A stretch of DNA of 64,000 nt from Puniceicoccaceae bacterium. GTDB lineage: Bacteria; Verrucomicrobiota; Verrucomicrobiia; Opitutales; JAFGAQ01. The notes beneath the pieces were generated by a model. It had not been told where the DNA came from. It was given only the letters and a program-made list of their open reading frames with translations, and did not search any database. Location: positions 1,030,160-1,094,159 of the forward strand of contig JANQOQ010000006.1 of the NCBI GenBank assembly GCA_028285755.1. Reading direction: 5' to 3'. Below are positions 1 through 64,000 of the stretch, in pieces. Numbering within the stretch: the first letter of the stretch is position 1; each line of letters begins with the position of its first letter. Position numbers and translations under genes: made by a program.

Positions 1-1
1 A

Positions 2-499
2 ACCCGGCTGGATCACTACGACCGCGAACACCTCAAAAGCATCGTAAACCGCTCTTGCGGTTTGCTGGAGATTGAAGTGCACGATGAAGGAGCACACGAA
101 ATCGCTAAGCGGGCACGCGGCACCCCGAGAATAGCCAACAACCTCATCCAATTTGTACGCGATTACAGCGAACAAAGAGGCGATGGCATCATTACGCAGA
201 ATACCGCTCAACAAGCACTGGAACTGCTTGAAATCGACCAACACGGCCTGGATGAGATGGACAAGCGCATCCTTAAACTCATCGCAGCCAATTACCGGGG
301 AGGCCCGGTTGGCATCAATACGATTGCGGTGGCAGTTGGCGAGGAAGCCCAGACGCTAGAGGATGTTCACGAACCTTACCTCATTCAGGAAGGCTATTTA
401 CAACGCACGTCTCAGGGCCGCAAGTTGACGGATAAAGCCTGGCAGGTACTTGGCTTAAAACCTGTAATCGGTGAATCGGATAACCCGCTCGGCATATGA
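2..499 (+). CDS. ruvB: Holliday junction branch-migration ATPase RuvB, C-terminal part (5' end outside window)
   Basis: This is the C-terminal 165 codons of RuvB, the hexameric motor that drives branch migration on RuvA-bound Holliday junctions. The frame is open from the left edge, so the P-loop AAA+ core lies upstream of the window. Visible are the sensor/lid segment with RARGTPRIANNL, which carries the sensor-2 arginine, and the winged-helix DNA-binding domain with GGPVGINTIA, EEAQTLEDVHEPYLIQ and LQRTSQGRKLT, all close to the E. coli protein. The stop overlaps the ATG of kdsB by 4 bases (ATGA), which suggests translational coupling. A TTG at 62 is only an internal codon. The family assignment is certain; the length cannot be judged here. 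Confidence 0.95.
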   Translation, partial: TRLDHYDREHLKSIVNRSCGLLEIEVHDEGAHEIAKRARGTPRIANNLIQFVRDYSEQRGDGIITQNTAQQALELLEIDQHGLDEMDKRILKLIAANYRGGPVGINTIAVAVGEEAQTLEDVHEPYLIQEGYLQRTSQGRKLTDKAWQVLGLKPVIGESDNPLGI

Positions 500-1248
500 A
501 AACAGCAATCATAGTGCCCGGCAGGCTCGCATCGACACGATTCCACGAAAAGCTGCTGCACCCTATTAATGGAACGCCGCTAATATTGCTTACAGCCCAG
601 CGTATTCGCTCGGTAGCTCCGGATTACCCGCTCATATTTGCCGTCGATGACCGCAAACTCATCGCCCTGCTTGAGCCAAAAGGCTTTGATGCCATTTTAA
701 CCGATCCCGCTCACAATAGTGGAACGGATCGCATCGCCGAAGCCAATAAAACCGTAGGTGCTGACTATGTCATCAACGTTCAGGCTGACGAACCCCTCGT
801 CACAGGCCATCAAATTGATCAGCTGGCCGAGGCGATCAAATCTCCGGGCATCGATCTCGCAACCCTTGCACACTCATTTGAAAATGTGGAGGATTTTCAC
901 AACCCCAATCAGGTAAAGGTGGTGGTGAATGCGAAGCAGGAAGCGCTCTATTTTTCACGCTCACCCATTCCTTATGCCCGAGAGTATTCGGGAAAACTCA
1001 ATAATGCCTGGCTCGCGGATAATCCCTGCTATCGCCACCTGGGCCTATACGCTTACAGTCAGGAGTTTCTAAACGCCTTTAATCAACTACCTGCAAGTTA
1101 CCTGGAAATCACTGAAAAACTGGAACAACTCCGTGCCCTTGAAAATGGCTATAAGATCGCCGTACGTATCACTCATGAACCTACGATAGGTATCGATAGT
1201 CCCGAAGATGTGGAAGTTTTTGAAAATTTACTGAAAAACCAAATATGA
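496..1248 (+). CDS. kdsB: 3-deoxy-manno-octulosonate cytidylyltransferase (CMP-Kdo synthetase)
   Basis: It activates Kdo with CTP to CMP-Kdo for the lipid A inner core, so its presence implies an LPS-bearing outer membrane. The product is 250 aa, the normal size. Visible motifs are the N-terminal nucleotide-binding segment PGRLASTRFHEK (family usual PARYASTRLPGK), NSGTDRIAE near residue 74, NVQADEP near residue 94 (metal-binding Asp), FSRSPIPY, RHLGLYAYS, EKLEQLRALENG and the terminal IDSPEDVE. The proline/glycine of the usual LPGKPL stretch are replaced (FHEKLL) but the lysine is kept. It overlaps ruvB by 4 bases at its start and the following esterase gene by 4 bases at its end, so the three are probably co-translated. 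Confidence 0.95.
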   Translation: MKTAIIVPGRLASTRFHEKLLHPINGTPLILLTAQRIRSVAPDYPLIFAVDDRKLIALLEPKGFDAILTDPAHNSGTDRIAEANKTVGADYVINVQADEPLVTGHQIDQLAEAIKSPGIDLATLAHSFENVEDFHNPNQVKVVVNAKQEALYFSRSPIPYAREYSGKLNNAWLADNPCYRHLGLYAYSQEFLNAFNQLPASYLEITEKLEQLRALENGYKIAVRITHEPTIGIDSPEDVEVFENLLKNQI

Positions 1249-2081
1249 GACTCATCACGACTGCTTTATTCGTTTTATTCTCGATTTCTCTATCGGCTCA
1301 GCGTTTTGAACCGGATGCCAAAATCCCATTTAAGGAGACAGATAAAGGCGATTTGCTCCTCCATGTTTTTTACCCTGAGGAATATTCGAAGGATTCACGC
1401 TACCCGGCGGCCATCTTCTTTTTTGGAGGGGGTTGGACCCGCGGTAACCCCTCTCAGTTTTACCCACATAGTGAATATCTGGCATCACGCGGCATGGTCG
1501 CCATATCTGCACAATACCGAACTAAAGAAAGTCACGGCACTACCCCCAGGGAATGCCTGAAAGACGCTAAATCAGCCATACGGTGGTTACGAAATAATGC
1601 CGATGAACTCGCCATTGATCCTGATTTGATTGTAGCAGGTGGAGGCTCTGCCGGCGGCCACCTAGCTGCAGCAGCCGCGACTTTGAGCGGCTATAATGAA
1701 CCGGGTGAGGACACTTCGGTTAGCAGCGTTCCCATCGCATTGCTCCTTTTTAATCCAGTCTACGATACCAGCGCACGGGGATATGGTCATGAGCGTGTCA
1801 GCGACTTCTGGAAATCCTTTTCGCCAATGCATAACCTAACAACCGATACTCCTCCGAGTATTGTTTTCTTCGGTACCGAAGATCACCTGATCCCCGTTTC
1901 AACCGCAGAAGAATTTAAAGCCATGAATCAAAAGAACGGAGTCAGCAGTGATCTCCATCTCTACGAGGGATATGGCCACGGCTTCTTCAATTATGGCAAC
2001 AATGAAGACATTTATTGGGATACCATCGAAAAAACGGATCAGTTTTTAGTCGAGCTCGGTATCCTTAAATCTAAAGACTGA
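1245..2081 (+). CDS. Exported alpha/beta hydrolase, esterase/lipase (Abhydrolase_3-like)
   Basis: A 278-aa protein with a signal peptide (hydrophobic residues about 4-18, cleavage near SLSAQ), so probably periplasmic or outer-membrane exposed. The fold is an alpha/beta hydrolase of the BD-FAE / acetyl-esterase type. FFFGGGWTRGN stands where the HGGGW oxyanion loop usually is, the nucleophile is Ser135 in GGGSAGG, Asp about 212 lies in GTEDHLIP and His about 245 in GYGHGFF. Such enzymes commonly deacetylate polysaccharides or cleave small carboxylesters; the substrate cannot be read from the sequence. The start ATG overlaps the kdsB stop (ATGA). The gene ends 4 bases before tsaD. Confidence 0.8.
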   Translation: MRLITTALFVLFSISLSAQRFEPDAKIPFKETDKGDLLLHVFYPEEYSKDSRYPAAIFFFGGGWTRGNPSQFYPHSEYLASRGMVAISAQYRTKESHGTTPRECLKDAKSAIRWLRNNADELAIDPDLIVAGGGSAGGHLAAAAATLSGYNEPGEDTSVSSVPIALLLFNPVYDTSARGYGHERVSDFWKSFSPMHNLTTDTPPSIVFFGTEDHLIPVSTAEEFKAMNQKNGVSSDLHLYEGYGHGFFNYGNNEDIYWDTIEKTDQFLVELGILKSKD

Positions 2082-2085
2082 AACC

Positions 2086-3126
2086 ATGATTCTGGGCATC
2101 GAAAGCTCATGTGATGAATCCGCAATCGCGGTTTTTGACCCGGGATCCGGTTTAAAGGGTGAATGGGTTTCCAGCCAGATCACGCTGCATCGTGAATATG
2201 GGGGTGTAGTGCCCGATCTTGCCAGCCGGGAACATCTAGAAAATTTTGAACCCCTGTTACATGAGCTGCGCCAAGCGATCGATTTAAAGGATATCTCACA
2301 GCTTGCCGTCACCCAGGGCCCCGGGCTTGCTGCCTGCCTGGCCCTCGGCTTAACTGTCGCAAAAAGTATTGCTACGATCATCGACAAACCGGTTGTGGGT
2401 GTGAATCACCTCGTAGGCCATGCTTTCTCCCCCTTCATTCCAGTCCATAAGGTAAGTCCCCAGGAATTTGAAGATAAAGCTTCATCCATGTTACCACACT
2501 TGGGTCTGATCGTATCCGGCGGAAATACCCTAGTGGTAGAAATCAACCGGCATCGGGAAATTCAAACAGTGGCATCTACCGTCGATGATGCTGCAGGTGA
2601 AGCGCTCGATAAAGGAGCCAAGCTGTTGGGCCTGAACTACCCGGGCGGCCCGGAAATTGAAAAACTATCCACAGGTGGAGATGTCTCTGCCTATGATTTC
2701 CCGGTATCATTCCCCAATCCAAGCGATCATAAGTTTAGTTTTTCAGGACTCAAAACGAGCTTACGCTATACCCTGGAGAAAATGACTGATGACGAGGTGC
2801 AAAAGGCAATGTCCGATCTATGCGCCTCTTATCAGGAAGCGGTCATTAAGCAATTGATCCGAAAGTTAAGGCACATCCTTGATGGGGGCGATTATGCATC
2901 GATCGGCTTATCGGGAGGCGTAGCCAATAACAGTCGATTGAGAGAACTTTTTCTCGAACTCGGAAATGAATGGGGGATTCCAAGCCTAATAGCCGAGCGC
3001 AGGCATACGGGCGACAATGCGTCGATGATCGCATTTGCAAGTTGGCTCAACCCGGATCTCAACCATCAACCACAACAACATGCTCCACTTGGCATTGAGC
3101 CGAGTTTACGACTACAGGCTAATTAA
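2086..3126 (+). CDS. tsaD: tRNA N6-adenosine threonylcarbamoyltransferase TsaD
   Basis: It transfers threonylcarbamoyl from TC-AMP to A37 of ANN-decoding tRNAs, working with TsaB/TsaE, which are not in the window. The product is 346 aa, full length, ASKHA fold. Diagnostic motifs are IESSCDESAIAV at the N-terminus, GVVPDLASREH, TQGPGLAACLALG, the metal-binding histidines in NHLVGH, LIVSGGNT, DDAAGEALDKGAKLLG, FSFSGLKTS and GLSGGVANNSRLR, followed by HTGDNASMIA. It starts 4 bases after the esterase stop and its own stop overlaps the convergent ACT-domain gene by 3-4 bases. Confidence 0.97.
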   Translation: MILGIESSCDESAIAVFDPGSGLKGEWVSSQITLHREYGGVVPDLASREHLENFEPLLHELRQAIDLKDISQLAVTQGPGLAACLALGLTVAKSIATIIDKPVVGVNHLVGHAFSPFIPVHKVSPQEFEDKASSMLPHLGLIVSGGNTLVVEINRHREIQTVASTVDDAAGEALDKGAKLLGLNYPGGPEIEKLSTGGDVSAYDFPVSFPNPSDHKFSFSGLKTSLRYTLEKMTDDEVQKAMSDLCASYQEAVIKQLIRKLRHILDGGDYASIGLSGGVANNSRLRELFLELGNEWGIPSLIAERRHTGDNASMIAFASWLNPDLNHQPQQHAPLGIEPSLRLQAN

Positions 3127-3533
3127 TCGGCAAACTGCTCCGTAAGGCCCTTAAGCACTGCAAGGGCACGTTCTGCATTATTCACACCGACAAATATGTA
3201 GTCGTGATAAAATGCCCCCACAATATTGATGCTAATGCCCTGCTCCGCTAGCGGTGTGGAAATTGCTGCCGCCAGCCCCACCACATTAAAGCTGGAGTGC
3301 GCCTGCAGGCTGATATTGCGAAATACACTGTCGTAGGGCAATTCCAGATCATCCGCCGCTTCCTTCTCCAAAACGAGGGTAAGGCCCTCTTGTTCCCTAA
3401 AAGACAGTAACGGATTTAACTCCGCAAAATCTCCATAACGCGCATCCGGCAACGTACAGAACACGTATTCTTCATCCGACAAAACCGGATCTATCGCTGA
3501 CAATAGCTCCTCTAAATCATCACTTCCCGACAT
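3123..3533 (-). CDS. ACT domain-containing protein (COG3602-like)
   Basis: A 136-aa soluble protein resembling the small two-ACT proteins of COG3602 (DUF2241). The N-terminal half carries LLSAIDPVLSDEEYVFCTLP and EGLTLVLEKEAAD; the C-terminal half reads SSFNVVGLAAAISTPLAEQGISINIVGAFYHDY (positions about 75-110), the typical ACT strand-helix-strand with Gly and small residues at the ligand interface. Members are thought to sense small molecules, probably amino acids, but no ligand is known for this one. It ends convergently against tsaD with a few bases of overlap and lies 3 bases downstream of the PIN/TRAM gene, so it is probably the last gene of that minus-strand unit. Confidence 0.8.
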   Translation of the reverse strand: MSGSDDLEELLSAIDPVLSDEEYVFCTLPDARYGDFAELNPLLSFREQEGLTLVLEKEAADDLELPYDSVFRNISLQAHSSFNVVGLAAAISTPLAEQGISINIVGAFYHDYIFVGVNNAERALAVLKGLTEQFAD

Positions 3534-3536
3534 AAA

Positions 3537-4547
3537 TCAAACTTCCCCGTTTACAATATCTGCAAAAATCATTTTCCCCCCGGCGGAAGGTATAATACTA
3601 CTAATCTCCACAACGATCTTCTTACCCAAATGGTTGCGTGCATCATTCACCACGACCATGCTGCCATCACTGAGATAACCCACAGCCTGATTCGGCTCCT
3701 TGCCCTCCTTGACCAATTCAATATTGAGGGTTTGCCCAATGTCGATGTCCGGTATAAGCGCCTGGGATAGCTCATTTAAATTCAGCCACTCAACTCCGTG
3801 GAATTGCGCCAACTGTGCCAGGTTGTAATCCGTTGTTAAAAGTCGGGCCCGCATACTTTTGGATAAAGTGATTAGCTTATCATCCACTTTTTCATTATCC
3901 TTCATATCCACTTCATGAATGCGAATGTCCAGCCAGTGCATGGACTTAAGATCATTGATAGCCCTCAACCCTTTGCGGCCTCTTTCTTTTTTTCGGGTAT
4001 CTGATGAATCTGCGATACCTTGCAGCTCCTGCAGTACAAATGTGGGGATAACGATTCCAAAATTCAACCACTTACCCCTACAAATTTCAACAATGCGACC
4101 ATCAATAAGTGCTCCGGTATCGAGGATAACCACAGAATGCTCCGAATGCCGTGAGTCAAAACGCACATAGGGAATCACCAGGTAAAATTCATCTCTACCA
4201 CGCAAAGCAATAACGGCACCCAGATACATCAAAACCAGTGTAATCACCAGCCTTACCATGTAGAGTATATGCTCGAAATTCTCCTTGAGCGGTTCGAACA
4301 GTATCGAACTGTTGATCAAATGCGAGAAGAACGCCCCAATGGCTAATCCAAAGGTAAGCGCTGTAAACCCGCTGAGTGAAAACCCTTTGAGGTAAACATC
4401 AATGAGGATAACGAGTAGACTAATACCGATGCCAACCCCAAACACCAGCATGACGTTCATATCCGGGTTTGAGTAAGCGATTAAGGCACTGCCCAGCAGG
4501 CATAAAGCAAAAAAGAAGATCCGTAATGTGAGTATCGTATTTTGCAT
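3537..4547 (-). CDS. PIN/TRAM domain membrane protein (YacL-like)
   Basis: The product is 336 aa from the ATG at 4547; an in-frame TTG 13 codons upstream is unlikely because it lies inside the small gene that precedes it. The N-terminal about 125 residues hold four hydrophobic helices. Then comes a PIN nuclease fold with VILDTGALIDGRIVEICR (first acidic residue), the downstream acidic cluster DSSDTRKKERGRKGL and LLTTDYNLAQLA. A C-terminal TRAM-like RNA-binding domain follows (GYLSDGSMVVVNDARNHLGK). This is the standard architecture of B. subtilis YacL. The PIN domain suggests membrane-associated RNA cleavage; the substrate is unknown. A 55-aa membrane protein gene lies 4 bases upstream. Confidence 0.9.
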   Translation of the reverse strand: MQNTILTLRIFFFALCLLGSALIAYSNPDMNVMLVFGVGIGISLLVILIDVYLKGFSLSGFTALTFGLAIGAFFSHLINSSILFEPLKENFEHILYMVRLVITLVLMYLGAVIALRGRDEFYLVIPYVRFDSRHSEHSVVILDTGALIDGRIVEICRGKWLNFGIVIPTFVLQELQGIADSSDTRKKERGRKGLRAINDLKSMHWLDIRIHEVDMKDNEKVDDKLITLSKSMRARLLTTDYNLAQLAQFHGVEWLNLNELSQALIPDIDIGQTLNIELVKEGKEPNQAVGYLSDGSMVVVNDARNHLGKKIVVEISSIIPSAGGKMIFADIVNGEV

Positions 4548-4551
4548 CAAA

Positions 4552-4719
4552 TCACCCGCGTACTCTAAAGATATAATAGGCAACAAATGGAAGTATGCCT
4601 AAAATGATCATCGCAGCATACAATATATAAAGATGGCGCGTTGCCTTTTTACGCTCCTCGGGGCTCAAAGCCTCCCAAGGATCTTCTTCCCCTTCATTAT
4701 CCTGCGGCTCCTTATTCAA
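4552..4719 (-). CDS. Small single-span membrane protein, 55 aa, unknown function
   Basis: An unrecognised small open frame. It begins at a TTG (4719), reads a very acidic N-terminal half (NKEPQDNEGEEDPWEAL), then a basic SPEERKKATRH, then one hydrophobic helix (YILYAAMIILGILPFVAYYI) and a basic tail FRVRG, and stops 4 bases before the PIN/TRAM ATG. An in-frame stop sits 18 bases upstream of the TTG and there is no better start. The clean acidic-basic-helix-basic layout, consistent with an inside/outside charge rule, and the tight spacing to its neighbours argue that it is real. It could help anchor or assemble the adjacent membrane proteins, but that is only context. Confidence 0.65.
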   Translation of the reverse strand: MNKEPQDNEGEEDPWEALSPEERKKATRHLYILYAAMIILGILPFVAYYIFRVRG

Positions 4720-4781
4720 ATCTCTTAGTGCTATTTATCGTTAAATAACCAAGTCCTTGCCGGGAATGCAACAAGAACTAT

Positions 4782-5318
4782 CTACGATATTAGAATTTCT
4801 TTTAGATATGAAATCGCACCCGTATGGTGCAATATTCGTAAAAAAATCAGTGTAAACAAAGCCGCAAGGATATCATCAGCAACGACCGCCCACCCTCCTT
4901 GAAAGCGCTGAACCTGCTTAATAAATAAAGGCTTCCAGATATCCATTACGCGAAAAATAATAAAACCCAGGATGAAATGCAGGTAGTTTACGGATACATC
5001 CGTCAATGGATTGAGTCCCAAAAAACACACCGGTACTGCAACCACTTCATCCAGGATAATCCAGGATGGGTCTTTTGCACCCTGGCGGATTTCTGCTTCT
5101 TCCACAAACGCTGCAGCCAGATAGATCGTGACCAGCACCAAAACCACCTGAACAATAGGAGATGCGTTCATCACAAAGGTAATGAACCACAATAATCCCA
5201 CGACTGAACCTAAGGTGCCCGGTGCGAACTTCGATTTACCCAAACCAAACACACTGACAATACGATAAACCGTAGTATCGGAAAACATCGCTGCCCAGAT
5301 AAACCTTCTATGGATCAT
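4782..5318 (-). CDS. pgpA: Phosphatidylglycerophosphatase A
   Basis: A 178-aa inner-membrane phosphatase that removes the phosphate from phosphatidylglycerol phosphate to give phosphatidylglycerol. Family motifs are GLGKSKFAPGTLGS near the N-terminus, DPSWIILDEVVAV (metal/catalytic acidic residues), FRVMDIWKP and GGWAVVADDILAA, with four hydrophobic segments. The first ATG (5318) gives ten residues more than an alternative at Met11; no clear ribosome site separates them. It sits 12 bases downstream of pgsA, so the two successive steps of phosphatidylglycerol synthesis are encoded together. Confidence 0.9.
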   Translation of the reverse strand: MIHRRFIWAAMFSDTTVYRIVSVFGLGKSKFAPGTLGSVVGLLWFITFVMNASPIVQVVLVLVTIYLAAAFVEEAEIRQGAKDPSWIILDEVVAVPVCFLGLNPLTDVSVNYLHFILGFIIFRVMDIWKPLFIKQVQRFQGGWAVVADDILAALFTLIFLRILHHTGAISYLKEILIS

Positions 5319-5330
5319 ATTCAGAACGGA

Positions 5331-5915
5331 TTATTTCGCATACCTTGCTAGGTATTGGAATAAGCTGTAATAAGCGGTGATGACGCCAAGCATAAATATC
5401 GTCTCCGCGACAACATTAAAAAACTCAAGATAACTCACACGCGTGTATGCGAGACCTTCATACACCGTTACTAATGTGATGATCGCCAGCCAAAGGGTAA
5501 GAGCGGTGTATAACAAAATGCTCTTCAACTTACCCCATGCCTCTGCTCCAAAAACGGGCTTGCCCTGCGAAACCCGTAAATACCGCAGAGAAAGAATCGC
5601 CCATTCCCTGAGCAATAACAGGGATACCCACCAATGCATTTCCGTTTGAATAATACCCGCACCCAGCAACCAGATCAGAAAGACAAAAACGTAGAGCTTA
5701 TCTACGAGAGGGTCCATCATCTTCCCGAAATCAGATACCTGATTGCGAGCCCGGGCAAGCCACCCATCCAGATAATCGGTATAAACTCCCAGCAAGAAAC
5801 ATCCAAAAGCCCATACGGTGGCATACTCAAATGTTTGCTGATAAAGCGTTACACTGAGAGCCGCCAAAGGTAATCGGCTAAACGTGACAATATTCGGCAG
5901 TGTTAGAATTTTCAT
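5331..5915 (-). CDS. pgsA: CDP-diacylglycerol-glycerol-3-phosphate 3-phosphatidyltransferase
   Basis: A 194-aa integral membrane enzyme forming phosphatidylglycerol phosphate from CDP-diacylglycerol and glycerol-3-phosphate. The complete CDP-alcohol phosphotransferase signature is present: DG-x2-AR-x8-G-x3-D-x3-D, beginning DGWLARAR and ending DPLVD around residues 50-72. N-terminal LPNIVTFSRLPLA is typical of PgsA. Five or six hydrophobic helices follow. The gene lies 6 bases after the YggS-type gene and 12 bases before pgpA, forming a compact minus-strand group. Confidence 0.93.
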   Translation of the reverse strand: MKILTLPNIVTFSRLPLAALSVTLYQQTFEYATVWAFGCFLLGVYTDYLDGWLARARNQVSDFGKMMDPLVDKLYVFVFLIWLLGAGIIQTEMHWWVSLLLLREWAILSLRYLRVSQGKPVFGAEAWGKLKSILLYTALTLWLAIITLVTVYEGLAYTRVSYLEFFNVVAETIFMLGVITAYYSLFQYLARYAK

Positions 5916-5921
5916 TATTTA

Positions 5922-6623
5922 TCAGGAACGTTTTCCAAATAAGGCGGTTCCCACACGTATACAGGTGCTGCCCTCTTCAATTGCCATTTCAAGGTCTCCG
6001 CTCATTCCCATCGATAATTCAGCTAAACTCAGCTTATACTCACCTTCAATTTGTTTCTTCAAAGTGTTCAAACGTGCAAACGTATCCCTTACTATCGATT
6101 TATCCTCAGTCAGCGGAGCTATCGTCATCAAGCCCTCCAATTGCAGACCCGGAAATTGTAAGACTGCATCCAGAGCAGGCTTCATGTCATTAGTACTAAA
6201 CCCATACTTGGCAGGATCATCGCCGGTGTTAAATTGAAGCTGGATCGGAAGTTGCATTCCACGCTCTTCAACCGCTCTCCCAAGCCTATTAATAAGCTTA
6301 ATGCTGTCTACAGACTGTATCTTATCGAAATGTTCGAGTGCGAGATTTACCTTATTGCCCTGCAAGTGCCCTATCAGCTCCCAGATTATTTTACCGCGAT
6401 AGCCACCCTGTTTAGAGGCCACCTCCTGCACCCGGTTTTCCCCCACAGCATTGAATCCAAAATCCAAGGCAAACTGAACCGCCTCGATGGGGAAAGTTTT
6501 GGTAACCGGTAGGATACGAATATTTGACCTATCCCTCCCAACACGCGAGCAGACTTCATTGATACGACTCATTAAGGAGTCAGCATTTTGTTTGAATATA
6601 GGGTATGGAGGCAAATCACTCAC
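5922..6623 (-). CDS. YggS-family pyridoxal-5'-phosphate homeostasis protein
   Basis: A 233-aa single-domain alanine-racemase-like TIM barrel that binds PLP (YggS/PROSC family, roles in vitamin B6 and amino acid homeostasis). The PLP lysine is in PVTKTFP near residue 42. Other conserved blocks are GENRVQE, WELIGHLQGNK, QSVDSIKL, GLMTIAPLTED, SMGMSGDLEMAI and GSTCIRVGTALFG. The start is a GTG at 6623, followed by AGT GAT. It is divergent from the LysR gene with only 75 bases between them. Confidence 0.92.
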   Translation of the reverse strand: MSDLPPYPIFKQNADSLMSRINEVCSRVGRDRSNIRILPVTKTFPIEAVQFALDFGFNAVGENRVQEVASKQGGYRGKIIWELIGHLQGNKVNLALEHFDKIQSVDSIKLINRLGRAVEERGMQLPIQLQFNTGDDPAKYGFSTNDMKPALDAVLQFPGLQLEGLMTIAPLTEDKSIVRDTFARLNTLKKQIEGEYKLSLAELSMGMSGDLEMAIEEGSTCIRVGTALFGKRS

Positions 6624-6661
6624 TATTAGTAATATTTATAAAAAGAATTTTTAATTAACTA

Positions 6662-6689
6662 TTGACATGGCATTAGCAAATATTATAGC
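6662..6689 (+). promoter_or_regulatory. Possible sigma-70 promoter for the LysR gene, overlapping a minus-strand -10
   Basis: TTGACA at 6662-6667 followed after 16 bases by TATAGC at 6684-6689. Transcription would start only a few bases before the ATG at 6699, giving an almost leaderless message. On the other strand the same bases (6682-6687) read TATAAT, a consensus -10 directed towards the YggS gene, so the divergent promoters may overlap. Assignment is by eye only. Confidence 0.35.
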
Positions 6690-6698
6690 ACTTATATC

Positions 6699-7604
6699 AT
6701 GCACATCGAAAACTTCAAAATCTTTGCGGATCTCGTACAAACCAAGAGTTTCTCCCAGGCTGCAAAGATCAATGGCATCACGCAGTCTGCGGTTAGTCAA
6801 CAACTCAGGGCCATGGAAAATCATTTCAAAATTCTGATCGTAGACCGTAGCCAAAAGCAATTTAAACTTACCAATGAGGGTAAGAAATTGCACGAGTCCT
6901 CAAACGAAATACTCAATCTTTACGAACGCCTTAACTGCGAACTTCAGGAAATGAAAAAGGTCATATCCGGCAACATCCGGGTGTCGACTATCTATAGTGT
7001 GGGGCTGCACGAGCTCCCCCCCTTCATGAAGAAGTTTTTGCAAAGCTTCCCCAACGTAAATGTGCATCTGGAATACCGGCGTTCCAACTTGGTTTACGAA
7101 GATGTTTTGCACAATATAGTGGACATGGGGATCGTAGCTTATCCCACCAAAAACCGCGAGCTGGAATATATCCCGTTTCTGGAAGACGAGTTGGTCGTTG
7201 TGTGCAGCCCGGATCATGAACTGGCAAAGCGCAATGAGGTCAATCTTAACGAAATCAGCGAGCATAGCTACATTGGCTTTGATAATGATATACCGACGCG
7301 CAAGGCGACTGACCAGATATTTAGAGACCTGAGTATCAACGTGTTACCTGTCATGGAGTTTGATAACATCGAGACGGTAAAACGCGCAGTAGAAATTAAC
7401 GCAGGCATCGCAATAGTGCCCCGCGGCACGATTAAGCAGGAAATCGAAAAAGGTCTCCTTGTATCGCTCAATTTTGAAGGACATAAATTTACCAGGCCCA
7501 TCTATATCATTCACCGAAAAGGAAGGGTATTGACACCTGCTATGGAAAAATTCATCAATCTTCTCAATCCTACTAAGGAATCTGAGGAGAAAACTGAAGA
7601 ATAA
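6699..7604 (+). CDS. LysR-family transcriptional regulator
   Basis: A 301-aa regulator with the N-terminal LysR winged helix-turn-helix (FADLVQTKSFSQAAKIN, ITQSAVSQQLRAMEN, LTNEGKKL, residues about 1-60) and a periplasmic-binding-protein-like effector domain (SGNIRVSTIYSVG to the end). Length is normal. LysR proteins usually control a divergent or adjacent operon in response to a small molecule; here the neighbours are a YggS gene (divergent) and a secreted DNRLRE-like protein downstream, and neither identifies the inducer. The promoter region between it and the YggS gene is very short and AT-rich. Confidence 0.92.
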   Translation: MHIENFKIFADLVQTKSFSQAAKINGITQSAVSQQLRAMENHFKILIVDRSQKQFKLTNEGKKLHESSNEILNLYERLNCELQEMKKVISGNIRVSTIYSVGLHELPPFMKKFLQSFPNVNVHLEYRRSNLVYEDVLHNIVDMGIVAYPTKNRELEYIPFLEDELVVVCSPDHELAKRNEVNLNEISEHSYIGFDNDIPTRKATDQIFRDLSINVLPVMEFDNIETVKRAVEINAGIAIVPRGTIKQEIEKGLLVSLNFEGHKFTRPIYIIHRKGRVLTPAMEKFINLLNPTKESEEKTEE

Positions 7605-7631
7605 TTCCAACAGCGTCGTCTTACCCATACA

Positions 7632-8321
7632 ATGATTCAAAATCCCTGGTTCTCACGCATTTCATCATTTCTACTACTCACGCTTTTGAGCGTTTCGCTG
7701 GTATCTTTGGGATTCAGCCAGAACGGACGTGCCACCTTCAAAAACGGCTTAAATAACTATAATGGTTCCGAAGATTTCTACACCTATAGTGTAGATGGGG
7801 GTGTATTTAATAGCAAAGCGGACTTCGACGAAGAGACTCTCAAAGTCGCGCCCCTTTATTCAGATACCCAGTTTTTACTGAGATTCGGAGATCTGCCCTA
7901 TAGCCCTTCATCGTTTGATTTTATAAGCCGCCTCGCAATCGTACTGACCGTAAAAGATGCACCTACGGCAGACACCCTGACGCTCCACAATTTGTTTGAC
8001 CAGAATGTTTGGAGTGAACGCAGCGGTAATTATAACTCGATCAATGGCGCATCCCCCTGGAGTGGTGCAGATGGTAAACTTATCGACGCATGGCCAAATA
8101 CCGATGCCATTTTCAACATGACCGGTACCGAACGCGTCAACTCTACCATCACGATCGAAATCTATCCTACCGACGCATCCGCGCGGAAAGCCATATTGGA
8201 TAGCTGGCTGGACGGGAACAATCAGGGGGTTGTAGTTCGGGGCATCAGTGGCGTAAATACTTTCTACTCTTCCGACGCTTACAACGTCACCTACCGCCCC
8301 GAACTCATCATTGAGTTTTAA
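7632..8321 (+). CDS. Secreted DNRLRE-like domain protein
   Basis: A 229-aa exported protein with a signal peptide (hydrophobic residues about 11-26, cleavage near LGFSQ). The mature part looks like a single DNRLRE-type beta-sandwich: a run of beta strands with LLRFGDLP, a tryptophan-containing middle (QNVWSERSGNYN) and the closing YNVTYRPELIIEF typical of that family. Such domains are found at cell surfaces in Verrucomicrobia and Planctomycetes, often attached to larger enzymes; here it stands alone. It starts 27 bases after the LysR gene. Function is unknown, possibly surface binding or matrix. Confidence 0.6.
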   Translation: MIQNPWFSRISSFLLLTLLSVSLVSLGFSQNGRATFKNGLNNYNGSEDFYTYSVDGGVFNSKADFDEETLKVAPLYSDTQFLLRFGDLPYSPSSFDFISRLAIVLTVKDAPTADTLTLHNLFDQNVWSERSGNYNSINGASPWSGADGKLIDAWPNTDAIFNMTGTERVNSTITIEIYPTDASARKAILDSWLDGNNQGVVVRGISGVNTFYSSDAYNVTYRPELIIEF

Positions 8322-8355
8322 TTCCGCACATAAAAACCTTAACCCCTATACCACT

Positions 8356-8823
8356 ATGAGTTTTTCAGCTCCTGAAGGCTATCAAGCTGCCAATACCTAT
8401 CTCTGCATTAAAAACGCATCAGACGCCATCGAGTTTTACACAAAGGCATTTGGCGCTACCGAACGCATGCGCTTAAATTTGCCGGATGGCAAAATTATGC
8501 ATGCCGAAATTCAATTCGGCGATGTCGTCATTATGATTTCTGATGAATTACCGGACTGGGGAATGCTTAGCCCAAGCTCACTGGGAGGTTCCCCCGCATC
8601 AATCATGCTTTATGTTGAGGATGCAGATATTGCTTTTAAAAGGGCTATTGACGCAGGCGCTACTGAGAATATGCCTGTTGAAGATCAGTTCTGGGGCGAC
8701 CGTATGGGCAGTGTCATGGATCCATTCGGCTATAAATGGAGTCTTACCACGCAAATTGAAAAAGTGGATCCTGCGGAAATCCAGCAACGCTTTGATGCCT
8801 GGATGCAGAGCCAAGACTGCTAG
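8356..8823 (+). CDS. VOC (glyoxalase/bleomycin-resistance) family protein, PhnB-like
   Basis: The product is 155 aa from the ATG at 8356 (MSFSAPEG); a TTG at 8311 in the same frame lies inside the upstream gene and is less likely. Two beta-alpha-beta-beta-beta units are visible: TYLCIKNASDAIEFYTKAFGATE with DGKIMHAEIQFGD, and SIMLYVEDADIAFKRAIDAGA with FWGDRMGSVMDPFGYKWSL. The motifs match the PhnB/YdcJ-like branch (COG2764). A metal-dependent enzyme or binding protein is likely; no substrate can be assigned. It is convergent with purU (2 bases apart). Confidence 0.85.
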   Translation: MSFSAPEGYQAANTYLCIKNASDAIEFYTKAFGATERMRLNLPDGKIMHAEIQFGDVVIMISDELPDWGMLSPSSLGGSPASIMLYVEDADIAFKRAIDAGATENMPVEDQFWGDRMGSVMDPFGYKWSLTTQIEKVDPAEIQQRFDAWMQSQDC

Positions 8824-8825
8824 AG

Positions 8826-9674
8826 TTAATCGAAGACGACCGTCTTATTCTGGTAGGTAAGGATACGTGAGCTCAGATGCCAACGAACCGCCTGGGCCAG
8901 TACAATCTTCTCAAGATCACTCCCCTTGCGCACAAGATCCTTTAATGTATGGCGGTGGTGCACCGGAGTAACCGCCTGATGAATAATCGGTCCTTCGTCG
9001 AGTATCTCAGTGGCGTAGTGAGCAGTTGCCCCGATAATCTTTACACCCCGTTGATAGGCTTGCCTGTAGGGATTTGCCCCTGCAAAGGCCGGTAAAAACG
9101 AATGATGCACATTAATCACGGGGTGCGCAAATTGATCCAGAAAATCGCCCGAAAGAATTTGCATGTAGCGAGCAAGGATCACCAATTCCACGCCACGCGC
9201 ATTCAGTAACTCCAGCTCAGCATTTTCAGCTTCCGCCTTCGTATCCCGACTGACGGGAAAATGATAGAAGTCCAGCCCATAACCCAGCGTGCTATCCTTT
9301 AGATCCTCATGATTTGAGATAACCATCTCAAGCTTCCCGGGCATTTCTCCGGATTTCCAACGCACGATCAGATCGTGAAAACAATGGTCATACTTCGATA
9401 CAAAGATTGCTACCTTTAGCTGCTGCTCAACATCCCTCACCTTGACTTCCATACCCAGCGATTTTGCGAGTGCCTTAAATTCACTGGCATCGCGATCAAG
9501 CCTTTCGGGTGCAGGTATCCACTCCACCCTTTGAAAGAAAATACCCGCTTCCTCATCCCGGTGTTGATCCGCATGCAGAATGTTCCCCCCCTGCTGCCAA
9601 ATCCAATTCGACACCTGGGCAACGAGGCCGGGCCTATCCGGTCCATGTAAAAGCGCTACTATGGATTGACTCAT
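8826..9674 (-). CDS. purU: Formyltetrahydrofolate deformylase
   Basis: A 282-aa enzyme that hydrolyses 10-formyl-THF to THF and formate, balancing the one-carbon pool. The N-terminal ACT domain (LLHGPDRPGLVAQVSNWIW, residues about 8-27) is followed by the formyltransferase fold: KVAIFVSKYDHCFHDLI, VISNHED, the catalytic HHSFLPAF (residues about 192-199) and GATAHYATEILDEGPII. The ACT domain and the absence of a large C-terminal domain distinguish it from purN and fmt. Length is standard. Confidence 0.95.
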   Translation of the reverse strand: MSQSIVALLHGPDRPGLVAQVSNWIWQQGGNILHADQHRDEEAGIFFQRVEWIPAPERLDRDASEFKALAKSLGMEVKVRDVEQQLKVAIFVSKYDHCFHDLIVRWKSGEMPGKLEMVISNHEDLKDSTLGYGLDFYHFPVSRDTKAEAENAELELLNARGVELVILARYMQILSGDFLDQFAHPVINVHHSFLPAFAGANPYRQAYQRGVKIIGATAHYATEILDEGPIIHQAVTPVHHRHTLKDLVRKGSDLEKIVLAQAVRWHLSSRILTYQNKTVVFD

Positions 9675-9709
9675 GGGATTGACTCTATTTTTTGAATGGA
9701 AGTTCTACT

Positions 9710-9739
9710 TTGAACGACTAAAGAGTATAAACAGATAAT
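9710..9739 (+). promoter_or_regulatory. Possible sigma-70 promoter of the DegP-type gene
   Basis: TTGAAC at 9710-9715 and GATAAT at 9734-9739 with an 18-base spacer, in the 165-base region between purU and the protease gene. It would leave a leader of about 95 bases before the ATG at 9840. No other stronger pair is seen. Assignment by eye. Confidence 0.35.
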
Positions 9740-9839
9740 ATTATTCACCTTTAAAGAAAGCATTCGACTGAAATAAACGTTAGTAATTATGGTGATACTT
9801 TGGATGTTTTTAAAAATCTATAAATTACTCAATATAAGT

Positions 9840-11318
9840 ATGTTTCAACACACATCGATACACATTAAAACCATAATATTCGGCTTGGCCGGCACATTGG
9901 CAAGCAATCTCTTGATGGCCCAGGAAGATCTGGCTGAAAAATTTCCTTTGGATGAGCGCCCTATTGATCGCGCAGATACACCCATGCTTACCTCCTATGC
10001 CAATCAATTGGAAAACATTCAGGAAGCGGTTGTCGCGGTTTACACAGCCAATCGCGTTACCGTCAATCGACGGGGCTCGGACCCATTTGAAGATATGCTT
10101 CGCCGCTTTTACGGCATTCCGGCTCCTGAAAGAGACGATAATGAGAATGACGAAGACGAAGAACGGCTCCAAAGCGTCGGTCAGGGCTCAGGAGTCATTA
10201 TATCATCCGATGGTTATATTTTAACGAACAATCACGTAATATCCGATCGACAGGGAGATGAAGTCGATGAGGTGTATGTTTCCCTTGGTGATGACGTGGA
10301 ATACGAAGCCGAAATCATTGGAACTGACCCTAAGACCGATATCGCACTCCTGAAAATTGAGAGTGACGATCCTCTGCCCTATGCAAATATGACCGACAGC
10401 GATAATCTCCGCATCGGCGATATTGTATTCGCGATCGGTAATCCGCTGGGTGTGGGCAAAACCGTTACCATGGGGATCGTTTCGGCCAAAAGCCGGCGCA
10501 TTGGCCTACTCGGGCAACAAGCCTACGAGAGCTTTATTCAAACCGATGCATCCATCAACGTGGGCAACTCCGGTGGCGCACTTGTAGACGCCGAGGGTCG
10601 CCTCGTGGGCATCAATACTGCCATCGTGTCCCAGTCCGGAGGTAACATCGGCATTGGTTTCGCAGTGCCTATCAAACTCGCACGCAGCATTATGGTCTCT
10701 TTATTGACCGATGGTGAAATCCGCCGTGGTCTGCTAGGTGTGGAGATCACTGGGCTTGATCAGGACACCGCAGAGTCTTTCGGCCTCGAAGATACCCGGG
10801 GAGCACTGGTTAACACGGTTATGGAAAATCTACCTGCCGAAAAAGCAGGCATCGAATATGGCGACATTATCATCCGCGTAAACGGAAAGGAAATAGAGGA
10901 CGATGCGGATCTCCGTTTCACGATCGCCAGCTACCGTCCGGGAGAAACGATTGATGTCACCTTCATACGGGACGGCGAAGAGCAAACCGTCAGTGTGACC
11001 CTGTCTGATATCGATGATCCCTTTGGCACCGGCCTGAGCAGTGTTGATCAAATAATCCCGGGCGTAAGTGTGACTACCTTGGACGATAACTTACGCGAGC
11101 AATATGGCATACCGGATGACTTGGATGGCCTCATCATTGAGGATGTTGATGTCGATTCCGGCCTAACCAGAAGTCTCTCTGAAGGGATGCTTATCATTGA
11201 AATCAACGGCAACCCGGTGAATACCGTACGTGAGGCTCGCGATGCGCTGCGCAGTGGCATCAACCGCCTCTACGTATACCGTCGGGGTAACTATGGATTT
11301 GTAGCAGTCCGCATGTAA
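9840..11318 (+). CDS. DegP/DegQ-type periplasmic serine protease with two PDZ domains
   Basis: 492 aa from the ATG at 9840, chosen because it puts a normal signal peptide (IKTIIFGLAGTLASNLLMAQ) at the N-terminus; an ATG at 9789 adds 17 residues. The trypsin-like domain has His132 (TNNHVI), Asp167 (KTDIALLKI) and Ser244 (VGNSGGAL), and GSGVIISSDGYIL. PDZ1 starts near RRGLLGVEI (residue about 300) and PDZ2 near PGVSVTTLDD (about 410). An acidic insertion (RDDNENDEDEE) lies in the LA-loop region. Members degrade or chaperone misfolded envelope proteins. It ends in a strong terminator. Confidence 0.93.
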   Translation: MFQHTSIHIKTIIFGLAGTLASNLLMAQEDLAEKFPLDERPIDRADTPMLTSYANQLENIQEAVVAVYTANRVTVNRRGSDPFEDMLRRFYGIPAPERDDNENDEDEERLQSVGQGSGVIISSDGYILTNNHVISDRQGDEVDEVYVSLGDDVEYEAEIIGTDPKTDIALLKIESDDPLPYANMTDSDNLRIGDIVFAIGNPLGVGKTVTMGIVSAKSRRIGLLGQQAYESFIQTDASINVGNSGGALVDAEGRLVGINTAIVSQSGGNIGIGFAVPIKLARSIMVSLLTDGEIRRGLLGVEITGLDQDTAESFGLEDTRGALVNTVMENLPAEKAGIEYGDIIIRVNGKEIEDDADLRFTIASYRPGETIDVTFIRDGEEQTVSVTLSDIDDPFGTGLSSVDQIIPGVSVTTLDDNLREQYGIPDDLDGLIIEDVDVDSGLTRSLSEGMLIIEINGNPVNTVREARDALRSGINRLYVYRRGNYGFVAVRM

Positions 11319-11341
11319 AAACCAATCCCATCGCTATTTTG

Positions 11342-11374
11342 AAAAGGCCCTTTGTTTTGCAGAGGGCCTTTTTT
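11342..11374. terminator. Bidirectional rho-independent terminator
   Basis: The hairpin AAAAGGCCCT (11342-11351) / AGGGCCTTTT (11363-11372) has an 11-base loop and is followed by a T run on +. It is flanked by As on the minus side, so it can stop both the DegP-type gene and the convergent SRPBCC gene, whose stop codon lies in it. Confidence 0.85.
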
Positions 11375-11909
11375 ATTGGGATTCCAAAAAACGCTTCAGT
11401 GCCTGTAACCGCGCAGTAATTTCTGTCTCAATGGGAGCAGCTTCGAACAAATGGGCAAACCGACCCATCGGATAACCGAGATTACCACGCACCGTGTATA
11501 TAACACTTGAGGAATCACCCCTCAAAGGCCGAAACTCCCAACTAATCAACTCAAACTCGTTGGAATCAGTATACTCCTTTAAGATTTGGATGTACTCATT
11601 CGGGGTTAGTTGCGTAATCTCATAACTTCCGTTGCCAAACGCGACACTTTGCCAGGAGATGGCATGCAACAACTGCGCAGAATCACCCCGAATTTCGTAG
11701 CTTGAAATATTTGTATCTGAAAATTCGGGATCCCAGTTCACAAGATACTCAAAATCTGTAAGTATAGTGTACGTCCGATCCGGCTGTAGCTTCACATCGA
11801 TGGTCTGCTGCACTTCATACTCACCCGGTAGGACGGCAGCGATAATCAGGAATACCAATAACAACAGGATAAGCCCAATCAACAACCCCTTCAGTATCTT
11901 CATAGCCAT
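11373..11909 (-). CDS. SRPBCC (START/polyketide-cyclase-like) family protein with N-terminal membrane anchor
   Basis: A 178-aa protein. The first about 28 residues are one long hydrophobic helix (GLLIGLILLLLVFLIIAAV) after a basic start, then GEYEVQQTIDVKLQPDRTYTILTDFEYLVNWDPEF, the usual opening of SRPBCC helix-grip domains, and ISWEFRPLRGDSSSVIYTV near the end. It is probably periplasmic with a membrane anchor and binds a hydrophobic ligand. Two ATGs (11909, 11903) are possible starts. The substrate is unknown. Confidence 0.75.
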   Translation of the reverse strand: MAMKILKGLLIGLILLLLVFLIIAAVLPGEYEVQQTIDVKLQPDRTYTILTDFEYLVNWDPEFSDTNISSYEIRGDSAQLLHAISWQSVAFGNGSYEITQLTPNEYIQILKEYTDSNEFELISWEFRPLRGDSSSVIYTVRGNLGYPMGRFAHLFEAAPIETEITARLQALKRFLESQ

Positions 11910-11956
11910 GCAGTTAGGCCATTTTTAAGATAAACTCAATCAGATAAAAGCAGCCT

Positions 11957-12484
11957 TTACCCAGCAAGAGAGATCTTTTGTGTCAGGCTTAACTCCACAT
12001 TCGACAGATCAAACACCTGATCCACCAGGGAATCCAGATTTGCGTTGGGTTGCAGTGCAGCCAATTGCAGTATCGACTCTATCCTGCCCAATTTCTCAGC
12101 AGCAGCCTGGGCAATCCCATCGTCATTTAAGTGATAGATTGCCTGAGTGTCACTTTGGATAACCCACCCTGCTTCAGTCGCCTCGAGGCTAAAATCGGCA
12201 TTCAAAGGTTGGCTGTTTAGGAATTCCCGCAGCTCAGTATCCTGCATCAACTGTTGCTTCAGGCGATCGGAAAGTAATTCCAGACTGCTCACCCCCGTCA
12301 CATGATTGGCACTTAGAAAGGATTCAAAATCCGCCTTATCGGGGTTCAAACTTTCCTCCAGGCGATTTTCGAAGCGCTCCATCTGCGCTACGCGGTTAAC
12401 CGGTTTCTGGGTCTTTTCAGGGCTCAGGAAATTGATTAACTGTTTTCCAGCCTGAACTGCCAACGAACTGATAATAGGTTCCAT
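11957..12484 (-). CDS. Unknown cytoplasmic protein, 175 aa
   Basis: I do not recognise this family. The protein is hydrophilic with predicted helices (LEESLNPDKADFESFL, LELLSDRLKQQLMQD), no signal peptide and no cysteine cluster. Its central part contains a short beta-rich piece (WVIQSDTQAIYHLNDD) and the C-terminal half is helical. It lies between tyrA and the SRPBCC gene on the same strand with gaps of 90 and 47 bases. Codon usage matches the neighbours, and the ATG at 12484 is a natural start, so I take it as real. Confidence 0.7.
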   Translation of the reverse strand: MEPIISSLAVQAGKQLINFLSPEKTQKPVNRVAQMERFENRLEESLNPDKADFESFLSANHVTGVSSLELLSDRLKQQLMQDTELREFLNSQPLNADFSLEATEAGWVIQSDTQAIYHLNDDGIAQAAAEKLGRIESILQLAALQPNANLDSLVDQVFDLSNVELSLTQKISLAG

Positions 12485-12574
12485 AATGGGTATTTAACTC
12501 GGATGCGGCATGAATTGCCTGAAATGAGATTAATACCCCCATCGTAGCACGATGCAGGCCAAAGTGTCCCCTGC

Positions 12575-13429
12575 CTAATTGAGCTGATCCCGAAAAGATT
12601 TCCCCTGCTCCAGTATTTCACCCAGTGTATCCGCGTCCCCCGCTTCAATTCGGTATTTGATTTCCTCTAGATTAAGGATCAGTGAAGAAAGCATCGGCAT
12701 GATTTGTTCGCGGTTCTGCTGGATGATGTCCTTCCACACGGGGACACTGCCGGAAGCGATCCGGGTGGTATCTGCAAGCCCGTTTCCCGCATGTTTGAGC
12801 CAGGTACTATCGACACTTTTTGCAAGGGTGTAACTAAGTGCAGAAGCCACCAAATGAGGCAAGTGGCTCACACTCGCCACGATACGATCATGCACTTCAG
12901 GGGTCGTTTCCGTAAGCTCCATCCCAAGCAAACTCCAAAACTCAAGAATCTGATTTAGTGCGCCATTTTCTGTTTGATCTGTAGGGGTCACAAAACATGG
13001 CATACCTTCAAAAAGCGAAGCATCCGCATACTCATGGCCACTTTTTTCAGAGCCCGCCATGGGGTGCGATCCCACAAAATGCGTCCCGGAATCAGCCAAT
13101 GCGGCCTCACACTGTTCAACAATCATTGATTTCGTGCTGCCTACATCCGAAACAATAGCACCCTTCCTTAAATGGGGTGCAATGACCCTTGCAATACGCC
13201 CTACAACCCCCACCGGAGAGGCGATCCACACCAAATCTGCATCCACCACCGATTGTTCCAGATCGTCAAATACGCAGTCACACCAATCCTCACGTTGACA
13301 AGCCTTACGTACCTCTGCCCGGCGTGCCCATATGCGTATTTCGCCAGCCATCCCCTTCTCTCGCATGGCAGCCGCAAGCGAAGCCCCTAATAGCCCGGGA
13401 GCAATAATGGTAACGATATCAAATTTCAT
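12575..13429 (-). CDS. tyrA: Prephenate dehydrogenase
   Basis: A 284-aa NAD(P)-dependent enzyme of tyrosine synthesis, converting prephenate to 4-hydroxyphenylpyruvate. The N-terminal Rossmann fold reads IIAPGLLGASLA, so the first glycine of the usual GxGxxG is replaced by Ala. Then come VWIASPVGV, SDVGSTKS, the signature HFVGSHPMAGSEKSG with its catalytic His (about residue 145), HDRIVASVSHLPHLVASAL and the C-terminal helical domain. There is no C-terminal ACT domain, so feedback by tyrosine is not evident. Length is typical of the short monofunctional form. Confidence 0.93.
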   Translation of the reverse strand: MKFDIVTIIAPGLLGASLAAAMREKGMAGEIRIWARRAEVRKACQREDWCDCVFDDLEQSVVDADLVWIASPVGVVGRIARVIAPHLRKGAIVSDVGSTKSMIVEQCEAALADSGTHFVGSHPMAGSEKSGHEYADASLFEGMPCFVTPTDQTENGALNQILEFWSLLGMELTETTPEVHDRIVASVSHLPHLVASALSYTLAKSVDSTWLKHAGNGLADTTRIASGSVPVWKDIIQQNREQIMPMLSSLILNLEEIKYRIEAGDADTLGEILEQGKSFRDQLN

Positions 13430-13500
13430 AAGCGTTCAGCGATTTGGGGGGACTCATTATAGAAGTTGCTGAGCATATTGGATTTAAAGCACCTATAGAG

Positions 13501-13529
13501 TCAATAGCGATGGTAATTACACCTATTGA
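13501..13529. repeat. 7-bp inverted repeat upstream of the ankyrin/TonB_C gene
   Basis: TCAATAG at 13501-13507 and CTATTGA at 13523-13529, separated by 15 bases, in the 205-base gap between tyrA and the ankyrin gene. It could be an operator; nothing else clear is in this gap. Chance occurrence is possible. Confidence 0.25.
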
Positions 13530-13634
13530 TAGCGGTTTTAGTTATGGGATTCACCCTCAATCAAGATCCGAATATCATTGGCAAAACAATCAAATCTATT
13601 AGCGTAATCTTTCGAAACCATCATAAATTCGGCT

Positions 13635-16025
13635 ATGAATTCCTCTCTTCTTCGTATTGCTCAATTCGCCTGTATACTCACTGCAACCAGTCTGCTCAGC
13701 CTACAAGCAGATATCAAACTCAAGTATCGCAGTGGGGAAACCATATACGAAATCGCCGGCCACGACAGCGGCAAACCCTTCGCCCTCCTCAACGGCCAGA
13801 AAAAATACATGCCCCCGCGCGGCCACTGGATCGTCGACGCCACCTTCCAGGAAATCATCGAAAACGGCTTTATTATGCCTGTTTACATGGTAAAAAAGAT
13901 GCCTGAGAAAGATACTGGATCGAAGGGTAATGTATATGAAGGCACTATAAATGCAGGTATACTCGAATTTGCCCACACTGCTTTCAAAAGTAATCAATTC
14001 TTCAAAACCATTTGGTCATTGGAGAACGACATATATTATCATATTGCTGTTGTTTGGGTATCAGGCAGTGAAAAATCAAATGCAGATATTGCTTATCATC
14101 ATACAAATACTCGAAGCATCATTTATAAAGACGAAAAGAACCTTCGAAGTTTTAATCTAACAGTGAATGCTTCAGAAGCTATTCAGGAATCGTATCCAGT
14201 AGTCTTGGTATTCAATAAAGATAGTGGGATTATAAAACCAAAACCCAATTTTCTATTTGATATAGTTAGAAAGACAGCGAAATCGAATGGAAATGCATTC
14301 GATTATATTGGTGCTGATGAAAAACTCCCCACTAATAAAATTCTGGATTATCAACTAGTTCATTGGCTAAGTGCTATTGGCAATCTTGAAACTTTCAAAG
14401 ATTCGCGTTTCCCCAAAAAACTTCTTTCCATTGAAGGTCTTAATGAGCACACCCCTGTTTCAATAGCGACTATAACTGGTAAAGCTGAACTAGTATCCCA
14501 TCTACTCGGTCTCGGAGTAAACCCAAACAAAAAGATTCTAAGCGGCCAGGCACCCATAAACCTTGCTGCTGTTACTGGTGATTATGATATTGCAAAATCA
14601 CTAATAGAGGCTGGTGCACGCACTAGCCCTCATAATCGCCTGCAAAGCCCCCCAATTTTTGATGCACTTAATCACCAACAGGGTAAAGTAGTAAAATTAT
14701 TAGCGGAGAATGGAGCGCGATTTCGCCCTGATCGCGAGTCTACCGAAGCGTTCCTCATGAACATGGCTAGCCAGGATGAAATCGAGATCGTAGAATACCT
14801 CATCCAAAAAAAAATACGGCTCCATCCGAGAAACCATGATTCTCATGCTCTGATTGCCGCCTCGGTATCAGCTAGTCCGGAAATGATTCAATTATTAATT
14901 GATAATGGATCTAAAATAGATGAACCTAGTAAATCCGGTTGGACTGCCTTAATGGTGGCAGCTATGAGTAACCCAAAGGCAGCCAAAACCCTTGTTGAAA
15001 ATGGTGCCAATATTCATCATAAAAATGACAAGGGTATTTCCGCAATTCACATTGCTATTGGGAATAGACAAGTAGAAACCACTGACCTCCTTCTATCAGC
15101 AGGGGCAGATCCCAATTTAATCAACCCAGATGGCACACCTTTATTCTGGCTAGCAACAGCCAGTGATAATCGCATTGGTCTGAATCAGCTTATTGAAGCA
15201 GGTGCTATATGTGAAGTTTCTCCAGAGACTGCAATACCAATTATGGAATATGCATTTCGCTATGACATACCAGAAATCGTTGAAATCACATTAAACCAAT
15301 GCCTGGATCCTGATTTTTACTTCTACGAAGATTTCTCAGCTTACTGGGTAGCAAACTATTACGGATCCTCAGAGGTAGCTAAAATGCTAAAAAGCAAAGG
15401 TATTGAAGAAAACCTTTCGCAAGCACCCAATAACTTCGTTAACAGTCAATTAGTTAGTCATAAAATAAAACCTCTAAAGGCATTTTTACCACCGTATAAG
15501 GCAGAATTACAGAAACAATTTGGTGAGTTCACAGCTGTAGTAAGCGTAATTATCGATGAAAACGGTATGGTTCGATTTCCAAAAGTAACTGAGGCACCCG
15601 ATAATAGAAACATAAGAAAAACTATTCAGGAAACGATCAACAAGTGGGTTTTTCATCCAATCACACACGAAAATGGACCAGTGAGGACACGCGTAAATAT
15701 TCCGCTCACATTCATCCCAGAAGCTGAATTAGAAGATATTTTTGATCTTAATAGTGTGGAAACAAAACCCGAGTTAATTGAGGCAGCCCGTTTGGATTTT
15801 CCCAGGGAATATCTAACAAACAAAATAGATGCACAAGTCTTAGTTGAATTTGTAATCGATGAAGAGGGAAGAGTTAGTAATATCGAAATAATAAACTTTT
15901 CACATATAGGTTTGGTTAAACCTGCAGTTGAATCGTTACGCCAGTGGAAATACAAACCAGGTGTTAATAATGGTAAACCAGTTAAAGTAAGAGCCAGATT
16001 ACCCATGGGTGTTAACTTTAAATAG
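13635..16025 (+). CDS. Exported ankyrin-repeat protein with two C-terminal TonB-like domains
   Basis: A 796-aa protein. A signal peptide (residues about 1-25, cleavage near LSLQA) is followed by a unique region to about residue 260. Then come at least six ankyrin repeats (about 270-500: for example TPVSIATITGKAELVSHLL, INLAAVTGDYDIAKSLIEAGA, SGWTALMVAAMSNPKAAKTLV). Two tandem TonB_C-like domains end the protein, near residues 620-700 (FTAVVSVIIDENGMVRFPK, INKWVFHPI) and 720-796 (DAQVLVEFVIDEEGRVSN, SLRQWKYKPG). There is no N-terminal TonB transmembrane/proline-rich stretch. TonB_C binds receptor TonB boxes or peptidoglycan; the ankyrins suggest a protein-protein scaffold. Bases up to about 13900 are GC-rich with C-ending codons; the rest is AT-rich. 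Confidence 0.85.
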   Translation: MNSSLLRIAQFACILTATSLLSLQADIKLKYRSGETIYEIAGHDSGKPFALLNGQKKYMPPRGHWIVDATFQEIIENGFIMPVYMVKKMPEKDTGSKGNVYEGTINAGILEFAHTAFKSNQFFKTIWSLENDIYYHIAVVWVSGSEKSNADIAYHHTNTRSIIYKDEKNLRSFNLTVNASEAIQESYPVVLVFNKDSGIIKPKPNFLFDIVRKTAKSNGNAFDYIGADEKLPTNKILDYQLVHWLSAIGNLETFKDSRFPKKLLSIEGLNEHTPVSIATITGKAELVSHLLGLGVNPNKKILSGQAPINLAAVTGDYDIAKSLIEAGARTSPHNRLQSPPIFDALNHQQGKVVKLLAENGARFRPDRESTEAFLMNMASQDEIEIVEYLIQKKIRLHPRNHDSHALIAASVSASPEMIQLLIDNGSKIDEPSKSGWTALMVAAMSNPKAAKTLVENGANIHHKNDKGISAIHIAIGNRQVETTDLLLSAGADPNLINPDGTPLFWLATASDNRIGLNQLIEAGAICEVSPETAIPIMEYAFRYDIPEIVEITLNQCLDPDFYFYEDFSAYWVANYYGSSEVAKMLKSKGIEENLSQAPNNFVNSQLVSHKIKPLKAFLPPYKAELQKQFGEFTAVVSVIIDENGMVRFPKVTEAPDNRNIRKTIQETINKWVFHPITHENGPVRTRVNIPLTFIPEAELEDIFDLNSVETKPELIEAARLDFPREYLTNKIDAQVLVEFVIDEEGRVSNIEIINFSHIGLVKPAVESLRQWKYKPGVNNGKPVKVRARLPMGVNFK

Positions 16026-16050
16026 ATTAGCCAGAAGTTCATCCCACCTT

Positions 16051-16074
16051 CCCGCTTGACTCATCGAGTGCGGG
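16051..16074 (+). promoter_or_regulatory. Stem-loop in the lysS leader
   Basis: CCCGC (16051-16055) pairs with GCGGG (16070-16074), and inside it ACTC (16059-16062) pairs with GAGT (16066-16069) around a 3-base loop. No T run follows, so it is not a clean terminator. It lies 22 bases before the lysS ATG and could affect translation or be the remnant of a terminator for the ankyrin gene. Confidence 0.35.
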
Positions 16075-16096
16075 TGATGTGCTAAAGGGTTTAGCC

Positions 16097-17611
16097 ATGA
16101 GTTCAAAGGACCCAAAGCCCAACACGGGGGATAACCCGAATATTTCAGACATCTCGCACGACCAGGTCGCCGTGCGCATGGAAAAGCTGCGCCTGGCAGA
16201 AGCCGAGGGGAAAAGCCCCTTCTTCGCCAATTGTGAGCAGACGCACACCGCCACCACAGCCAAAGCCGCCTATACCGAAGATGAAAACCCGAAAAATGTC
16301 GTAAAAGTCGCCGGTCGCATTGTGGCTTTCCGTGTGATGGGCAAGGCCAGCTTCGTTAAAATCCTGGACCGGGACGGGCGCATGCAAATCTATGTAAAGC
16401 GGGACGAAATCGGCGAAGAGGAATACAAAGTTTTCAAGAAATACGACCTCGGCGATTTCATTGGAGTCGAGGGTCCACTCTTCAAGACCAAAACGGAAGA
16501 AATCACCGTCCGCGCGCAAAAGATCACACTCGTGGCTAAAGCGTTGCGCCCGCTTCCGGAGAAATTCCACGGCCTGGCAGATGAAGATCAAATCTACCGA
16601 CAGCGTTATCTGGATCTGATCGTCAACGATGAGTCCCGCCGCACCCTGCAAATGCGCAGCCGCATCGTCCGCGAAATCCGCGAATACCTTTGGGAACAGG
16701 ATTTCAACGAAGTCGAGACTCCGGTATTCCAGAATATCTCCGGAGGAGCAGCCGCACGTCCCTTTGTCACTCACTCAAATGCGCTCGACTGTGATTTCTC
16801 CATGCGCATTGCTCTGGAGCTCCCGCTCAAGCGCCTGCTCGTGGGCGGATTCGACCGCGTATTCGAAATCGGTAAGGTCTTCCGGAATGAAGGCATCTCC
16901 CGCCGTCACAGCCCCGAGTTTACCATGCTCGAGGTGTATCAGGCCTACTCGGATTATCGGGGCATGATGAAGCTCTTTCGCGGCATGATCGACCGCATCT
17001 GCGAAAACGTGATCGATAGCTACGAGGTAACCCGGCCCGACGGCGGGGTTATCAACCTGAAGGAAGGTTGGACGGAGGCCCGCTATAAGGATCTCATTCT
17101 CAAGGCTACCGGACGAGACGACTGGTTTAGCCTGAGCAAAGCGGATAAGCTTGCGCATACCAAAACCCTCGAAATCGAGGTAGACCCCGAGTGCGAGGAC
17201 TTCGAAGTCACTAACAATGTCTTCGAAAAACTCATTGAGCCTACGCTCATCCAACCCACCTTTGTCACCCACTTGCCCAAGGAACTCATCCCTCTAGCGA
17301 AGCAATCCGCAGATGATCCGACAACCGTAGACGTCTTTGAGCTTTGTATCAATGGGCAGGAAATCGCACCCGCATACTCTGAGCAGAATAATCCGATCGC
17401 CCAAAAAGAGGCCTTTGAAAAACAGGCAGGCGAGGAAATCCAGAATATCGATACAGACTTCCTTAATGCAATGGAGCACGGAATGCCACCCGCCGGGGGT
17501 ATGGGTGTAGGTATAGACCGCCTGGTGATGATGCTCATGGGTACCAACAATTTGCGGGACACAATCTTATTTCCCACCTTGAAACCTGCAAAATCTGATG
17601 TTACCTCCTAG
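16097..17611 (+). CDS. lysS: Lysyl-tRNA synthetase, class II
   Basis: 504 aa from the ATG at 16097; a GTG at 16079 adds six residues. The N-terminal OB-fold anticodon domain (VVKVAGRIVAFRVMGKASFVKILDRDGRMQIY) is followed by the class II core: motif 1 (RSRIVREIREYLWEQDFNEVETPVF), motif 2 (RVFEIGKVFRNEGISRRHSPEFTMLE) and motif 3 (GVGIDRLVMMLMGTNNLRDTILFP) with ELCINGQEIAPAYSE. It charges tRNA-Lys in the cytoplasm. The SMP-30 gene starts 6 bases later, so the two are probably co-transcribed. Confidence 0.96.
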   Translation: MSSKDPKPNTGDNPNISDISHDQVAVRMEKLRLAEAEGKSPFFANCEQTHTATTAKAAYTEDENPKNVVKVAGRIVAFRVMGKASFVKILDRDGRMQIYVKRDEIGEEEYKVFKKYDLGDFIGVEGPLFKTKTEEITVRAQKITLVAKALRPLPEKFHGLADEDQIYRQRYLDLIVNDESRRTLQMRSRIVREIREYLWEQDFNEVETPVFQNISGGAAARPFVTHSNALDCDFSMRIALELPLKRLLVGGFDRVFEIGKVFRNEGISRRHSPEFTMLEVYQAYSDYRGMMKLFRGMIDRICENVIDSYEVTRPDGGVINLKEGWTEARYKDLILKATGRDDWFSLSKADKLAHTKTLEIEVDPECEDFEVTNNVFEKLIEPTLIQPTFVTHLPKELIPLAKQSADDPTTVDVFELCINGQEIAPAYSEQNNPIAQKEAFEKQAGEEIQNIDTDFLNAMEHGMPPAGGMGVGIDRLVMMLMGTNNLRDTILFPTLKPAKSDVTS

Positions 17612-17617
17612 GTAACC

Positions 17618-18634
17618 ATGAAATCCACACAAGCTTACAAATATCTCACGAGCGGCATTACACTGCTCTTCATTACGACGCTGGCATACGCCAATCCCTA
17701 CCCCACCATCGGTACCGTAGAAAGGCTCGATCCAGCAATCGATAAACTCATCCCTAAAGATGCGAAGATCGAAGTCCTGGCGGACGGTTTTAACTGGAGT
17801 GAGGGCCCTGTCTGGGATCGTAAAAACAATTACCTGCTTTTTAGCGACGTGCCCGAGAACAAAATTTATAAATGGTCCGAAGAGGAAGGTCTCAGCGTAT
17901 GGATGGAACCCTCCGGCTACACCGGAGTTGCCCCGCTCAATGCGGGTGAAGGCAGTAACGGCCTGATGTTTAACAAGGATGGCTACCTCGTAATCTGTGA
18001 ACATGGGGATCACCGCGTATCCAAAATGAAGGATGGTGGAGCAAAGGTCACCATAGTGGATCATTATAAGGGTAAACGCTTGAATAGCCCGAACGACCTC
18101 GCCGAAGACTCTGAAGGGAATCTCTTTTTCACGGACCCACCTTACGGCCTACCCGGTCAACTGAACAGCCCCTTGGCTGAGCTGGATTACTCGGGCATTT
18201 ACTTATACCGTCACACAGGCGAACTGGTACTCCTCAGCAAAGAGCTGGTGTATCCCAATGGCATCGCCCTAAGCCCGGATGAGCGCTACGTCTACGTTGC
18301 ACAGTCCTACCGCCAAAACCCGATCATCATGCGCTACACTCTGAGCGACGATAAGCTGTTTGAAAAATCCGAAGTCTTTTTTGATGGCAGTGAGCTCTCC
18401 AAAACGAATCAAGGTAGCTTCGATGGCCTTAAAGTGGATAAAGATGGTAACCTCTTTGCGACCGGACCTGGCGGAGTATTGGTCATCGATAAAAAGGGTG
18501 AGCTACTTGGAATTATCCGCACGGGTCACCGCATCGCCAATGTTGGCTTTGGCAATGACGGCTCCATGCTTTATCTCACATCCGACTTTTACCTGGCGCG
18601 TATTCAGACCAGCACCATCGGTGACGGCTTTTAA
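17618..18634 (+). CDS. Exported SMP-30/gluconolactonase-like beta-propeller
   Basis: A 338-aa protein with signal peptide (hydrophobic to about residue 24, cleavage at AYA-N). The six-bladed SMP-30/LRE fold shows its metal-site motifs: WSEGPVWD (Glu), GSNGLMFN, LNSPNDLAED (Asn), YPNGIALSPDE and FDGLKVDKDGNLFATGPGGV (Asp). Family members hydrolyse sugar lactones, so a periplasmic aldonolactonase role is likely, though some are only named so. It follows lysS by 6 bases and overlaps the convergent MenH-like gene by a few bases. Confidence 0.85.
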   Translation: MKSTQAYKYLTSGITLLFITTLAYANPYPTIGTVERLDPAIDKLIPKDAKIEVLADGFNWSEGPVWDRKNNYLLFSDVPENKIYKWSEEEGLSVWMEPSGYTGVAPLNAGEGSNGLMFNKDGYLVICEHGDHRVSKMKDGGAKVTIVDHYKGKRLNSPNDLAEDSEGNLFFTDPPYGLPGQLNSPLAELDYSGIYLYRHTGELVLLSKELVYPNGIALSPDERYVYVAQSYRQNPIIMRYTLSDDKLFEKSEVFFDGSELSKTNQGSFDGLKVDKDGNLFATGPGGVLVIDKKGELLGIIRTGHRIANVGFGNDGSMLYLTSDFYLARIQTSTIGDGF

Positions 18635-19419
18635 TTGGCACTAGCCAGATAGGCATCAATCTCTTTAGCAAGGCCATGCGGATTCTCTATATGAGGCGCA
18701 TGGCCTGCATCTTTTACGCTTATTGCATAGCCATTTCGAAGCATCCCCAGCATCCGCTGATGGATTGCGGTAAATTTGGTATCTGCTTCACCTGCGATTA
18801 ACACCGTAGGTCTATCCAAGCTCTCCAGCTGATCCCATAGTGCAGGCAGCAAACCCGGGCTGTAGTTTTCAAGAGCCCATGCAAGGGCTTTAGCATCCAA
18901 CCGTTTTTTGCTTTCAAGTGACTCCTCCGAAATAAAAGGAAGCTGCGTGCGTATGAGTGGCTGCTGTATCCAATGGTCAACAAATATGGAAGTGCCCTCA
19001 TGGCGGAGCTTTTCTGCGAGCTGCTTATCGTTCTGTAATCGTGCTTCTCGTTCATTTCCTCCTTCCAATCCAGGGTTTACCCCCATCAAAAACATCGCAG
19101 TGATCTCCCATCTTTTCTTGAGGTATGCCTTAAGCCAAAGCCGAGCCCCCATCGAGTACGCCAATACATGAATCGAAGCCTCATGCTGCTTAGCGGTGGT
19201 GATACAATACTCCAAATCCTGTAAAAACCTGCCCCACTCGGCATCGGGATTAAACGATGCACTCTTTCCCCCAATATGGCCCGGCAGTCTTACGAAGTAT
19301 TGGACATCCCAAGCACCACTAAGGCTCAAAAAAGATTCATAATCATAAGGTGAACCGGTAAACCCATGAAGCATGAGCAAAGCGCGTTTCTTTGAAAATG
19401 TGGGGTTGCCTGATTTCAT
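18631..19419 (-). CDS. Alpha/beta hydrolase resembling MenH (SHCHC synthase)
   Basis: A 262-aa protein with the MenH layout: LHGFTGSPYDYESF at the oxyanion loop, nucleophile Ser in LAYSMGARL, then the family's lid sequence NPGLEGGNEREARLQNDKQ and FVDHWIQQPLI. The acid is in GEADTKF and the His in DAGHAPHIENP. These lid and tail motifs match E. coli MenH (pyruvate elimination giving 2-succinyl-6-hydroxycyclohexadiene carboxylate in menaquinone synthesis) better than generic esterases. No other men gene is visible, so a broader hydrolase is possible. Confidence 0.7.
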   Translation of the reverse strand: MKSGNPTFSKKRALLMLHGFTGSPYDYESFLSLSGAWDVQYFVRLPGHIGGKSASFNPDAEWGRFLQDLEYCITTAKQHEASIHVLAYSMGARLWLKAYLKKRWEITAMFLMGVNPGLEGGNEREARLQNDKQLAEKLRHEGTSIFVDHWIQQPLIRTQLPFISEESLESKKRLDAKALAWALENYSPGLLPALWDQLESLDRPTVLIAGEADTKFTAIHQRMLGMLRNGYAISVKDAGHAPHIENPHGLAKEIDAYLASAN

Positions 19420-19464
19420 ACTCGATTTTTATGCTGAGAACACCTTATATGAATAGCCTCATAT

Positions 19465-20265
19465 ATGTCTGCTACCGTATTTACAATAGCCAACCAAAAA
19501 GGGGGAGTGGGAAAAACCACCACCGCTATTAATTTGGGTTCAGCCCTCGCTAATCAATACATAAATACACTTATCGTGGATATGGACCCTCAGGCCAACT
19601 CCACCAGCGGCCTGGGCTTTAGCAAGAAGGAGGGAGCCAGTATTTACGCACCGCTAATGGGAGAGGGCAATGCCCAGGAAAAGATACTCCCTACCCGCAA
19701 TGACCACCTGTTCCTCATACCTGCTGAAGTGGACCTTGCAGCCGTTGAGACCGAGCTCATCGAACGCCCCAACTACCTGCTGCAGCTCAAGGCTTGTCTG
19801 GACTCGATCATGAACTCCTTTCGCTTCGATGCGATCATCATGGACTGTCCGCCATCACTCGGCATTATATCGATGAATGGCTTAGCCGCAGCGGATTATC
19901 TATTGATCGCTCTTCAATGCGAATACCTCGCGCTGGAAGGACTGGGGCAGATACTGAGTGTGACCGAGCAAATCCGGGAATCGGGGGTAAACCCCAGACT
20001 GCAACTCGGTGGTATTATCATGACTATGTTTGATGTGCGCACCCGCCTCTCCGAGCAAGTGGTAAACGAGGTTAAAACTCACTTTCCCGATAAGATTTTT
20101 AATTCAGTAATACCCCGTAGTATCCGACTCAGTGAAGCCCCCAGCTTTGGTAAATCCATTTTTGAGTATGAGCCCAATTCCCCGGGAGCCCATGCCTACA
20201 AAAAACTCGCGGATGAAGTGATCCAACGGTTCGAGTTGGATAAGAAAAACCTCATGCTCAGTTGA
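19465..20265 (+). CDS. ParA/Soj-family chromosome partitioning ATPase
   Basis: A 266-aa deviant Walker-A ATPase. QKGGVGKTTTAINLG (deviant P-loop with the signature lysine) is followed by VDMDPQANSTSGLG (A'), FDAIIMDCPPSLG (Walker B) and LGGIIMTMFDVRTRLS. It is closest to chromosomal Soj/ParA. The next gene is rnc, starting within its stop codon, and not parB, so it is an orphan here; parB and parS may lie elsewhere. Confidence 0.9.
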   Translation: MSATVFTIANQKGGVGKTTTAINLGSALANQYINTLIVDMDPQANSTSGLGFSKKEGASIYAPLMGEGNAQEKILPTRNDHLFLIPAEVDLAAVETELIERPNYLLQLKACLDSIMNSFRFDAIIMDCPPSLGIISMNGLAAADYLLIALQCEYLALEGLGQILSVTEQIRESGVNPRLQLGGIIMTMFDVRTRLSEQVVNEVKTHFPDKIFNSVIPRSIRLSEAPSFGKSIFEYEPNSPGAHAYKKLADEVIQRFELDKKNLMLS

Positions 20266-20993
20266 TGGATAAGCGAAAGTTAAAGACTCTACAAAAAAAC
20301 ATCGGGTATCGTTTCAAAAACAAAGACCTGCTCATCCAGGCATTGACTCACCCATCCTACCTACAAGGTACTAACGAAAACCAAAAGCACAATCAAAGGC
20401 TGGAATTCCTCGGAGATGCGGTACTTGGCATGATTGTGGCCGATGAGCTATTTAAGATTTTTCCGGACCAAAGAGAAGGCTTTTTGACCAAAGCCCGTGC
20501 ATACATTTGCCACGGCAAGGGACTTACAAAGCTCGCCAAACAAATGGAGCTGGACGACTACCTGCTCCTCGGCAAAGGAGAGCAAAAGGCAAAGACCAAA
20601 TCCCGAAGCCAAATGCTCGGAGATAGTTTGGAAGCCATCATAGGCGCGGTCTACATGGACGGTGGCTACAAGCCGGTGCATAAGCTGGTACTCAACTGGC
20701 TGAGTAACGAAATCCAAAACCTGGATATAGATACCGTTTCAATCAACTATAAGGGCGAACTTCAGGAATGGTCACAGTCCCACTTTGCCGATAACCTGTT
20801 CAGCTATTCGCTACTGGAAGAATCCGGACCAGACCACGCAAAGCAATTCACGGTGGCAGTCTTACTCAAAGATCAGGAAATCGCCCGGGCTACCGGCTAC
20901 TCAAAAAAAGAAGCGGAGGCACTCGCCGCGAAACAAACACTGCGGGAACTCAAGAAAAAAAGCGTCAAAGAGCTTAGCACCCTGGCAAACTGA
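20265..20993 (+). CDS. rnc: Ribonuclease III
   Basis: 242 aa from the ATG at 20265, whose A is the last base of the parA stop (TGATG). It is a dsRNA endonuclease for rRNA and mRNA maturation. The RNase III domain shows NQRLEFLGDAVLGM (signature) and MLGDSLEAIIGAVYMDGG with the catalytic Asp and Glu. A dsRBD follows at about residues 165-235 (NYKGELQEWSQSHF, KKEAEALAAKQTL). The overlap with parA implies coupled translation. Confidence 0.95.
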   Translation: MDKRKLKTLQKNIGYRFKNKDLLIQALTHPSYLQGTNENQKHNQRLEFLGDAVLGMIVADELFKIFPDQREGFLTKARAYICHGKGLTKLAKQMELDDYLLLGKGEQKAKTKSRSQMLGDSLEAIIGAVYMDGGYKPVHKLVLNWLSNEIQNLDIDTVSINYKGELQEWSQSHFADNLFSYSLLEESGPDHAKQFTVAVLLKDQEIARATGYSKKEAEALAAKQTLRELKKKSVKELSTLAN

Positions 20994-21009
20994 ATTTTAA
21001 CGAAGCAGT

Positions 21010-22716
21010 ATGCCCAGACTCCCCAGTATCCTCCTTTTGCTATTAGTTAGCATAGTTCAATATGCACACGCACTGGAAATCCCCAAGAGCGCTGAAAAAC
21101 CCAACGTGCTGTTTATCACCATTGATGATTTGAACGATTGGGTCAGCATTCTCGATGGCCATCCGCAAGCGCTCACACCCAACTTTGAAAGGCTCGCAAA
21201 AAGGGGCATTAACTTTACGAATGCCCATTGTAATGTGCCCGTATGCTCTCCATCGCGGACGAGCTTTATGACGGGTGTTGCCCCTCACAATTCCTGGGTG
21301 CTCACCAATGGGGATCGGGTATTTGACCTCCACGGCAAATATTTAACCCTCCCCGAGCTCTTTACTCAAAACGGATATCATGTCATGGGTGCGGGCAAAC
21401 TCTTTCATGGAAGCGGTAATGATTACCGCGCATACTTTGGCATATATGGTCCTGGATCAGGCAACCAGGGTGGGCCATTTACCCAGGATGAACTCAACAC
21501 TCAAAACCAGAATCCTACCAATATTGTGAACCGGGGTCCCGGCAAACTCCAAGCAGTACTCCCGATGAACGGCATGCCGGATGTCCGCAGGACCGAACGC
21601 CATCGCAATAACTCTTTCGACTGGGGCCCCGTCAATGTCAGCACCGATGAGATGCCGGATGGTCAGGTCAATGCGTGGGCGATTGAGCAACTCAAGGAAA
21701 CTCACGATAAGCCCTTCTTTCTCGGCGTCGGTTACTACCGACCCCATCAACCCATGTTCGTGCCCGAAAAGTATTTTGAGCCCTTTCCTCTCGATTCCAT
21801 TCAATTGCCTGACGTATTGGAGGAAGACCTGGATGATCTTTCCGAATATGCCCAAAAACTCGCATTATACCCACTAACATCGGGCAGCCATGATGGAGTC
21901 GTCGAATACAATCAGTGGCATGCGGCAGTGCAGGGATATTTGGCGAGTGTCTATTTTGTTGATACCCTGCTCGGCAATCTGCTGGACGCCCTGGATCAGT
22001 CAAAATATGCAGACAATACACTCATCGTGCTCTTCTCAGACCATGGATATCATACAGGCGAAAAAGAGCATTGGGGCAAAATGACAGGTTGGCAGGAATC
22101 CACCCGAGTACCCATGATCGTTGCCTTACCCAAGTCTTGTAAAAAAAGTGAATTTACCGGTAAACGGGTGGATGCCCCTGTAAGCCTCGTGGATGTGTAT
22201 CCGACATTGGTTGACATTATTAATTTAACACCCCCGAAACACGACTTAGATGGCGAGAATCTCTTTGAAGTCATAAAGAATCCTGAATCCAGAGTAGCAA
22301 TTACATCCGTTGCCCGAGGGAGTTATTCGATACGCTCGCAAGATCACCGATACATTCTCTACTTTGATGGCACTGAGGAACTTTATGATAAAAAGACAGA
22401 TCCTGAGGAATGGCATAATCTCGCAACAGATCCTGATTATCAGCGTGTTAAAAAAAACCTTCGCAAACACATTCCGGCGGATGATCACGTGACCCATTAT
22501 GTGCGAGCCGGAAAATGGAAGGCGGTCATCTATAATAACAGGGAAGCAGAGCTTTACGAAATTGTCCCCGGGACAGGCGGCGGCGGCGGAATCGGCGAGA
22601 CCAGCAGCGTAGCAGAGAATCATCCTGGCATACTCACAAAAATAGTCGATTATCTTGATAAAAATCCAACCCGTACTAAGCGGGTTATTCTGGATATACC
22701 CGATCTTGAAGGTTGA
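21010..22716 (+). CDS. Exported sulfatase (S1 family, iduronate-2-sulfatase-like)
   Basis: A 568-aa protein with signal peptide (LPSILLLLLVSIVQYAHAL). The sulfatase signature is CSPSR at residues 79-83, where Cys79 would be converted to formylglycine by a separate enzyme not seen here. NVLFITIDDLNDW supplies the metal-binding Asp pair, and FSDHGYHTGEKEHWGK the second metal site and a catalytic His. The overall layout matches iduronate-2-sulfatase-like S1 members. It would remove sulfate esters from polysaccharides in the periplasm, as is common in marine Verrucomicrobia. It stands alone, with no PUL genes around. Confidence 0.92.
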   Translation: MPRLPSILLLLLVSIVQYAHALEIPKSAEKPNVLFITIDDLNDWVSILDGHPQALTPNFERLAKRGINFTNAHCNVPVCSPSRTSFMTGVAPHNSWVLTNGDRVFDLHGKYLTLPELFTQNGYHVMGAGKLFHGSGNDYRAYFGIYGPGSGNQGGPFTQDELNTQNQNPTNIVNRGPGKLQAVLPMNGMPDVRRTERHRNNSFDWGPVNVSTDEMPDGQVNAWAIEQLKETHDKPFFLGVGYYRPHQPMFVPEKYFEPFPLDSIQLPDVLEEDLDDLSEYAQKLALYPLTSGSHDGVVEYNQWHAAVQGYLASVYFVDTLLGNLLDALDQSKYADNTLIVLFSDHGYHTGEKEHWGKMTGWQESTRVPMIVALPKSCKKSEFTGKRVDAPVSLVDVYPTLVDIINLTPPKHDLDGENLFEVIKNPESRVAITSVARGSYSIRSQDHRYILYFDGTEELYDKKTDPEEWHNLATDPDYQRVKKNLRKHIPADDHVTHYVRAGKWKAVIYNNREAELYEIVPGTGGGGGIGETSSVAENHPGILTKIVDYLDKNPTRTKRVILDIPDLEG

Positions 22717-22776
22717 TATTTTCTGAATGTCAGGCTCAAGTAAGGAATCTCGATTTTTCGGGAATCCTGAAATTGA

Positions 22777-25700
22777 ATGAAGTCGATTGAGATTCCCCCT
22801 AGTTTTGCACGCTCATGGGTTACCGGTGTAATCGATGAGGCGTTACCCTACGTACTGATCGATCAAATCCACCAAAGCGAGGCACAAGTCACACTGGTTC
22901 TTTGCGCAAGCTATCGCGAAATCCAGCACCATCTCAACCGGATCGAAGCAGTCATGGATTACCCGAGCATGCAGTCGCTGGCGGTACCGGTTCATGAGAT
23001 CCCATTGCTCAGTGATTATCAAAAATTAGAATCCCAATACCAGTACAAACAATTTGATCTTCTGAGGACCCTTGCCGACATCCGGAAATCCCTTAACGAA
23101 CAGAAAAAAATTTGCCTGTTTACCATACCCCCAGCCCTTTTCCAGGAACTACCCGCTCCCGATCATATCGAACAAAATTCAATTAACCTGAAGACGCATG
23201 CTGAGCAACCGTTTGTGGAACTAAAGGCTCTATTGGCGGAGAAACTCGGCTACAGCTATGAAGCAGTTTGCGAAACCCCCGGGCAGTTTGCCTCCCGGGG
23301 AGGTTTGCTGGATATCTATCCGAGCAATGCGCTCGCACCCTACCGGGTTGATTTCTTTGGCGACACCATCGATTCAATCAAGCGTTACGACCCCACCACA
23401 CAACTCACTGAGGACCCTGTTGAACAGATACAGATATTACCCGCAAATGTAAGTGACACCCAAAATCCAGAATCGGCTCAACTCATTGATCACATAGCCC
23501 AGGAGTGCCAGTGGATATTGGTGCAGCCGAATACGCTAGCGGTAGAATACCCAAATATCTTCACCCGGCCGGAACGCATGGATAAGGTATCGAACGAATC
23601 GAATATTTCAGAAATATGGAATAATCGAAGCTATAATGACACATGGGTCGCCTTTACGGATATCTCACAAAAGCCCGATACAATGGGTCTCGAAGAGCCT
23701 ACACAAAGCATCTACGCGAATGCACTGGAGATCCATAAGCATGATTGGGTAACGCTTAAAAATACTGAAATCGGCGAGTCGACGCTCATGCCAAATGAAA
23801 AGAAGGTCATTGAATATCTCGCCGATCGCAGCACCAAAGGCTACCAATGTCGAATAGGCCTACACAAGGTGGAGGAACAAAAGCGCCTGCAGCGATTAGT
23901 CCAGAAGGACTACCCCACCTTCCAGCCGGAAATCGCCGCATCTGCGCTCCCGAGAGGGGTCGTTTTCCATGCTTCGAAGGGAAACTACTACCCCGAAATT
24001 TTTAGGAGCAAGGATTCCCGCGGCATAATCTGGGCGGCAGATGTAGACCTGCACCCGACCTTACGGCTACGGCTGGGTCGTAAAAATCAGCGCAAGCTTC
24101 CACAAATATCCCAGGTGGACTCCATGCTGGACTTCACCGAACTGGCAGACGGGGATTATCTGGTGCACCAACTCTACGGCATTTGTATTTTCAGAGGCGT
24201 TAACCACTTGGATTTTGAGACCAGCCGGGAATCCATCTCGCTGGAATTCAGTGACGAAGCCATGATCCATGTGCCGCTAAACGAGTCCCACTTGCTCACT
24301 CGCTATGTAGGTCTCAGTAAACGAGCCCCCAAACTCGGAAAAATTGGAACGAATCAATGGGAAAAGGATCGTAAGAACGCCGAAAAAGCAACACTCGACC
24401 TCGCAGCAGAGCTACTCGCCCTGCAGGCAAAACGAGAGTCTCATGAAGGCTTTGCCTACCCGCCAGATAACGCCTGGCAGAAGCAATTTGAGCAGGCTTT
24501 CCCCTATCAGGAAACCCCAGACCAACTCACAGCTATCGAGAATAGTAAGGAAGATCTGGAAAGTCCAAAACCCATGGACCGGCTGATCTGCGGAGACGTA
24601 GGATTTGGCAAGACGGAGGTCGCCCTACGGGCAGCCATGAAGGTGCTGAGCAATGACAAACAGGTTGCCCTGCTAGTGCCAACTACTGTGCTTTGCCAGC
24701 AGCACTACCTGACATTCCGGGATCGCATGGTGGAATTCCCGATCCAGGTGGAAATGCTGAGTCGCTTTAAAACACAGGCTGAGCAGTCAAAAATCGTTCA
24801 AAGTATAAAGAGCGGCAACACGGATATCGTGGTCGCCACACAACGCATCCTCAGCGAGGACATTGCCTTCAACGATCTTGGCCTGATTATCGTAGATGAG
24901 GAGCACCGCTTTGGCGTTAAGCAGAAAGAGCGCCTCAAGGTAATCGCAGAAAACGTAGATGTGCTGTCATTGAGCGCTACACCCATCCCGCGCACTCTCT
25001 ACCTGGCCCTGTCAGGCGCCCGGGATCTCAGCGTGATCGAAACACCTCCCCAGAATCGTCTACCGATAGAGACCATAGTCAAAGATTACAGCCCCGAGCT
25101 GGTCGACAGTGCCATCCAGGCTGAAATCAATCGGGGTGGTCAGGTATTTTACCTGCACAACCGGGTGCAGACCATCCACAAAGTCGCTGCGATGATCAAT
25201 GATCGCAATAAGAACATCCGCGTCGCCGTGGGTCACGGTCAGATGAACGAGCACGATCTCGAAAAAATCATGACCGACTTTGTAGCCGGACACTACGATG
25301 TGCTTGTATGTACAACAATCATCGAGTCCGGCCTCGATATTCCAAATTGTAATACCCTCATTATTGAAGGAGCTGATAAATTCGGCCTCGCCCAGCTTTA
25401 CCAGATCCGGGGGAGAGTCGGCCGATTCAACAAACAAGCCTATGCTTATCTGCTGCTGCACGGCAAAAAACCAGTTGCCAGCACTGCCCGCAAGCGACTT
25501 TCTGCAATCAAGCAATACAACGAGCTCGGAGCGGGTTACCGGATTGCCATGCGCGACCTCGAGCTACGGGGCGCGGGTAATATCCTCGGTGCCGCCCAAA
25601 GCGGGCATATCGCAGGCGTGGGGTTTGAGCTCTATTGCAGACTGCTGAAACAAAGCGTGGAGCGCCTTAAGAAAGGTATTGGCATCGAGATCACACGTGC

Positions 25701-26184
25701 GGCCATTAATCTCGATTTTGTGCTCGTCGGTGAACCCTCCAATAAAAGTGGGAGATCTCAGGAAACGAAAATCGGCTATGCGGCGCTTAAAAACAGTGAG
25801 ATCAACGAAGCATGGCCCGCCCCGATCCACGCCTATATCCCTGTAAGTTATATTCAGGAAACCAAATTACGCATCGATTTTTACCGCAAGTTAGCCTCTG
25901 CAGCTACCGTTGACGAAGTGAAGTCCCTGCGACTGGAACTCAAGGATCGGTTCGGCAAAATACCGGACAACGTAGAGGCACTCATCCGCATCAGCGCGGT
26001 TCGCTGCCTGGCCGAGAGCAAAAAAATAACCCTTGTGGAGTGCACTTCGGGGAAGTTAGTCATGCGCATCGGTAACCCTCCCAATCATCAATTTATCAAA
26101 GAAGGCAATCGATTTCCTCGCTTGACGCCTGATAAACCTCTTCTACTATTGAACAATTTGATCAAATATATGTCAAAAATGTGA
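22777..26184 (+). CDS. mfd: Transcription-repair coupling factor
   Basis: An 1135-aa protein that removes stalled RNA polymerase and recruits UvrA. The N-terminal UvrB-like region ([29 protein letters not shown]) is followed by the CarD-like RNA polymerase interaction domain ([18 protein letters not shown], about residue 457) and the SF2 translocase with Walker [10 protein letters not shown] (about 604), DEEH box [25 protein letters not shown] and [21 protein letters not shown]. The TRCF domain ends it. Length is normal. The gene begins 60 bases after the sulfatase and ends 20 bases before the SurA-like gene. Confidence 0.97.
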
Positions 26185-26204
26185 CATACACACACCATAA
26201 AACC

Positions 26205-27206
26205 ATGCAAAAAATAACGACTTTATTCGCAACCTCATTGTCCCTGTTGCTCGCATTACAGAGCCTGGTTGCCCAGGAGGAGCCGGCTACAGTATGGGAA
26301 GATCCATTTGCCAACGGGATTGCCGCAAATGTCGAGGGCACGATCATTACATTTTCAGAAATCAGACGCGAGCTACGCCCGATTATCCCACAAATCATGC
26401 GTGAATCGCGAACACGCAATGAACTGTCTGAAAACCTGAATAGTTTCGCCAAGGATATTCTACAGAATATTATCGATCGCAAACTGATCGTAAAGGAATA
26501 CCACGAACAGGAAAAATTTAAAATACCCCAATCCTACATCGAAAATGATTTTGATGACCGCCTGATCAGCGACTTTGACAATGACCGGTCGCGCCTGCTG
26601 GAATATCTCCAAACCCAGGGTATGACTATTCGCGAATATCGCAGGGAGCTTCAGGAAAATCTGATCGTAAGTGTGATGCGCTCCCAGATGATGCGCAAAG
26701 TGGCAATGATCAGCCCTGAAAAAATCGAAGATTACTACATTGAAAATAAGATTCAGTTCTTCCAGGAAGAGCAGGTGCATCTTCGCCAAATCGTATTAAG
26801 GGCCCGCAGTGATGAGCAAATCGGCCTTACCACAGAAAGAGCCCGCAATATCATCTATGAGCTGCAGCAGGGAGCTCGCTTCGCCGAAATGGCAGCCGAA
26901 TACAGTGAAGACACCATGGCAGAACGTGGGGGAGACTGGGGCTGGATCGAGCGTTCCGATATCCGCGCAGAACTCGCCAATGTTGCCTTTCGTTTAGACA
27001 AAAAAGACTACACACGTGAGCCCATTGTCATGGGCAATCATGTATTCATCCTTTATGTGGAAGACCGCAAAGATGAGGGCATACAACCCCTCGATGAAGT
27101 GCGTGAAGTCATTGAAAACCGCATTCGTTCCTCACTCTCTCAGGAAGCCCAGCAACGTTGGGTGACCCGTTTGAGGGAAGATGCCTACATCAAGTACTTC
27201 ATCTAA
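26205..27206 (+). CDS. SurA-like periplasmic chaperone/peptidyl-prolyl isomerase
   Basis: 333 aa from the ATG at 26205; a GTG at 26181 within the mfd end is in frame but adds only eight polar residues before the signal peptide (LFATSLSLLLALQSLVAQ). The N-terminal SurA-N chaperone part (NVEGTIITFSEIRREL, IDRKLIVKEYHEQ) is followed by one parvulin domain (HLRQIVLRARSDEQ, GARFAEMAAEYSEDTMAERGGDWGWI, KKDYTREPIVMGNHVFILYVEDR). One parvulin unit instead of SurA's two. It probably escorts outer membrane proteins. Confidence 0.88.
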   Translation: MQKITTLFATSLSLLLALQSLVAQEEPATVWEDPFANGIAANVEGTIITFSEIRRELRPIIPQIMRESRTRNELSENLNSFAKDILQNIIDRKLIVKEYHEQEKFKIPQSYIENDFDDRLISDFDNDRSRLLEYLQTQGMTIREYRRELQENLIVSVMRSQMMRKVAMISPEKIEDYYIENKIQFFQEEQVHLRQIVLRARSDEQIGLTTERARNIIYELQQGARFAEMAAEYSEDTMAERGGDWGWIERSDIRAELANVAFRLDKKDYTREPIVMGNHVFILYVEDRKDEGIQPLDEVREVIENRIRSSLSQEAQQRWVTRLREDAYIKYFI

Positions 27207-27232
27207 TTGAAGTATTTTGAGAGGCAGCCTGA

Positions 27233-28024
27233 GTGATCCAAGCATTTGTCGAAGCTCTGCAGTCCTGGCAGCCCGAATGGGTATGGCTGTTACTGTTGAT
27301 AGCTGCATTTAGCAGCCTGCTACTGATGCTGCGCTTATTTGGCGCATGGGGAGTGACCCTATATATGTGTGTGGTGCTCATTGCTGCAAACCTGCACGTA
27401 TTAAAAGCGGTTAAATTCTCCCTGATGGAAAACCCCGTAGCCCTGGGAACCGTATTATTTGCAACCACATTTCTCAGCACCGATATACTCAACGAATACT
27501 ACGGGCCTAAATACGCGCGGCGTGCCGTATTGCTGGGCTTCACAGGCTTCATATTGTTTACCGGGATGATGCTTCTGGCCCTCGGCTTTCAACCTCTGTC
27601 TGAAAGCTATGCGGATACGGACTGGAGTTGGGCGATCGATTATCACAATCACTTAACCGCTATCTTTACACCCATACCGAGTATACTTTTAGCAGGTTTG
27701 ATCGCCTATATGGTGAGCCAGCTACTGGATATCTGGGTGTATCAGCGTATTCGTGAAAAAACCCAGGGGCGTTTCCGCTGGTTGCGCAATAATGCATCCA
27801 CCTGGATATCCGCTTTTGTAGATAACACCATCTTCAGCCTGCTTGCGTGGTATATACTGGCAGCCAACAAGCTCACTATGGATGTGATCTGGCAGACCTA
27901 TATTATTGGCACTTATTTTCTGCGTATTGGTGTCGCCCTACTCGATACGCCGATATTATACTTGGCTAAATACTGCTTACCGGCTGAAGATAAAGCACTT
28001 AAGCCGAATTCGCCAAGTTCATGA
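27233..28024 (+). CDS. VUT-family queuosine-precursor transporter (YhhQ-like)
   Basis: A 263-aa integral membrane protein with about six helices, starting at GTG 27233. The family marks are the long region LFATTFLSTDILNEYYGPKYARRAV, DNTIFSLLAWYI, and RIREKTQGRFRWLRNNASTWISAFVD. YhhQ proteins take up 7-deazaguanine queuosine precursors, preQ0/preQ1, and queuine in Chlamydia. The stop overlaps the tgt ATG by 4 bases (ATGA), so transporter and tRNA-modifying enzyme are coupled. See the finding on the TGT pocket. Confidence 0.9.
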   Translation: MIQAFVEALQSWQPEWVWLLLLIAAFSSLLLMLRLFGAWGVTLYMCVVLIAANLHVLKAVKFSLMENPVALGTVLFATTFLSTDILNEYYGPKYARRAVLLGFTGFILFTGMMLLALGFQPLSESYADTDWSWAIDYHNHLTAIFTPIPSILLAGLIAYMVSQLLDIWVYQRIREKTQGRFRWLRNNASTWISAFVDNTIFSLLAWYILAANKLTMDVIWQTYIIGTYFLRIGVALLDTPILYLAKYCLPAEDKALKPNSPSS

Positions 28025-29205
28025 ACTTACATCCCGATCTCTATTTTAAGATCACACACACCGCTGGAGATCAACACGCGCGCTCTGGTGTATTGAGCAC
28101 GCCCCATGGTGCAATTGAAACTCCCAATTTCATTTTTTGCGCAACCAAAGCCGCAATCAAAGGCCTGACCATGGATCAAATGCGTGAATGCGGTGCTCAG
28201 ATCGTTCTATCCAATACTTACCATCTGTTCTTGAATCCGGGAGGTGAATTCGTGGAAAGACAAGGAGGTCTCCATCGTATGACCGATTGGCACGGCCCCA
28301 TGCTCACGGATTCCGGCGGCTTTCAGATCTTCAGCCTCGGAAATGGTTGGGTGGCAGATGAGATCAAAGGCAAGCGATCACACAGTACCGAGAAAAAACT
28401 GCTCAAGATCACCGAAGAAGGTGCAGATTTTGTTTCCTACATCGATGGGACACGCCACCAGCTTAGCCCGGAAAAATCGATCGAAACCCAAATTCAGCTC
28501 GGTGCGGACCTGATCGTAGTGCTGGATGAATGCTCCCCTTATAACGTAAGCCGCGAGTATACCGCAAAATCCATGGCGATGAGCCACCGTTGGGAAAAAC
28601 GCAGCTATGAAGAGTATTTGCGCCGCACCGATGGTTCGCAGGGCCTCTATGGCATTGTCCAGGGCGGTGTATATGAGGATTTAAGACGCGAAAGCGCCGA
28701 ATTTGTAAATGAAGTGCCCTTCTTTGGGCAAGCGATCGGAGGCTGCCTCGGAGGCAGTAAAGAGGAAATGTACGAGGTGGTCCATATGGGTGCTCAGCAT
28801 CTGCGCAAGGACCGGCCTACGCACTTATTGGGAATAGGTGGCGTCGAAGACATTTGGAACGGCATCCACGAGGGCATCGATACCTTTGACTGTGTACACC
28901 CTACCCGGCTGGCACGGCATGGAGGAGCACTGATCAGGCCCGTGGAATGGGAGGGCAAAAGCTACATCAACCTGCGTAACGCACGTTTCAAAAACGACGA
29001 CTCACCACTGGATGAACGCTTACCCTGTAAAGCCTCTAGCTATTATTCGCGATCCTACATTCACTACCTGATTAGAGCCGGGGAGATGTTGGGCTATCAG
29101 CTACTCATCCAACACAATGTTTGTTTTATGATGGAGCTTATGAAAACAGTCAGAAATGCCATCCAAACAAACAGTATCGACTCAGAGGTTAAAAATTGGC
29201 TCTAG
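28021..29205 (+). CDS. tgt: tRNA-guanine transglycosylase with altered zinc site
   Basis: A 394-aa enzyme exchanging G34 of GUN-anticodon tRNAs for a queuosine base. Seen: LTDSGGFQIFSL (binding Asp), VLDECSPYN, GIVQGGVYEDLRRES, the nucleophile loop FDCVHPTRLARHG and RNARFKNDDSPLDE. Two features differ from usual bacterial enzymes. The base-pocket segment reads AIGGCLGGSKEE, with Gly where bacterial TGT has Val233 and Ser where it has Glu235. The zinc motif CxCxxC reads LPCKAS, keeping only its middle Cys and the distal His (LLIQHNV). The Gly is the eukaryotic, queuine-accepting type. It overlaps the transporter gene by 4 bases. Confidence 0.92.
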   Translation: MNLHPDLYFKITHTAGDQHARSGVLSTPHGAIETPNFIFCATKAAIKGLTMDQMRECGAQIVLSNTYHLFLNPGGEFVERQGGLHRMTDWHGPMLTDSGGFQIFSLGNGWVADEIKGKRSHSTEKKLLKITEEGADFVSYIDGTRHQLSPEKSIETQIQLGADLIVVLDECSPYNVSREYTAKSMAMSHRWEKRSYEEYLRRTDGSQGLYGIVQGGVYEDLRRESAEFVNEVPFFGQAIGGCLGGSKEEMYEVVHMGAQHLRKDRPTHLLGIGGVEDIWNGIHEGIDTFDCVHPTRLARHGGALIRPVEWEGKSYINLRNARFKNDDSPLDERLPCKASSYYSRSYIHYLIRAGEMLGYQLLIQHNVCFMMELMKTVRNAIQTNSIDSEVKNWL

Positions 29206-29269
29206 TACAATTAAACTTTGCGCTCTCAACGGATACGTGTAGCATTACCTCACCAATCATCTGATCGCT

Positions 29270-29806
29270 TTGTTAGAAAACATAACGCTTACCCCATTTA
29301 CTGAGTTATCTAAGGAAGAGGAGTTACTTGTACTCAAATGGAGGAACCATCCTAAAATCAAGCAATGGATGATCAATCAAAACACCATCTTTATAGAAGA
29401 GCATGGGCAATTTCTGGAGTCGTTAAAAGCTGACCGTACTAAGCAATATTTTCTGACAAAATACGATAACAAGAATATCGGAGTGATCGATTTCTACAAT
29501 ATTGAACCGAACGGTACTTATTGCTATTACGGATACTATCTCAATTTTGAACTGATCGGTTCTGCATACGGATTATTACTCGAGTATCTCGTTATCGAGT
29601 ATGGATTTGATCAACTCAAACGATCAAAACTAATTGCTGAAACAATGCACTCGAATACATCAGCGATAGAGCTCCATAAGCGATTCGGATTTATTGAAAC
29701 CACAACCAATCAGCGCGGTCTAATAGAAGCTTACATTACTCCCGATATATGGTCTCAGCATAAGCCCCATATTGAGCCTCTCATTAAACGGATTTTAGGT
29801 AAATGA
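29270..29806 (+). CDS. GNAT-family N-acetyltransferase, PseH-like
   Basis: A 178-aa protein starting at TTG (29270); an in-frame stop lies 30 bases upstream and no ATG is near. It resembles PseH, which acetylates an amino sugar on the way to pseudaminic acid: LKWRNHPKIKQWM, FIEEHGQFLESL, DNKNIGVIDFYNI, and the acetyl-CoA segment LLLEYLVIEYGFDQL, AIELHKRFGFIET. No pse biosynthesis genes are in the window, so the true substrate may be another amino sugar or a different amine. The stop overlaps the next ATG by 4 bases. AT-rich like its downstream neighbours. Confidence 0.78.
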   Translation: MLENITLTPFTELSKEEELLVLKWRNHPKIKQWMINQNTIFIEEHGQFLESLKADRTKQYFLTKYDNKNIGVIDFYNIEPNGTYCYYGYYLNFELIGSAYGLLLEYLVIEYGFDQLKRSKLIAETMHSNTSAIELHKRFGFIETTTNQRGLIEAYITPDIWSQHKPHIEPLIKRILGK

Positions 29807-31452
29807 AGCAAAGCATCTACATATTATCCAACGTGAATCTGGAAATGCTCCCCACGCTCAAATTACCGGGAAATGTGGAATCACAATTTAATTGGATTCA
29901 TGATGGATTTGAGACGCTGCTCCCTCAAATCCTAAGTGATCAACCCAGATTTTTATCACAAGAAGATGCGATTATATGGATACACTTTGATCCAAATGGA
30001 ATTAAAGGAGAAACTAAAAAGGAGGAACCGCTTCACCAATCACAAACAATTGATAATCAATTGCTAAGTATCATTCATAAACTCAATGACTGGCTATCAA
30101 AACTACCGGATTTACCATTCATTATTTCCGACTCCCTATTCCGGAATCAATCCGCTAGTGTCATCGAGCAAGCAGAATCAATATTAAGAAAACACACCAA
30201 CGCTTTTCAATTTGCATTCTGCAAATGGGTAGCAGCCCATAGTCAGCAATCTAGATTCGATCAGCGGCTCTGGGATATAGCAAAAATTCCGTATTCTCTG
30301 GATTTTCAGAGACTACTGAAGCAGGAGCTGGAAATTGCCGCCTGGAACCAACAAAACAAACCTAAAAAAGTGCTGCTTTTAGACTTTGATCGAACCCTAT
30401 GGCCTGGTACTTTAGATGAAGTAGGTGAATCGAATTCTGCTACGGATCTTTCCACAGAAAATCAAAGCCATTTTGCACATTTCCAACACAAAATCCTGGA
30501 ATTGAAAAACTGCGGAGTATTGCTCGTGCTTGTCTCTAAAAATGAAAAAGTACGCCTCAAATCCTATTTCGATAACAATAACTGGATGTCACTCCAATGG
30601 GAAGACTTCGTATTCCAGTCAGTAAATTGGAACGATAAGTCCATAAATATTCTAGAGCTTGAGAAAGCACTCTCAATAAGTATCGAAAGCATGCTGTTCA
30701 TAGATGATGATGCACGAGAACGTTATGCAGCCCAACAGGCACTACCCAGCCTTACCGTTGTCGATTTTCCAAAAAATTCAGCAGATTTAGGCGAATGGAT
30801 GAGTAACTACATATCACCCATGTTTTTCACGAATGATTCCATCACCGAGGAAGATCTACTACGCAGCCAATCTTACCGGAAACGAGCTCAGCGCGATCAG
30901 CAATCACATCACTTCAGTAACTACGAAGATTTTATAAACTCACTCAGCATTCAGCTAACTCTAGCACCAGCCCGGGATAAACACCATTCACGAATCATAC
31001 AGCTGAGCGAGCGAACCAACCAATTTAATCTTAATGGACAGATCATTGGTATAAACGAGCTTCAAGCCTTAGAAGATAGACCCCGGACATATTCGTGTAT
31101 AGCGCATTACAAGGATCATTTTGCGGATGAAGGAATCATTGGATATCTACGCTTCGAAATCAATGCGGATGATACTCTCACATTCACCCACTACTATTTA
31201 AGCTGCCGTATCCTGGAAAAGCGGGTGGAGCATGCACTATTAGTGGCAGCTACCTCGGAGATCCAACGAATAAATCCAGCTATTGAAAAATTGACGGTAA
31301 ACTTTCATGATACAGGACGCAATCAACGTATTCACGAATTTCTAGATCAAACAGGGTTATTATCGCAAAATACCGGCATTACAGATTTGTTGAAAATACT
31401 CAAAAAGCTGTGTTTGTATGAGTGTAAATATGACTTCGAAGGATATTATTGA
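29803..31452 (+). CDS. FkbH-like HAD-IIIC protein
   Basis: A 549-aa FkbH-like protein. The N-terminal about 185 residues are a divergent SGNH-like region. The HAD core has LLDFDRTLWPG with Asp194 and Asp196 (DxDxT), VLVSKNE, NWNDKSINI (motif III Lys) and LFIDDDARER (motif IV). The C-terminal GNAT-like part shows SERTNQFNLNGQ, DHFADEGIIGYLRFE, YLSCRILEKRVEHALL and FHDTGRNQ. FkbH proteins can dephosphorylate 1,3-bisphosphoglycerate and load glyceryl onto an ACP. An ACP gene overlaps its end by 35 bases, and the upstream acetyltransferase overlaps by 4, so the three are one unit. Confidence 0.9.
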   Translation: MKQSIYILSNVNLEMLPTLKLPGNVESQFNWIHDGFETLLPQILSDQPRFLSQEDAIIWIHFDPNGIKGETKKEEPLHQSQTIDNQLLSIIHKLNDWLSKLPDLPFIISDSLFRNQSASVIEQAESILRKHTNAFQFAFCKWVAAHSQQSRFDQRLWDIAKIPYSLDFQRLLKQELEIAAWNQQNKPKKVLLLDFDRTLWPGTLDEVGESNSATDLSTENQSHFAHFQHKILELKNCGVLLVLVSKNEKVRLKSYFDNNNWMSLQWEDFVFQSVNWNDKSINILELEKALSISIESMLFIDDDARERYAAQQALPSLTVVDFPKNSADLGEWMSNYISPMFFTNDSITEEDLLRSQSYRKRAQRDQQSHHFSNYEDFINSLSIQLTLAPARDKHHSRIIQLSERTNQFNLNGQIIGINELQALEDRPRTYSCIAHYKDHFADEGIIGYLRFEINADDTLTFTHYYLSCRILEKRVEHALLVAATSEIQRINPAIEKLTVNFHDTGRNQRIHEFLDQTGLLSQNTGITDLLKILKKLCLYECKYDFEGYY

Positions 31453-31684
31453 GAAACAGGTCATAAGCACTCTGGAAGTGTTACTTTCGATGGAGAGAGG
31501 ACGTTTAACGGTACATACTCAACGGACAGAGATTGCTGAGTGGGATTCCATTAAGCAGTTGGAGATCATGCTTGAACTTGAAAAGCAATTTTCAGTGCGA
31601 TTCTCCGCTCCTGAAATCACCGAAAATCGTGAAATTCAGCAAATTTTGGAGCTCATCTACAAAAAAACCTCTAAAATTTCGTAA
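31418..31684 (+). CDS. Acyl carrier protein
   Basis: An 88-aa ACP. The phosphopantetheine site is in EWDSIKQLEIMLELEKQF (the DS(I/L) motif, Ser about residue 44). The fold has the usual helices: DIIEKQVISTLEVLL, then a long loop, then helix 2 at the serine and helices 3-4 (APEITENREIQQILELI). The ATG at 31418 lies inside the FkbH gene in another frame; an ATG at 31430 is an alternative. The 35-base overlap implies coupled translation at a fixed ratio with FkbH, its likely loading enzyme. Confidence 0.9.
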   Translation: MSVNMTSKDIIEKQVISTLEVLLSMERGRLTVHTQRTEIAEWDSIKQLEIMLELEKQFSVRFSAPEITENREIQQILELIYKKTSKIS

Positions 31685-31734
31685 AACGGTTACAATAATT
31701 AAGTTAACTCACATGCGGGCGATATAGAAACCGC

Positions 31735-33639
31735 ATGAGCACAAACTATTTTGTAGGCCGTGAGTCTGAACTAAAGCAGCTCGATCAGTCCTTATTTAAT
31801 GGAGCCCCTAAGGCTACCGAGTTAAATTGTGTTCTGATATCCGGTAGGCAAGGCATTGGTAAGACTGAATTGCTCAAACAATTTACTCAAAATTTGGAAC
31901 AAGAGTCCAAGCATACAATCTGGTTTCACCCCGAATCGAATACAGGCTACAACCAACTCCACACCTTTTACAGCGCTGTAGTAAAATCGGCCAAAACAAA
32001 TTATCAGCCTCTGGAATCCTATGTAGAAAAGCTCATTCTCGAAAGTGAGGAATTTAATGTAACTCGTGGAGAAACCGAATCTCCCGAATCCTTCTGGAAA
32101 GGCAAATTTGAAAATTATCTACTACCGGCAGGTGCATCTACGCAGATTCAAGACCTACTCGATGATGTACACTTCATATTTATATTGGACGACTTTGCGA
32201 ACGTACCACGCTCTATTTTAAAGAGTTTCGCTGATTTCATTAAGCATCTAACTGCACATAAAATAGGCAGACAGCAAGTAGGTCTCATCTTAAGTTCCGA
32301 AAGTTACCAATCGGATACCTTAATGGAACTGGATTTAAACGATACTCAAAAATATCACGAAATTAAGCTTGCTCCATTTACGCAGCAGGAGTGTGAGCAA
32401 TTGCTCGATTCTGAAGACTTTGAGCAACACATCATCGATAAAGTTTTCGAACAAACGCTGGGACATCCGGCAGACATCGTAGCATGTATCAATGACCAAA
32501 AGATGAGAAGTGAAAACCAGGAAGCGATTCTCAATCGCGGCAGCAATCTCGTTTCACAATACAGTGATATTGAGAGAAAATGGCTCTACTGGGCAGCAAT
32601 CGCTAAAGTATGCAAAAAGGAAATTATTGGGATATTTGCAGATAACGATGAACAAAATGACTGCCTGAACTGGATCCGCTCAAAGCACCCTACCCTTTTT
32701 GAAAACACGATCGAGGGCTATCGGCTTAACCGGGATTTGCGTAAAGCCGTTATAGCCTACTTGGAACAAAAAGAACCTGAATTCTATATCAGGCTAAAAC
32801 AAAAAATGGATAACTACCAATCAGTGTGTATGATTATTCCCAGTGAAAAGCACCGAAAAGCGCTATCCATATTAATGAGCTTCAATGTCTTTGAGATTAG
32901 CGTTATCAAAAAAGTATTTAATGAGGAGATTTCCCAATCTATTATCAATCTCATTGACGAAAAACCCGACTATTTTCGCAAAAGCAAGAATCTCATTCGC
33001 ATGTCCTCCAATGTTCGCAACGCGATCATTCAATACAATGAGCTTCTCCCCCAAGATCCGACCGTCCCTTATAAATCGAGAATAGCCCACTATTGGGAAC
33101 AAAAGGAAGCCAAGCTTAACCAACAGCTGGTTGATCTTGAAAAAGATATCAAAGAGAGTAGCGAACAAACCAATAAGCTTAATAATTCCATTGTTAATAT
33201 CGAAAAGGAAATATCCCGTATTAAGTCGCTATCGAAAAAAGCCACCCCAATCATCCCAAAGCATACGGCACCCACTCATTACTCTCTGAGTGGAGTCATC
33301 GGGATTGTAACCTTTCAGGTGATCGGCGTCATCCTACTCTATATAGGTATTCTTTATTATGAAGATATTTCACTGACCTATATTGGCCTTGCCGCTATCT
33401 GTATACTCGCGGGATTTATTTTTAGCCCCGGAAAACATGAGCAAAAAGTCAAAGAAGCACTCGAAGTAGGTAACATTTTTGAAAGCGAACAAAAATTTGG
33501 AAAACTCATCCATAATCTGGAAGTAGACCGTAATTCGCTTGTGCACATGCAAAATAAAGAAAATAGTAGCATCCGTAGCCATCAGCAAACGATCCAAAAA
33601 ATACAGGAAGAACTTAAACAACCTTACCTAATGGATTAA
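31735..33639 (+). CDS. Membrane-anchored STAND-like P-loop NTPase, unknown function
   Basis: A 634-aa protein. It opens NYFVGRESELKQLDQSL, like ORC/STAND NTPases, with Walker A GRQGIGKT (37-44) and Walker B FIFILDD (147-153). A helical/winged-helix-like part runs to about 450 (IERKWLYWAAIAKVCKKEIIGIFA). Then come a coiled coil (about 452-502), two hydrophobic helices (about 519-562) and a second coiled coil (about 582-629). No TPR, WD40 or known effector domain is seen. The membrane topology suggests a sensor or scaffold rather than a soluble regulator. It begins 50 bases after the ACP and is followed 9 bases later by an HDOD gene. Confidence 0.75.
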   Translation: MSTNYFVGRESELKQLDQSLFNGAPKATELNCVLISGRQGIGKTELLKQFTQNLEQESKHTIWFHPESNTGYNQLHTFYSAVVKSAKTNYQPLESYVEKLILESEEFNVTRGETESPESFWKGKFENYLLPAGASTQIQDLLDDVHFIFILDDFANVPRSILKSFADFIKHLTAHKIGRQQVGLILSSESYQSDTLMELDLNDTQKYHEIKLAPFTQQECEQLLDSEDFEQHIIDKVFEQTLGHPADIVACINDQKMRSENQEAILNRGSNLVSQYSDIERKWLYWAAIAKVCKKEIIGIFADNDEQNDCLNWIRSKHPTLFENTIEGYRLNRDLRKAVIAYLEQKEPEFYIRLKQKMDNYQSVCMIIPSEKHRKALSILMSFNVFEISVIKKVFNEEISQSIINLIDEKPDYFRKSKNLIRMSSNVRNAIIQYNELLPQDPTVPYKSRIAHYWEQKEAKLNQQLVDLEKDIKESSEQTNKLNNSIVNIEKEISRIKSLSKKATPIIPKHTAPTHYSLSGVIGIVTFQVIGVILLYIGILYYEDISLTYIGLAAICILAGFIFSPGKHEQKVKEALEVGNIFESEQKFGKLIHNLEVDRNSLVHMQNKENSSIRSHQQTIQKIQEELKQPYLMD

Positions 33640-33648
33640 GTCTGCATA

Positions 33649-34566
33649 ATGTCTGTCGATTGCTATAATATGCCTATTGAAGATTCCAAGATTATTCGAG
33701 CGATCGAAGCCAGTCCTAAGCTGGGATCTCTGCGCAGGATCAACCAGACCTTCCAAAATCTGGCCAGCGCAGACGGTGATCTCACGGGGCAAGTCGCTGA
33801 GGTAATCCGGCGAGATCCTTCGCTCACTTCACGGTTATTGAAGATCGTAAATTCTGTCTTCTACGGGTTTGCCACCAAGATCGATAATATCGAAGACGCA
33901 GTTTTCTATCTGGGCACCAAGCAGATTCGCCAAATGGCCATGGCGACTCCTGTCCTTGAAGATATGCAGCAATTTGGAGGTGAAGGCATTAAGCTCGATT
34001 GGACTTTCTTTTGGCAGCAATGCATCGGCTGCGCGATCATGACTCGTGAGATCCTGAGTTTTACAGATCATCCGGCCCATGGAGACTCCGATTACATCTC
34101 AGGTCTGATCTACGGAATCGGCAACATAATCGCATTGTCCGCATTTCCCGAAGAGATGCGCGATATCCTCGTCCAAAGACCACAGACAGAAGAACAATTG
34201 GTTGACCTACAGCAACAGGTGATCGGCTGGGATCACTGCAAAATTGCAGGCCACTACCTCAAACATAACAAAATTTCAGATGATATTAGTATCCCCATCG
34301 CCAAGCAGAATGAGCCGGAGCTCGCAGGTGAAGAACAACACATTCCCACCCTTGCACTCAACTTAGCCAAACGAATGATCGGCCAACTCGATAAACCGGG
34401 TAAAGCGATTCGTGTTATGCCTCCTCCTGCAGATTCGGATTGGGAACAAGCGCCCGAACTCAGGTTTTTGTTTGATCCCGAGTCTACGCGCAGTGCACTT
34501 TCTATCGCATCCCTAAAATATTCATTGAATCAGTTACCTGACATGCTAAAAAGTTTCCTGGATTAG
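33649..34566 (+). CDS. HDOD domain protein
   Basis: A 305-aa signalling protein dominated by one HDOD domain. Typical segments: SPKLGSLRRINQTFQNLAS, VAEVIRRDPSLTSRLLKIVNSVFYG, IEDAVFYLGTKQIRQMAM, and the GLIYGIGNIIAL and WDHCKIAGHYL region near the end. HDOD lacks the catalytic His-Asp of HD hydrolases and usually acts in signal transduction. There is no GGDEF or other output domain here. It lies in the same run as the STAND-like gene (9 bases before) and the GGCT-like gene (7 bases after). Confidence 0.88.
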   Translation: MSVDCYNMPIEDSKIIRAIEASPKLGSLRRINQTFQNLASADGDLTGQVAEVIRRDPSLTSRLLKIVNSVFYGFATKIDNIEDAVFYLGTKQIRQMAMATPVLEDMQQFGGEGIKLDWTFFWQQCIGCAIMTREILSFTDHPAHGDSDYISGLIYGIGNIIALSAFPEEMRDILVQRPQTEEQLVDLQQQVIGWDHCKIAGHYLKHNKISDDISIPIAKQNEPELAGEEQHIPTLALNLAKRMIGQLDKPGKAIRVMPPPADSDWEQAPELRFLFDPESTRSALSIASLKYSLNQLPDMLKSFLD

Positions 34567-34573
34567 GAACTGC

Positions 34574-34978
34574 ATGGAAAGTCGCTATTTATTTGTATAC
34601 GGCACGCTCAGGTGCGGCAGCACGCACCCACTGAGTAAAACGCTTTCGGAGGATGCGGATTGGCTCGGCAAAGCAACTATCCAGGGTAAACTCTACCGCA
34701 TCTCATGGTATCCCGGCCTCACCCTATCTACGAATACTGAAGACTTGGTCATAGGTGATTTGTATCAGTTCGATCCTGCTTCCAGTCTGATTACCCAGCT
34801 GGATGCTTTTGAAGGCTATAACCCATCCAAACCCGTTCATACTCAGGAATATCGCCGCGAAGTTCACCCCGTAGCTGTGGAAGGTGCAACCGACTCAATT
34901 TTGGCATGGGTATACCTATATAACCCATCCGTAGATCAACTGGCTATCATCCCCTCGGGTGATTTTCTGAAAGCATAA
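34574..34978 (+). CDS. Gamma-glutamylcyclotransferase-family (GGCT-like) protein
   Basis: A 134-aa protein of the AIG2/GGCT fold: LFVYGTLRCGSTHPLS at the substrate loop, LYRISWYPGLTLS, IGDLYQFDPASSLITQLDAFEGY with the catalytic Glu. These proteins cyclise gamma-glutamyl amides or act on related peptides; the substrate here is unknown. It is the last gene before a strong terminator. Confidence 0.87.
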   Translation: MESRYLFVYGTLRCGSTHPLSKTLSEDADWLGKATIQGKLYRISWYPGLTLSTNTEDLVIGDLYQFDPASSLITQLDAFEGYNPSKPVHTQEYRREVHPVAVEGATDSILAWVYLYNPSVDQLAIIPSGDFLKA

Positions 34979-34979
34979 A

Positions 34980-35005
34980 AAAAGCCTTCCGGCAGGAAGG
35001 CTTTT
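34980..35005. terminator. Bidirectional rho-independent terminator between GGCT-like gene and glnA
   Basis: GCCTTCC (34984-34990) and GGAAGGC (34995-35001) form the core stem with a GGCA loop. Four As before and four Ts after (34980-34983, 35002-35005) extend it, so it can end transcription from either side. Confidence 0.85.
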
Positions 35006-35029
35006 GAAAAGGAACGTGATTTGAAAACG

Positions 35030-36040
35030 TTACGAAGTCGGAACTTCAGAGATGGTCTTCAATACACGTGAACAAATTTGGTAAGGATCACCCTGTGAAT
35101 TTGGGCGACGGTCCTCAAGGTATCCCTTGTAATCGTTATTCACGAAACTGTGCGGCACACGGATAGATGCACCACGGTCCGCGATACCCCAGCTGAACTT
35201 GTCAATTGACTGAGTTTCGTGAAGACCGGTCAAACGCAGATGGTTGTCGGGGCCATAAGCCGCAATGTGCTCATCCTTATTACGCTCAAATGCTTCCATA
35301 AGGGCCTCGAAGTAAGCTTTACCACCCACTTCACGCATGTATTTGGTGGAGAAGTTACAGTGCATACCGGAACCATTCCAGTCACCGAGGTAAGGCTTAC
35401 AACGCCAATCGATAGTCACTTCATAACTCTCGCAGAGGCGCATTAGCAGATAGCGGGCGATCCACATATCGTCCGCGCATGCCTTAGAACCTTTTGCAAA
35501 TACCTGAAACTCCCACTGACCTTTCGCAACTTCCGCATTGATACCCTCATGGTTGATTCCTGCAGCATGACAGAGCTCAAGGTGCTCATCAACAATCTCA
35601 CGTGCGATACTACCCACATTGTTGTAACCAACAGAAGTGTAGTAAGGTCCTTGAGGCGAAGGATAACCATCCTCAGGCCAACCCAATGCACGACCATTTT
35701 GCATCATAAAATACTCTTGCTCCAAGCCAAACCAGGCATCGGGGTCATCCAAAATGGTTGAACGATAATTAGATGGATGAGGATCTCCGTTCGGAAGCAT
35801 TACCTCACACATAACGAGATATCCATTTTCACGGGCTGCATCCTCATACAACGCTACCGGCTTGAGCATACAATCCGAATCGCTGCCGTCTGCTTGCTCG
35901 GTGGAGCTACCATCAAATCCCCACTGAGGACAGTCCTCAACACTTCCTGGGGCTTGATCCAAGATTTTGGTTTTTCCGCGAAGATTAGGAACTGGCTGAT
36001 ATCCATCAAGCCATATATATTCTAGTTTGTATTTAGACAT
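35030..36040 (-). CDS. glnA: Glutamine synthetase, type II (eukaryote-like)
   Basis: A 336-aa ATP-dependent enzyme joining ammonia to glutamate. Type II marks: PQWGFDGSSTEQA, FGLEQEYFMM, GINAEVAKGQWEFQ, YLGDWNGSGMHCNFST, DNHLRLTGLHET and GIADRGASIRVPHSF, YLEDRRPNS. It is shorter than GSI (about 470) and has no adenylylation site, so GlnE-type control is not expected. GSII occurs in eukaryotes and in scattered bacteria including Verrucomicrobia. It is followed on the other side by the terminator. Confidence 0.95.
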   Translation of the reverse strand: MSKYKLEYIWLDGYQPVPNLRGKTKILDQAPGSVEDCPQWGFDGSSTEQADGSDSDCMLKPVALYEDAARENGYLVMCEVMLPNGDPHPSNYRSTILDDPDAWFGLEQEYFMMQNGRALGWPEDGYPSPQGPYYTSVGYNNVGSIAREIVDEHLELCHAAGINHEGINAEVAKGQWEFQVFAKGSKACADDMWIARYLLMRLCESYEVTIDWRCKPYLGDWNGSGMHCNFSTKYMREVGGKAYFEALMEAFERNKDEHIAAYGPDNHLRLTGLHETQSIDKFSWGIADRGASIRVPHSFVNNDYKGYLEDRRPNSQGDPYQICSRVLKTISEVPTS

Positions 36041-36214
36041 AGTCTTTTTTTAGATTTATTTTTTGTAGATTTACTGTAATGTCTCGGGGTGTTGGTTAAC
36101 GACCCTAGTGGAACAGCTTGCCTGCTGAGACCAAATGTTCATCAAGCAACTAATACGCCAACAAAGACATATTTCAGGAAATACACAAATTTTTTTATCG
36201 GTTTATCGAGCTCC

Positions 36215-36643
36215 ATGCATAATGTAAAGGATACCCGACGCGCCACCGTAAGAGTGGGTTTTGATGGGCGTGTGCACAAAACTTACTCAGGACCTGGCAA
36301 GGAACTCCGCTACGAAAATGAGGTTCGCATACTCAAGTTTTTGGAAAAAAAAGGCTGTACATTCGTACCTAAGCTCCTGCATGAGGACCCTGAAAAGCTC
36401 TACATCATAACGACCAATTGTGGGCAAGTGGTGAATAAAATCAGCAAAGAGTCCCTCGAAAAATTATTTAGGGAGCTCGAGCAATATGGAGTGAGGCATC
36501 TGGATGCTTTTGAACGGAATGTGACCTACAGCGGGCACCTCGGGCGCTTCTGTGTTATTGATTTTGAATTCGCTGAGAATCTGGAAACCGGGGAAGCCCT
36601 GTATATTGATCAAATCAAAAAAATTGCCCCGAAGCTACCGTAA
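36215..36643 (+). CDS. Minimal protein-kinase-like protein, 142 aa
   Basis: Taken from the ATG at 36215 (MHNVKDTRRATV); the open frame extends upstream to 36089 but that part is unlike protein. Kinase-like features are VHKTY (beta-3 Lys, about residue 22), RYENEVRILKFL (alpha-C Glu), the catalytic loop HLDAFERNV (HxDxxxxN) and IDFEFA where DFG sits. The C-lobe is almost gone, as in Bud32/RIO-size kinases, and no Gly-rich loop is obvious. A PP2C phosphatase starts 6 bases after it, suggesting opposing activities on the same target. Activity is unproven. Confidence 0.7.
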   Translation: MHNVKDTRRATVRVGFDGRVHKTYSGPGKELRYENEVRILKFLEKKGCTFVPKLLHEDPEKLYIITTNCGQVVNKISKESLEKLFRELEQYGVRHLDAFERNVTYSGHLGRFCVIDFEFAENLETGEALYIDQIKKIAPKLP

Positions 36644-36649
36644 ACGCAG

Positions 36650-37462
36650 ATGAAAATTCGCTGGTCAGGCATGACGGATATTGGCAAGATCCGCAAAAAT
36701 AATGAGGACGCATTCCTGGGGCTTATACTCGACGACCAGGAAGCTCATTATCTAGGCAAGGAGGGCGAGCATCCTCTTGATAATCATCACTTTATATTCG
36801 CTGTGAGCGACGGCATGGGAGGTGCAAACGCGGGGGAATTTGCAAGCAAAACTGCCGTACAAACAGTCATCAAAGAAATACCTCAAGCCCTTAAGGAAAT
36901 TTATGAACCCGATCTTGATGACCGTGAATCAACCCTCCAAAATCTCTTTCTCCACATTCACGAAGATTTGCTCAGCCTCGGATTTTTCTACCCCGAAATC
37001 AGGGGTATGGGAGCCACCCTTTCCCTATGCTGGCTACATAATAATCGCCTAAGCTTTGCACATGTAGGCGACAGCCGTATTTATCGGATCAACCCCGATG
37101 AGAGTATCGAGCAACTCTCTGAAGACCATAGCCACGTAGGATGGCTGCTAAAGCAAGGCAAGATAACGGAAAGTCAGGCCCGTATTCACCCACAAAAAAA
37201 TTTACTTACCCAGGCACTCGGTGGTGGGATATCCAAAATATATCCGCAAACCGGAACGGTTGAAATTTCTGCGGGACAAGTATTTGTGCTGTGTTCAGAC
37301 GGAATAACCGATGGGATTTCTAACGCCAATATTGTACACACTCTCAAGCACCCCAATCCAAGTCAGGATCAGTTAACCCAGGCACAAAGCCTTATTCAGG
37401 CTGCATCCGATAACTCGGGTAGAGACAACCTCACAGCCATGGTGCTAACCCTTTTGGATTAA
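36650..37462 (+). CDS. PP2C-family serine/threonine phosphatase
   Basis: A 270-aa metal-dependent phosphatase. Motifs: GMTDIGKIRKNNEDAFLG (metal Asp), VSDGMGGANAGEFAS, MGATLSLCWLHNNRL, HVGDSRIYRINPDESIEQLSEDHSH, GKITESQARIHPQKN and LCSDGITDGISN with the closing GRDNLTAMVL. No membrane or sensor domain. It is 6 bases downstream of the kinase-like gene and convergent with the hybrid histidine kinase (4-base overlap). Confidence 0.93.
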   Translation: MKIRWSGMTDIGKIRKNNEDAFLGLILDDQEAHYLGKEGEHPLDNHHFIFAVSDGMGGANAGEFASKTAVQTVIKEIPQALKEIYEPDLDDRESTLQNLFLHIHEDLLSLGFFYPEIRGMGATLSLCWLHNNRLSFAHVGDSRIYRINPDESIEQLSEDHSHVGWLLKQGKITESQARIHPQKNLLTQALGGGISKIYPQTGTVEISAGQVFVLCSDGITDGISNANIVHTLKHPNPSQDQLTQAQSLIQAASDNSGRDNLTAMVLTLLD

Positions 37463-39585
37463 CGACGTTTGAGGCGCTCAATGATGCCATCCATCGCCCG
37501 TTTGAGTTCATCTCTACGGATCGGTTTGGAGAGAAAACCATCCATACCCGCCTTCACCGCCTTTTCTTCTTCATCTGCAGAGCTCTGGGCGGTTAGGGCA
37601 ATTACCGGAATGTATATACCGTGCTCCTTTTTGATGTTTCGGATGTGGCGGGTCGCCTCATAGCCATCCATCACGGGCATCTGGATATCCATCAAAATAA
37701 CATCGATTTCGTGGGACTGTACCATCTGCACGGCTTCATTACCATCCCGCGCAAAAGTCACCTCATGTCCTAATTTATCCAATAAGCTGCGACCTACCTT
37801 GAGATTGATTTCACGGTCATCCACAAGCAATACTTTAAGACTGAGCTCACCGTCATCCAATAAACGGTGAGGTCTCATAATGGTTGTGGTCGAGGTTGCA
37901 TCCTCCAGGAAGAGCGACTCCAGCTTCAAACGCAGATCAAAATCAAAAAGGGGCTTAAAAATGCTGCCCATATGTGGGATGCCTTCGATTTCCTGCATTT
38001 TTTCCATCAGGTTGCCCCCGGATAACATAAGCAGAATCCGGATCTGCTTATCATATTTCTTCCGAATATCAGTAATCCTGCTCAGCAGCTCACAGCTACC
38101 ACCATCAAAGGGGCTGTCTACGATGATAATTTCAGGCAGTTCATCCACCTGTTCCAGATATCCGCAGGCTTCAGTCAGCTCCTGGGTTATCGCCACCTCC
38201 ATACCGAAACCTTCGAGCATTTCAGAGATCACGAAACGCATAGTTTCATTGTCATCGATTACCAAGGCAGCTTTACTTTTCAACAAGTCTTTACTGAAAC
38301 CTTTACGGGGCGTATGATCTTTATACCCTAGGAGCAAATTAAATTTAAAACAGCTACCCTCGCCCAATGTACTCGTTGCGCTGATCTCGCCACCCATCAT
38401 ATGCACGAGTTGAGATACGATGGATAAGCCTAAACCACTACCTCCATAGTGCCGGGTCGTCGAGTTATGCGCTTGTTCAAACGCACTGAATATTGCACTG
38501 ATACGATCTTCAGGAATACCGATCCCCGTATCCTGGATTTCAAAGTTAAGCTCGATACCCCCAATTCCCTTGCGGGCTAGCTTTACTACGAGTGCAACTT
38601 CCCCTTCATCCGTAAATTTAATGGCATTACCCAGAAGGTTGACGATTATCTGACGCATCCTCAAAGGGTCCCCTACCAGGAACTTCGGAATATTTCGATC
38701 TATGTCTACAATTAACTCTAGCTTCTTTTCGAACGCCTTGACTGATAGTAGCTTAAGTGTGGACTCAAGGCTTTCTCTAAAGTTAAACTCCTGCTGTTCA
38801 AATTGCAGCTTACCGGCTTCAATCTTTGAATAATCCAGTAGGTCATTAATGGTAAACAGTAGGGAATCCGCAGATTCCAAAATCGTGCTTAAATACTCGC
38901 GCTGCACTGCAGTGATTTCCGAGTCCATCATCATCTCAGTCATCGCTACAACTGCATTCAAGGGAGTTCGCAGCTCATGACTGACGTTTGCCACAAATTG
39001 ACTCTTGGCCATACTGGAGGATTCGAGTCGTTTATACGCAGCTTTGAGCTCCTCATTTGCCTTATTGAGTTCACTCATCTGCTTACCTACCATTTCCGAT
39101 AGATGGTCCCGATGTTCCTGCAATTCACGTTCCGCAGTAATTCGAGCAGTAATATCTTCAAACGTTCCCAGCAAACCGATTACCTTTTGCCCCTGGAATA
39201 GGGGCACCTGGTTCATATCCAGCCAGACTTTACCTTCAGTACTTTCATTTTCGATAATGTGATGAAATTCGGGAATGCCCGACTTCATCACATTGTCCGA
39301 TAATTCTTCGTAGTATTTCTTCTTGGACCTGGGCACGCCCAGCTCTTCATCGGTTTTACCCAGAATATCTTCGGGATTCTCAAAGCCTATCGATTCAGCG
39401 TATAGCTTATTGCAACCCATATATTGGTGGTTGGCATTCTTCCAATATATATACTGAGGAATATTATCCATCAGCATTTGCAGCATATTTTGGGCACTCG
39501 CCAGCTTCTTGAGGGCATCTTTCCGCTCAGCATCAAGCTTTTCAAGCTCTTCGGGTGCCACCCCGTATGTACCATCTGCCGGCAT
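37459..39585 (-). CDS. Hybrid histidine kinase (PAS-HisKA-HATPase-REC-REC)
   Basis: A 708-aa soluble kinase. After a coiled-coil start, a PAS domain (about 30-150: MDNIPQYIYWKNANHQYMG) leads to HisKA with His203 in SHELRTPL, HATPase_c (NLLGNAIKFTDEG, GIGIPEDRI, GGSGLGLSIV, about 310-425), a first receiver (VIDDNETMRFVI, Asp490 in IIIVDSPFD) and a second receiver (LLVDDREINLKVG, Asp633 in ILMDIQMP). There is no HPt, transmembrane or output domain, so a separate phosphotransfer protein is needed. The promoter side faces der. Confidence 0.93.
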   Translation of the reverse strand: MPADGTYGVAPEELEKLDAERKDALKKLASAQNMLQMLMDNIPQYIYWKNANHQYMGCNKLYAESIGFENPEDILGKTDEELGVPRSKKKYYEELSDNVMKSGIPEFHHIIENESTEGKVWLDMNQVPLFQGQKVIGLLGTFEDITARITAERELQEHRDHLSEMVGKQMSELNKANEELKAAYKRLESSSMAKSQFVANVSHELRTPLNAVVAMTEMMMDSEITAVQREYLSTILESADSLLFTINDLLDYSKIEAGKLQFEQQEFNFRESLESTLKLLSVKAFEKKLELIVDIDRNIPKFLVGDPLRMRQIIVNLLGNAIKFTDEGEVALVVKLARKGIGGIELNFEIQDTGIGIPEDRISAIFSAFEQAHNSTTRHYGGSGLGLSIVSQLVHMMGGEISATSTLGEGSCFKFNLLLGYKDHTPRKGFSKDLLKSKAALVIDDNETMRFVISEMLEGFGMEVAITQELTEACGYLEQVDELPEIIIVDSPFDGGSCELLSRITDIRKKYDKQIRILLMLSGGNLMEKMQEIEGIPHMGSIFKPLFDFDLRLKLESLFLEDATSTTTIMRPHRLLDDGELSLKVLLVDDREINLKVGRSLLDKLGHEVTFARDGNEAVQMVQSHEIDVILMDIQMPVMDGYEATRHIRNIKKEHGIYIPVIALTAQSSADEEEKAVKAGMDGFLSKPIRRDELKRAMDGIIERLKRR

Positions 39586-39840
39586 TATTTACTATTAGGA
39601 TCCAATCTATGTTATTTTAAGTTAACTAAACAGTTTGTAATGATTTACTTACGCTTAGCTAGATCGACCCCTTAGTAACTTGCTGAATGGTTATATCTTT
39701 TTTAAATTTTATTTATATTAGTAAGATTTATTTTATTAACTTAATTAACACATAAGGTTCGATGATTCGTCTATCGAGTCGAATACGGTTGAATTCATCA
39801 ATAATAAACCGAAGATGCATATTTTAAGTAATTCGTAAGT
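39586..39840. other. AT-rich divergent intergenic region, 255 bases
   Basis: The longest gap in the window. It separates the hybrid kinase from der and holds their divergent promoters. It is very AT-rich, with GTTAAC/TTAATTAA-type stretches and no convincing RNA gene or hairpin terminator. No single promoter stands out clearly enough to place. Confidence 0.5.
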
Positions 39841-41235
39841 ATGCCAGAGTCCAAATTAGTCGCCATCGTAGGAAGGCCCAATGTAGGTAAGAGCCGTCTA
39901 TTCAACCGTTTAGCGGGTCGTCGTATATCGATTGTTCACGACCAGCCGGGAGTCACCCGGGATGCTATCTCGATAGAATCCAGGGATGGTTATACCCTCA
40001 TGGACACCGGAGGTATTGGCCTCGAAGATAAAAACACGCCTCACGAATTGGCTGAAGCTACAGAAAACCAGGCTGAATTTGCAATTCAGGCAGCTACTCT
40101 GATTTTATTTATTACGGATGGGAAAGAAGGCTTAACGCCTTTGGATATACAAATTGCCGAACTCCTGCGCCCACACCAGAAAAAGGTTATCCTCGTCGCC
40201 AACAAAATGGATAATCCCGAAAATCAACTCGGAGTAGCCGATATGGCAGTGCTGGGGATGGGTAGCGCCCTCCCAGTATCTGCTGAACATAACCTCGGAC
40301 TCGAAGAGCTCAAGCAGAGCATTGCGAAAGAATTAGGACCTATTGAAACTGCGCCCAAAAACACAGAAAACCGTATCACCCTCTCACTGGTAGGCAGGCC
40401 CAATGCCGGCAAATCTTCTCTCGGAAACCGCCTGCTCAATTCAGACCGCCTGATCGTTGCCGATATCCCGGGGACCACCCGCGATATGATTGAGACTTCG
40501 CTGGATTATCAGGACACTGATGGCAAAAACTGGAATTTTCGCCTCTTTGATACCGCAGGTTTACGGGCAAAACGTAAAGTGGACAGTTCGGTCGAGTATT
40601 TTTCATCAGTACGGACGCTCCGATCCATCGAATACTCCGACATTGTGCTCCAGCTCATTGATGCACGGGAAGGAGTCACCAAGCAGGATAAAATCATCGC
40701 CAATGACATCCTCGAAGCAGGCAAGGCACATATTGTAGTCGTCACCAAATGGGACTACGCAGTGGATAGTTTTAAAAAGCAGGATATTGAGCGCTATGAC
40801 AGCCTTGAACATTTCCAGAATTCCTACATCGAAGCCTTGCGAAAGAGCTTCTTCTACCTGCCGGACTCCCCGATCGTTTTTACCTCATCCGTTTCCGGTG
40901 AAGGCATTATCGATTTACTCGAAAAGGTCATAGCAATGCAGAACCGCCTGAATACTCAGATCCCTACACCCAAGCTCAACCGCATGCTCGCAGAGCTTAT
41001 GGAGCACCGCCCCCCTAGTAAATTAGCGGGCAAACGCTTCAAGATTTTCTACGCCGTGCAGACTGGTAATCGCCCTTTTGGCATCAAAATATTCTGTAAT
41101 CGCGCCGATAAACTTCAGCAACCCTATAAGCGGTATCTGGAGCGAAATCTGGTAAAGGAATACGGGCTCAAGGGCTGCCCTATTAAGTTTGAACTCATCG
41201 GGAAAAAGGCACGCTATACCGAAGAGGAAGACTGA
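39841..41235 (+). CDS. der: GTPase Der (EngA)
   Basis: A 464-aa double GTPase for 50S ribosome maturation. G domain 1: GRPNVGKSRLFNRL (P-loop), GVTRDA, DTGGIG, ANKMD. G domain 2: GRPNAGKSSLGNRLL, PGTTRD, DTAGLR, VTKWD. A KH-like domain follows from about residue 370 to the end (KRFKIFYAVQTGNRPFGIKIF). Length is normal. It ends in a weak hairpin. Confidence 0.96.
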   Translation: MPESKLVAIVGRPNVGKSRLFNRLAGRRISIVHDQPGVTRDAISIESRDGYTLMDTGGIGLEDKNTPHELAEATENQAEFAIQAATLILFITDGKEGLTPLDIQIAELLRPHQKKVILVANKMDNPENQLGVADMAVLGMGSALPVSAEHNLGLEELKQSIAKELGPIETAPKNTENRITLSLVGRPNAGKSSLGNRLLNSDRLIVADIPGTTRDMIETSLDYQDTDGKNWNFRLFDTAGLRAKRKVDSSVEYFSSVRTLRSIEYSDIVLQLIDAREGVTKQDKIIANDILEAGKAHIVVVTKWDYAVDSFKKQDIERYDSLEHFQNSYIEALRKSFFYLPDSPIVFTSSVSGEGIIDLLEKVIAMQNRLNTQIPTPKLNRMLAELMEHRPPSKLAGKRFKIFYAVQTGNRPFGIKIFCNRADKLQQPYKRYLERNLVKEYGLKGCPIKFELIGKKARYTEEED

Positions 41236-41250
41236 ATTTTTTCACAAATC

Positions 41251-41274
41251 GCCTCTCCTTTTAAAAGAGGCTTT
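41251..41274 (+). terminator. Likely terminator of der
   Basis: GCCTCT (41251-41256) pairs with AGAGGC (41266-41271) with a 9-base A/T-rich loop, followed by only three Ts. It lies 15 bases after the der stop. Confidence 0.5.
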
Positions 41275-41280
41275 AATGGT

Positions 41281-41291
41281 TTCACAGTGAA
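41281..41291. promoter_or_regulatory. Palindrome upstream of the TonB-dependent receptor
   Basis: TTCACAGTGAA is an exact odd palindrome, and its GTGAAT half recurs inverted as ATTCAC at 41315-41320. The site is about 120 bases before the receptor start, so it may be an operator, but it could be chance. Confidence 0.3.
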
Positions 41292-41409
41292 TTGTTACAG
41301 CCATGTTAAAGCTTATTCACACGCCGATTATCCGTTGACGAAATCTTGAGTTTCTGGGATCAATCAAGACGCGAATCCTAACACTATCTCGCAACCAACC
41401 TATCGAAAA

Positions 41410-44151
41410 ATGAATCCTAAAAAAAACGATACCGCTGTATGTACGGGCCTCAGGAAAATCCCGTTTTTAATCGCCGGCATAGTATGCTGTCTGGGACTAA
41501 ATGCCCAACCAAATGAACGCGTTGTAGAGCTCGAAGCCTATGAGGTCAGGGGATTTAGAGATTCCCTGGAGCTTGCTCGCCTGGAAGCACGCAACTCACT
41601 TAACCTTAAAGATGTCATCGCTGCAGACCAAGTGGGGCAATTGCCTGACTCCAATATCGCTGAGGCGATCAATCGTGCAGTGGGTATATACCTCCGCCCA
41701 GACCAAGGAGAAGGCCGATATGTCTCCATCCGTGGGGTGGATCCTATTCTGAATAACGTTACTTTTAACGGTCAAACCATTGCCGTATCCGACTGGGATG
41801 GACGTTCTGGCCGTGCGGCGCCCCTCGATGTATTGAGCGCGTCTTCAATATCCAGTATTGAAGTGTTTAAAGTGACCACACCGGATATGGATGGGCAGTC
41901 AATCGGGGGTACCATTAACATTAATACACCCAGCGCATTTGATTACCGTGAAATGTTTTTTCGAACCAATGCTGAATACGGCTACAATGACTTTTCAGAA
42001 GATGCGGACATTTACGAATTTAAAATTGATTGGGCATCTACATTCGGTGAGAATGATGAGTTCGGTATCTATTTTGGCGCAAACTACTGGTTTCGCGAAT
42101 ACGTCTCGCATCTCTACGAGAATTCGGGCGGTTTAGGTAACCCCGAAAACGGAGTTCTCGAAGATCGGCTCTTTCCTACACGCGTGCGTTTCGGCTCTGC
42201 AGTGGGTGAACGTGAGCGCTACGGCTATACAGCCAATTTTGAGTATGCACCCAGCGAAGATTCTATGGCTTGGTTTCGCATCTACTACACTCGCTACGAT
42301 GATCTGGAACTCCGCCCGGAGTACACCATCCGCAACCGCGGAGACATCGGAGCTGTATCTGAGGAGGAGTTTTTCTTCACTCGCTACCGTGTAGAAAATG
42401 AAACACGACATGAACTGACAGAGCGCCCGGTTATCCAATATGTGCTGGGTGGTGAGCAACAAATAAATGATGCCTGGAGCATTGAGGGCAATATCAACTA
42501 CACCCGTGCGAAAGAAGAAAATCCTTTCCTAAACTACTACGAAACCGAAACCCAAACAGACCGAGGCAATCTAAGTGATGGTGCAGCAAATAATCCCGTG
42601 CGTTTTCGCCTGGACGGTGATTTTGCAGTTCCTACATTCAATCCTGCCTTCTCTGACGGGTTAACCCCCGAAGACTTTGCCTTCCATGAAGTATCTCGCA
42701 TACGCAATATCACTTCCGAGGTGGAGGAAGAGACATTCACGGCTGATATCGACCTTCTCTGGGAAGGGGAATGGAATGATCGTTTTGCTTCATTGAAATT
42801 CGGTGGCAAATTTATCCTACGCGATAAATCCGTAGATGACAACGATACGCGTTTTCCATACCGAGGAGATCGCAACCTCACTTTGGGAGATGGGCTCGGT
42901 GTCCGCTTCCGTGATGCAGGGTTAGGGGTTGCTTACGATCCGGTTCCCGGACAAATCATACCCATTCCCGATCCTGACCGCTTCATTGCAGATCGTAATG
43001 CAAACCTTGGCGACTATGTTTTCGATGTAAGCAGCTCACGCTCCAATTCCGTGGAAGACGACTACCAACTTGATGAAGATATCTATGCAGCCTATGTCAT
43101 GGGTACGGTCGAGATCCAACCGGGTATGATGCTCACAGGCGGTGTGCGCGTTGAATCCACGCAGGTGGACGTTGCCGCATCGGCTTTTGTAGACGAAGTT
43201 GAAACTGAAAACCCGGACGATGTCACACGTATTGATGAGCTCCCATTCGAACAGTCAGATATCGTCGATATCTCAAACAGCAACGATTTCGTAAACGTGC
43301 TACCCGCGATCATTTTCAAGTGGGACGTGGATACCAATTGGTTGTTCCGTTCATCCATTACAACGAATATTGGCCGCCCGGATTACCCGGACGTTGCTCC
43401 GATTTCTCAGCTTACCGTAACTGAAGTTTTGGGCGAACCGGGTGTATTTACGGCCAACAATAGCATTGGTAATCCTGACCTCGATCCTTTCGAAGCAGTC
43501 AATTTTGATGCATCCGTTGATTATTACTTCAATGAGAACAGTGGGGTGCTGACCGCAGGAGTGTTTTACAAGCATATTGAAAACGCAATCTATCAGTTCC
43601 GTAATCAGTTCGATAATTTCGAATTCCTGGGTGTAAACTTCCTCGAATATACCGAAGGAACGGTTGCAAACGCAGATGACGGTTTTATCGCGGGTCTTGA
43701 GCTTGTATACCAGCAAGACTTTGATAACGGATTTGGTTTCCTGGGGAATGTATCCTTTATCGAATCGGAAGTAGAACTAAACTCACCGGGTCGTGAAGGC
43801 GACAAAGTGCCATTCTTCAATCAGGCTGACCTCATTTACAACGTTCAGGTGTATTACGAGAACAACAAGTTTTCTGCACGCCTTGCTTACAACTATCAAA
43901 GCGAAGCAATCTTTGATGAGATCAGTTCGGATGTACTTGAAGATATTTACCGCAATGACCAGGAAAGCCTGGACCTTAAGCTCACATACAACTTCAACGA
44001 GAACTGGAGCGTCTACCTGACCGGTAAAAACCTGACGGATGAGACCGATTTCACGTTCTATCGCAATGTAAATCCTTCATACATCGCTGAAAATCCTGGG
44101 TATGAAGTCTATGGCCGTGAGTTCCGCCTCGGCATAACCTGGACGAAGTAG
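41410..44151 (+). CDS. TonB-dependent receptor
   Basis: A 913-aa outer-membrane receptor. After a signal peptide (FLIAGIVCCLGLNAQ) comes a VELEAYEVRGF segment typical of Opitutales receptors (possible TonB box region). The plug (about 50-170) shows LKDVIAADQVGQLPDSNIAEAINRAVGIYL, RYVSIRGVDPILNNVTFNGQTI, SIEVFKVTTPDMDGQSIGGTINI. A beta barrel ends in YGREFRLGITWTK. The plug resembles carbohydrate- or amino-acid-associated TBDTs more than siderophore receptors, but the ligand cannot be read. No neighbouring SusD or ABC genes. It ends in a strong terminator. Confidence 0.9.
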   Translation: MNPKKNDTAVCTGLRKIPFLIAGIVCCLGLNAQPNERVVELEAYEVRGFRDSLELARLEARNSLNLKDVIAADQVGQLPDSNIAEAINRAVGIYLRPDQGEGRYVSIRGVDPILNNVTFNGQTIAVSDWDGRSGRAAPLDVLSASSISSIEVFKVTTPDMDGQSIGGTININTPSAFDYREMFFRTNAEYGYNDFSEDADIYEFKIDWASTFGENDEFGIYFGANYWFREYVSHLYENSGGLGNPENGVLEDRLFPTRVRFGSAVGERERYGYTANFEYAPSEDSMAWFRIYYTRYDDLELRPEYTIRNRGDIGAVSEEEFFFTRYRVENETRHELTERPVIQYVLGGEQQINDAWSIEGNINYTRAKEENPFLNYYETETQTDRGNLSDGAANNPVRFRLDGDFAVPTFNPAFSDGLTPEDFAFHEVSRIRNITSEVEEETFTADIDLLWEGEWNDRFASLKFGGKFILRDKSVDDNDTRFPYRGDRNLTLGDGLGVRFRDAGLGVAYDPVPGQIIPIPDPDRFIADRNANLGDYVFDVSSSRSNSVEDDYQLDEDIYAAYVMGTVEIQPGMMLTGGVRVESTQVDVAASAFVDEVETENPDDVTRIDELPFEQSDIVDISNSNDFVNVLPAIIFKWDVDTNWLFRSSITTNIGRPDYPDVAPISQLTVTEVLGEPGVFTANNSIGNPDLDPFEAVNFDASVDYYFNENSGVLTAGVFYKHIENAIYQFRNQFDNFEFLGVNFLEYTEGTVANADDGFIAGLELVYQQDFDNGFGFLGNVSFIESEVELNSPGREGDKVPFFNQADLIYNVQVYYENNKFSARLAYNYQSEAIFDEISSDVLEDIYRNDQESLDLKLTYNFNENWSVYLTGKNLTDETDFTFYRNVNPSYIAENPGYEVYGREFRLGITWTK

Positions 44152-44185
44152 TATGCAATATTTCCTAACTTATTAACCTACTTTG

Positions 44186-44213
44186 CAGCCCCGACTTGTC
44201 GGGGCTGTTTTTT
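44186..44213 (+). terminator. Rho-independent terminator after the TonB-dependent receptor
   Basis: CAGCCCCGA (44186-44194) pairs with TCGGGGCTG (44199-44207), with a CTTG loop and a T run after it. A strong signal. Confidence 0.9.
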
Positions 44214-44230
44214 ATATTTAGAACAATATC

Positions 44231-45028
44231 ATGAAAGCACTCACATTCCTCCTTTTATTACTACTGTCTGTTGCGAATCCACTGAACGCAAAAGTCATTG
44301 ATCGCTTCGATTCCCCAGCCGCAAAGCAGGGTGTAGCTATCGACGAGGACGCTATTTACGTCATCAGCAACTTCGAGATTATCAAATATGACAAGACCAC
44401 CAAAGACCAACTCGCCCATTGGGCATGTGAGGAAGGCAAGCCACTCATCCATTTGAATGCAGGAACCATTCACGAGGGCAAACTATACTGCGCACACTCC
44501 AACTACCCCGAATGGCCCATGGAGAGCTCCATCGAAGTGTGGGATACCGAAACCCTGGAGCATATTGAGTCCATCAGTCTTGGTGTATTTGTGGGCTCCG
44601 CCACCTGGGTTGTGCGTCACAAATACCAGTGGTGGATGGGCTTCGCCCATTACTCCGGGCGTGGTGCAAATCCGGGACAGGATAACAGCTGGACGCAGGT
44701 GATCGTGCTCGATGACAACTGGCAACGCGTACGCGGCTACACTTTTCCTAAGGACATCAAGGAGCGTTTCGGCACTCGCAGCAATTCAGGTGGAGACTGG
44801 GGACCGGATGGCAGGCTTTACATCACAGGTCACGACCACAAGGAGCTCTACGTAATGGAATTGCCCACCGGTGGCTCCAAACTCGTCCATCTGGATACCA
44901 TCCCTGCGGAAATCGAAGGCCAAGCCTTCATGTGGGATCGCACCCAAGAGGGTCACCTCTACGGTATCATCAAGGGTAACCGTGAAGTGATCATATCAGA
45001 TTTAAGCGAATATCTAGCAAAAGATTAG
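44231..45028 (+). CDS. Exported protein of unknown function
   Basis: A 265-aa protein with a strong signal peptide (ALTFLLLLLLSVANPLNA). The rest reads as repeated short beta strands with Trp and Gly, like a beta-propeller (GVAIDEDAIYVISNFEIIKYDK, SIEVWDTETLEHIESISLG, GDWGPDGRLYITGHDHKELYVME). No catalytic motif is recognised. It starts 79 bases after the receptor stop, past the terminator, and ends convergent with the PhoD gene (about 4-base overlap). Confidence 0.65.
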   Translation: MKALTFLLLLLLSVANPLNAKVIDRFDSPAAKQGVAIDEDAIYVISNFEIIKYDKTTKDQLAHWACEEGKPLIHLNAGTIHEGKLYCAHSNYPEWPMESSIEVWDTETLEHIESISLGVFVGSATWVVRHKYQWWMGFAHYSGRGANPGQDNSWTQVIVLDDNWQRVRGYTFPKDIKERFGTRSNSGGDWGPDGRLYITGHDHKELYVMELPTGGSKLVHLDTIPAEIEGQAFMWDRTQEGHLYGIIKGNREVIISDLSEYLAKD

Positions 45029-46425
45029 AAGCCATACGCTTTGTGCTCCTCAGCCAGTTTACGCAGTGCGTGCTCCTTTGAGTTGATCTTTTTATCCCAG
45101 GTTTTAACTCCGAGCTTTAGATCACTTCTCTGTACCACGAAGCGATCATACACACTGTCACCGTATAGGTTAATTACCTCAAACACCAGGCGCGGATCAT
45201 CCGCAGGCTCAAAACTGACAAGGCCGAAATTTACGGCACCGGTATAGGGCTCATCCATGTGGTATTCAGGCATGACTACGCGTGCCCGATTACTCGTATC
45301 CTGCGAGAGTGGCGAGCTTACAAATTCATACAGGTCATAACCGCCTTTTTCTGAGAAGGGTATCGCGTTGATTTCCGCACGGTGAGTATCCCCGGACATA
45401 AGCACCACACCCTCGATCTTTTCGTCGATTAAATACTGAAAGAGTGCATCGCGTTCCGTTATAAAGGAAGACCAGGAATCACCACCCGGCCCCTTGAGGC
45501 TGGTCCAGCCACTCCCACATACGAGCACCTTAAAGATCGCTTCACTCTTGCTAAGCTCTTCCTTCAGCCAGGCAAGCTGACCAGCTCCCAGCATGGTTTT
45601 GTTTACATCATCCGGTTTGTCATAGGGATCCCGATAATAGCGCCCGTCCAGAAAAAAGAAATCCACGCCCGAGTAAGTATATTTAAAGTACACACCCGGA
45701 TTGTCAGGCTCACCATAGGATGGATTTGCCCAGTATTGCTGGAAAATTTTGAGGGCGTCTTCCTTGATTGGGTTGGTGCGGTCGTGATCGTTGAGTCCGT
45801 AGTCATGGTCATCCCAGGTTGCGAGCATGGGAGTGCTTCGCATCAGCTCCTTGAGCATCGGTACGTTGTGATTCATGCGATAGAGCTCCGCAATAAACTG
45901 GGGATAGAGACTATCCGCATAGATATTATCTCCCACCCAGAAAAACAGATCCGGATCTGCAAGTGCGACCTGCTGCCAAATGGGCTGCAATCGATCGTCC
46001 TCTGCTTTACTGCAAGAGCCAAAACCCACGGTAAATGCCTTGTGATCTCCGTTCGCAGGGGCCGTTTTAAAGTGAAACGGATACTTATTTTTTAAGTATT
46101 TGGGTCCTTCCCCATCCACAAGAACCCGGTAATAGTAAACTGTATTAGCTTTCAGCCCCTCCACGTTCACGACTCCTGTAAAATCGTCTTCAGCCGCTAC
46201 GGCAACTACTGCAGACTCCTGGGCACCTTCCATAGAGGGATGAGTACTATACTGTATTAGGAACGGATATTCGCCAGTCACTCGACCCCAGATTTTGACA
46301 GAGTTTTCAGTCACCGCACCCAGCATGGGTCCCTGAATCAAACGGGGACTACCGGTATCATTACGATCTGCATATAGTGTATTTACAGCGATAGCGATCG
46401 CCAAAAAAGTGAGGATATTTTTCAT
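45025..46425 (-). CDS. Exported alkaline phosphatase D-type (PhoD-like) metallophosphatase
   Basis: A 466-aa protein with signal peptide (NILTFLAIAIAVNTLYAD). After a fibronectin-III-like N-terminal part (TENSVKIWGRVTGEY) the phosphatase core has GFGSCSKAEDDR, FFWVGDNIYAD, MLATWDDHDYGLNDHD, FFFLDGRYYRD and MSGDTHRAEIN. PhoD enzymes are phosphodiesterase/phosphomonoesterases, here probably periplasmic. Length is usual for the eukaryote-like PhoD branch. Confidence 0.88.
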   Translation of the reverse strand: MKNILTFLAIAIAVNTLYADRNDTGSPRLIQGPMLGAVTENSVKIWGRVTGEYPFLIQYSTHPSMEGAQESAVVAVAAEDDFTGVVNVEGLKANTVYYYRVLVDGEGPKYLKNKYPFHFKTAPANGDHKAFTVGFGSCSKAEDDRLQPIWQQVALADPDLFFWVGDNIYADSLYPQFIAELYRMNHNVPMLKELMRSTPMLATWDDHDYGLNDHDRTNPIKEDALKIFQQYWANPSYGEPDNPGVYFKYTYSGVDFFFLDGRYYRDPYDKPDDVNKTMLGAGQLAWLKEELSKSEAIFKVLVCGSGWTSLKGPGGDSWSSFITERDALFQYLIDEKIEGVVLMSGDTHRAEINAIPFSEKGGYDLYEFVSSPLSQDTSNRARVVMPEYHMDEPYTGAVNFGLVSFEPADDPRLVFEVINLYGDSVYDRFVVQRSDLKLGVKTWDKKINSKEHALRKLAEEHKAYGF

Positions 46426-46533
46426 AGCTAGGAATAAGCTATAGCCAACATTATATGAGATAGCCGGTCAATCCAGTGCGGTAATGTGACGAAATTGTTT
46501 GATACGTTTGAGGCGGATGCTTGTATTTTAATT

Positions 46534-47031
46534 ATGTCTCATGATAAGCCCATTCATATTATTGTAGCGTGCTCAGAGAATCGCGTGATCGCACATAAGG
46601 GTTCCATTCCCTGGCGAATTAAGGAGGACTTTCAGCATCTTTATCAATCGGTAGCCGGGGGAGTCGTTATTGAAGGGCGCAAAACTTATGAAGATATGGG
46701 CAAAGCCTACCCCAATACGCAGACACTCGTGGTTTCAAGCTCACCTCAAAATTATCCCGATGCTCAATCTTTCACATCGATTGAGGAAGCTATCGAATAT
46801 GCTCAAAGTCTGGAGGACTATAGCCCGATATGGATTGGAGGTGGTCAGCGCATTTACGATGAAGCATTTGCAATGGCAGATAAACTTTACCTAACCCTTG
46901 TTCACACCAACGTCGAGGGGGATACGTTTTTTCCCGACTGGCGGGATACATTTACGCAAGTTGTTTCCGAGCGCCGATCTTCCAATGCAAAATACGAATT
47001 TACTTTTTACGTGCTCGAACGGCCCCATTAA
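46534..47031 (+). CDS. folA: Dihydrofolate reductase
   Basis: 165 aa from the ATG at 46534; the frame opens at a GTG (46486) that would add an unusual N-terminus. It reduces dihydrofolate for thymidylate and one-carbon metabolism. Seen: IIVACSENRVIAHKGSIPWRIKEDF (substrate Asp-like Glu region), VVIEGRKTYEDMGK, TLVVSSSP, IWIGGGQRIYDEAFAMADKLYLT and DTFFPDW. The catalytic acid is in the KEDF part. No thyA is next to it. Confidence 0.9.
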   Translation: MSHDKPIHIIVACSENRVIAHKGSIPWRIKEDFQHLYQSVAGGVVIEGRKTYEDMGKAYPNTQTLVVSSSPQNYPDAQSFTSIEEAIEYAQSLEDYSPIWIGGGQRIYDEAFAMADKLYLTLVHTNVEGDTFFPDWRDTFTQVVSERRSSNAKYEFTFYVLERPH

Positions 47032-47044
47032 ACAACCTGGGGCC
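47021..47044. other. GC stem-loop at a convergent gene junction
   Basis: GGCCCC (47021-47026) pairs with GGGGCC (47039-47044) over a 12-base loop, across the convergent stops of folA and the small membrane protein gene. No T run on either side, so at best an imperfect terminator. Confidence 0.3.
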
Positions 47045-47444
47045 TGCGATAAATCGCAGCCGCTACCAGGCCAAGTATTAAGTAAGTAAATATACTCCCC
47101 AGGAACCATCCAAGTGCCAAACGTGCCGGGACATCCACTGCGATGTAGGTAAAAACAGAAGTCAACGGGCCTATCAACAGGCCAAACATCAGACCAAAAC
47201 GCACACCTTCCGCCCAACCCTTGCCTTGGTAACCCTTGGCAAACACATATACAAAAATCAGGCTCGTCAGCACATAACTGCCATATAACAAAGGTACGAG
47301 TGTGTTCATCTGCTCCTGGCTGCGCCACACATCCTGCGTAAGCTCATACAACTCCCTCAGAACAAAACCATGCAAAAAAACATGCAGTGCTGTAAGCACT
47401 ACAAAAACTGCCAGTGAGGCCAAAAAATAACGTGGCATGTTCAT
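47028..47444 (-). CDS. Small four-helix membrane protein, 138 aa
   Basis: An integral membrane protein with about four hydrophobic helices (FLASLAVFVVLTALHVFLHGF, LYGSYVLTSLIFVYVFA, FGLMFGLLIGPLTSVFTYIAV, WFLGSIFTYLILGLVAAAIY). No recognised family or charged signature. Two ATGs (47444, 47438) are possible starts. It overlaps the folA stop by four bases. Confidence 0.7.
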   Translation of the reverse strand: MNMPRYFLASLAVFVVLTALHVFLHGFVLRELYELTQDVWRSQEQMNTLVPLLYGSYVLTSLIFVYVFAKGYQGKGWAEGVRFGLMFGLLIGPLTSVFTYIAVDVPARLALGWFLGSIFTYLILGLVAAAIYRRPQVV

Positions 47445-47586
47445 AAGCTGCTAATTGTAAATGTTTTAAAGGAAGTGTCTTTACGGCTCAAGAGTTTTTA
47501 ACGCAGTTTCTCAGAAAATATTAAAATCCGACAGCTAAAATTATGGGTGGACTCACTCAGAAATCTCACCTTATCTCAATAATAAG

Positions 47587-50073
47587 ATGTCACTGGAGAC
47601 TTTGGACATTGCCCTGACTATTCCTGATCTTTGGCAACAAGAGGCGGTTCGCTACCTTGAGGGTGGCTACGACGTCGTTGTTGATGCCCCCACAGGTGCC
47701 GGAAAGACCTATATTTTCGAGCTTGTGGCCAAATCTGGCTATTTAAAGGGCCAGGCGATATACACCGTTCCCACACGTGCACTCGCCAATGATAAGCTAA
47801 TGGAGTGGCGCGATAAGAACTGGAATGTGGGCATTGCCACCGGAGATATCGCTGACAATCTGGATGCACCGATCATAGTCGCCACTCTCGAGACCCAAAA
47901 GGCCCGGTTGCTGCGTCGTGAAAACCCTGCCCTGCTCGTCATTGATGAATATCAGATGATCGCAGACTCCTCCCGAGGGGTAAACTACGAGATTACGCTC
48001 GCAATCACACCTCCGGATACTCAGTTGCTTCTACTGAGTGGTAGTGTGCAAAATCCGGAAAAAATCGTTGAGTGGTTAAACCGAATTGGACGTAAAGCCA
48101 AGCTCATCAGCCACAAGGAACGACCGGTTCCCCAGGAGGAAGTCTACCTGGAAGCTCTCAACAATCGTATCCCAAAATCCATTTACGGCACCTGGCCCCG
48201 TCATATTGCGAAAGCGCTCACGGCAGACCTGGGTCCAATTTTAATGTTTGCACCCCAGCGTAAGGAAAGTGAGCGTATTGCCCGCCAACTGGCTGCCAGT
48301 TTTCCTTTAGATGATCCTCTGGAGCTGACCCCGGAGCAAAAATCCCTCGCGGGAGATAAGCTTGCTAAACTTTTGAAGGCCCGGGTGGCCTACCATCACA
48401 GTGGTCTAAGTTATAAGCAACGCGCCGGAGTCATCGAACCCCTTGCAAAAGCGGGTCAACTAAGGGTCGTCGTCGCAACAACCGGTCTGGGCGCAGGCAT
48501 CAATTTTTCGATGCGCTCCGTAATTGTAACCGACAGGCAATACCGCCAAAACCTCGAACAAGTGCAAGTAAGGCCTGACGAGCTTCTACAGATGTTTGGC
48601 AGAGCCGGTAGACGGGGCAAAGACGAGCGGGGCTATGTCCTCATAGCTCCCAACATCCCGCGCCTGGAGGATGCTGCACCCATAAAGCTCAAACGCACCT
48701 CCCAGATCGACTGGCCCGCATTTCTCACCTACATGCACCAGGCGCAGTCGCATAAACAAGACCCTAAAAAAGCAGCCAATTTACTCGCTTCGCACCTCTT
48801 CACAGATAAGCCAATCGATCTGGGCTTTAAAGATGCTTTTGCGCTTTTCGATCAGACTGAGCCCAAAAAATCTACTACAGAAGCTAAAAGTGGGGACGCT
48901 AAAGACACCATCGTTGAAATTTTAACCAGCCATAACAGGTGGGAGCGCCGCAAGGGTCCCCAATCTACAACTTTGGGAGAGTCCCTCTATTATCACCGGG
49001 AGCATTGGAAAAAATCAATAGAAGTAGCTGAAGCACTGGATCAATTTGCATTTGGAACCACCAGCCTTATCCAAAGCAGCAAAGAGCGAATCTATGGCAA
49101 AGACTGGGTGGTTGCGCACTTCCCCAAAGAAGACGGGCAGAATAAGTGTGAGCTCACCAAAAAGTACAGAGCCAAAGTCAACAAAATGTTGAGAAATGCG
49201 AACAACAGCAATTTGATTCCACGTCGCTGGACGATCGAAGAACTCGAGAAGCACTTGCAAACCAGCATTCCGCAAGTAACAGGCGGCGGTAAACTGGTTG
49301 AAATCATTGAACGCGGTGGCTCTGTTGTCGCCCGGCTACGCTTGGATGGAGTCAGGATTCTTGCACGCAAGGATAGCAAAGGTGCTTATTTATTTTGTCC
49401 ACCCGAACGGAAGGTCAATAATACCTATCAAAAATTCACGCTCGCTGAACACCAGAATGCGACCCAAAAGAGCTCCAACAAGAGCACAATAGCCGAAACC
49501 TGGCAGTCCCTGGGATTGGTAGATGCGGATGCTTACCCAACCCGACGGGGGGTATTATTCAGCTACTTCAATCATGGTGAGGGGTTGGCAGTTGCTGCAG
49601 CATTGGAAGATCCCGAATATCCGGTCGAAGAGATCGTGCAGGACCTCGCCAACCTGCGTGCAGGCCACCGTTTTGATGCTATGGGCGAGCAGGGTTCACG
49701 CATGACTTTTGTCTGCCGGGAGGCCTATGGGAGTGTCACCTACCCGGGCTACCTTAAGCGGGGACTGCCCGAAGAATATGGCGAGGGAGCTTCCGATTTG
49801 GTGGTTAAAATCCTGGATGACCCCAAATATAAATATCAGATCGAAGATGAAGACATCAAAACGGGCGATGTCGAACGCATCCTGTTGGAGTGGCGCAGCA
49901 TCATCCGGCAAATCGCAAATGCCCCGGAATTCCCGTGGGATCGATGGCTGGAACTACAACATCAGGCACGTCAAAACCTCAGTCAATCCGAACGTTCCCG
50001 CAACCTGTTCGAGTTTCCAAGACTGACTTCACGTCAAAAATCCCGAAAGCCCATCCCCATCAAATGGCGTTGA
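47587..50073 (+). CDS. Ski2-like superfamily II helicase
   Basis: An 828-aa SF2 helicase. The N-terminal part has DAPTGAGKT (Walker A, about residue 37), PTRALANDKLMEWR, ATLETQKARLL and the DEYQ-type box VIDEYQMIA, LSGSVQNPEKI. The second RecA domain shows VAYHHSGLSYKQR, ATTGLGAGINF and QMFGRAGRRGKDERGYVL, like Ski2/Mtr4. The C-terminal 400 residues (from about 425) have no domain I recognise, with blocks such as RAKVNKMLRN and RRWTIEELEK. DNA or RNA may be the substrate. It overlaps the convergent M14-like gene by 14 bases. Confidence 0.8.
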   Translation: MSLETLDIALTIPDLWQQEAVRYLEGGYDVVVDAPTGAGKTYIFELVAKSGYLKGQAIYTVPTRALANDKLMEWRDKNWNVGIATGDIADNLDAPIIVATLETQKARLLRRENPALLVIDEYQMIADSSRGVNYEITLAITPPDTQLLLLSGSVQNPEKIVEWLNRIGRKAKLISHKERPVPQEEVYLEALNNRIPKSIYGTWPRHIAKALTADLGPILMFAPQRKESERIARQLAASFPLDDPLELTPEQKSLAGDKLAKLLKARVAYHHSGLSYKQRAGVIEPLAKAGQLRVVVATTGLGAGINFSMRSVIVTDRQYRQNLEQVQVRPDELLQMFGRAGRRGKDERGYVLIAPNIPRLEDAAPIKLKRTSQIDWPAFLTYMHQAQSHKQDPKKAANLLASHLFTDKPIDLGFKDAFALFDQTEPKKSTTEAKSGDAKDTIVEILTSHNRWERRKGPQSTTLGESLYYHREHWKKSIEVAEALDQFAFGTTSLIQSSKERIYGKDWVVAHFPKEDGQNKCELTKKYRAKVNKMLRNANNSNLIPRRWTIEELEKHLQTSIPQVTGGGKLVEIIERGGSVVARLRLDGVRILARKDSKGAYLFCPPERKVNNTYQKFTLAEHQNATQKSSNKSTIAETWQSLGLVDADAYPTRRGVLFSYFNHGEGLAVAAALEDPEYPVEEIVQDLANLRAGHRFDAMGEQGSRMTFVCREAYGSVTYPGYLKRGLPEEYGEGASDLVVKILDDPKYKYQIEDEDIKTGDVERILLEWRSIIRQIANAPEFPWDRWLELQHQARQNLSQSERSRNLFEFPRLTSRQKSRKPIPIKWR

Positions 50074-50824
50074 CCGCAGCCAGAACCGCATTCGACAAAG
50101 CCTTTACCCGGACATCCATTTCAAATGCACTGGGTGCTTCAAAGGTGTATTGAAGCTTCGCCTTTTCTTCGAAATAAATATACAGCGCTTCCGCCCACTC
50201 TCCCTGTAATTTGGGGTCCACATCAGCGTCATTGGGATCCGGTCGGATAATGCCACCCTGAGCAGGCATTTCATCGATCTCCTCAGATAGATCAATGGGG
50301 CAAACTTCGGCAACGACTTCAACAATTTTATCTGCAACCCATGCCTCTTTAGAATCCGCAATATCGTATAAATAGAATCCCTGTGATTCCCAGTCTTCAT
50401 GAAGTAATAATGCCAAATCATAGCTGGTTTTGCTCTCGATAACCTCAATCACTCTCTTCGCTTCAAAACTCCGGGGAGATTTAAAGTCACGGTTGATATC
50501 GATTCCCTGAGCATTTTCCCGCGTATTCCTGGCCAACCCGCTAGGATTAACCATCGGAACAATCACCCAATGCAACTGCTCACTGAAAAGGCCTCTTTCA
50601 AACATGTCCGCTACTGCCAGCACACCTGCAGGTTCATCCCCATGGACTCCAGCAGACATATAAATCGTTTTAGCGTCTTTATTCGGGCTTTCCTTATGAT
50701 ACCATTTGAGTCTGTAATCGTGAATTTCCAATAACGGCTCCGTGAAGAACCCACATTGCACTGCCAACGTATCAATGGAGCCTAAGGTGGATTGGATATC
50801 TATTTGCTCGCCTGTATAAGCCAT
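50060..50824 (-). CDS. M14-like zinc peptidase/deacylase (succinylglutamate desuccinylase-aspartoacylase type)
   Basis: 254 aa from the ATG at 50824; a GTG at 50839 adds five residues. The zinc motif is MSAGVHGDEPAG (HxxE), the substrate loop MVNPSGLARNTRENAQGID with INRDF, the third ligand in LLLHEDWE, and the catalytic Glu in YTFEAPS. Short M14 proteins of this kind remove acyl or amino-acid groups. No neighbour fixes the substrate. Confidence 0.85.
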   Translation of the reverse strand: MAYTGEQIDIQSTLGSIDTLAVQCGFFTEPLLEIHDYRLKWYHKESPNKDAKTIYMSAGVHGDEPAGVLAVADMFERGLFSEQLHWVIVPMVNPSGLARNTRENAQGIDINRDFKSPRSFEAKRVIEVIESKTSYDLALLLHEDWESQGFYLYDIADSKEAWVADKIVEVVAEVCPIDLSEEIDEMPAQGGIIRPDPNDADVDPKLQGEWAEALYIYFEEKAKLQYTFEAPSAFEMDVRVKALSNAVLAAVNAI

Positions 50825-50879
50825 AACGCCAATAAACACATAAGATTTAGAATATTACAATCCCGCGCCCAAGTTTGAC

Positions 50880-51620
50880 ATGACATCGCCCAGCCTATCC
50901 ATTATTCTGCCTTGCGCCGGGGACGGGCTACGGCTGGGCTTGGATATCCCTAAGGAGCTCTATGAGGTACAGTCGGGGGTCCCACTCATTCAATACAGCC
51001 TCAATCATATTATAGCAGCGCACGAAATCAACATACATATACAGGTCCTGATAGTAACCAAACCGGGCAAAACTCAGGTCGTTGATTATATCCGCAACAC
51101 ATTACCAAGACAAATTCCTATCATCCCCATCGATTTCGATCATAATTACGAAGAATGGCCCGGGTCCATTTATTCTGCCAAAGCCTACTATACAGAGTAT
51201 AATCTGGTATTATTGCCGGATAGTTACCTGACAATACCACCCAACCAATCATTGCTTCAGGTTATGCTGAGTGCACTTCAAAACCATTCTCTTGTATTTG
51301 GTACAAGATTATGCTCCGATCCTACTTCTCTTCAAAACCTGGGTGCACTGTATGTTGAGGATAACTCAACAATCACCCGATTTCAGGATAAACCTCAAAA
51401 GGATCAGCATCTCTATAATGGATACTGGGGTTGCTTCGGATTTCGCAAAGACATCGCTGATGAACTACATGATTTCCTGATCAAATCTGTCAAAAAGCAC
51501 GCAGTTAATTACAATGATCGATCATTCTATCCAGCCTGGTCATTTGAGGTTGATGATTATTACGATCTGGGCACCTGGTCCCGTATTGAAGCTTTTAAAG
51601 CGGAAATTTTAAGTAGTTAA
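50880..51620 (+). CDS. Sugar nucleotidyltransferase-like protein
   Basis: A 246-aa protein of the NTP-transferase fold (RfbA/GlmU type). The N-terminal LPCAGDGLRLG corresponds to the nucleotide loop (usual AGGxGTRL) with the later Lys in DIPKELYEV. VLLPDSYLT holds the metal Asp, FQDKPQ a typical loop, and the closing VDDYYDLGTWSRIEAF is like glucose-1-phosphate thymidylyltransferases. The specific sugar is unknown. It converges with the glycosyltransferase. Confidence 0.8.
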   Translation: MTSPSLSIILPCAGDGLRLGLDIPKELYEVQSGVPLIQYSLNHIIAAHEINIHIQVLIVTKPGKTQVVDYIRNTLPRQIPIIPIDFDHNYEEWPGSIYSAKAYYTEYNLVLLPDSYLTIPPNQSLLQVMLSALQNHSLVFGTRLCSDPTSLQNLGALYVEDNSTITRFQDKPQKDQHLYNGYWGCFGFRKDIADELHDFLIKSVKKHAVNYNDRSFYPAWSFEVDDYYDLGTWSRIEAFKAEILSS

Positions 51621-52462
51621 CCAAGCTCAGTGCGCAACTTATCGGCATACCCCAGGCGAAGCTCATCCCGATCCTCTGTCCATTTTTGGGTTAAAGTCTC
51701 CAACTCAGTTTCAAGGATGACTTTTGCCTGCTGCCATTTTTCTGCATCAAGGTGGGTCTTTGTAAATCGTATGCGATTCCTCTGAAAAAGATAAGTGGTG
51801 TAGTAGGCTTTTTTGCGCGTCGATTTACCTATGGAATGCTGAATCGCCGCCTCATAACAACGGGCCAAACGTAAACCTTGCGAGTGTGCCCGGATGCTAA
51901 AATCGACATCCTCCCAGAACATAAAATAAGACTCATCCATACCGTCCAGTCGCTCAAAGGCCCGTTTACTTAGCCAGAATGCTGTGCCCGGCACATAATC
52001 CCATTCACCCAATAGGTCAGGCAAGCCCTGGCTACGATGATGTTTAAGGGTCAATGAATCCGGATCAAAATATCCTCCAACCGAATCCATGGTGCCGTTA
52101 TGCGCATTCAGGATCAGCGGAGCAACCATATCAGCACGGTTCGCATCTGCACATGCCTTACATTTTTCATAAGTCTGTGAGGTCAAAAGAGTATCATTGG
52201 TAAGAAACAATAGGTTTTCGGCTCCCAGCTCTATGGCCCTTTTTACCCCCGCATTAAAGCCCGCAGAATATCCCCCATTCGGTTCAATACGATGAATTTG
52301 TAGGTCGGGATAGATACTGAGCAATTTTTTCTTAGTTTCCGGCAGCGAACCGTTATCGAGACACAAAATCTCTTCTATGCTATATCCTGAGGATAAAATT
52401 GATTCGAGACAATTGAGCGTTAAGGAGGTTTTATTGTAGAAAAGTAATACTATCTTAACCAT
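51617..52462 (-). CDS. Family 2 glycosyltransferase
   Basis: A 281-aa GT-A enzyme. FYNKTSLTLNCLESIL opens it, CLDNGS is the first acidic motif, NGGYSAGFNAGV the nucleotide-binding part, and FLTNDTLL the metal motif (NDD in others). YFMFWEDVDFSIRAHSQG holds the catalytic EDVD segment, similar to rhamnosyltransferase-type GT2. It has no membrane helix. It lies 5 bases after the uridine-phosphorylase-like gene, on the same strand. Confidence 0.9.
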   Translation of the reverse strand: MVKIVLLFYNKTSLTLNCLESILSSGYSIEEILCLDNGSLPETKKKLLSIYPDLQIHRIEPNGGYSAGFNAGVKRAIELGAENLLFLTNDTLLTSQTYEKCKACADANRADMVAPLILNAHNGTMDSVGGYFDPDSLTLKHHRSQGLPDLLGEWDYVPGTAFWLSKRAFERLDGMDESYFMFWEDVDFSIRAHSQGLRLARCYEAAIQHSIGKSTRKKAYYTTYLFQRNRIRFTKTHLDAEKWQQAKVILETELETLTQKWTEDRDELRLGYADKLRTELG

Positions 52463-52467
52463 TCATA

Positions 52468-53241
52468 CTAGACAATCACATGGTTATTCAAATAACCCAT
52501 AACACACCGAATCGCGTTCTCCACTGCCTTATCCTTAAGTTGCAGGTTAATGGTCTCCGCTTCCGTTCGCTGTGCAACAATCGCACATACACAAGCTGCG
52601 CGAAAACCATATACAGAGCCCATTTTAAATAAAGTCGCAGCCTCCATTTCCATATTAAGGATATTCAGGTTATCAAGCTCTTGTACCCAATTGCGTAAAT
52701 GGGGAAGTAAATTCGGATTTGCACTATCAGTACGCCCCTGGCCTTCATAAAAAGTATCCAGGCTCGCCGTAATCCCCAAATGATACGGTATACTATTTTT
52801 GGTAGCAGCTGCTACTAATTGCGCAGTCAGTAACGTGTCTGCCACAGCGGGGTATTCAGCCGGCGCAATATCATTGGCTGCTCCCTGCCGACACATGGCC
52901 GCGCTTGAGATTACGATATCGCCGATGCTTATGTCCCTGGACACTGCACCACTCGTACCAATCCGGATAATCGTTTCGACCCCCAACTGCACCAGCTCAT
53001 TGACGATAATGGATAAAGAGGGCGCACCCATACCACTGGTAGCAGATAAAACAGGCTGTCCCCTCACCCACCCCAGATAACTATTAAGCCCCCGATTTTC
53101 TGAAAGTATGCGCGTATTCTCAAAATGCTCATCAGCGATCTTATGGGCCCTTTGCGGATCTCCTGAGAGCAAAGCCAGTTTTGGTGTGGGGCTTCCTAAA
53201 TCTGACTTTCCAAATCCTAAATGGTAGAATGATTCTGACAT
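52468..53241 (-). CDS. Nucleoside phosphorylase, uridine phosphorylase-like
   Basis: A 257-aa phosphorylase of the PNP/UdP superfamily, splitting a ribonucleoside with phosphate. Motifs: LLSGDPQRAHKIA (phosphate loop), TSGMGAPSLSIIVNEL, IRIGTSGAVS, IGDIVISSAAMCRQGAAND and NMEMEAATLFKMG with the ribose-binding Met-Glu. Uridine is the likely substrate from the QGAAND / EMEAATL pattern, not certain. Divergent from the dinG-like gene. Confidence 0.88.
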   Translation of the reverse strand: MSESFYHLGFGKSDLGSPTPKLALLSGDPQRAHKIADEHFENTRILSENRGLNSYLGWVRGQPVLSATSGMGAPSLSIIVNELVQLGVETIIRIGTSGAVSRDISIGDIVISSAAMCRQGAANDIAPAEYPAVADTLLTAQLVAAATKNSIPYHLGITASLDTFYEGQGRTDSANPNLLPHLRNWVQELDNLNILNMEMEAATLFKMGSVYGFRAACVCAIVAQRTEAETINLQLKDKAVENAIRCVMGYLNNHVIV

Positions 53242-53349
53242 ACGGGTAAGATTTTAATTTAGTGATCAATGTTTCACATTTTTAATTAGACAACGCAGAT
53301 AATTTTGGTGCTAATATCAAAACCAGTAACTTAACGCGGGACAAACACT

Positions 53350-55413
53350 TTGATAGGATTTTCAGAAAATATTACGGACGCACAGGCATTGTGGTTACCC
53401 GAGCTGGTCGATCAGGTGTTTAAGCAAAACGGTCTGCTTCAATCCAATCTTGAGCTGGAGTTTCGCCCACAACAGGCAGCCATGGCCACCCGGGTTTCCC
53501 AATCGATGGCTGGCGATACCCCATTGGTCTTTGAAGCGGGAACGGGTGTTGGGAAGAGTCTGGCATATCTGATTCCCGGTATATTGCATGCCTATAAAAA
53601 CGAGCGAAAAATGATCGTATCCACGCATACGATTGCATTGCAGGAGCAAATACTCTCGAAAGACCTCAAACTTTGTAAACAACTGTTCGACGTGACCGAA
53701 GAACTCAGCAGATTCAGCGATTTCAAATCCGCACTGTTGATCGGTAAGCGTAACTACCTATGCACACGGCGCCTGCAAAAAGCGGTTGCCGAAAAAAGCG
53801 ACCTATTCGACCTAAAGCTTAATCCCGAGCTCGAGCGTATCGTCAACTGGTCCAAAGAGACTGAAAAAGGCATTATTCAGGAGCTCTACCCCTTACCTGC
53901 AGGAGAAGTCTGGGATTGGGTGAATGCAGACTCCAGCCAATGCAGCCGCCACCATTGTTCCCCGGAGACCTGTTTCTACCAAAAAGCTAAAAAACAGATA
54001 CAGGACGCCCATATCATCATCATTAATCACTCCCTGCTATTCGCATTATTAAGTGCCGGACTCAGCCCGGGGCGCGATACCCGGGGGATCCTGTTTCCCG
54101 ACGATTTTTTAATACTGGACGAAGCTCACACGGTGCCCGATATAGCTACCGAGCATTTTGGCCTGAGTGTTACCAACTACGCCGTTCACCGCGCTCTCAC
54201 TCAAATCTTTAATCCTAAAAACAGCAAAGGACTCATTGCGAAATACCCCTCACATGAAGCCAAGGATGCCGTGGTTCGGGCAATGGAGTATGCGGACGAA
54301 TTCTTCGAGCGGGTGAACTACGAATACCTGCAGGAGCGCTCCATACTGCGCCTCCACAAATCGCAATGGACTGAAAACACATTGGCCCTCCCGCTGCAGG
54401 CAGTTGCTGATCAGCTGGGTCGTCTCGCCCAAAAAGAAACCAATGAACAGTCCGAAAACGAACTTAAGGATAGCCGACAGCACATCTTGACGCTCAAGGC
54501 AGCTATTGAGAATGCCATCGAGCTGGAAAGCGAGGAGCAGGTTTACTGGCTTGAAAAATCCGGCAAAAAACAACAGGTCATCAATCTACGCTCTGCACCT
54601 GTGGATGTTGCTCCCTATCTCTCAGACTTTGTGATGCAGCGCAATACCCATTGCCTAATGACGAGTGCCACACTCAGCGATGCGGAGGGCCTCGATCGCT
54701 TCAAAGCCAAGGCGGGCGCTCAAAATGCAGATAGCGACCAGGAAACCTCACCGTTCGATTTTCCTAATCGTATGCTCATCAATATCGCCGCAGATTCACC
54801 TGAACCGGATCCGAATTCCAAAAAATTTGAAACTGAATACCTGGCAGACTCTATAGAATTTGCAGTCTCCAGAGTAAGTGGTGGGACTCTCGTTTTATTT
54901 ACAAGCTATGAAGAAATGAATCGGGTAGCCACCCCTATCCGTAAAGCCTTATCCAAACTGAATCGCACGTTCTTGATTCAGGGTGGCAATTATTCGCGAA
55001 GTGACCTAGTAAAAGAATTCAAGAAAGCCGGGGATGCGGTTTTGTTTGGTACCGATAGTTTTTGGACCGGCGTCGATGTACCCGGGCCCGCATTATCCCA
55101 AGTCATACTGGTGCGGCTTCCCTTTGAAAACCCGTCCCATCCGATCCAGCAAGCACGTAGCGAAGCCTGCATCGAGCGGGGTGAAAAACCTTTTTTCAGC
55201 CTGAGCCTGCCAGCCGCACAAATAAAATTTCGCCAGGGCATCGGCCGCCTCATCCGCAACCATCAGGATAAAGGCGTCATCACCCTGCTGGATTCACGTG
55301 TCCTCCGGAAAAGCTATGGGCAAGCTTTCATCCAAATATTGCCCCACACGAGTTACAGCACTTTCACCCGCTTTAACCGCGAATCAAAATTCCAGAGCTT
55401 CGCATCTCGCTAA
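53350..55413 (+). CDS. DinG-like ATP-dependent DNA helicase
   Basis: A 687-aa XPD/DinG-type helicase starting at TTG 53350; a stop lies 18 bases upstream and there is no ATG nearby, with a GGGA stretch as possible ribosome site. Walker A EAGTGVGKSLAYL (about residue 65). Four cysteines in LCTRRL, SQCSRHHC and ETCFYQ form the iron-sulphur cluster region. DEAH box LILDEAHTVPD, motif V/VI FGTDSFWTGVDVPG and KFRQGIGRLIRN. It would unwind R-loops or repair intermediates. Confidence 0.92.
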   Translation: MIGFSENITDAQALWLPELVDQVFKQNGLLQSNLELEFRPQQAAMATRVSQSMAGDTPLVFEAGTGVGKSLAYLIPGILHAYKNERKMIVSTHTIALQEQILSKDLKLCKQLFDVTEELSRFSDFKSALLIGKRNYLCTRRLQKAVAEKSDLFDLKLNPELERIVNWSKETEKGIIQELYPLPAGEVWDWVNADSSQCSRHHCSPETCFYQKAKKQIQDAHIIIINHSLLFALLSAGLSPGRDTRGILFPDDFLILDEAHTVPDIATEHFGLSVTNYAVHRALTQIFNPKNSKGLIAKYPSHEAKDAVVRAMEYADEFFERVNYEYLQERSILRLHKSQWTENTLALPLQAVADQLGRLAQKETNEQSENELKDSRQHILTLKAAIENAIELESEEQVYWLEKSGKKQQVINLRSAPVDVAPYLSDFVMQRNTHCLMTSATLSDAEGLDRFKAKAGAQNADSDQETSPFDFPNRMLINIAADSPEPDPNSKKFETEYLADSIEFAVSRVSGGTLVLFTSYEEMNRVATPIRKALSKLNRTFLIQGGNYSRSDLVKEFKKAGDAVLFGTDSFWTGVDVPGPALSQVILVRLPFENPSHPIQQARSEACIERGEKPFFSLSLPAAQIKFRQGIGRLIRNHQDKGVITLLDSRVLRKSYGQAFIQILPHTSYSTFTRFNRESKFQSFASR

Positions 55414-55457
55414 ATTCGTAAAAAACACGTCGGAAATTCTGGCTATTTTATCTCAGT

Positions 55458-55470
55458 TGAGCTAAGCTCA
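55458..55470. promoter_or_regulatory. 13-bp palindrome just before ppk1
   Basis: TGAGCTAAGCTCA at 55458-55470, an exact odd palindrome four bases before the ppk1 ATG. It could be an operator or, as RNA, a small hairpin blocking the start. Chance is possible. Confidence 0.3.
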
Positions 55471-55474
55471 TTAG

Positions 55475-57661
55475 ATGTCTTTTAAACCCGAAAAAGTAGA
55501 TTTTGAAAATGGCATTCATTCGGTATCCTATACAGAAGTCCGCAAGCCGGAGAGCCGTGCTCCCTTCTTTAACCGTGAGTTGAGCTGGCTCTCGTTTAAT
55601 CGTCGCGTACTGGAACAAGCATTGAATGAACAGTATCCGTTGATGGAGCGCGTTCGCTTTTTGGGTTTTGTGAGCTCCAATCTGGATGAGTTTTTTGAAA
55701 TTCGGGTTTCCGGCCTAATTCAGCAGGTCGAATCCAATGTGGAAATCGGATTAAATCCGGATGGCCTCAGCCCCAGTGAACAGCTCAGTCGCATCCGCGA
55801 TGTCACCAAACAATTGGTGAACGATCAGTACAAGTGCTGGCACGATATTCTCATGCCTGCCCTCAAAAATGAAAAAATTTACCTCAAGAACTTTGATGAG
55901 CTCACAGAATCTGAAAGTAAATGGGCTGAGAATTATTTCGAGGCAGAAGTCTACCCGGTGCTCACACCGCTCGCAATCGATCCGGCTCACCCTTTCCCTT
56001 CGGTCGTCAACAAATCCATGAATGTGCTGGTTGAGCTGGAAAACACTGAACCCGGCGAACCCCCATTAACGGCTATCATACCTGTACCGAGAATCTTACC
56101 GAGAGTCGTAGAAATCAAAGGTTCAGAGGAGGAAGGTCTAAGCTGTTTTATGATCAGTGCCATTGTGAAGCGCTATGCCCACCGACTTTTTCCGGGCATG
56201 AATGTGATCTCCAGCCATGTTTTCCGCATCACGCGCAATTCTGACCTCTATATCGACGATGAAGAAATCGATAATCTGATGCGAACCTTGGAAGAACAGC
56301 TGCATAAGCTAAAAAAAGGAGCAGCGGTAAGACTCGAAATCGAAAAAAGTGTGAGCGAGTTTCAGCTCAAGAAATTGCTCAAAGAGTTTAATCTTACCCG
56401 GGAAAACCTGTATTTGATCGATGGCCCGATCAATATGATGCGCATCACAGCCATCTGTGATATCGTAAGCCGGGCGGACTTAAAATTCGTACCTTACACC
56501 CCCTACACACCCCCTGCTCTGACATCCAGTAATCTGAGCTTTGAAAGTCTCAAACATGAGGACCATCTGCTACACCACCCCTTCGATAGTTTCCAGCCCT
56601 TTGTGGATTTTCTGCGCAAGGCATCCGAAGATCCCCAGGTCTTTGCCATCAAGCAAACCCTTTATCGAACTAGCGGAGACTCCCCTATCATCGATGCGCT
56701 GATTGAAGCTTCGCGCAATGATAAGCAGGTTACCGCGCTGATTGAGCTGAAGGCCCGATTTGATGAGGAAAACAACATTAACTGGGCTCGCCGGCTCGAG
56801 GAAGCGGGCGTACACGTGGTGTATGGATTGGTGGGTTTAAAAACTCACTGTAAGTGCTGCCTCGTGGTCCGCAAGGAGCAGGATGGCATGAAGCGCTACG
56901 CCCATATTGGCACAGGGAATTACAACCCAAAAACTGCCAAACTCTACACCGATTTAAGCCTGCTGACCGCCGATGATGAAATTACTGAAGATGTAGCCAG
57001 TCTCTTTAATACGCTCACCGGATTCTCAAAGAATCCTAAGTTCAATAAGCTTCTGGTAGCGCCATTTACACTCCAGAAAACCCTTTGCAAATACATTGAG
57101 CAGGAAGCAGAAAATGCACGCGCCGGGAAACCCGCCAAGATTATCGTTAAGGCAAACAGCCTGATAGATCGGGAAACGATCGGTCATCTCTATGCGGCAT
57201 CCCAGGCAGGTGTGAAAATTGACCTTCTTATTCGTGGCATATGTGGTATCGTTCCAGGACTCTCCGGTCTCAGTGAAAATATCCGTGTTCGCAGTATACT
57301 TGGCCGATACCTGGAACACCACCGTATCTTTTACTTTGAAAATGGGGATGATGATGCCCGCATTCTCATGGGAAGTGCAGACTGGATGCCCCGCAATTTT
57401 TACCGGCGGATCGAAGCAGTAGTTCCCATCCTCAACACACGACTACGTGAACGCATTAAGCACATTCTGGAAGTCTATATGAGCGATAATGCCACGGCCA
57501 AGTTATTGCGGTCCAATGGGGCTTACTCAACCATCCCCATCCCGGAAAAAGACCGAATCATCAACGCACAGGATATATTCGCTCACGAAGCAACCGAGAA
57601 ACGAATCAAGGCGGAGGCAATGGAAGACCCTGAAGATGTAGACCTCAAGGTCGCCCGCTAG
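55475..57661 (+). CDS. ppk1: Polyphosphate kinase 1
   Basis: A 728-aa enzyme making polyphosphate from [22 protein letters not shown] opens it. The catalytic core shows [61 protein letters not shown] with the autophosphorylated His, and [11 protein letters not shown]. The C-terminal second His domain contains [38 protein letters not shown]. Length is normal. It lies next to PhoD within 10 kb but not in one operon. Confidence 0.96.
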
Positions 57662-57664
57662 TCA

Positions 57665-59299
57665 TTAGTAATCTTCGCGTACCCGCCAATCAGAAGGGTA
57701 GGTGACCACAAATTGAGTCTCATACACCCGCGTTTCATCCAAATTCAATAGATCACGCCATTTAAAAATCCCGGTCGTTGTGTTGATTTCCGGGTTGGTT
57801 GTTTCCTCACCAAACTGCGGCATGATGCGATCCACACGGATTTTTGAATTCCGGGAAATTGGAAACTGATCTACGACAACTACCGGATGGCTGAACGGAT
57901 GCAAATTTTCAACCCTCGTAAAGTACTGACGCAAGAACTGCTTGTTGCGCCCTACAATACCGGTGGTGGATTGATTGAGTTCACCATCTTCACGTGTAAC
58001 AATTATATTCTCATCGACTCCCATCGATATCTTTAAGGGGACATCCGGTAGCGCCGCATCCAGGAAGCCTTTACCGATCAGCTTACCCTCTACATAAGTG
58101 TTCATCTCGCCGGGAAGCAACGGGAAGCCCGTCGTGTTGCGGGTCTCCGCAATCAGGTAGCCACTCTCCTCGATCTTGGGTACGATCTCAGTGTAAAACT
58201 GAGCATTCAGGCTAAATGAACGGACCGATACTGAAACGGGGCGACGGCTGGAAGCGATCGAAAAAGTCTGAGGTAAATTCATTTCAAATGATGCAAACCC
58301 GGCATCGACTGTAGGTTGCGCAAAGCGCATATCTCTTGAAGCCTTCATGCTCGAAGGGGCTGCATCTAATGCCATGGGAGCCATCATCACCGCTTCTTCT
58401 CCACCTTCAGGAACCGGTGGCGGCAAAATCTCATTTAATGGGATTGGATCCAACTCAGGGACCTGGCTACCTGCACGTGCCTGACGGGTAGACAGCGTAA
58501 GCACCACATTATTCCAGGGTTCGCCGCTATTTTGCATGATCGATGCACGGTAGGAAAGCTCGAGTGTGCCCCTGCGCGGAGTAGCCCGCAGTTCATAAAT
58601 TGCATTCCAATAACAGCCGGATACCAGATAATTGATATTGAGCTCAACCTGAGCCTGACGTTGGGATTCGATAATTATGTAGATATCGTTAGCACGTTGT
58701 GACCAATTATTACGCAAATCATCCAATTGATTCTGCATGATCTCAAGCTGATCACGCAGAGGAATTAACTGCTGCTCATACTCCTTAATAGCATCCTGCA
58801 TCTGGGACGCGACATCAACAACCTGATCCCAAACTTGCTGAGCATCCTCAAAAGAAGCACCCCCACTCCCGTAATTTTCCGCGAACGACTCTGCCATCTC
58901 CTCAGCAAACTCGATACGCTTCTTCGCGAACTCCTCAAGGCTCTGAATCTCAATAATCCGGGATTCCAGTTCAAATATCTCAGCCTTGAGTTCTTCCATA
59001 TCTGAATACCTGCGGTTTTCATCAGCTGGTTCGACGCCTACTTCGCGCACACGGGCATAATCGCCAACTGGCGATATCTGCACGGTTACCGAGCGGCTAT
59101 CGATTCGGGATGAAACATTACCGATTCGCACCAGGTTATTACCAGGTACCAAAGTTAAATTTGTGCTGCGATTAATGCGCGCGGTGTCCTGAAATACGGT
59201 GACTGAAGTGATTTCACTCGGTACAGGATCCTGAGAAAATACTTGTGTGGCAAAGCTGATGCTCAGCATAAAAACGAGAGGAATGAATGCACTTTTCAT
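57665..59299 (-). CDS. Exported DUF4140/DUF4139 (MuiA-like) protein
   Basis: A 544-aa protein with signal peptide (FIPLVFMLSISFATQVFSQ). The DUF4140 N-terminal part (SVTVFQDTARINRSTNLTLVPGNN) is followed by a coiled coil (about 85-200, ELKAEIFELESRII) and a beta-rich DUF4139 domain (NINYLVSGCYWNAIYELRATP) to the end. The family is called mucoidy inhibitor A; function is unclear, likely an envelope protein. Convergent with ppk1, 3 bases apart. Confidence 0.85.
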   Translation of the reverse strand: MKSAFIPLVFMLSISFATQVFSQDPVPSEITSVTVFQDTARINRSTNLTLVPGNNLVRIGNVSSRIDSRSVTVQISPVGDYARVREVGVEPADENRRYSDMEELKAEIFELESRIIEIQSLEEFAKKRIEFAEEMAESFAENYGSGGASFEDAQQVWDQVVDVASQMQDAIKEYEQQLIPLRDQLEIMQNQLDDLRNNWSQRANDIYIIIESQRQAQVELNINYLVSGCYWNAIYELRATPRRGTLELSYRASIMQNSGEPWNNVVLTLSTRQARAGSQVPELDPIPLNEILPPPVPEGGEEAVMMAPMALDAAPSSMKASRDMRFAQPTVDAGFASFEMNLPQTFSIASSRRPVSVSVRSFSLNAQFYTEIVPKIEESGYLIAETRNTTGFPLLPGEMNTYVEGKLIGKGFLDAALPDVPLKISMGVDENIIVTREDGELNQSTTGIVGRNKQFLRQYFTRVENLHPFSHPVVVVDQFPISRNSKIRVDRIMPQFGEETTNPEINTTTGIFKWRDLLNLDETRVYETQFVVTYPSDWRVREDY

Positions 59300-59459
59300 A
59301 AATTAGAAGTCTTATTCAAAGTTTTGCTGATTCAAAGACAAATCAAATCCATCGAATGTTCATTCTCAATTTGCTGTATTTCTTCACTCATAATACGGTT
59401 AAACATTGCCTTTCCGTCTATATGTAAAGATTGTGTCGCTAAACAACTATCCACGCTAT

Positions 59460-59948
59460 ATGGACTATTTGCATGCATATTGGCGCATCGAATATCTGGA
59501 AACGCCTAAGGATAAGAATGGTAACCAGAATCCCTTTGCGCACATTTACAAGGAAAACGATGATAAGAAAAACCTCATTTTGATTCGGGGTGAATATCAC
59601 TACGTGGTCATGAACCGATATCCTTACAATGCAGGGCACTTGATGGTCATTCCCTACCGGGAAGTCCCGGATATTGAGGATTTAACCGACGGTGAACAGG
59701 CTGAGCTTATGAAACTCCTGATCCGCTCTAAGAGGATGCTCAAGGCAGCCATCAAGCCTGACGGATTTAATGTGGGTATGAATTTAGGCTCTGCCGCAGG
59801 CGCAGGCATCCCCCAACATTTGCACTGTCACATAGTGCCCCGTTGGGTAGGAGACACGAATTTTATGCCGGTTTTAGGTAAAAACCGAGTACTGCCTACC
59901 GCCCTTGAAATCATGTGGGAGCGCTTATCAGAATTTACAAATCAATAA
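59460..59948 (+). CDS. HIT-family hydrolase/phosphorylase
   Basis: 162 aa from the ATG at 59460; a TTG at 59406 is in frame but gives a poor N-terminus. The histidine triad is QHLHCHIVPRW and the upstream NAGHLMVIPYREV, with GFNVGMNLGSAAGAGIP. Length and ends fit diadenosine-polyphosphate or nucleotide hydrolases. Substrate unknown. Confidence 0.9.
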   Translation: MDYLHAYWRIEYLETPKDKNGNQNPFAHIYKENDDKKNLILIRGEYHYVVMNRYPYNAGHLMVIPYREVPDIEDLTDGEQAELMKLLIRSKRMLKAAIKPDGFNVGMNLGSAAGAGIPQHLHCHIVPRWVGDTNFMPVLGKNRVLPTALEIMWERLSEFTNQ

Positions 59949-60084
59949 GCATTAACGGCTTAAAAATTCAGTCTTGTTTCCGACCACTTAATGACTAATT
60001 TGTTGATAATTCTCATTTCGAACCGCTTATCGGTAAAAATTCCATTCAAATCTATGCGTTTTCCAAGCTTTCCACTCGTTTCTG

Positions 60085-61059
60085 ATGGCAACTGAGAAAC
60101 TTCAATTCACCAGTTCACGCTATCTGGACCAGCTCTATTGTTCGAAAACGGATAACCTGGATCGCGCTGAAAACGCCTTTAACGTAAAAATTGTAACCCG
60201 CGAAGAGTGGATACAATTTGATGGGGAAGAACCGGACGTGCAAAAAGCAGTCCAATTCTTTAACATCCTGGACGCAGCCAAATCCCAGGGAATCCAGATT
60301 AAGCAAAGCGACTATCAACACCTCATGAACTCCACACTGAGGGGTGATCCCATTGAGCTTAAGGAGGTCTTTGACCGTCCACTGGTAATACAGGTTAAGA
60401 AAAAGACCATTGTCCCCAAAACGATCAACCAAAAGCGCTACCTGAAGTTTATCGAAAACAATGAGATTGTCTTTGGAATTGGCCCAGCGGGCACCGGCAA
60501 AACCTACCTTGCAATGGCAGTTGCCCTCCGCGCGATGATCGCAGGAGAAGTGGAAAAGGTAATTATCACCCGCCCGGCAGTCGAAGCAGGTGAAGCGCTC
60601 GGATATCTACCAGGCGACCTACAGGAAAAAATACTGCCCTATTTGAGACCACTTTACGATGCGATGTATGACATGCTTGGCAAGGAGGATACGCTCAAAA
60701 TCATTGACCGCGGGCAAATCGAAATAGCCCCCCTTGCCTACATGCGTGGGCGCACGCTCTCCAATGCCTACATCATACTCGATGAGGCGCAAAATACGAC
60801 ACCCGAGCAAATGATGATGTTCCTCACACGCCTGGGTGACGGCTCGCGAATGGTTATTACCGGGGATATTACCCAGGTCGATTTGCCGAACAAAAAGAAA
60901 TCCGGCCTTAAACAGGCAAAGGATATACTTGAAAATATTGAAGGAATTAAACTATTCTATCTGGACGAATCCGACGTTGTACGTCATCCGCTTGTTCAGA
61001 AAATCATTGAAGCTTACAACAAAAGTGTGGAAGATAACAATACTTCCGCCCATAAATAA
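60085..61059 (+). CDS. phoH: PhoH family ATPase
   Basis: A 324-aa PhoH-like protein. An N-terminal part with an EEWIQFDGEEPDVQKAVQFF KH-like segment precedes the P-loop ATPase (Walker A GPAGTGKTYLAMA, about residue 132; Walker B AYIILDEAQNTTPEQM; GDGSRMVITGDITQVDLP). Often beside ybeY, as here (with the 7TM-HD gene between), in a ribosome and rRNA maturation cluster. Some members are RNA helicases. Confidence 0.94.
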   Translation: MATEKLQFTSSRYLDQLYCSKTDNLDRAENAFNVKIVTREEWIQFDGEEPDVQKAVQFFNILDAAKSQGIQIKQSDYQHLMNSTLRGDPIELKEVFDRPLVIQVKKKTIVPKTINQKRYLKFIENNEIVFGIGPAGTGKTYLAMAVALRAMIAGEVEKVIITRPAVEAGEALGYLPGDLQEKILPYLRPLYDAMYDMLGKEDTLKIIDRGQIEIAPLAYMRGRTLSNAYIILDEAQNTTPEQMMMFLTRLGDGSRMVITGDITQVDLPNKKKSGLKQAKDILENIEGIKLFYLDESDVVRHPLVQKIIEAYNKSVEDNNTSAHK

Positions 61060-61180
61060 ACCAGAAATTGATCCAATCAGGATAAAGATATTTATGCGAC
61101 TACCGCTAAATAACCTGTAGTTGCTCCTTTTATTGAACGTGAGCATTTATGATAAGTCTGCTATGGCAGATGGAAATTAA

Positions 61181-63550
61181 ATGACATCCTTTTTCCAGAA
61201 AGTATTAAACCCAAATGGACGAGGCCACACTCGCTCCAGAAGGGTACGTGAGCAAAGAATACAAGCTCAATATAATTTTGTGGAGAAAAGCCGCAGGATA
61301 ACATTCCTCATCTTTTCGATTACCACGGCCATTCTTATACTGACGGCATTCTTGGGGCAGGCACCATCCGGTCCCAGACTATTGCCGGAACAGGTAGCTA
61401 AAACCCGAGTCATTGCAGATCTCGATTTCCAATACGAGAGCGCGATTCTTACTGAGCGAAAAAGTGATCGCATCCAAAAACAAATTCCCCCCGTTTATTC
61501 AGTAGATTTCACTCACTTCTCAAGTTTCGAAGTATATATCAATGAGTTGAATGAATTTCTGGTGAGCTTTAGTCGGGAACATTCTGAACTGGAAATGAGC
61601 GAGCAAATTGGATTACTCGATACCTCTCTACGCGAGTGGTTCGCTGCTCAGCCCTATGCAGCTGATATCAACAGTATACTTACGGTTTATCAGGAAACTG
61701 AAAACACAACGAACTATCGGGTTCTCCAGCAAGGTCTGACCTTGCTATGGAATATATACCGGCAGGGCATCTTTGCACCGATTACAGGTATCGTTGAGAA
61801 TGACTCTACTCTGAATGTCGTCCAGATCGTTGATGATAGCGGCGAAATTAAAAAACAACGCTACCAGGAGGTTTCCGAAGCCCTCATTCGCTTACGGCAA
61901 AATCTATCCGGACTTCAAACCAACGAAGCCCAATTCTTTGCGCTGTTCGAAATCCTTAAGGAAGGAATTAAGCCGAATCTGTTCTACAATGAGCTCATCC
62001 ACCAACAGTTGACTCAAGAAGCCCTCGCTCAAATACAGCCTGAGATCATTAACGTACAGCGGGGAGATACAATCATCGAGCTCGGTTCAATTGTATCACG
62101 GATCGATATCGAAAAACTGGACGCTTATGAGGATTCCAAGCAGGATATCGCTGAGCAGGAGCCATTCTTTGGGGAATTCATGCTGCAGCGTATTTTTTAT
62201 ACGCTGATCATAATGGCATCACTGGGTTTGCTGATGCACCTTCTGCTATCAGGTCGGAATCGCACGAATCGCAGTTATACGATGATGGCCATTATCGTAT
62301 TATTTAATATCGCAGCGATCCGTTTTGTTCTCGAAATTGGGGAGAGTGACCTCTTCGATGATACGGGAGCCTTTAACACACTACTCATTTATGCTCCACC
62401 CTTCCTGATCGCTCCGGTCGTCATCAATTTGCTACTGGGCGTAACCCCGGCAATCTTGTGTGCGATATTGGTCAGCGCACTCTATTCCATGATGCAGGGC
62501 AATAATACAGAGATGTTTCTCTTCGTCTTGCTCTACAATGCGGTTGCCATTCTCGTCAGCTGCCACGCGCGCGTGCGCTCGCGTATTGTAAATGCGTGCT
62601 TCGTGGCCGGCCTGACACTTGCATTGCTCGTTGCAATACAGGGATTCTTTGATGGAGAGTCTTTTACTATTATTGGGCAAAAGATCATACTGTTGACCGT
62701 ATTATCCGTAATCTACGGTATGCTCATAGTGGGGATCGTGCCGATCATGGAAGCGATCTTCAAGGTGTCTTCCGACATTACGCTTTTAGAGCTTACTGAT
62801 TTTAATCACCCGCTGCTGCGCAAAATGCAGATGGAAGCACCCGGCACTTATCACCACAGTCTCATGGTCGCAAATATCGCCGAAAAGGCTGCCCTGGAAG
62901 TGGGTGCAAATCCACTGGTATGTCGTACCTGCTCGCTTTTCCACGATATCGGAAAATTGCAGAAGCCTGAATACTTTGCGGAGAACCAACAAGTCGGCGC
63001 GCCCAATCCGCACGATAACATGAAACCCTCCATGAGTGCACTGGTTATTAAGAACCACGTCAGCGAAGGGGTTGACATGGCGCGCAAATATTCCCTGCCA
63101 CGCATCGTTATTGATATTATTCGTCAACATCATGCAGCTTCATTGATCCGCTATTTCTACATGCAAGCGATCAAGGAGACGATGAGCATTATGAAAATTG
63201 ATGAAGCTGAAGCTAAAGCACAAGTGGATCAAAGCAACTATCGCTATGAAGGCCCCAAGCCCCAGTTTAAGGAAAGCGCGATTATCTTCCTTGCGGACAG
63301 TGTCGAGGCAGCAAGCCGAAGCCTTAAGAAGGTGAACCAGCAAAGCGTAGAAGATCTCATTGACAGCATCATACGCAATGCGACAAGCGATCAACAGCTC
63401 GATGACGCCCCCCTCTCCTTTCAGGAGCTCGCGAGTATTCGCACCAGCTTTATCATGAGTGTGCTGAACATGCTGCACTCACGTGTAGAGTATCCTAAAA
63501 GCGCCGAGGCAAAAACCACACGTTCGGTAGCCAATGTCGCGAGTAATTGA
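61181..63550 (+). CDS. 7TM-HD phosphodiesterase (PgpH/YqfF-like)
   Basis: A 789-aa membrane HD phosphohydrolase, family members of which hydrolyse cyclic-di-AMP. One N-terminal helix (ITFLIFSITTAILILTAFL) leads to a large outer domain (about 65-320), then six further helices (about 330-520) and the cytoplasmic HD domain with GTYHHSLMVANIAEKAA, SLFHDIGKLQKPEYF, and IRQHHAASLIRYFY. Its Met-Glu tail is overlapped 17 bases by ybeY. Co-location with phoH and ybeY is the usual pattern. Confidence 0.93.
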   Translation: MTSFFQKVLNPNGRGHTRSRRVREQRIQAQYNFVEKSRRITFLIFSITTAILILTAFLGQAPSGPRLLPEQVAKTRVIADLDFQYESAILTERKSDRIQKQIPPVYSVDFTHFSSFEVYINELNEFLVSFSREHSELEMSEQIGLLDTSLREWFAAQPYAADINSILTVYQETENTTNYRVLQQGLTLLWNIYRQGIFAPITGIVENDSTLNVVQIVDDSGEIKKQRYQEVSEALIRLRQNLSGLQTNEAQFFALFEILKEGIKPNLFYNELIHQQLTQEALAQIQPEIINVQRGDTIIELGSIVSRIDIEKLDAYEDSKQDIAEQEPFFGEFMLQRIFYTLIIMASLGLLMHLLLSGRNRTNRSYTMMAIIVLFNIAAIRFVLEIGESDLFDDTGAFNTLLIYAPPFLIAPVVINLLLGVTPAILCAILVSALYSMMQGNNTEMFLFVLLYNAVAILVSCHARVRSRIVNACFVAGLTLALLVAIQGFFDGESFTIIGQKIILLTVLSVIYGMLIVGIVPIMEAIFKVSSDITLLELTDFNHPLLRKMQMEAPGTYHHSLMVANIAEKAALEVGANPLVCRTCSLFHDIGKLQKPEYFAENQQVGAPNPHDNMKPSMSALVIKNHVSEGVDMARKYSLPRIVIDIIRQHHAASLIRYFYMQAIKETMSIMKIDEAEAKAQVDQSNYRYEGPKPQFKESAIIFLADSVEAASRSLKKVNQQSVEDLIDSIIRNATSDQQLDDAPLSFQELASIRTSFIMSVLNMLHSRVEYPKSAEAKTTRSVANVASN

Positions 63551-63992
63551 TATTTGCCAGATTGAGGTATCCCTGGCATATTCACACGAGCAGCTAATCC
63601 TCTTTTTGCAAAAAACCATCGCATTCATCGGAGATTCATTCCCATCGGGCGACTTATCAATTGCCTTTATGAGTGATTCCAGACTCGCCGAAATCCATAG
63701 AGAATTCATGGATGACCCCAGCGTGACCGATGTAATCACCTTCCCGTCTGAAGATCCCGATTTAGCGGGTGAAATCTGTATTTCAGCAGACATGGCCGTA
63801 CGCCAGAGCAAAGAACACCAAACGGATTTCGCTGAAGAGCTTTGCCTTTACCTCATCCATGGTTGCCTTCACCTTGCCGGATACGAGGATATTGCCGAAG
63901 AGGATATACGATTAATGCGGGAGGCTGAAAGGGATATAATCGAGCATCATCGCAGATCCGATTCATTCCCCAAAATCACATACACCCCGTGA
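63534..63992 (+). CDS. ybeY: Endoribonuclease YbeY
   Basis: A 152-aa rRNA-maturation and quality-control nuclease starting inside the end of the HD gene (17-base overlap). Seen: SIAFMSDSRLAEIHREFMDDPSVTDVITFP and the metal motif HGCLHLAGYEDIAEED. The first two His of HGxLHLxGYDH are kept but the third is replaced: GYED instead of GYDH, so an Asp or Glu may be the third ligand, as in some other phyla. Its stop is at the right edge of the window. Confidence 0.93.
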   Translation: MSRVIDICQIEVSLAYSHEQLILFLQKTIAFIGDSFPSGDLSIAFMSDSRLAEIHREFMDDPSVTDVITFPSEDPDLAGEICISADMAVRQSKEHQTDFAEELCLYLIHGCLHLAGYEDIAEEDIRLMREAERDIIEHHRRSDSFPKITYTP

Positions 63993-64000
63993 ATCAGACC

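Follow-up and report, generated by a model that had tools for sequence, protein, structure and literature searches.

A short-loop tRNA-guanine transglycosylase and an overlapping transporter gene in an Opitutales genome: a likely unit for direct queuine salvage

The 64,000-nucleotide stretch of DNA analysed here (hereafter referred to as the window) carries a YhhQ-family transporter gene that overlaps a gene for tRNA-guanine transglycosylase (TGT). The question raised by this pair is which base it serves: queuine, taken up and inserted directly, or the precursor preQ1. An earlier note on this DNA favoured queuine, pointing to a substrate pocket described as eukaryote-like and to a similar pair in Chlamydia. 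The features of the locus are as follows:

27233..28024, + strand: QPTR/YhhQ-family transporter, GTG start, 263 amino acids (TIGR00697, PF02592)
28021..28024, + strand: ATGA common to both reading frames, read from the sequence
28021..29205, + strand: tgt, short-loop tRNA-guanine(34) transglycosylase, ATG start, 394 amino acids (TIGR00430)
28339..28398, + strand: insert of about 18-20 residues, GNGWVADEIKGKRSHSTEKK, near residues 107-126 of the TGT, placed from alignments
28738..28758, + strand: GGCLGGS, the pocket loop (residues 240-246), with one residue fewer than GGLAVGE(G)
29020..29037, + strand: degenerate zinc site LPCKAS, residues 334-339

The four-base overlap of the two genes reported in the earlier note is correct, and both frames lie on the + strand. 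In most other QPTR-tgt pairs, the nearest possible tgt start is at most 30 bases from the QPTR stop. Upstream of the pair are an Mfd gene and a SurA-like gene (named from their sequence), and since two Opitutales families, f1 and f22, preserve the order Mfd-SurA-QPTR-tgt, the pair has a stable neighbourhood. Downstream of tgt, positions 29270-31684 hold a group of surface sugar or lipid genes, encoding a PseH-like acetyltransferase, an FkbH-domain protein and a short acyl-carrier-like ORF. An Rfam scan of positions 20000-34000 returned neither a preQ1 riboswitch nor any other family at the gathering threshold.

The source genome (4.25 Mb in 15 contigs, 97% complete) was searched for the families QueA, QueG, QueH, QueF, QueC and QueD; each search gave matches in control genomes. 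No match to QueA, QueG, QueH, QueF or QueD was found in the source genome, nor any true match to QueC: PF06508 matches once, with 20 bits over part of a 520-residue frame that most likely encodes a GMP synthetase, and this match was rejected. The absence of queA and queG/H, which had been proposed as a check on the queuine reading, is therefore observed, and QueF, QueC and QueD are likewise without a true match. As the Que genes tested are lost, while the transporter and the TGT are kept, import of queuine and its direct insertion are the most likely explanation.

The tgt product is the sole TGT match in the genome, with 404 bits against TIGR00430 (cut-off 306.75), and is 77-80% identical to TGTs of the same family. 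It shares 42% identity over 365 residues with the TGT of Zymomonas mobilis, a preQ1 enzyme, and its AlphaFold2 model (pLDDT 87.7) matches that protein with a Z of 51.8. The catalytic and base-binding residues D97, D169, Q214 and D290 (identified as the Asp of TDSGGFQ, the Asp of DEC, the Gln of QGG and the nucleophile Asp of FDC) are invariant in the alignment. A eukaryotic origin was considered and rejected: phmmer gives 306-310 bits against the Z. mobilis TGT and 222 against QTRT1 chains, and in a tree built without a eukaryotic row the protein is of bacterial type and groups near alphaproteobacterial TGTs. While fold and catalytic residues are thus shared with the Z. mobilis enzyme, the window TGT differs from it in its shorter loop, in the insert, which is missing in Z. 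mobilis and is modelled with low confidence, in the loss of zinc cysteines, and in the absence of a QueA/QueG partner.

The structural zinc site (CxCxxC plus a His) is not intact, as two of the three cysteines are replaced and only His365 is retained along with the third. At least two of the three cysteines are gone in 7/30 short-loop Opitutales TGTs, in 21/71 other short-loop TGTs, and in 56/62 long-loop Opitutales rows (a set that includes the truncated L034), with the His almost always retained. Since most preQ1-type TGTs of the Opitutales have lost the site, it does not serve as a family criterion there. A literature search returned no report of zinc-free TGTs.

The pocket sequence had been read correctly (AIGGCLGGSKEEM, residues 238-250), but its interpretation depends on where a gap is placed. 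Up to the Met, Z. mobilis has 12 letters (GGLAVGEGQDEM) and the window TGT 11 (GGCLGGSKEEM). MAFFT and hhalign both open the gap straight after GG, which aligns Leu243 with Val233 and Gly244 with Gly234; with wild-type Z. mobilis TGT as the target, phmmer opens it after GGC, and with the V233G mutant further downstream. In the AlphaFold2 model the loop lies between a strand (residues 236-239) and a helix (residues 247-258), and the residue occupying the place of Val233 is ambiguous. Because the loop is one residue shorter and the gap moves with the program, the earlier assignment of a Gly to the Val233 position is weak: one of the two alignments gives it, the other puts Leu there and Gly at 234. 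Similarly, the Glu at position 235 is indeed absent, but the Ser said to replace it depends on an ungapped alignment. Glu is found in only 3/101 short-loop TGTs at each of the two candidate 235 positions, and is therefore not retained.

Across these 101 distinct short-loop TGTs the loop reads GG[S/C/T]LG, with the Leu present in 100, the next Gly in all 101, and the following two places variable; such conservation argues that the short loop is not due to chance. The published motif for q-type TGTs is GG[LS][AS]G, which the GGCLG of the window TGT does not literally fit. The counterpart of Cys158 is Cys171, and a Cys is found there in 99/101 short-loop sequences, while eukaryotic TGTs possess a Val at this position (PMC3660597). 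In Z. mobilis, the V233G and C158V/V233G variants were shown to bind queuine, but not to use it as a substrate (Biela et al. 2013, PMC3660597), so that a single Gly is never sufficient evidence, and the side chain of Glu235 supports a peptide flip between guanine and preQ1 (PMC3660597). Direct use of queuine is the presumed likeness to eukaryotic QTRT1/QTRT2. In contrast to these, the window TGT is encoded by a single bacterial-type gene and has a shorter loop, Cys171 instead of the eukaryotic Val, and no Glu235; the description of its pocket as eukaryote-like is not borne out. The proposal that queuine is used directly thus keeps its support from the missing biosynthesis genes, but the pocket argument for it is weaker than had been stated.

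The distribution of the loop among related genomes is more informative. In 103 Opitutales genomes, QueA is absent from all 27 with a short-loop TGT, and present in all 64 others with a TGT (a handful of these 64 were assigned by score, with the loop not read). The Opitutales short-loop TGTs form one clade (99/94), so these 27 genomes do not represent 27 independent events.

The transporter follows the same division. It matches TIGR00697, the queuosine precursor transporter (hereafter QPTR), with 159.5 bits (cut-off 50.95), and PF02592 with 149.9 bits (cut-off 27.2). A QPTR lies immediately 5' of tgt in 49/101 short-loop loci, compared to 0/61 long-loop loci; locus L034, which had seemed to place a QPTR beside a long-loop TGT, is a truncated short-loop gene and was moved to its true group for this count. 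QPTRs linked to tgt group in a single clade (SH-aLRT 99) to which the window QPTR belongs (SH-aLRT 99), and those of QueA-positive genomes stand apart from it. That enzyme and transporter vary together is the strongest sign that the two changed substrate jointly. Neither gene was detected in G004, a genome of the same family, which also fits a two-gene unit. The source genome encodes a second QPTR (L051:4225-4893, G000 C13), which was rejected as the partner of the TGT: it clusters with QPTRs of QueA-positive genomes, and its neighbours are purine-salvage genes (adenosine deaminase-like, HPRT-like and nucleosidase-like), surroundings that suggest another cargo. Small Opitutales genomes (0.8-1.3 Mb; L043-L050 and L059-L067, families f6, f12 and f25-f28) possess a short-loop TGT and no QPTR.

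In a scan of species genomes in which the best 80 loci were kept, those outside the Opitutales belong, by title, almost only to Alphaproteobacteria, among them Ehrlichia, Holosporales, Caedimonas, Paracaedibacteraceae, Micavibrio-like bacteria and marine single-cell genomes. The C. trachomatis TGT is not among these best 80 loci, and no Chlamydia entry was recognised among the PDB matches. As the short-loop clade, within which the Ehrlichia TGT also falls, spans two phyla, gene transfer is likely. In this wider clade, nearly all Alphaproteobacteria by title, QueA is absent in 45/50 genomes. The other five are Rhodospirillaceae-like MAGs, which have QueA and no TGT other than one of the short-loop type; three have QueG and a nearby QPTR, and one also has QueF. 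For this reason the loop alone cannot exclude preQ1, and a short-loop TGT can probably coexist with its use: either a second tgt is missing from these bins, or the short loop works with preQ1. The three queA-linked QPTRs of these exceptions that were read (L179-L181) also fall outside the tgt-linked clade, which fits a transporter that follows the substrate. Four Micavibrio-like short-loop genomes (L120/L129/L134/L157, from G122/G129/G133/G144) have QueF above the cut-off and no QueA.

Taken with the missing pathway genes, these patterns make it likely that the pair is a two-gene unit for direct queuine salvage. The QPTR protein would bring in the free base queuine (q), and the short-loop TGT would exchange it for guanine-34 in tRNAs with a GUN anticodon (Asp, Asn, His, Tyr), so that queuosine-tRNA would be made in one step, with neither QueA nor QueG/H. 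I infer that queuine is the substrate of this TGT, and that the cyclopentenediol of this base fits because the GG[S/C/T]LG loop is shortened.

The Chlamydia precedent invoked earlier agrees with the published account, in which the TGT and QPTR of C. trachomatis use q for direct salvage (PMC11570991). The likeness consists of the same two protein families, the absence of the preQ1-to-Q enzymes, and a presumed one-step insertion of queuine; C. trachomatis is however an obligate intracellular parasite, whereas the window organism has a 4.25-Mb genome and overlapping genes. The C. trachomatis TGT loop presumably resembles GGSLG. The loop of Ehrlichia (Anaplasmataceae), whose TGT belongs to the same short-loop clade, is GGSLG; this genus differs from the window organism in its phylum, its full zinc site, and the lack of a QPTR adjoining tgt in the two loci read, and Ehrlichia is reported to retain tgt only (PMC11570991).

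It is unlikely, but conceivable, that the pair instead imports and inserts preQ1 and that the pathway stops at preQ1-tRNA, with no Q made. Such an endpoint has been proposed for Bartonella henselae, which offers a parallel, as it also possesses a TGT and a QPTR, lacks QueA, QueG and QueH, and prefers preQ1 (PMC11570991), and the short-loop TGT stands alone in the five QueA-positive genomes and beside QueF in the four lacking QueA. The Bartonella TGT, however, keeps an ordinary GGLAVG loop where the window TGT has GGCLGG; both window proteins belong to clades apart, in which nearly every member lacks QueA, and the absence of QueF, QueC and QueD from the genome also speaks against this explanation. 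I regard as rather improbable a dual use, in which the short loop widens the pocket, the TGT takes both preQ1 and queuine, and the choice of base lies with the transporter alone. This would account for the same loop occurring in QueA-positive and QueA-negative genomes that the QPTR clade separates, but q is reported to be the only base used by the C. trachomatis proteins (PMC11570991), and the QueA-positive MAGs may have been binned from more than one organism or be missing a second tgt. Finally, a decaying remnant that no longer yields modified tRNA, as the degenerate zinc site and the failure to detect either gene in G004, a genome of the same family, might suggest, is very improbable in view of the open frames, the intact catalytic residues, the 77-80% identity to same-family TGTs, the conserved operon, and a zinc-site loss that is even commoner in Opitutales preQ1-type TGTs of QueA-bearing genomes.

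Direct queuine salvage by the pair therefore remains the reading I prefer. A broader proposal, which I put forward only tentatively and consider doubtful as a whole, is that the short-loop TGT forms, with the QPTR clade particular to it, a co-inherited salvage cassette across phyla. Its pocket would represent a third architecture, neither the GG[L/V][A/S]VGE of preQ1 enzymes nor the eukaryotic one, taking queuine with no Glu235 and, in some lineages, with no zinc site; in a few lineages it would still work with preQ1 and QueA, and these would be natural intermediates of the specificity switch.

Direct queuine salvage by a TGT and a QPTR is already known, and it is the loop of the window pair that departs from the published motif. 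In published discussion, bacterial salvage of this kind is linked mainly with intracellular pathogens, and a literature search, judged by title, found nothing linking it to Verrucomicrobiota. From its genome size and gene content the source organism is probably free-living. The 4.25-Mb Opitutales genome, together with many environmental Alphaproteobacteria carrying the same pair, suggests that free queuine is a shared community nutrient. The short-loop clade and its QueA-positive exceptions also form a natural series for testing the change from preQ1 to queuine, one residue and one transporter at a time.

Other TGT forms were observed among the genomes compared. A second, longer TGT of about 690-760 amino acids is encoded at L078:1654-3726 and L076:1316-3589 (and, by length, in L072, L074 and L080); these longer proteins (families f13 and f19) possess a C-terminal Methyltransf_30 domain (PF05430, MnmC-like) and a GGLAVGE loop. 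In family f7 (L052-L056), the TGT loop reads GGVVVDF, and the gene adjoins queA within a queuosine gene cluster; this loop possibly reflects a different substrate preference.
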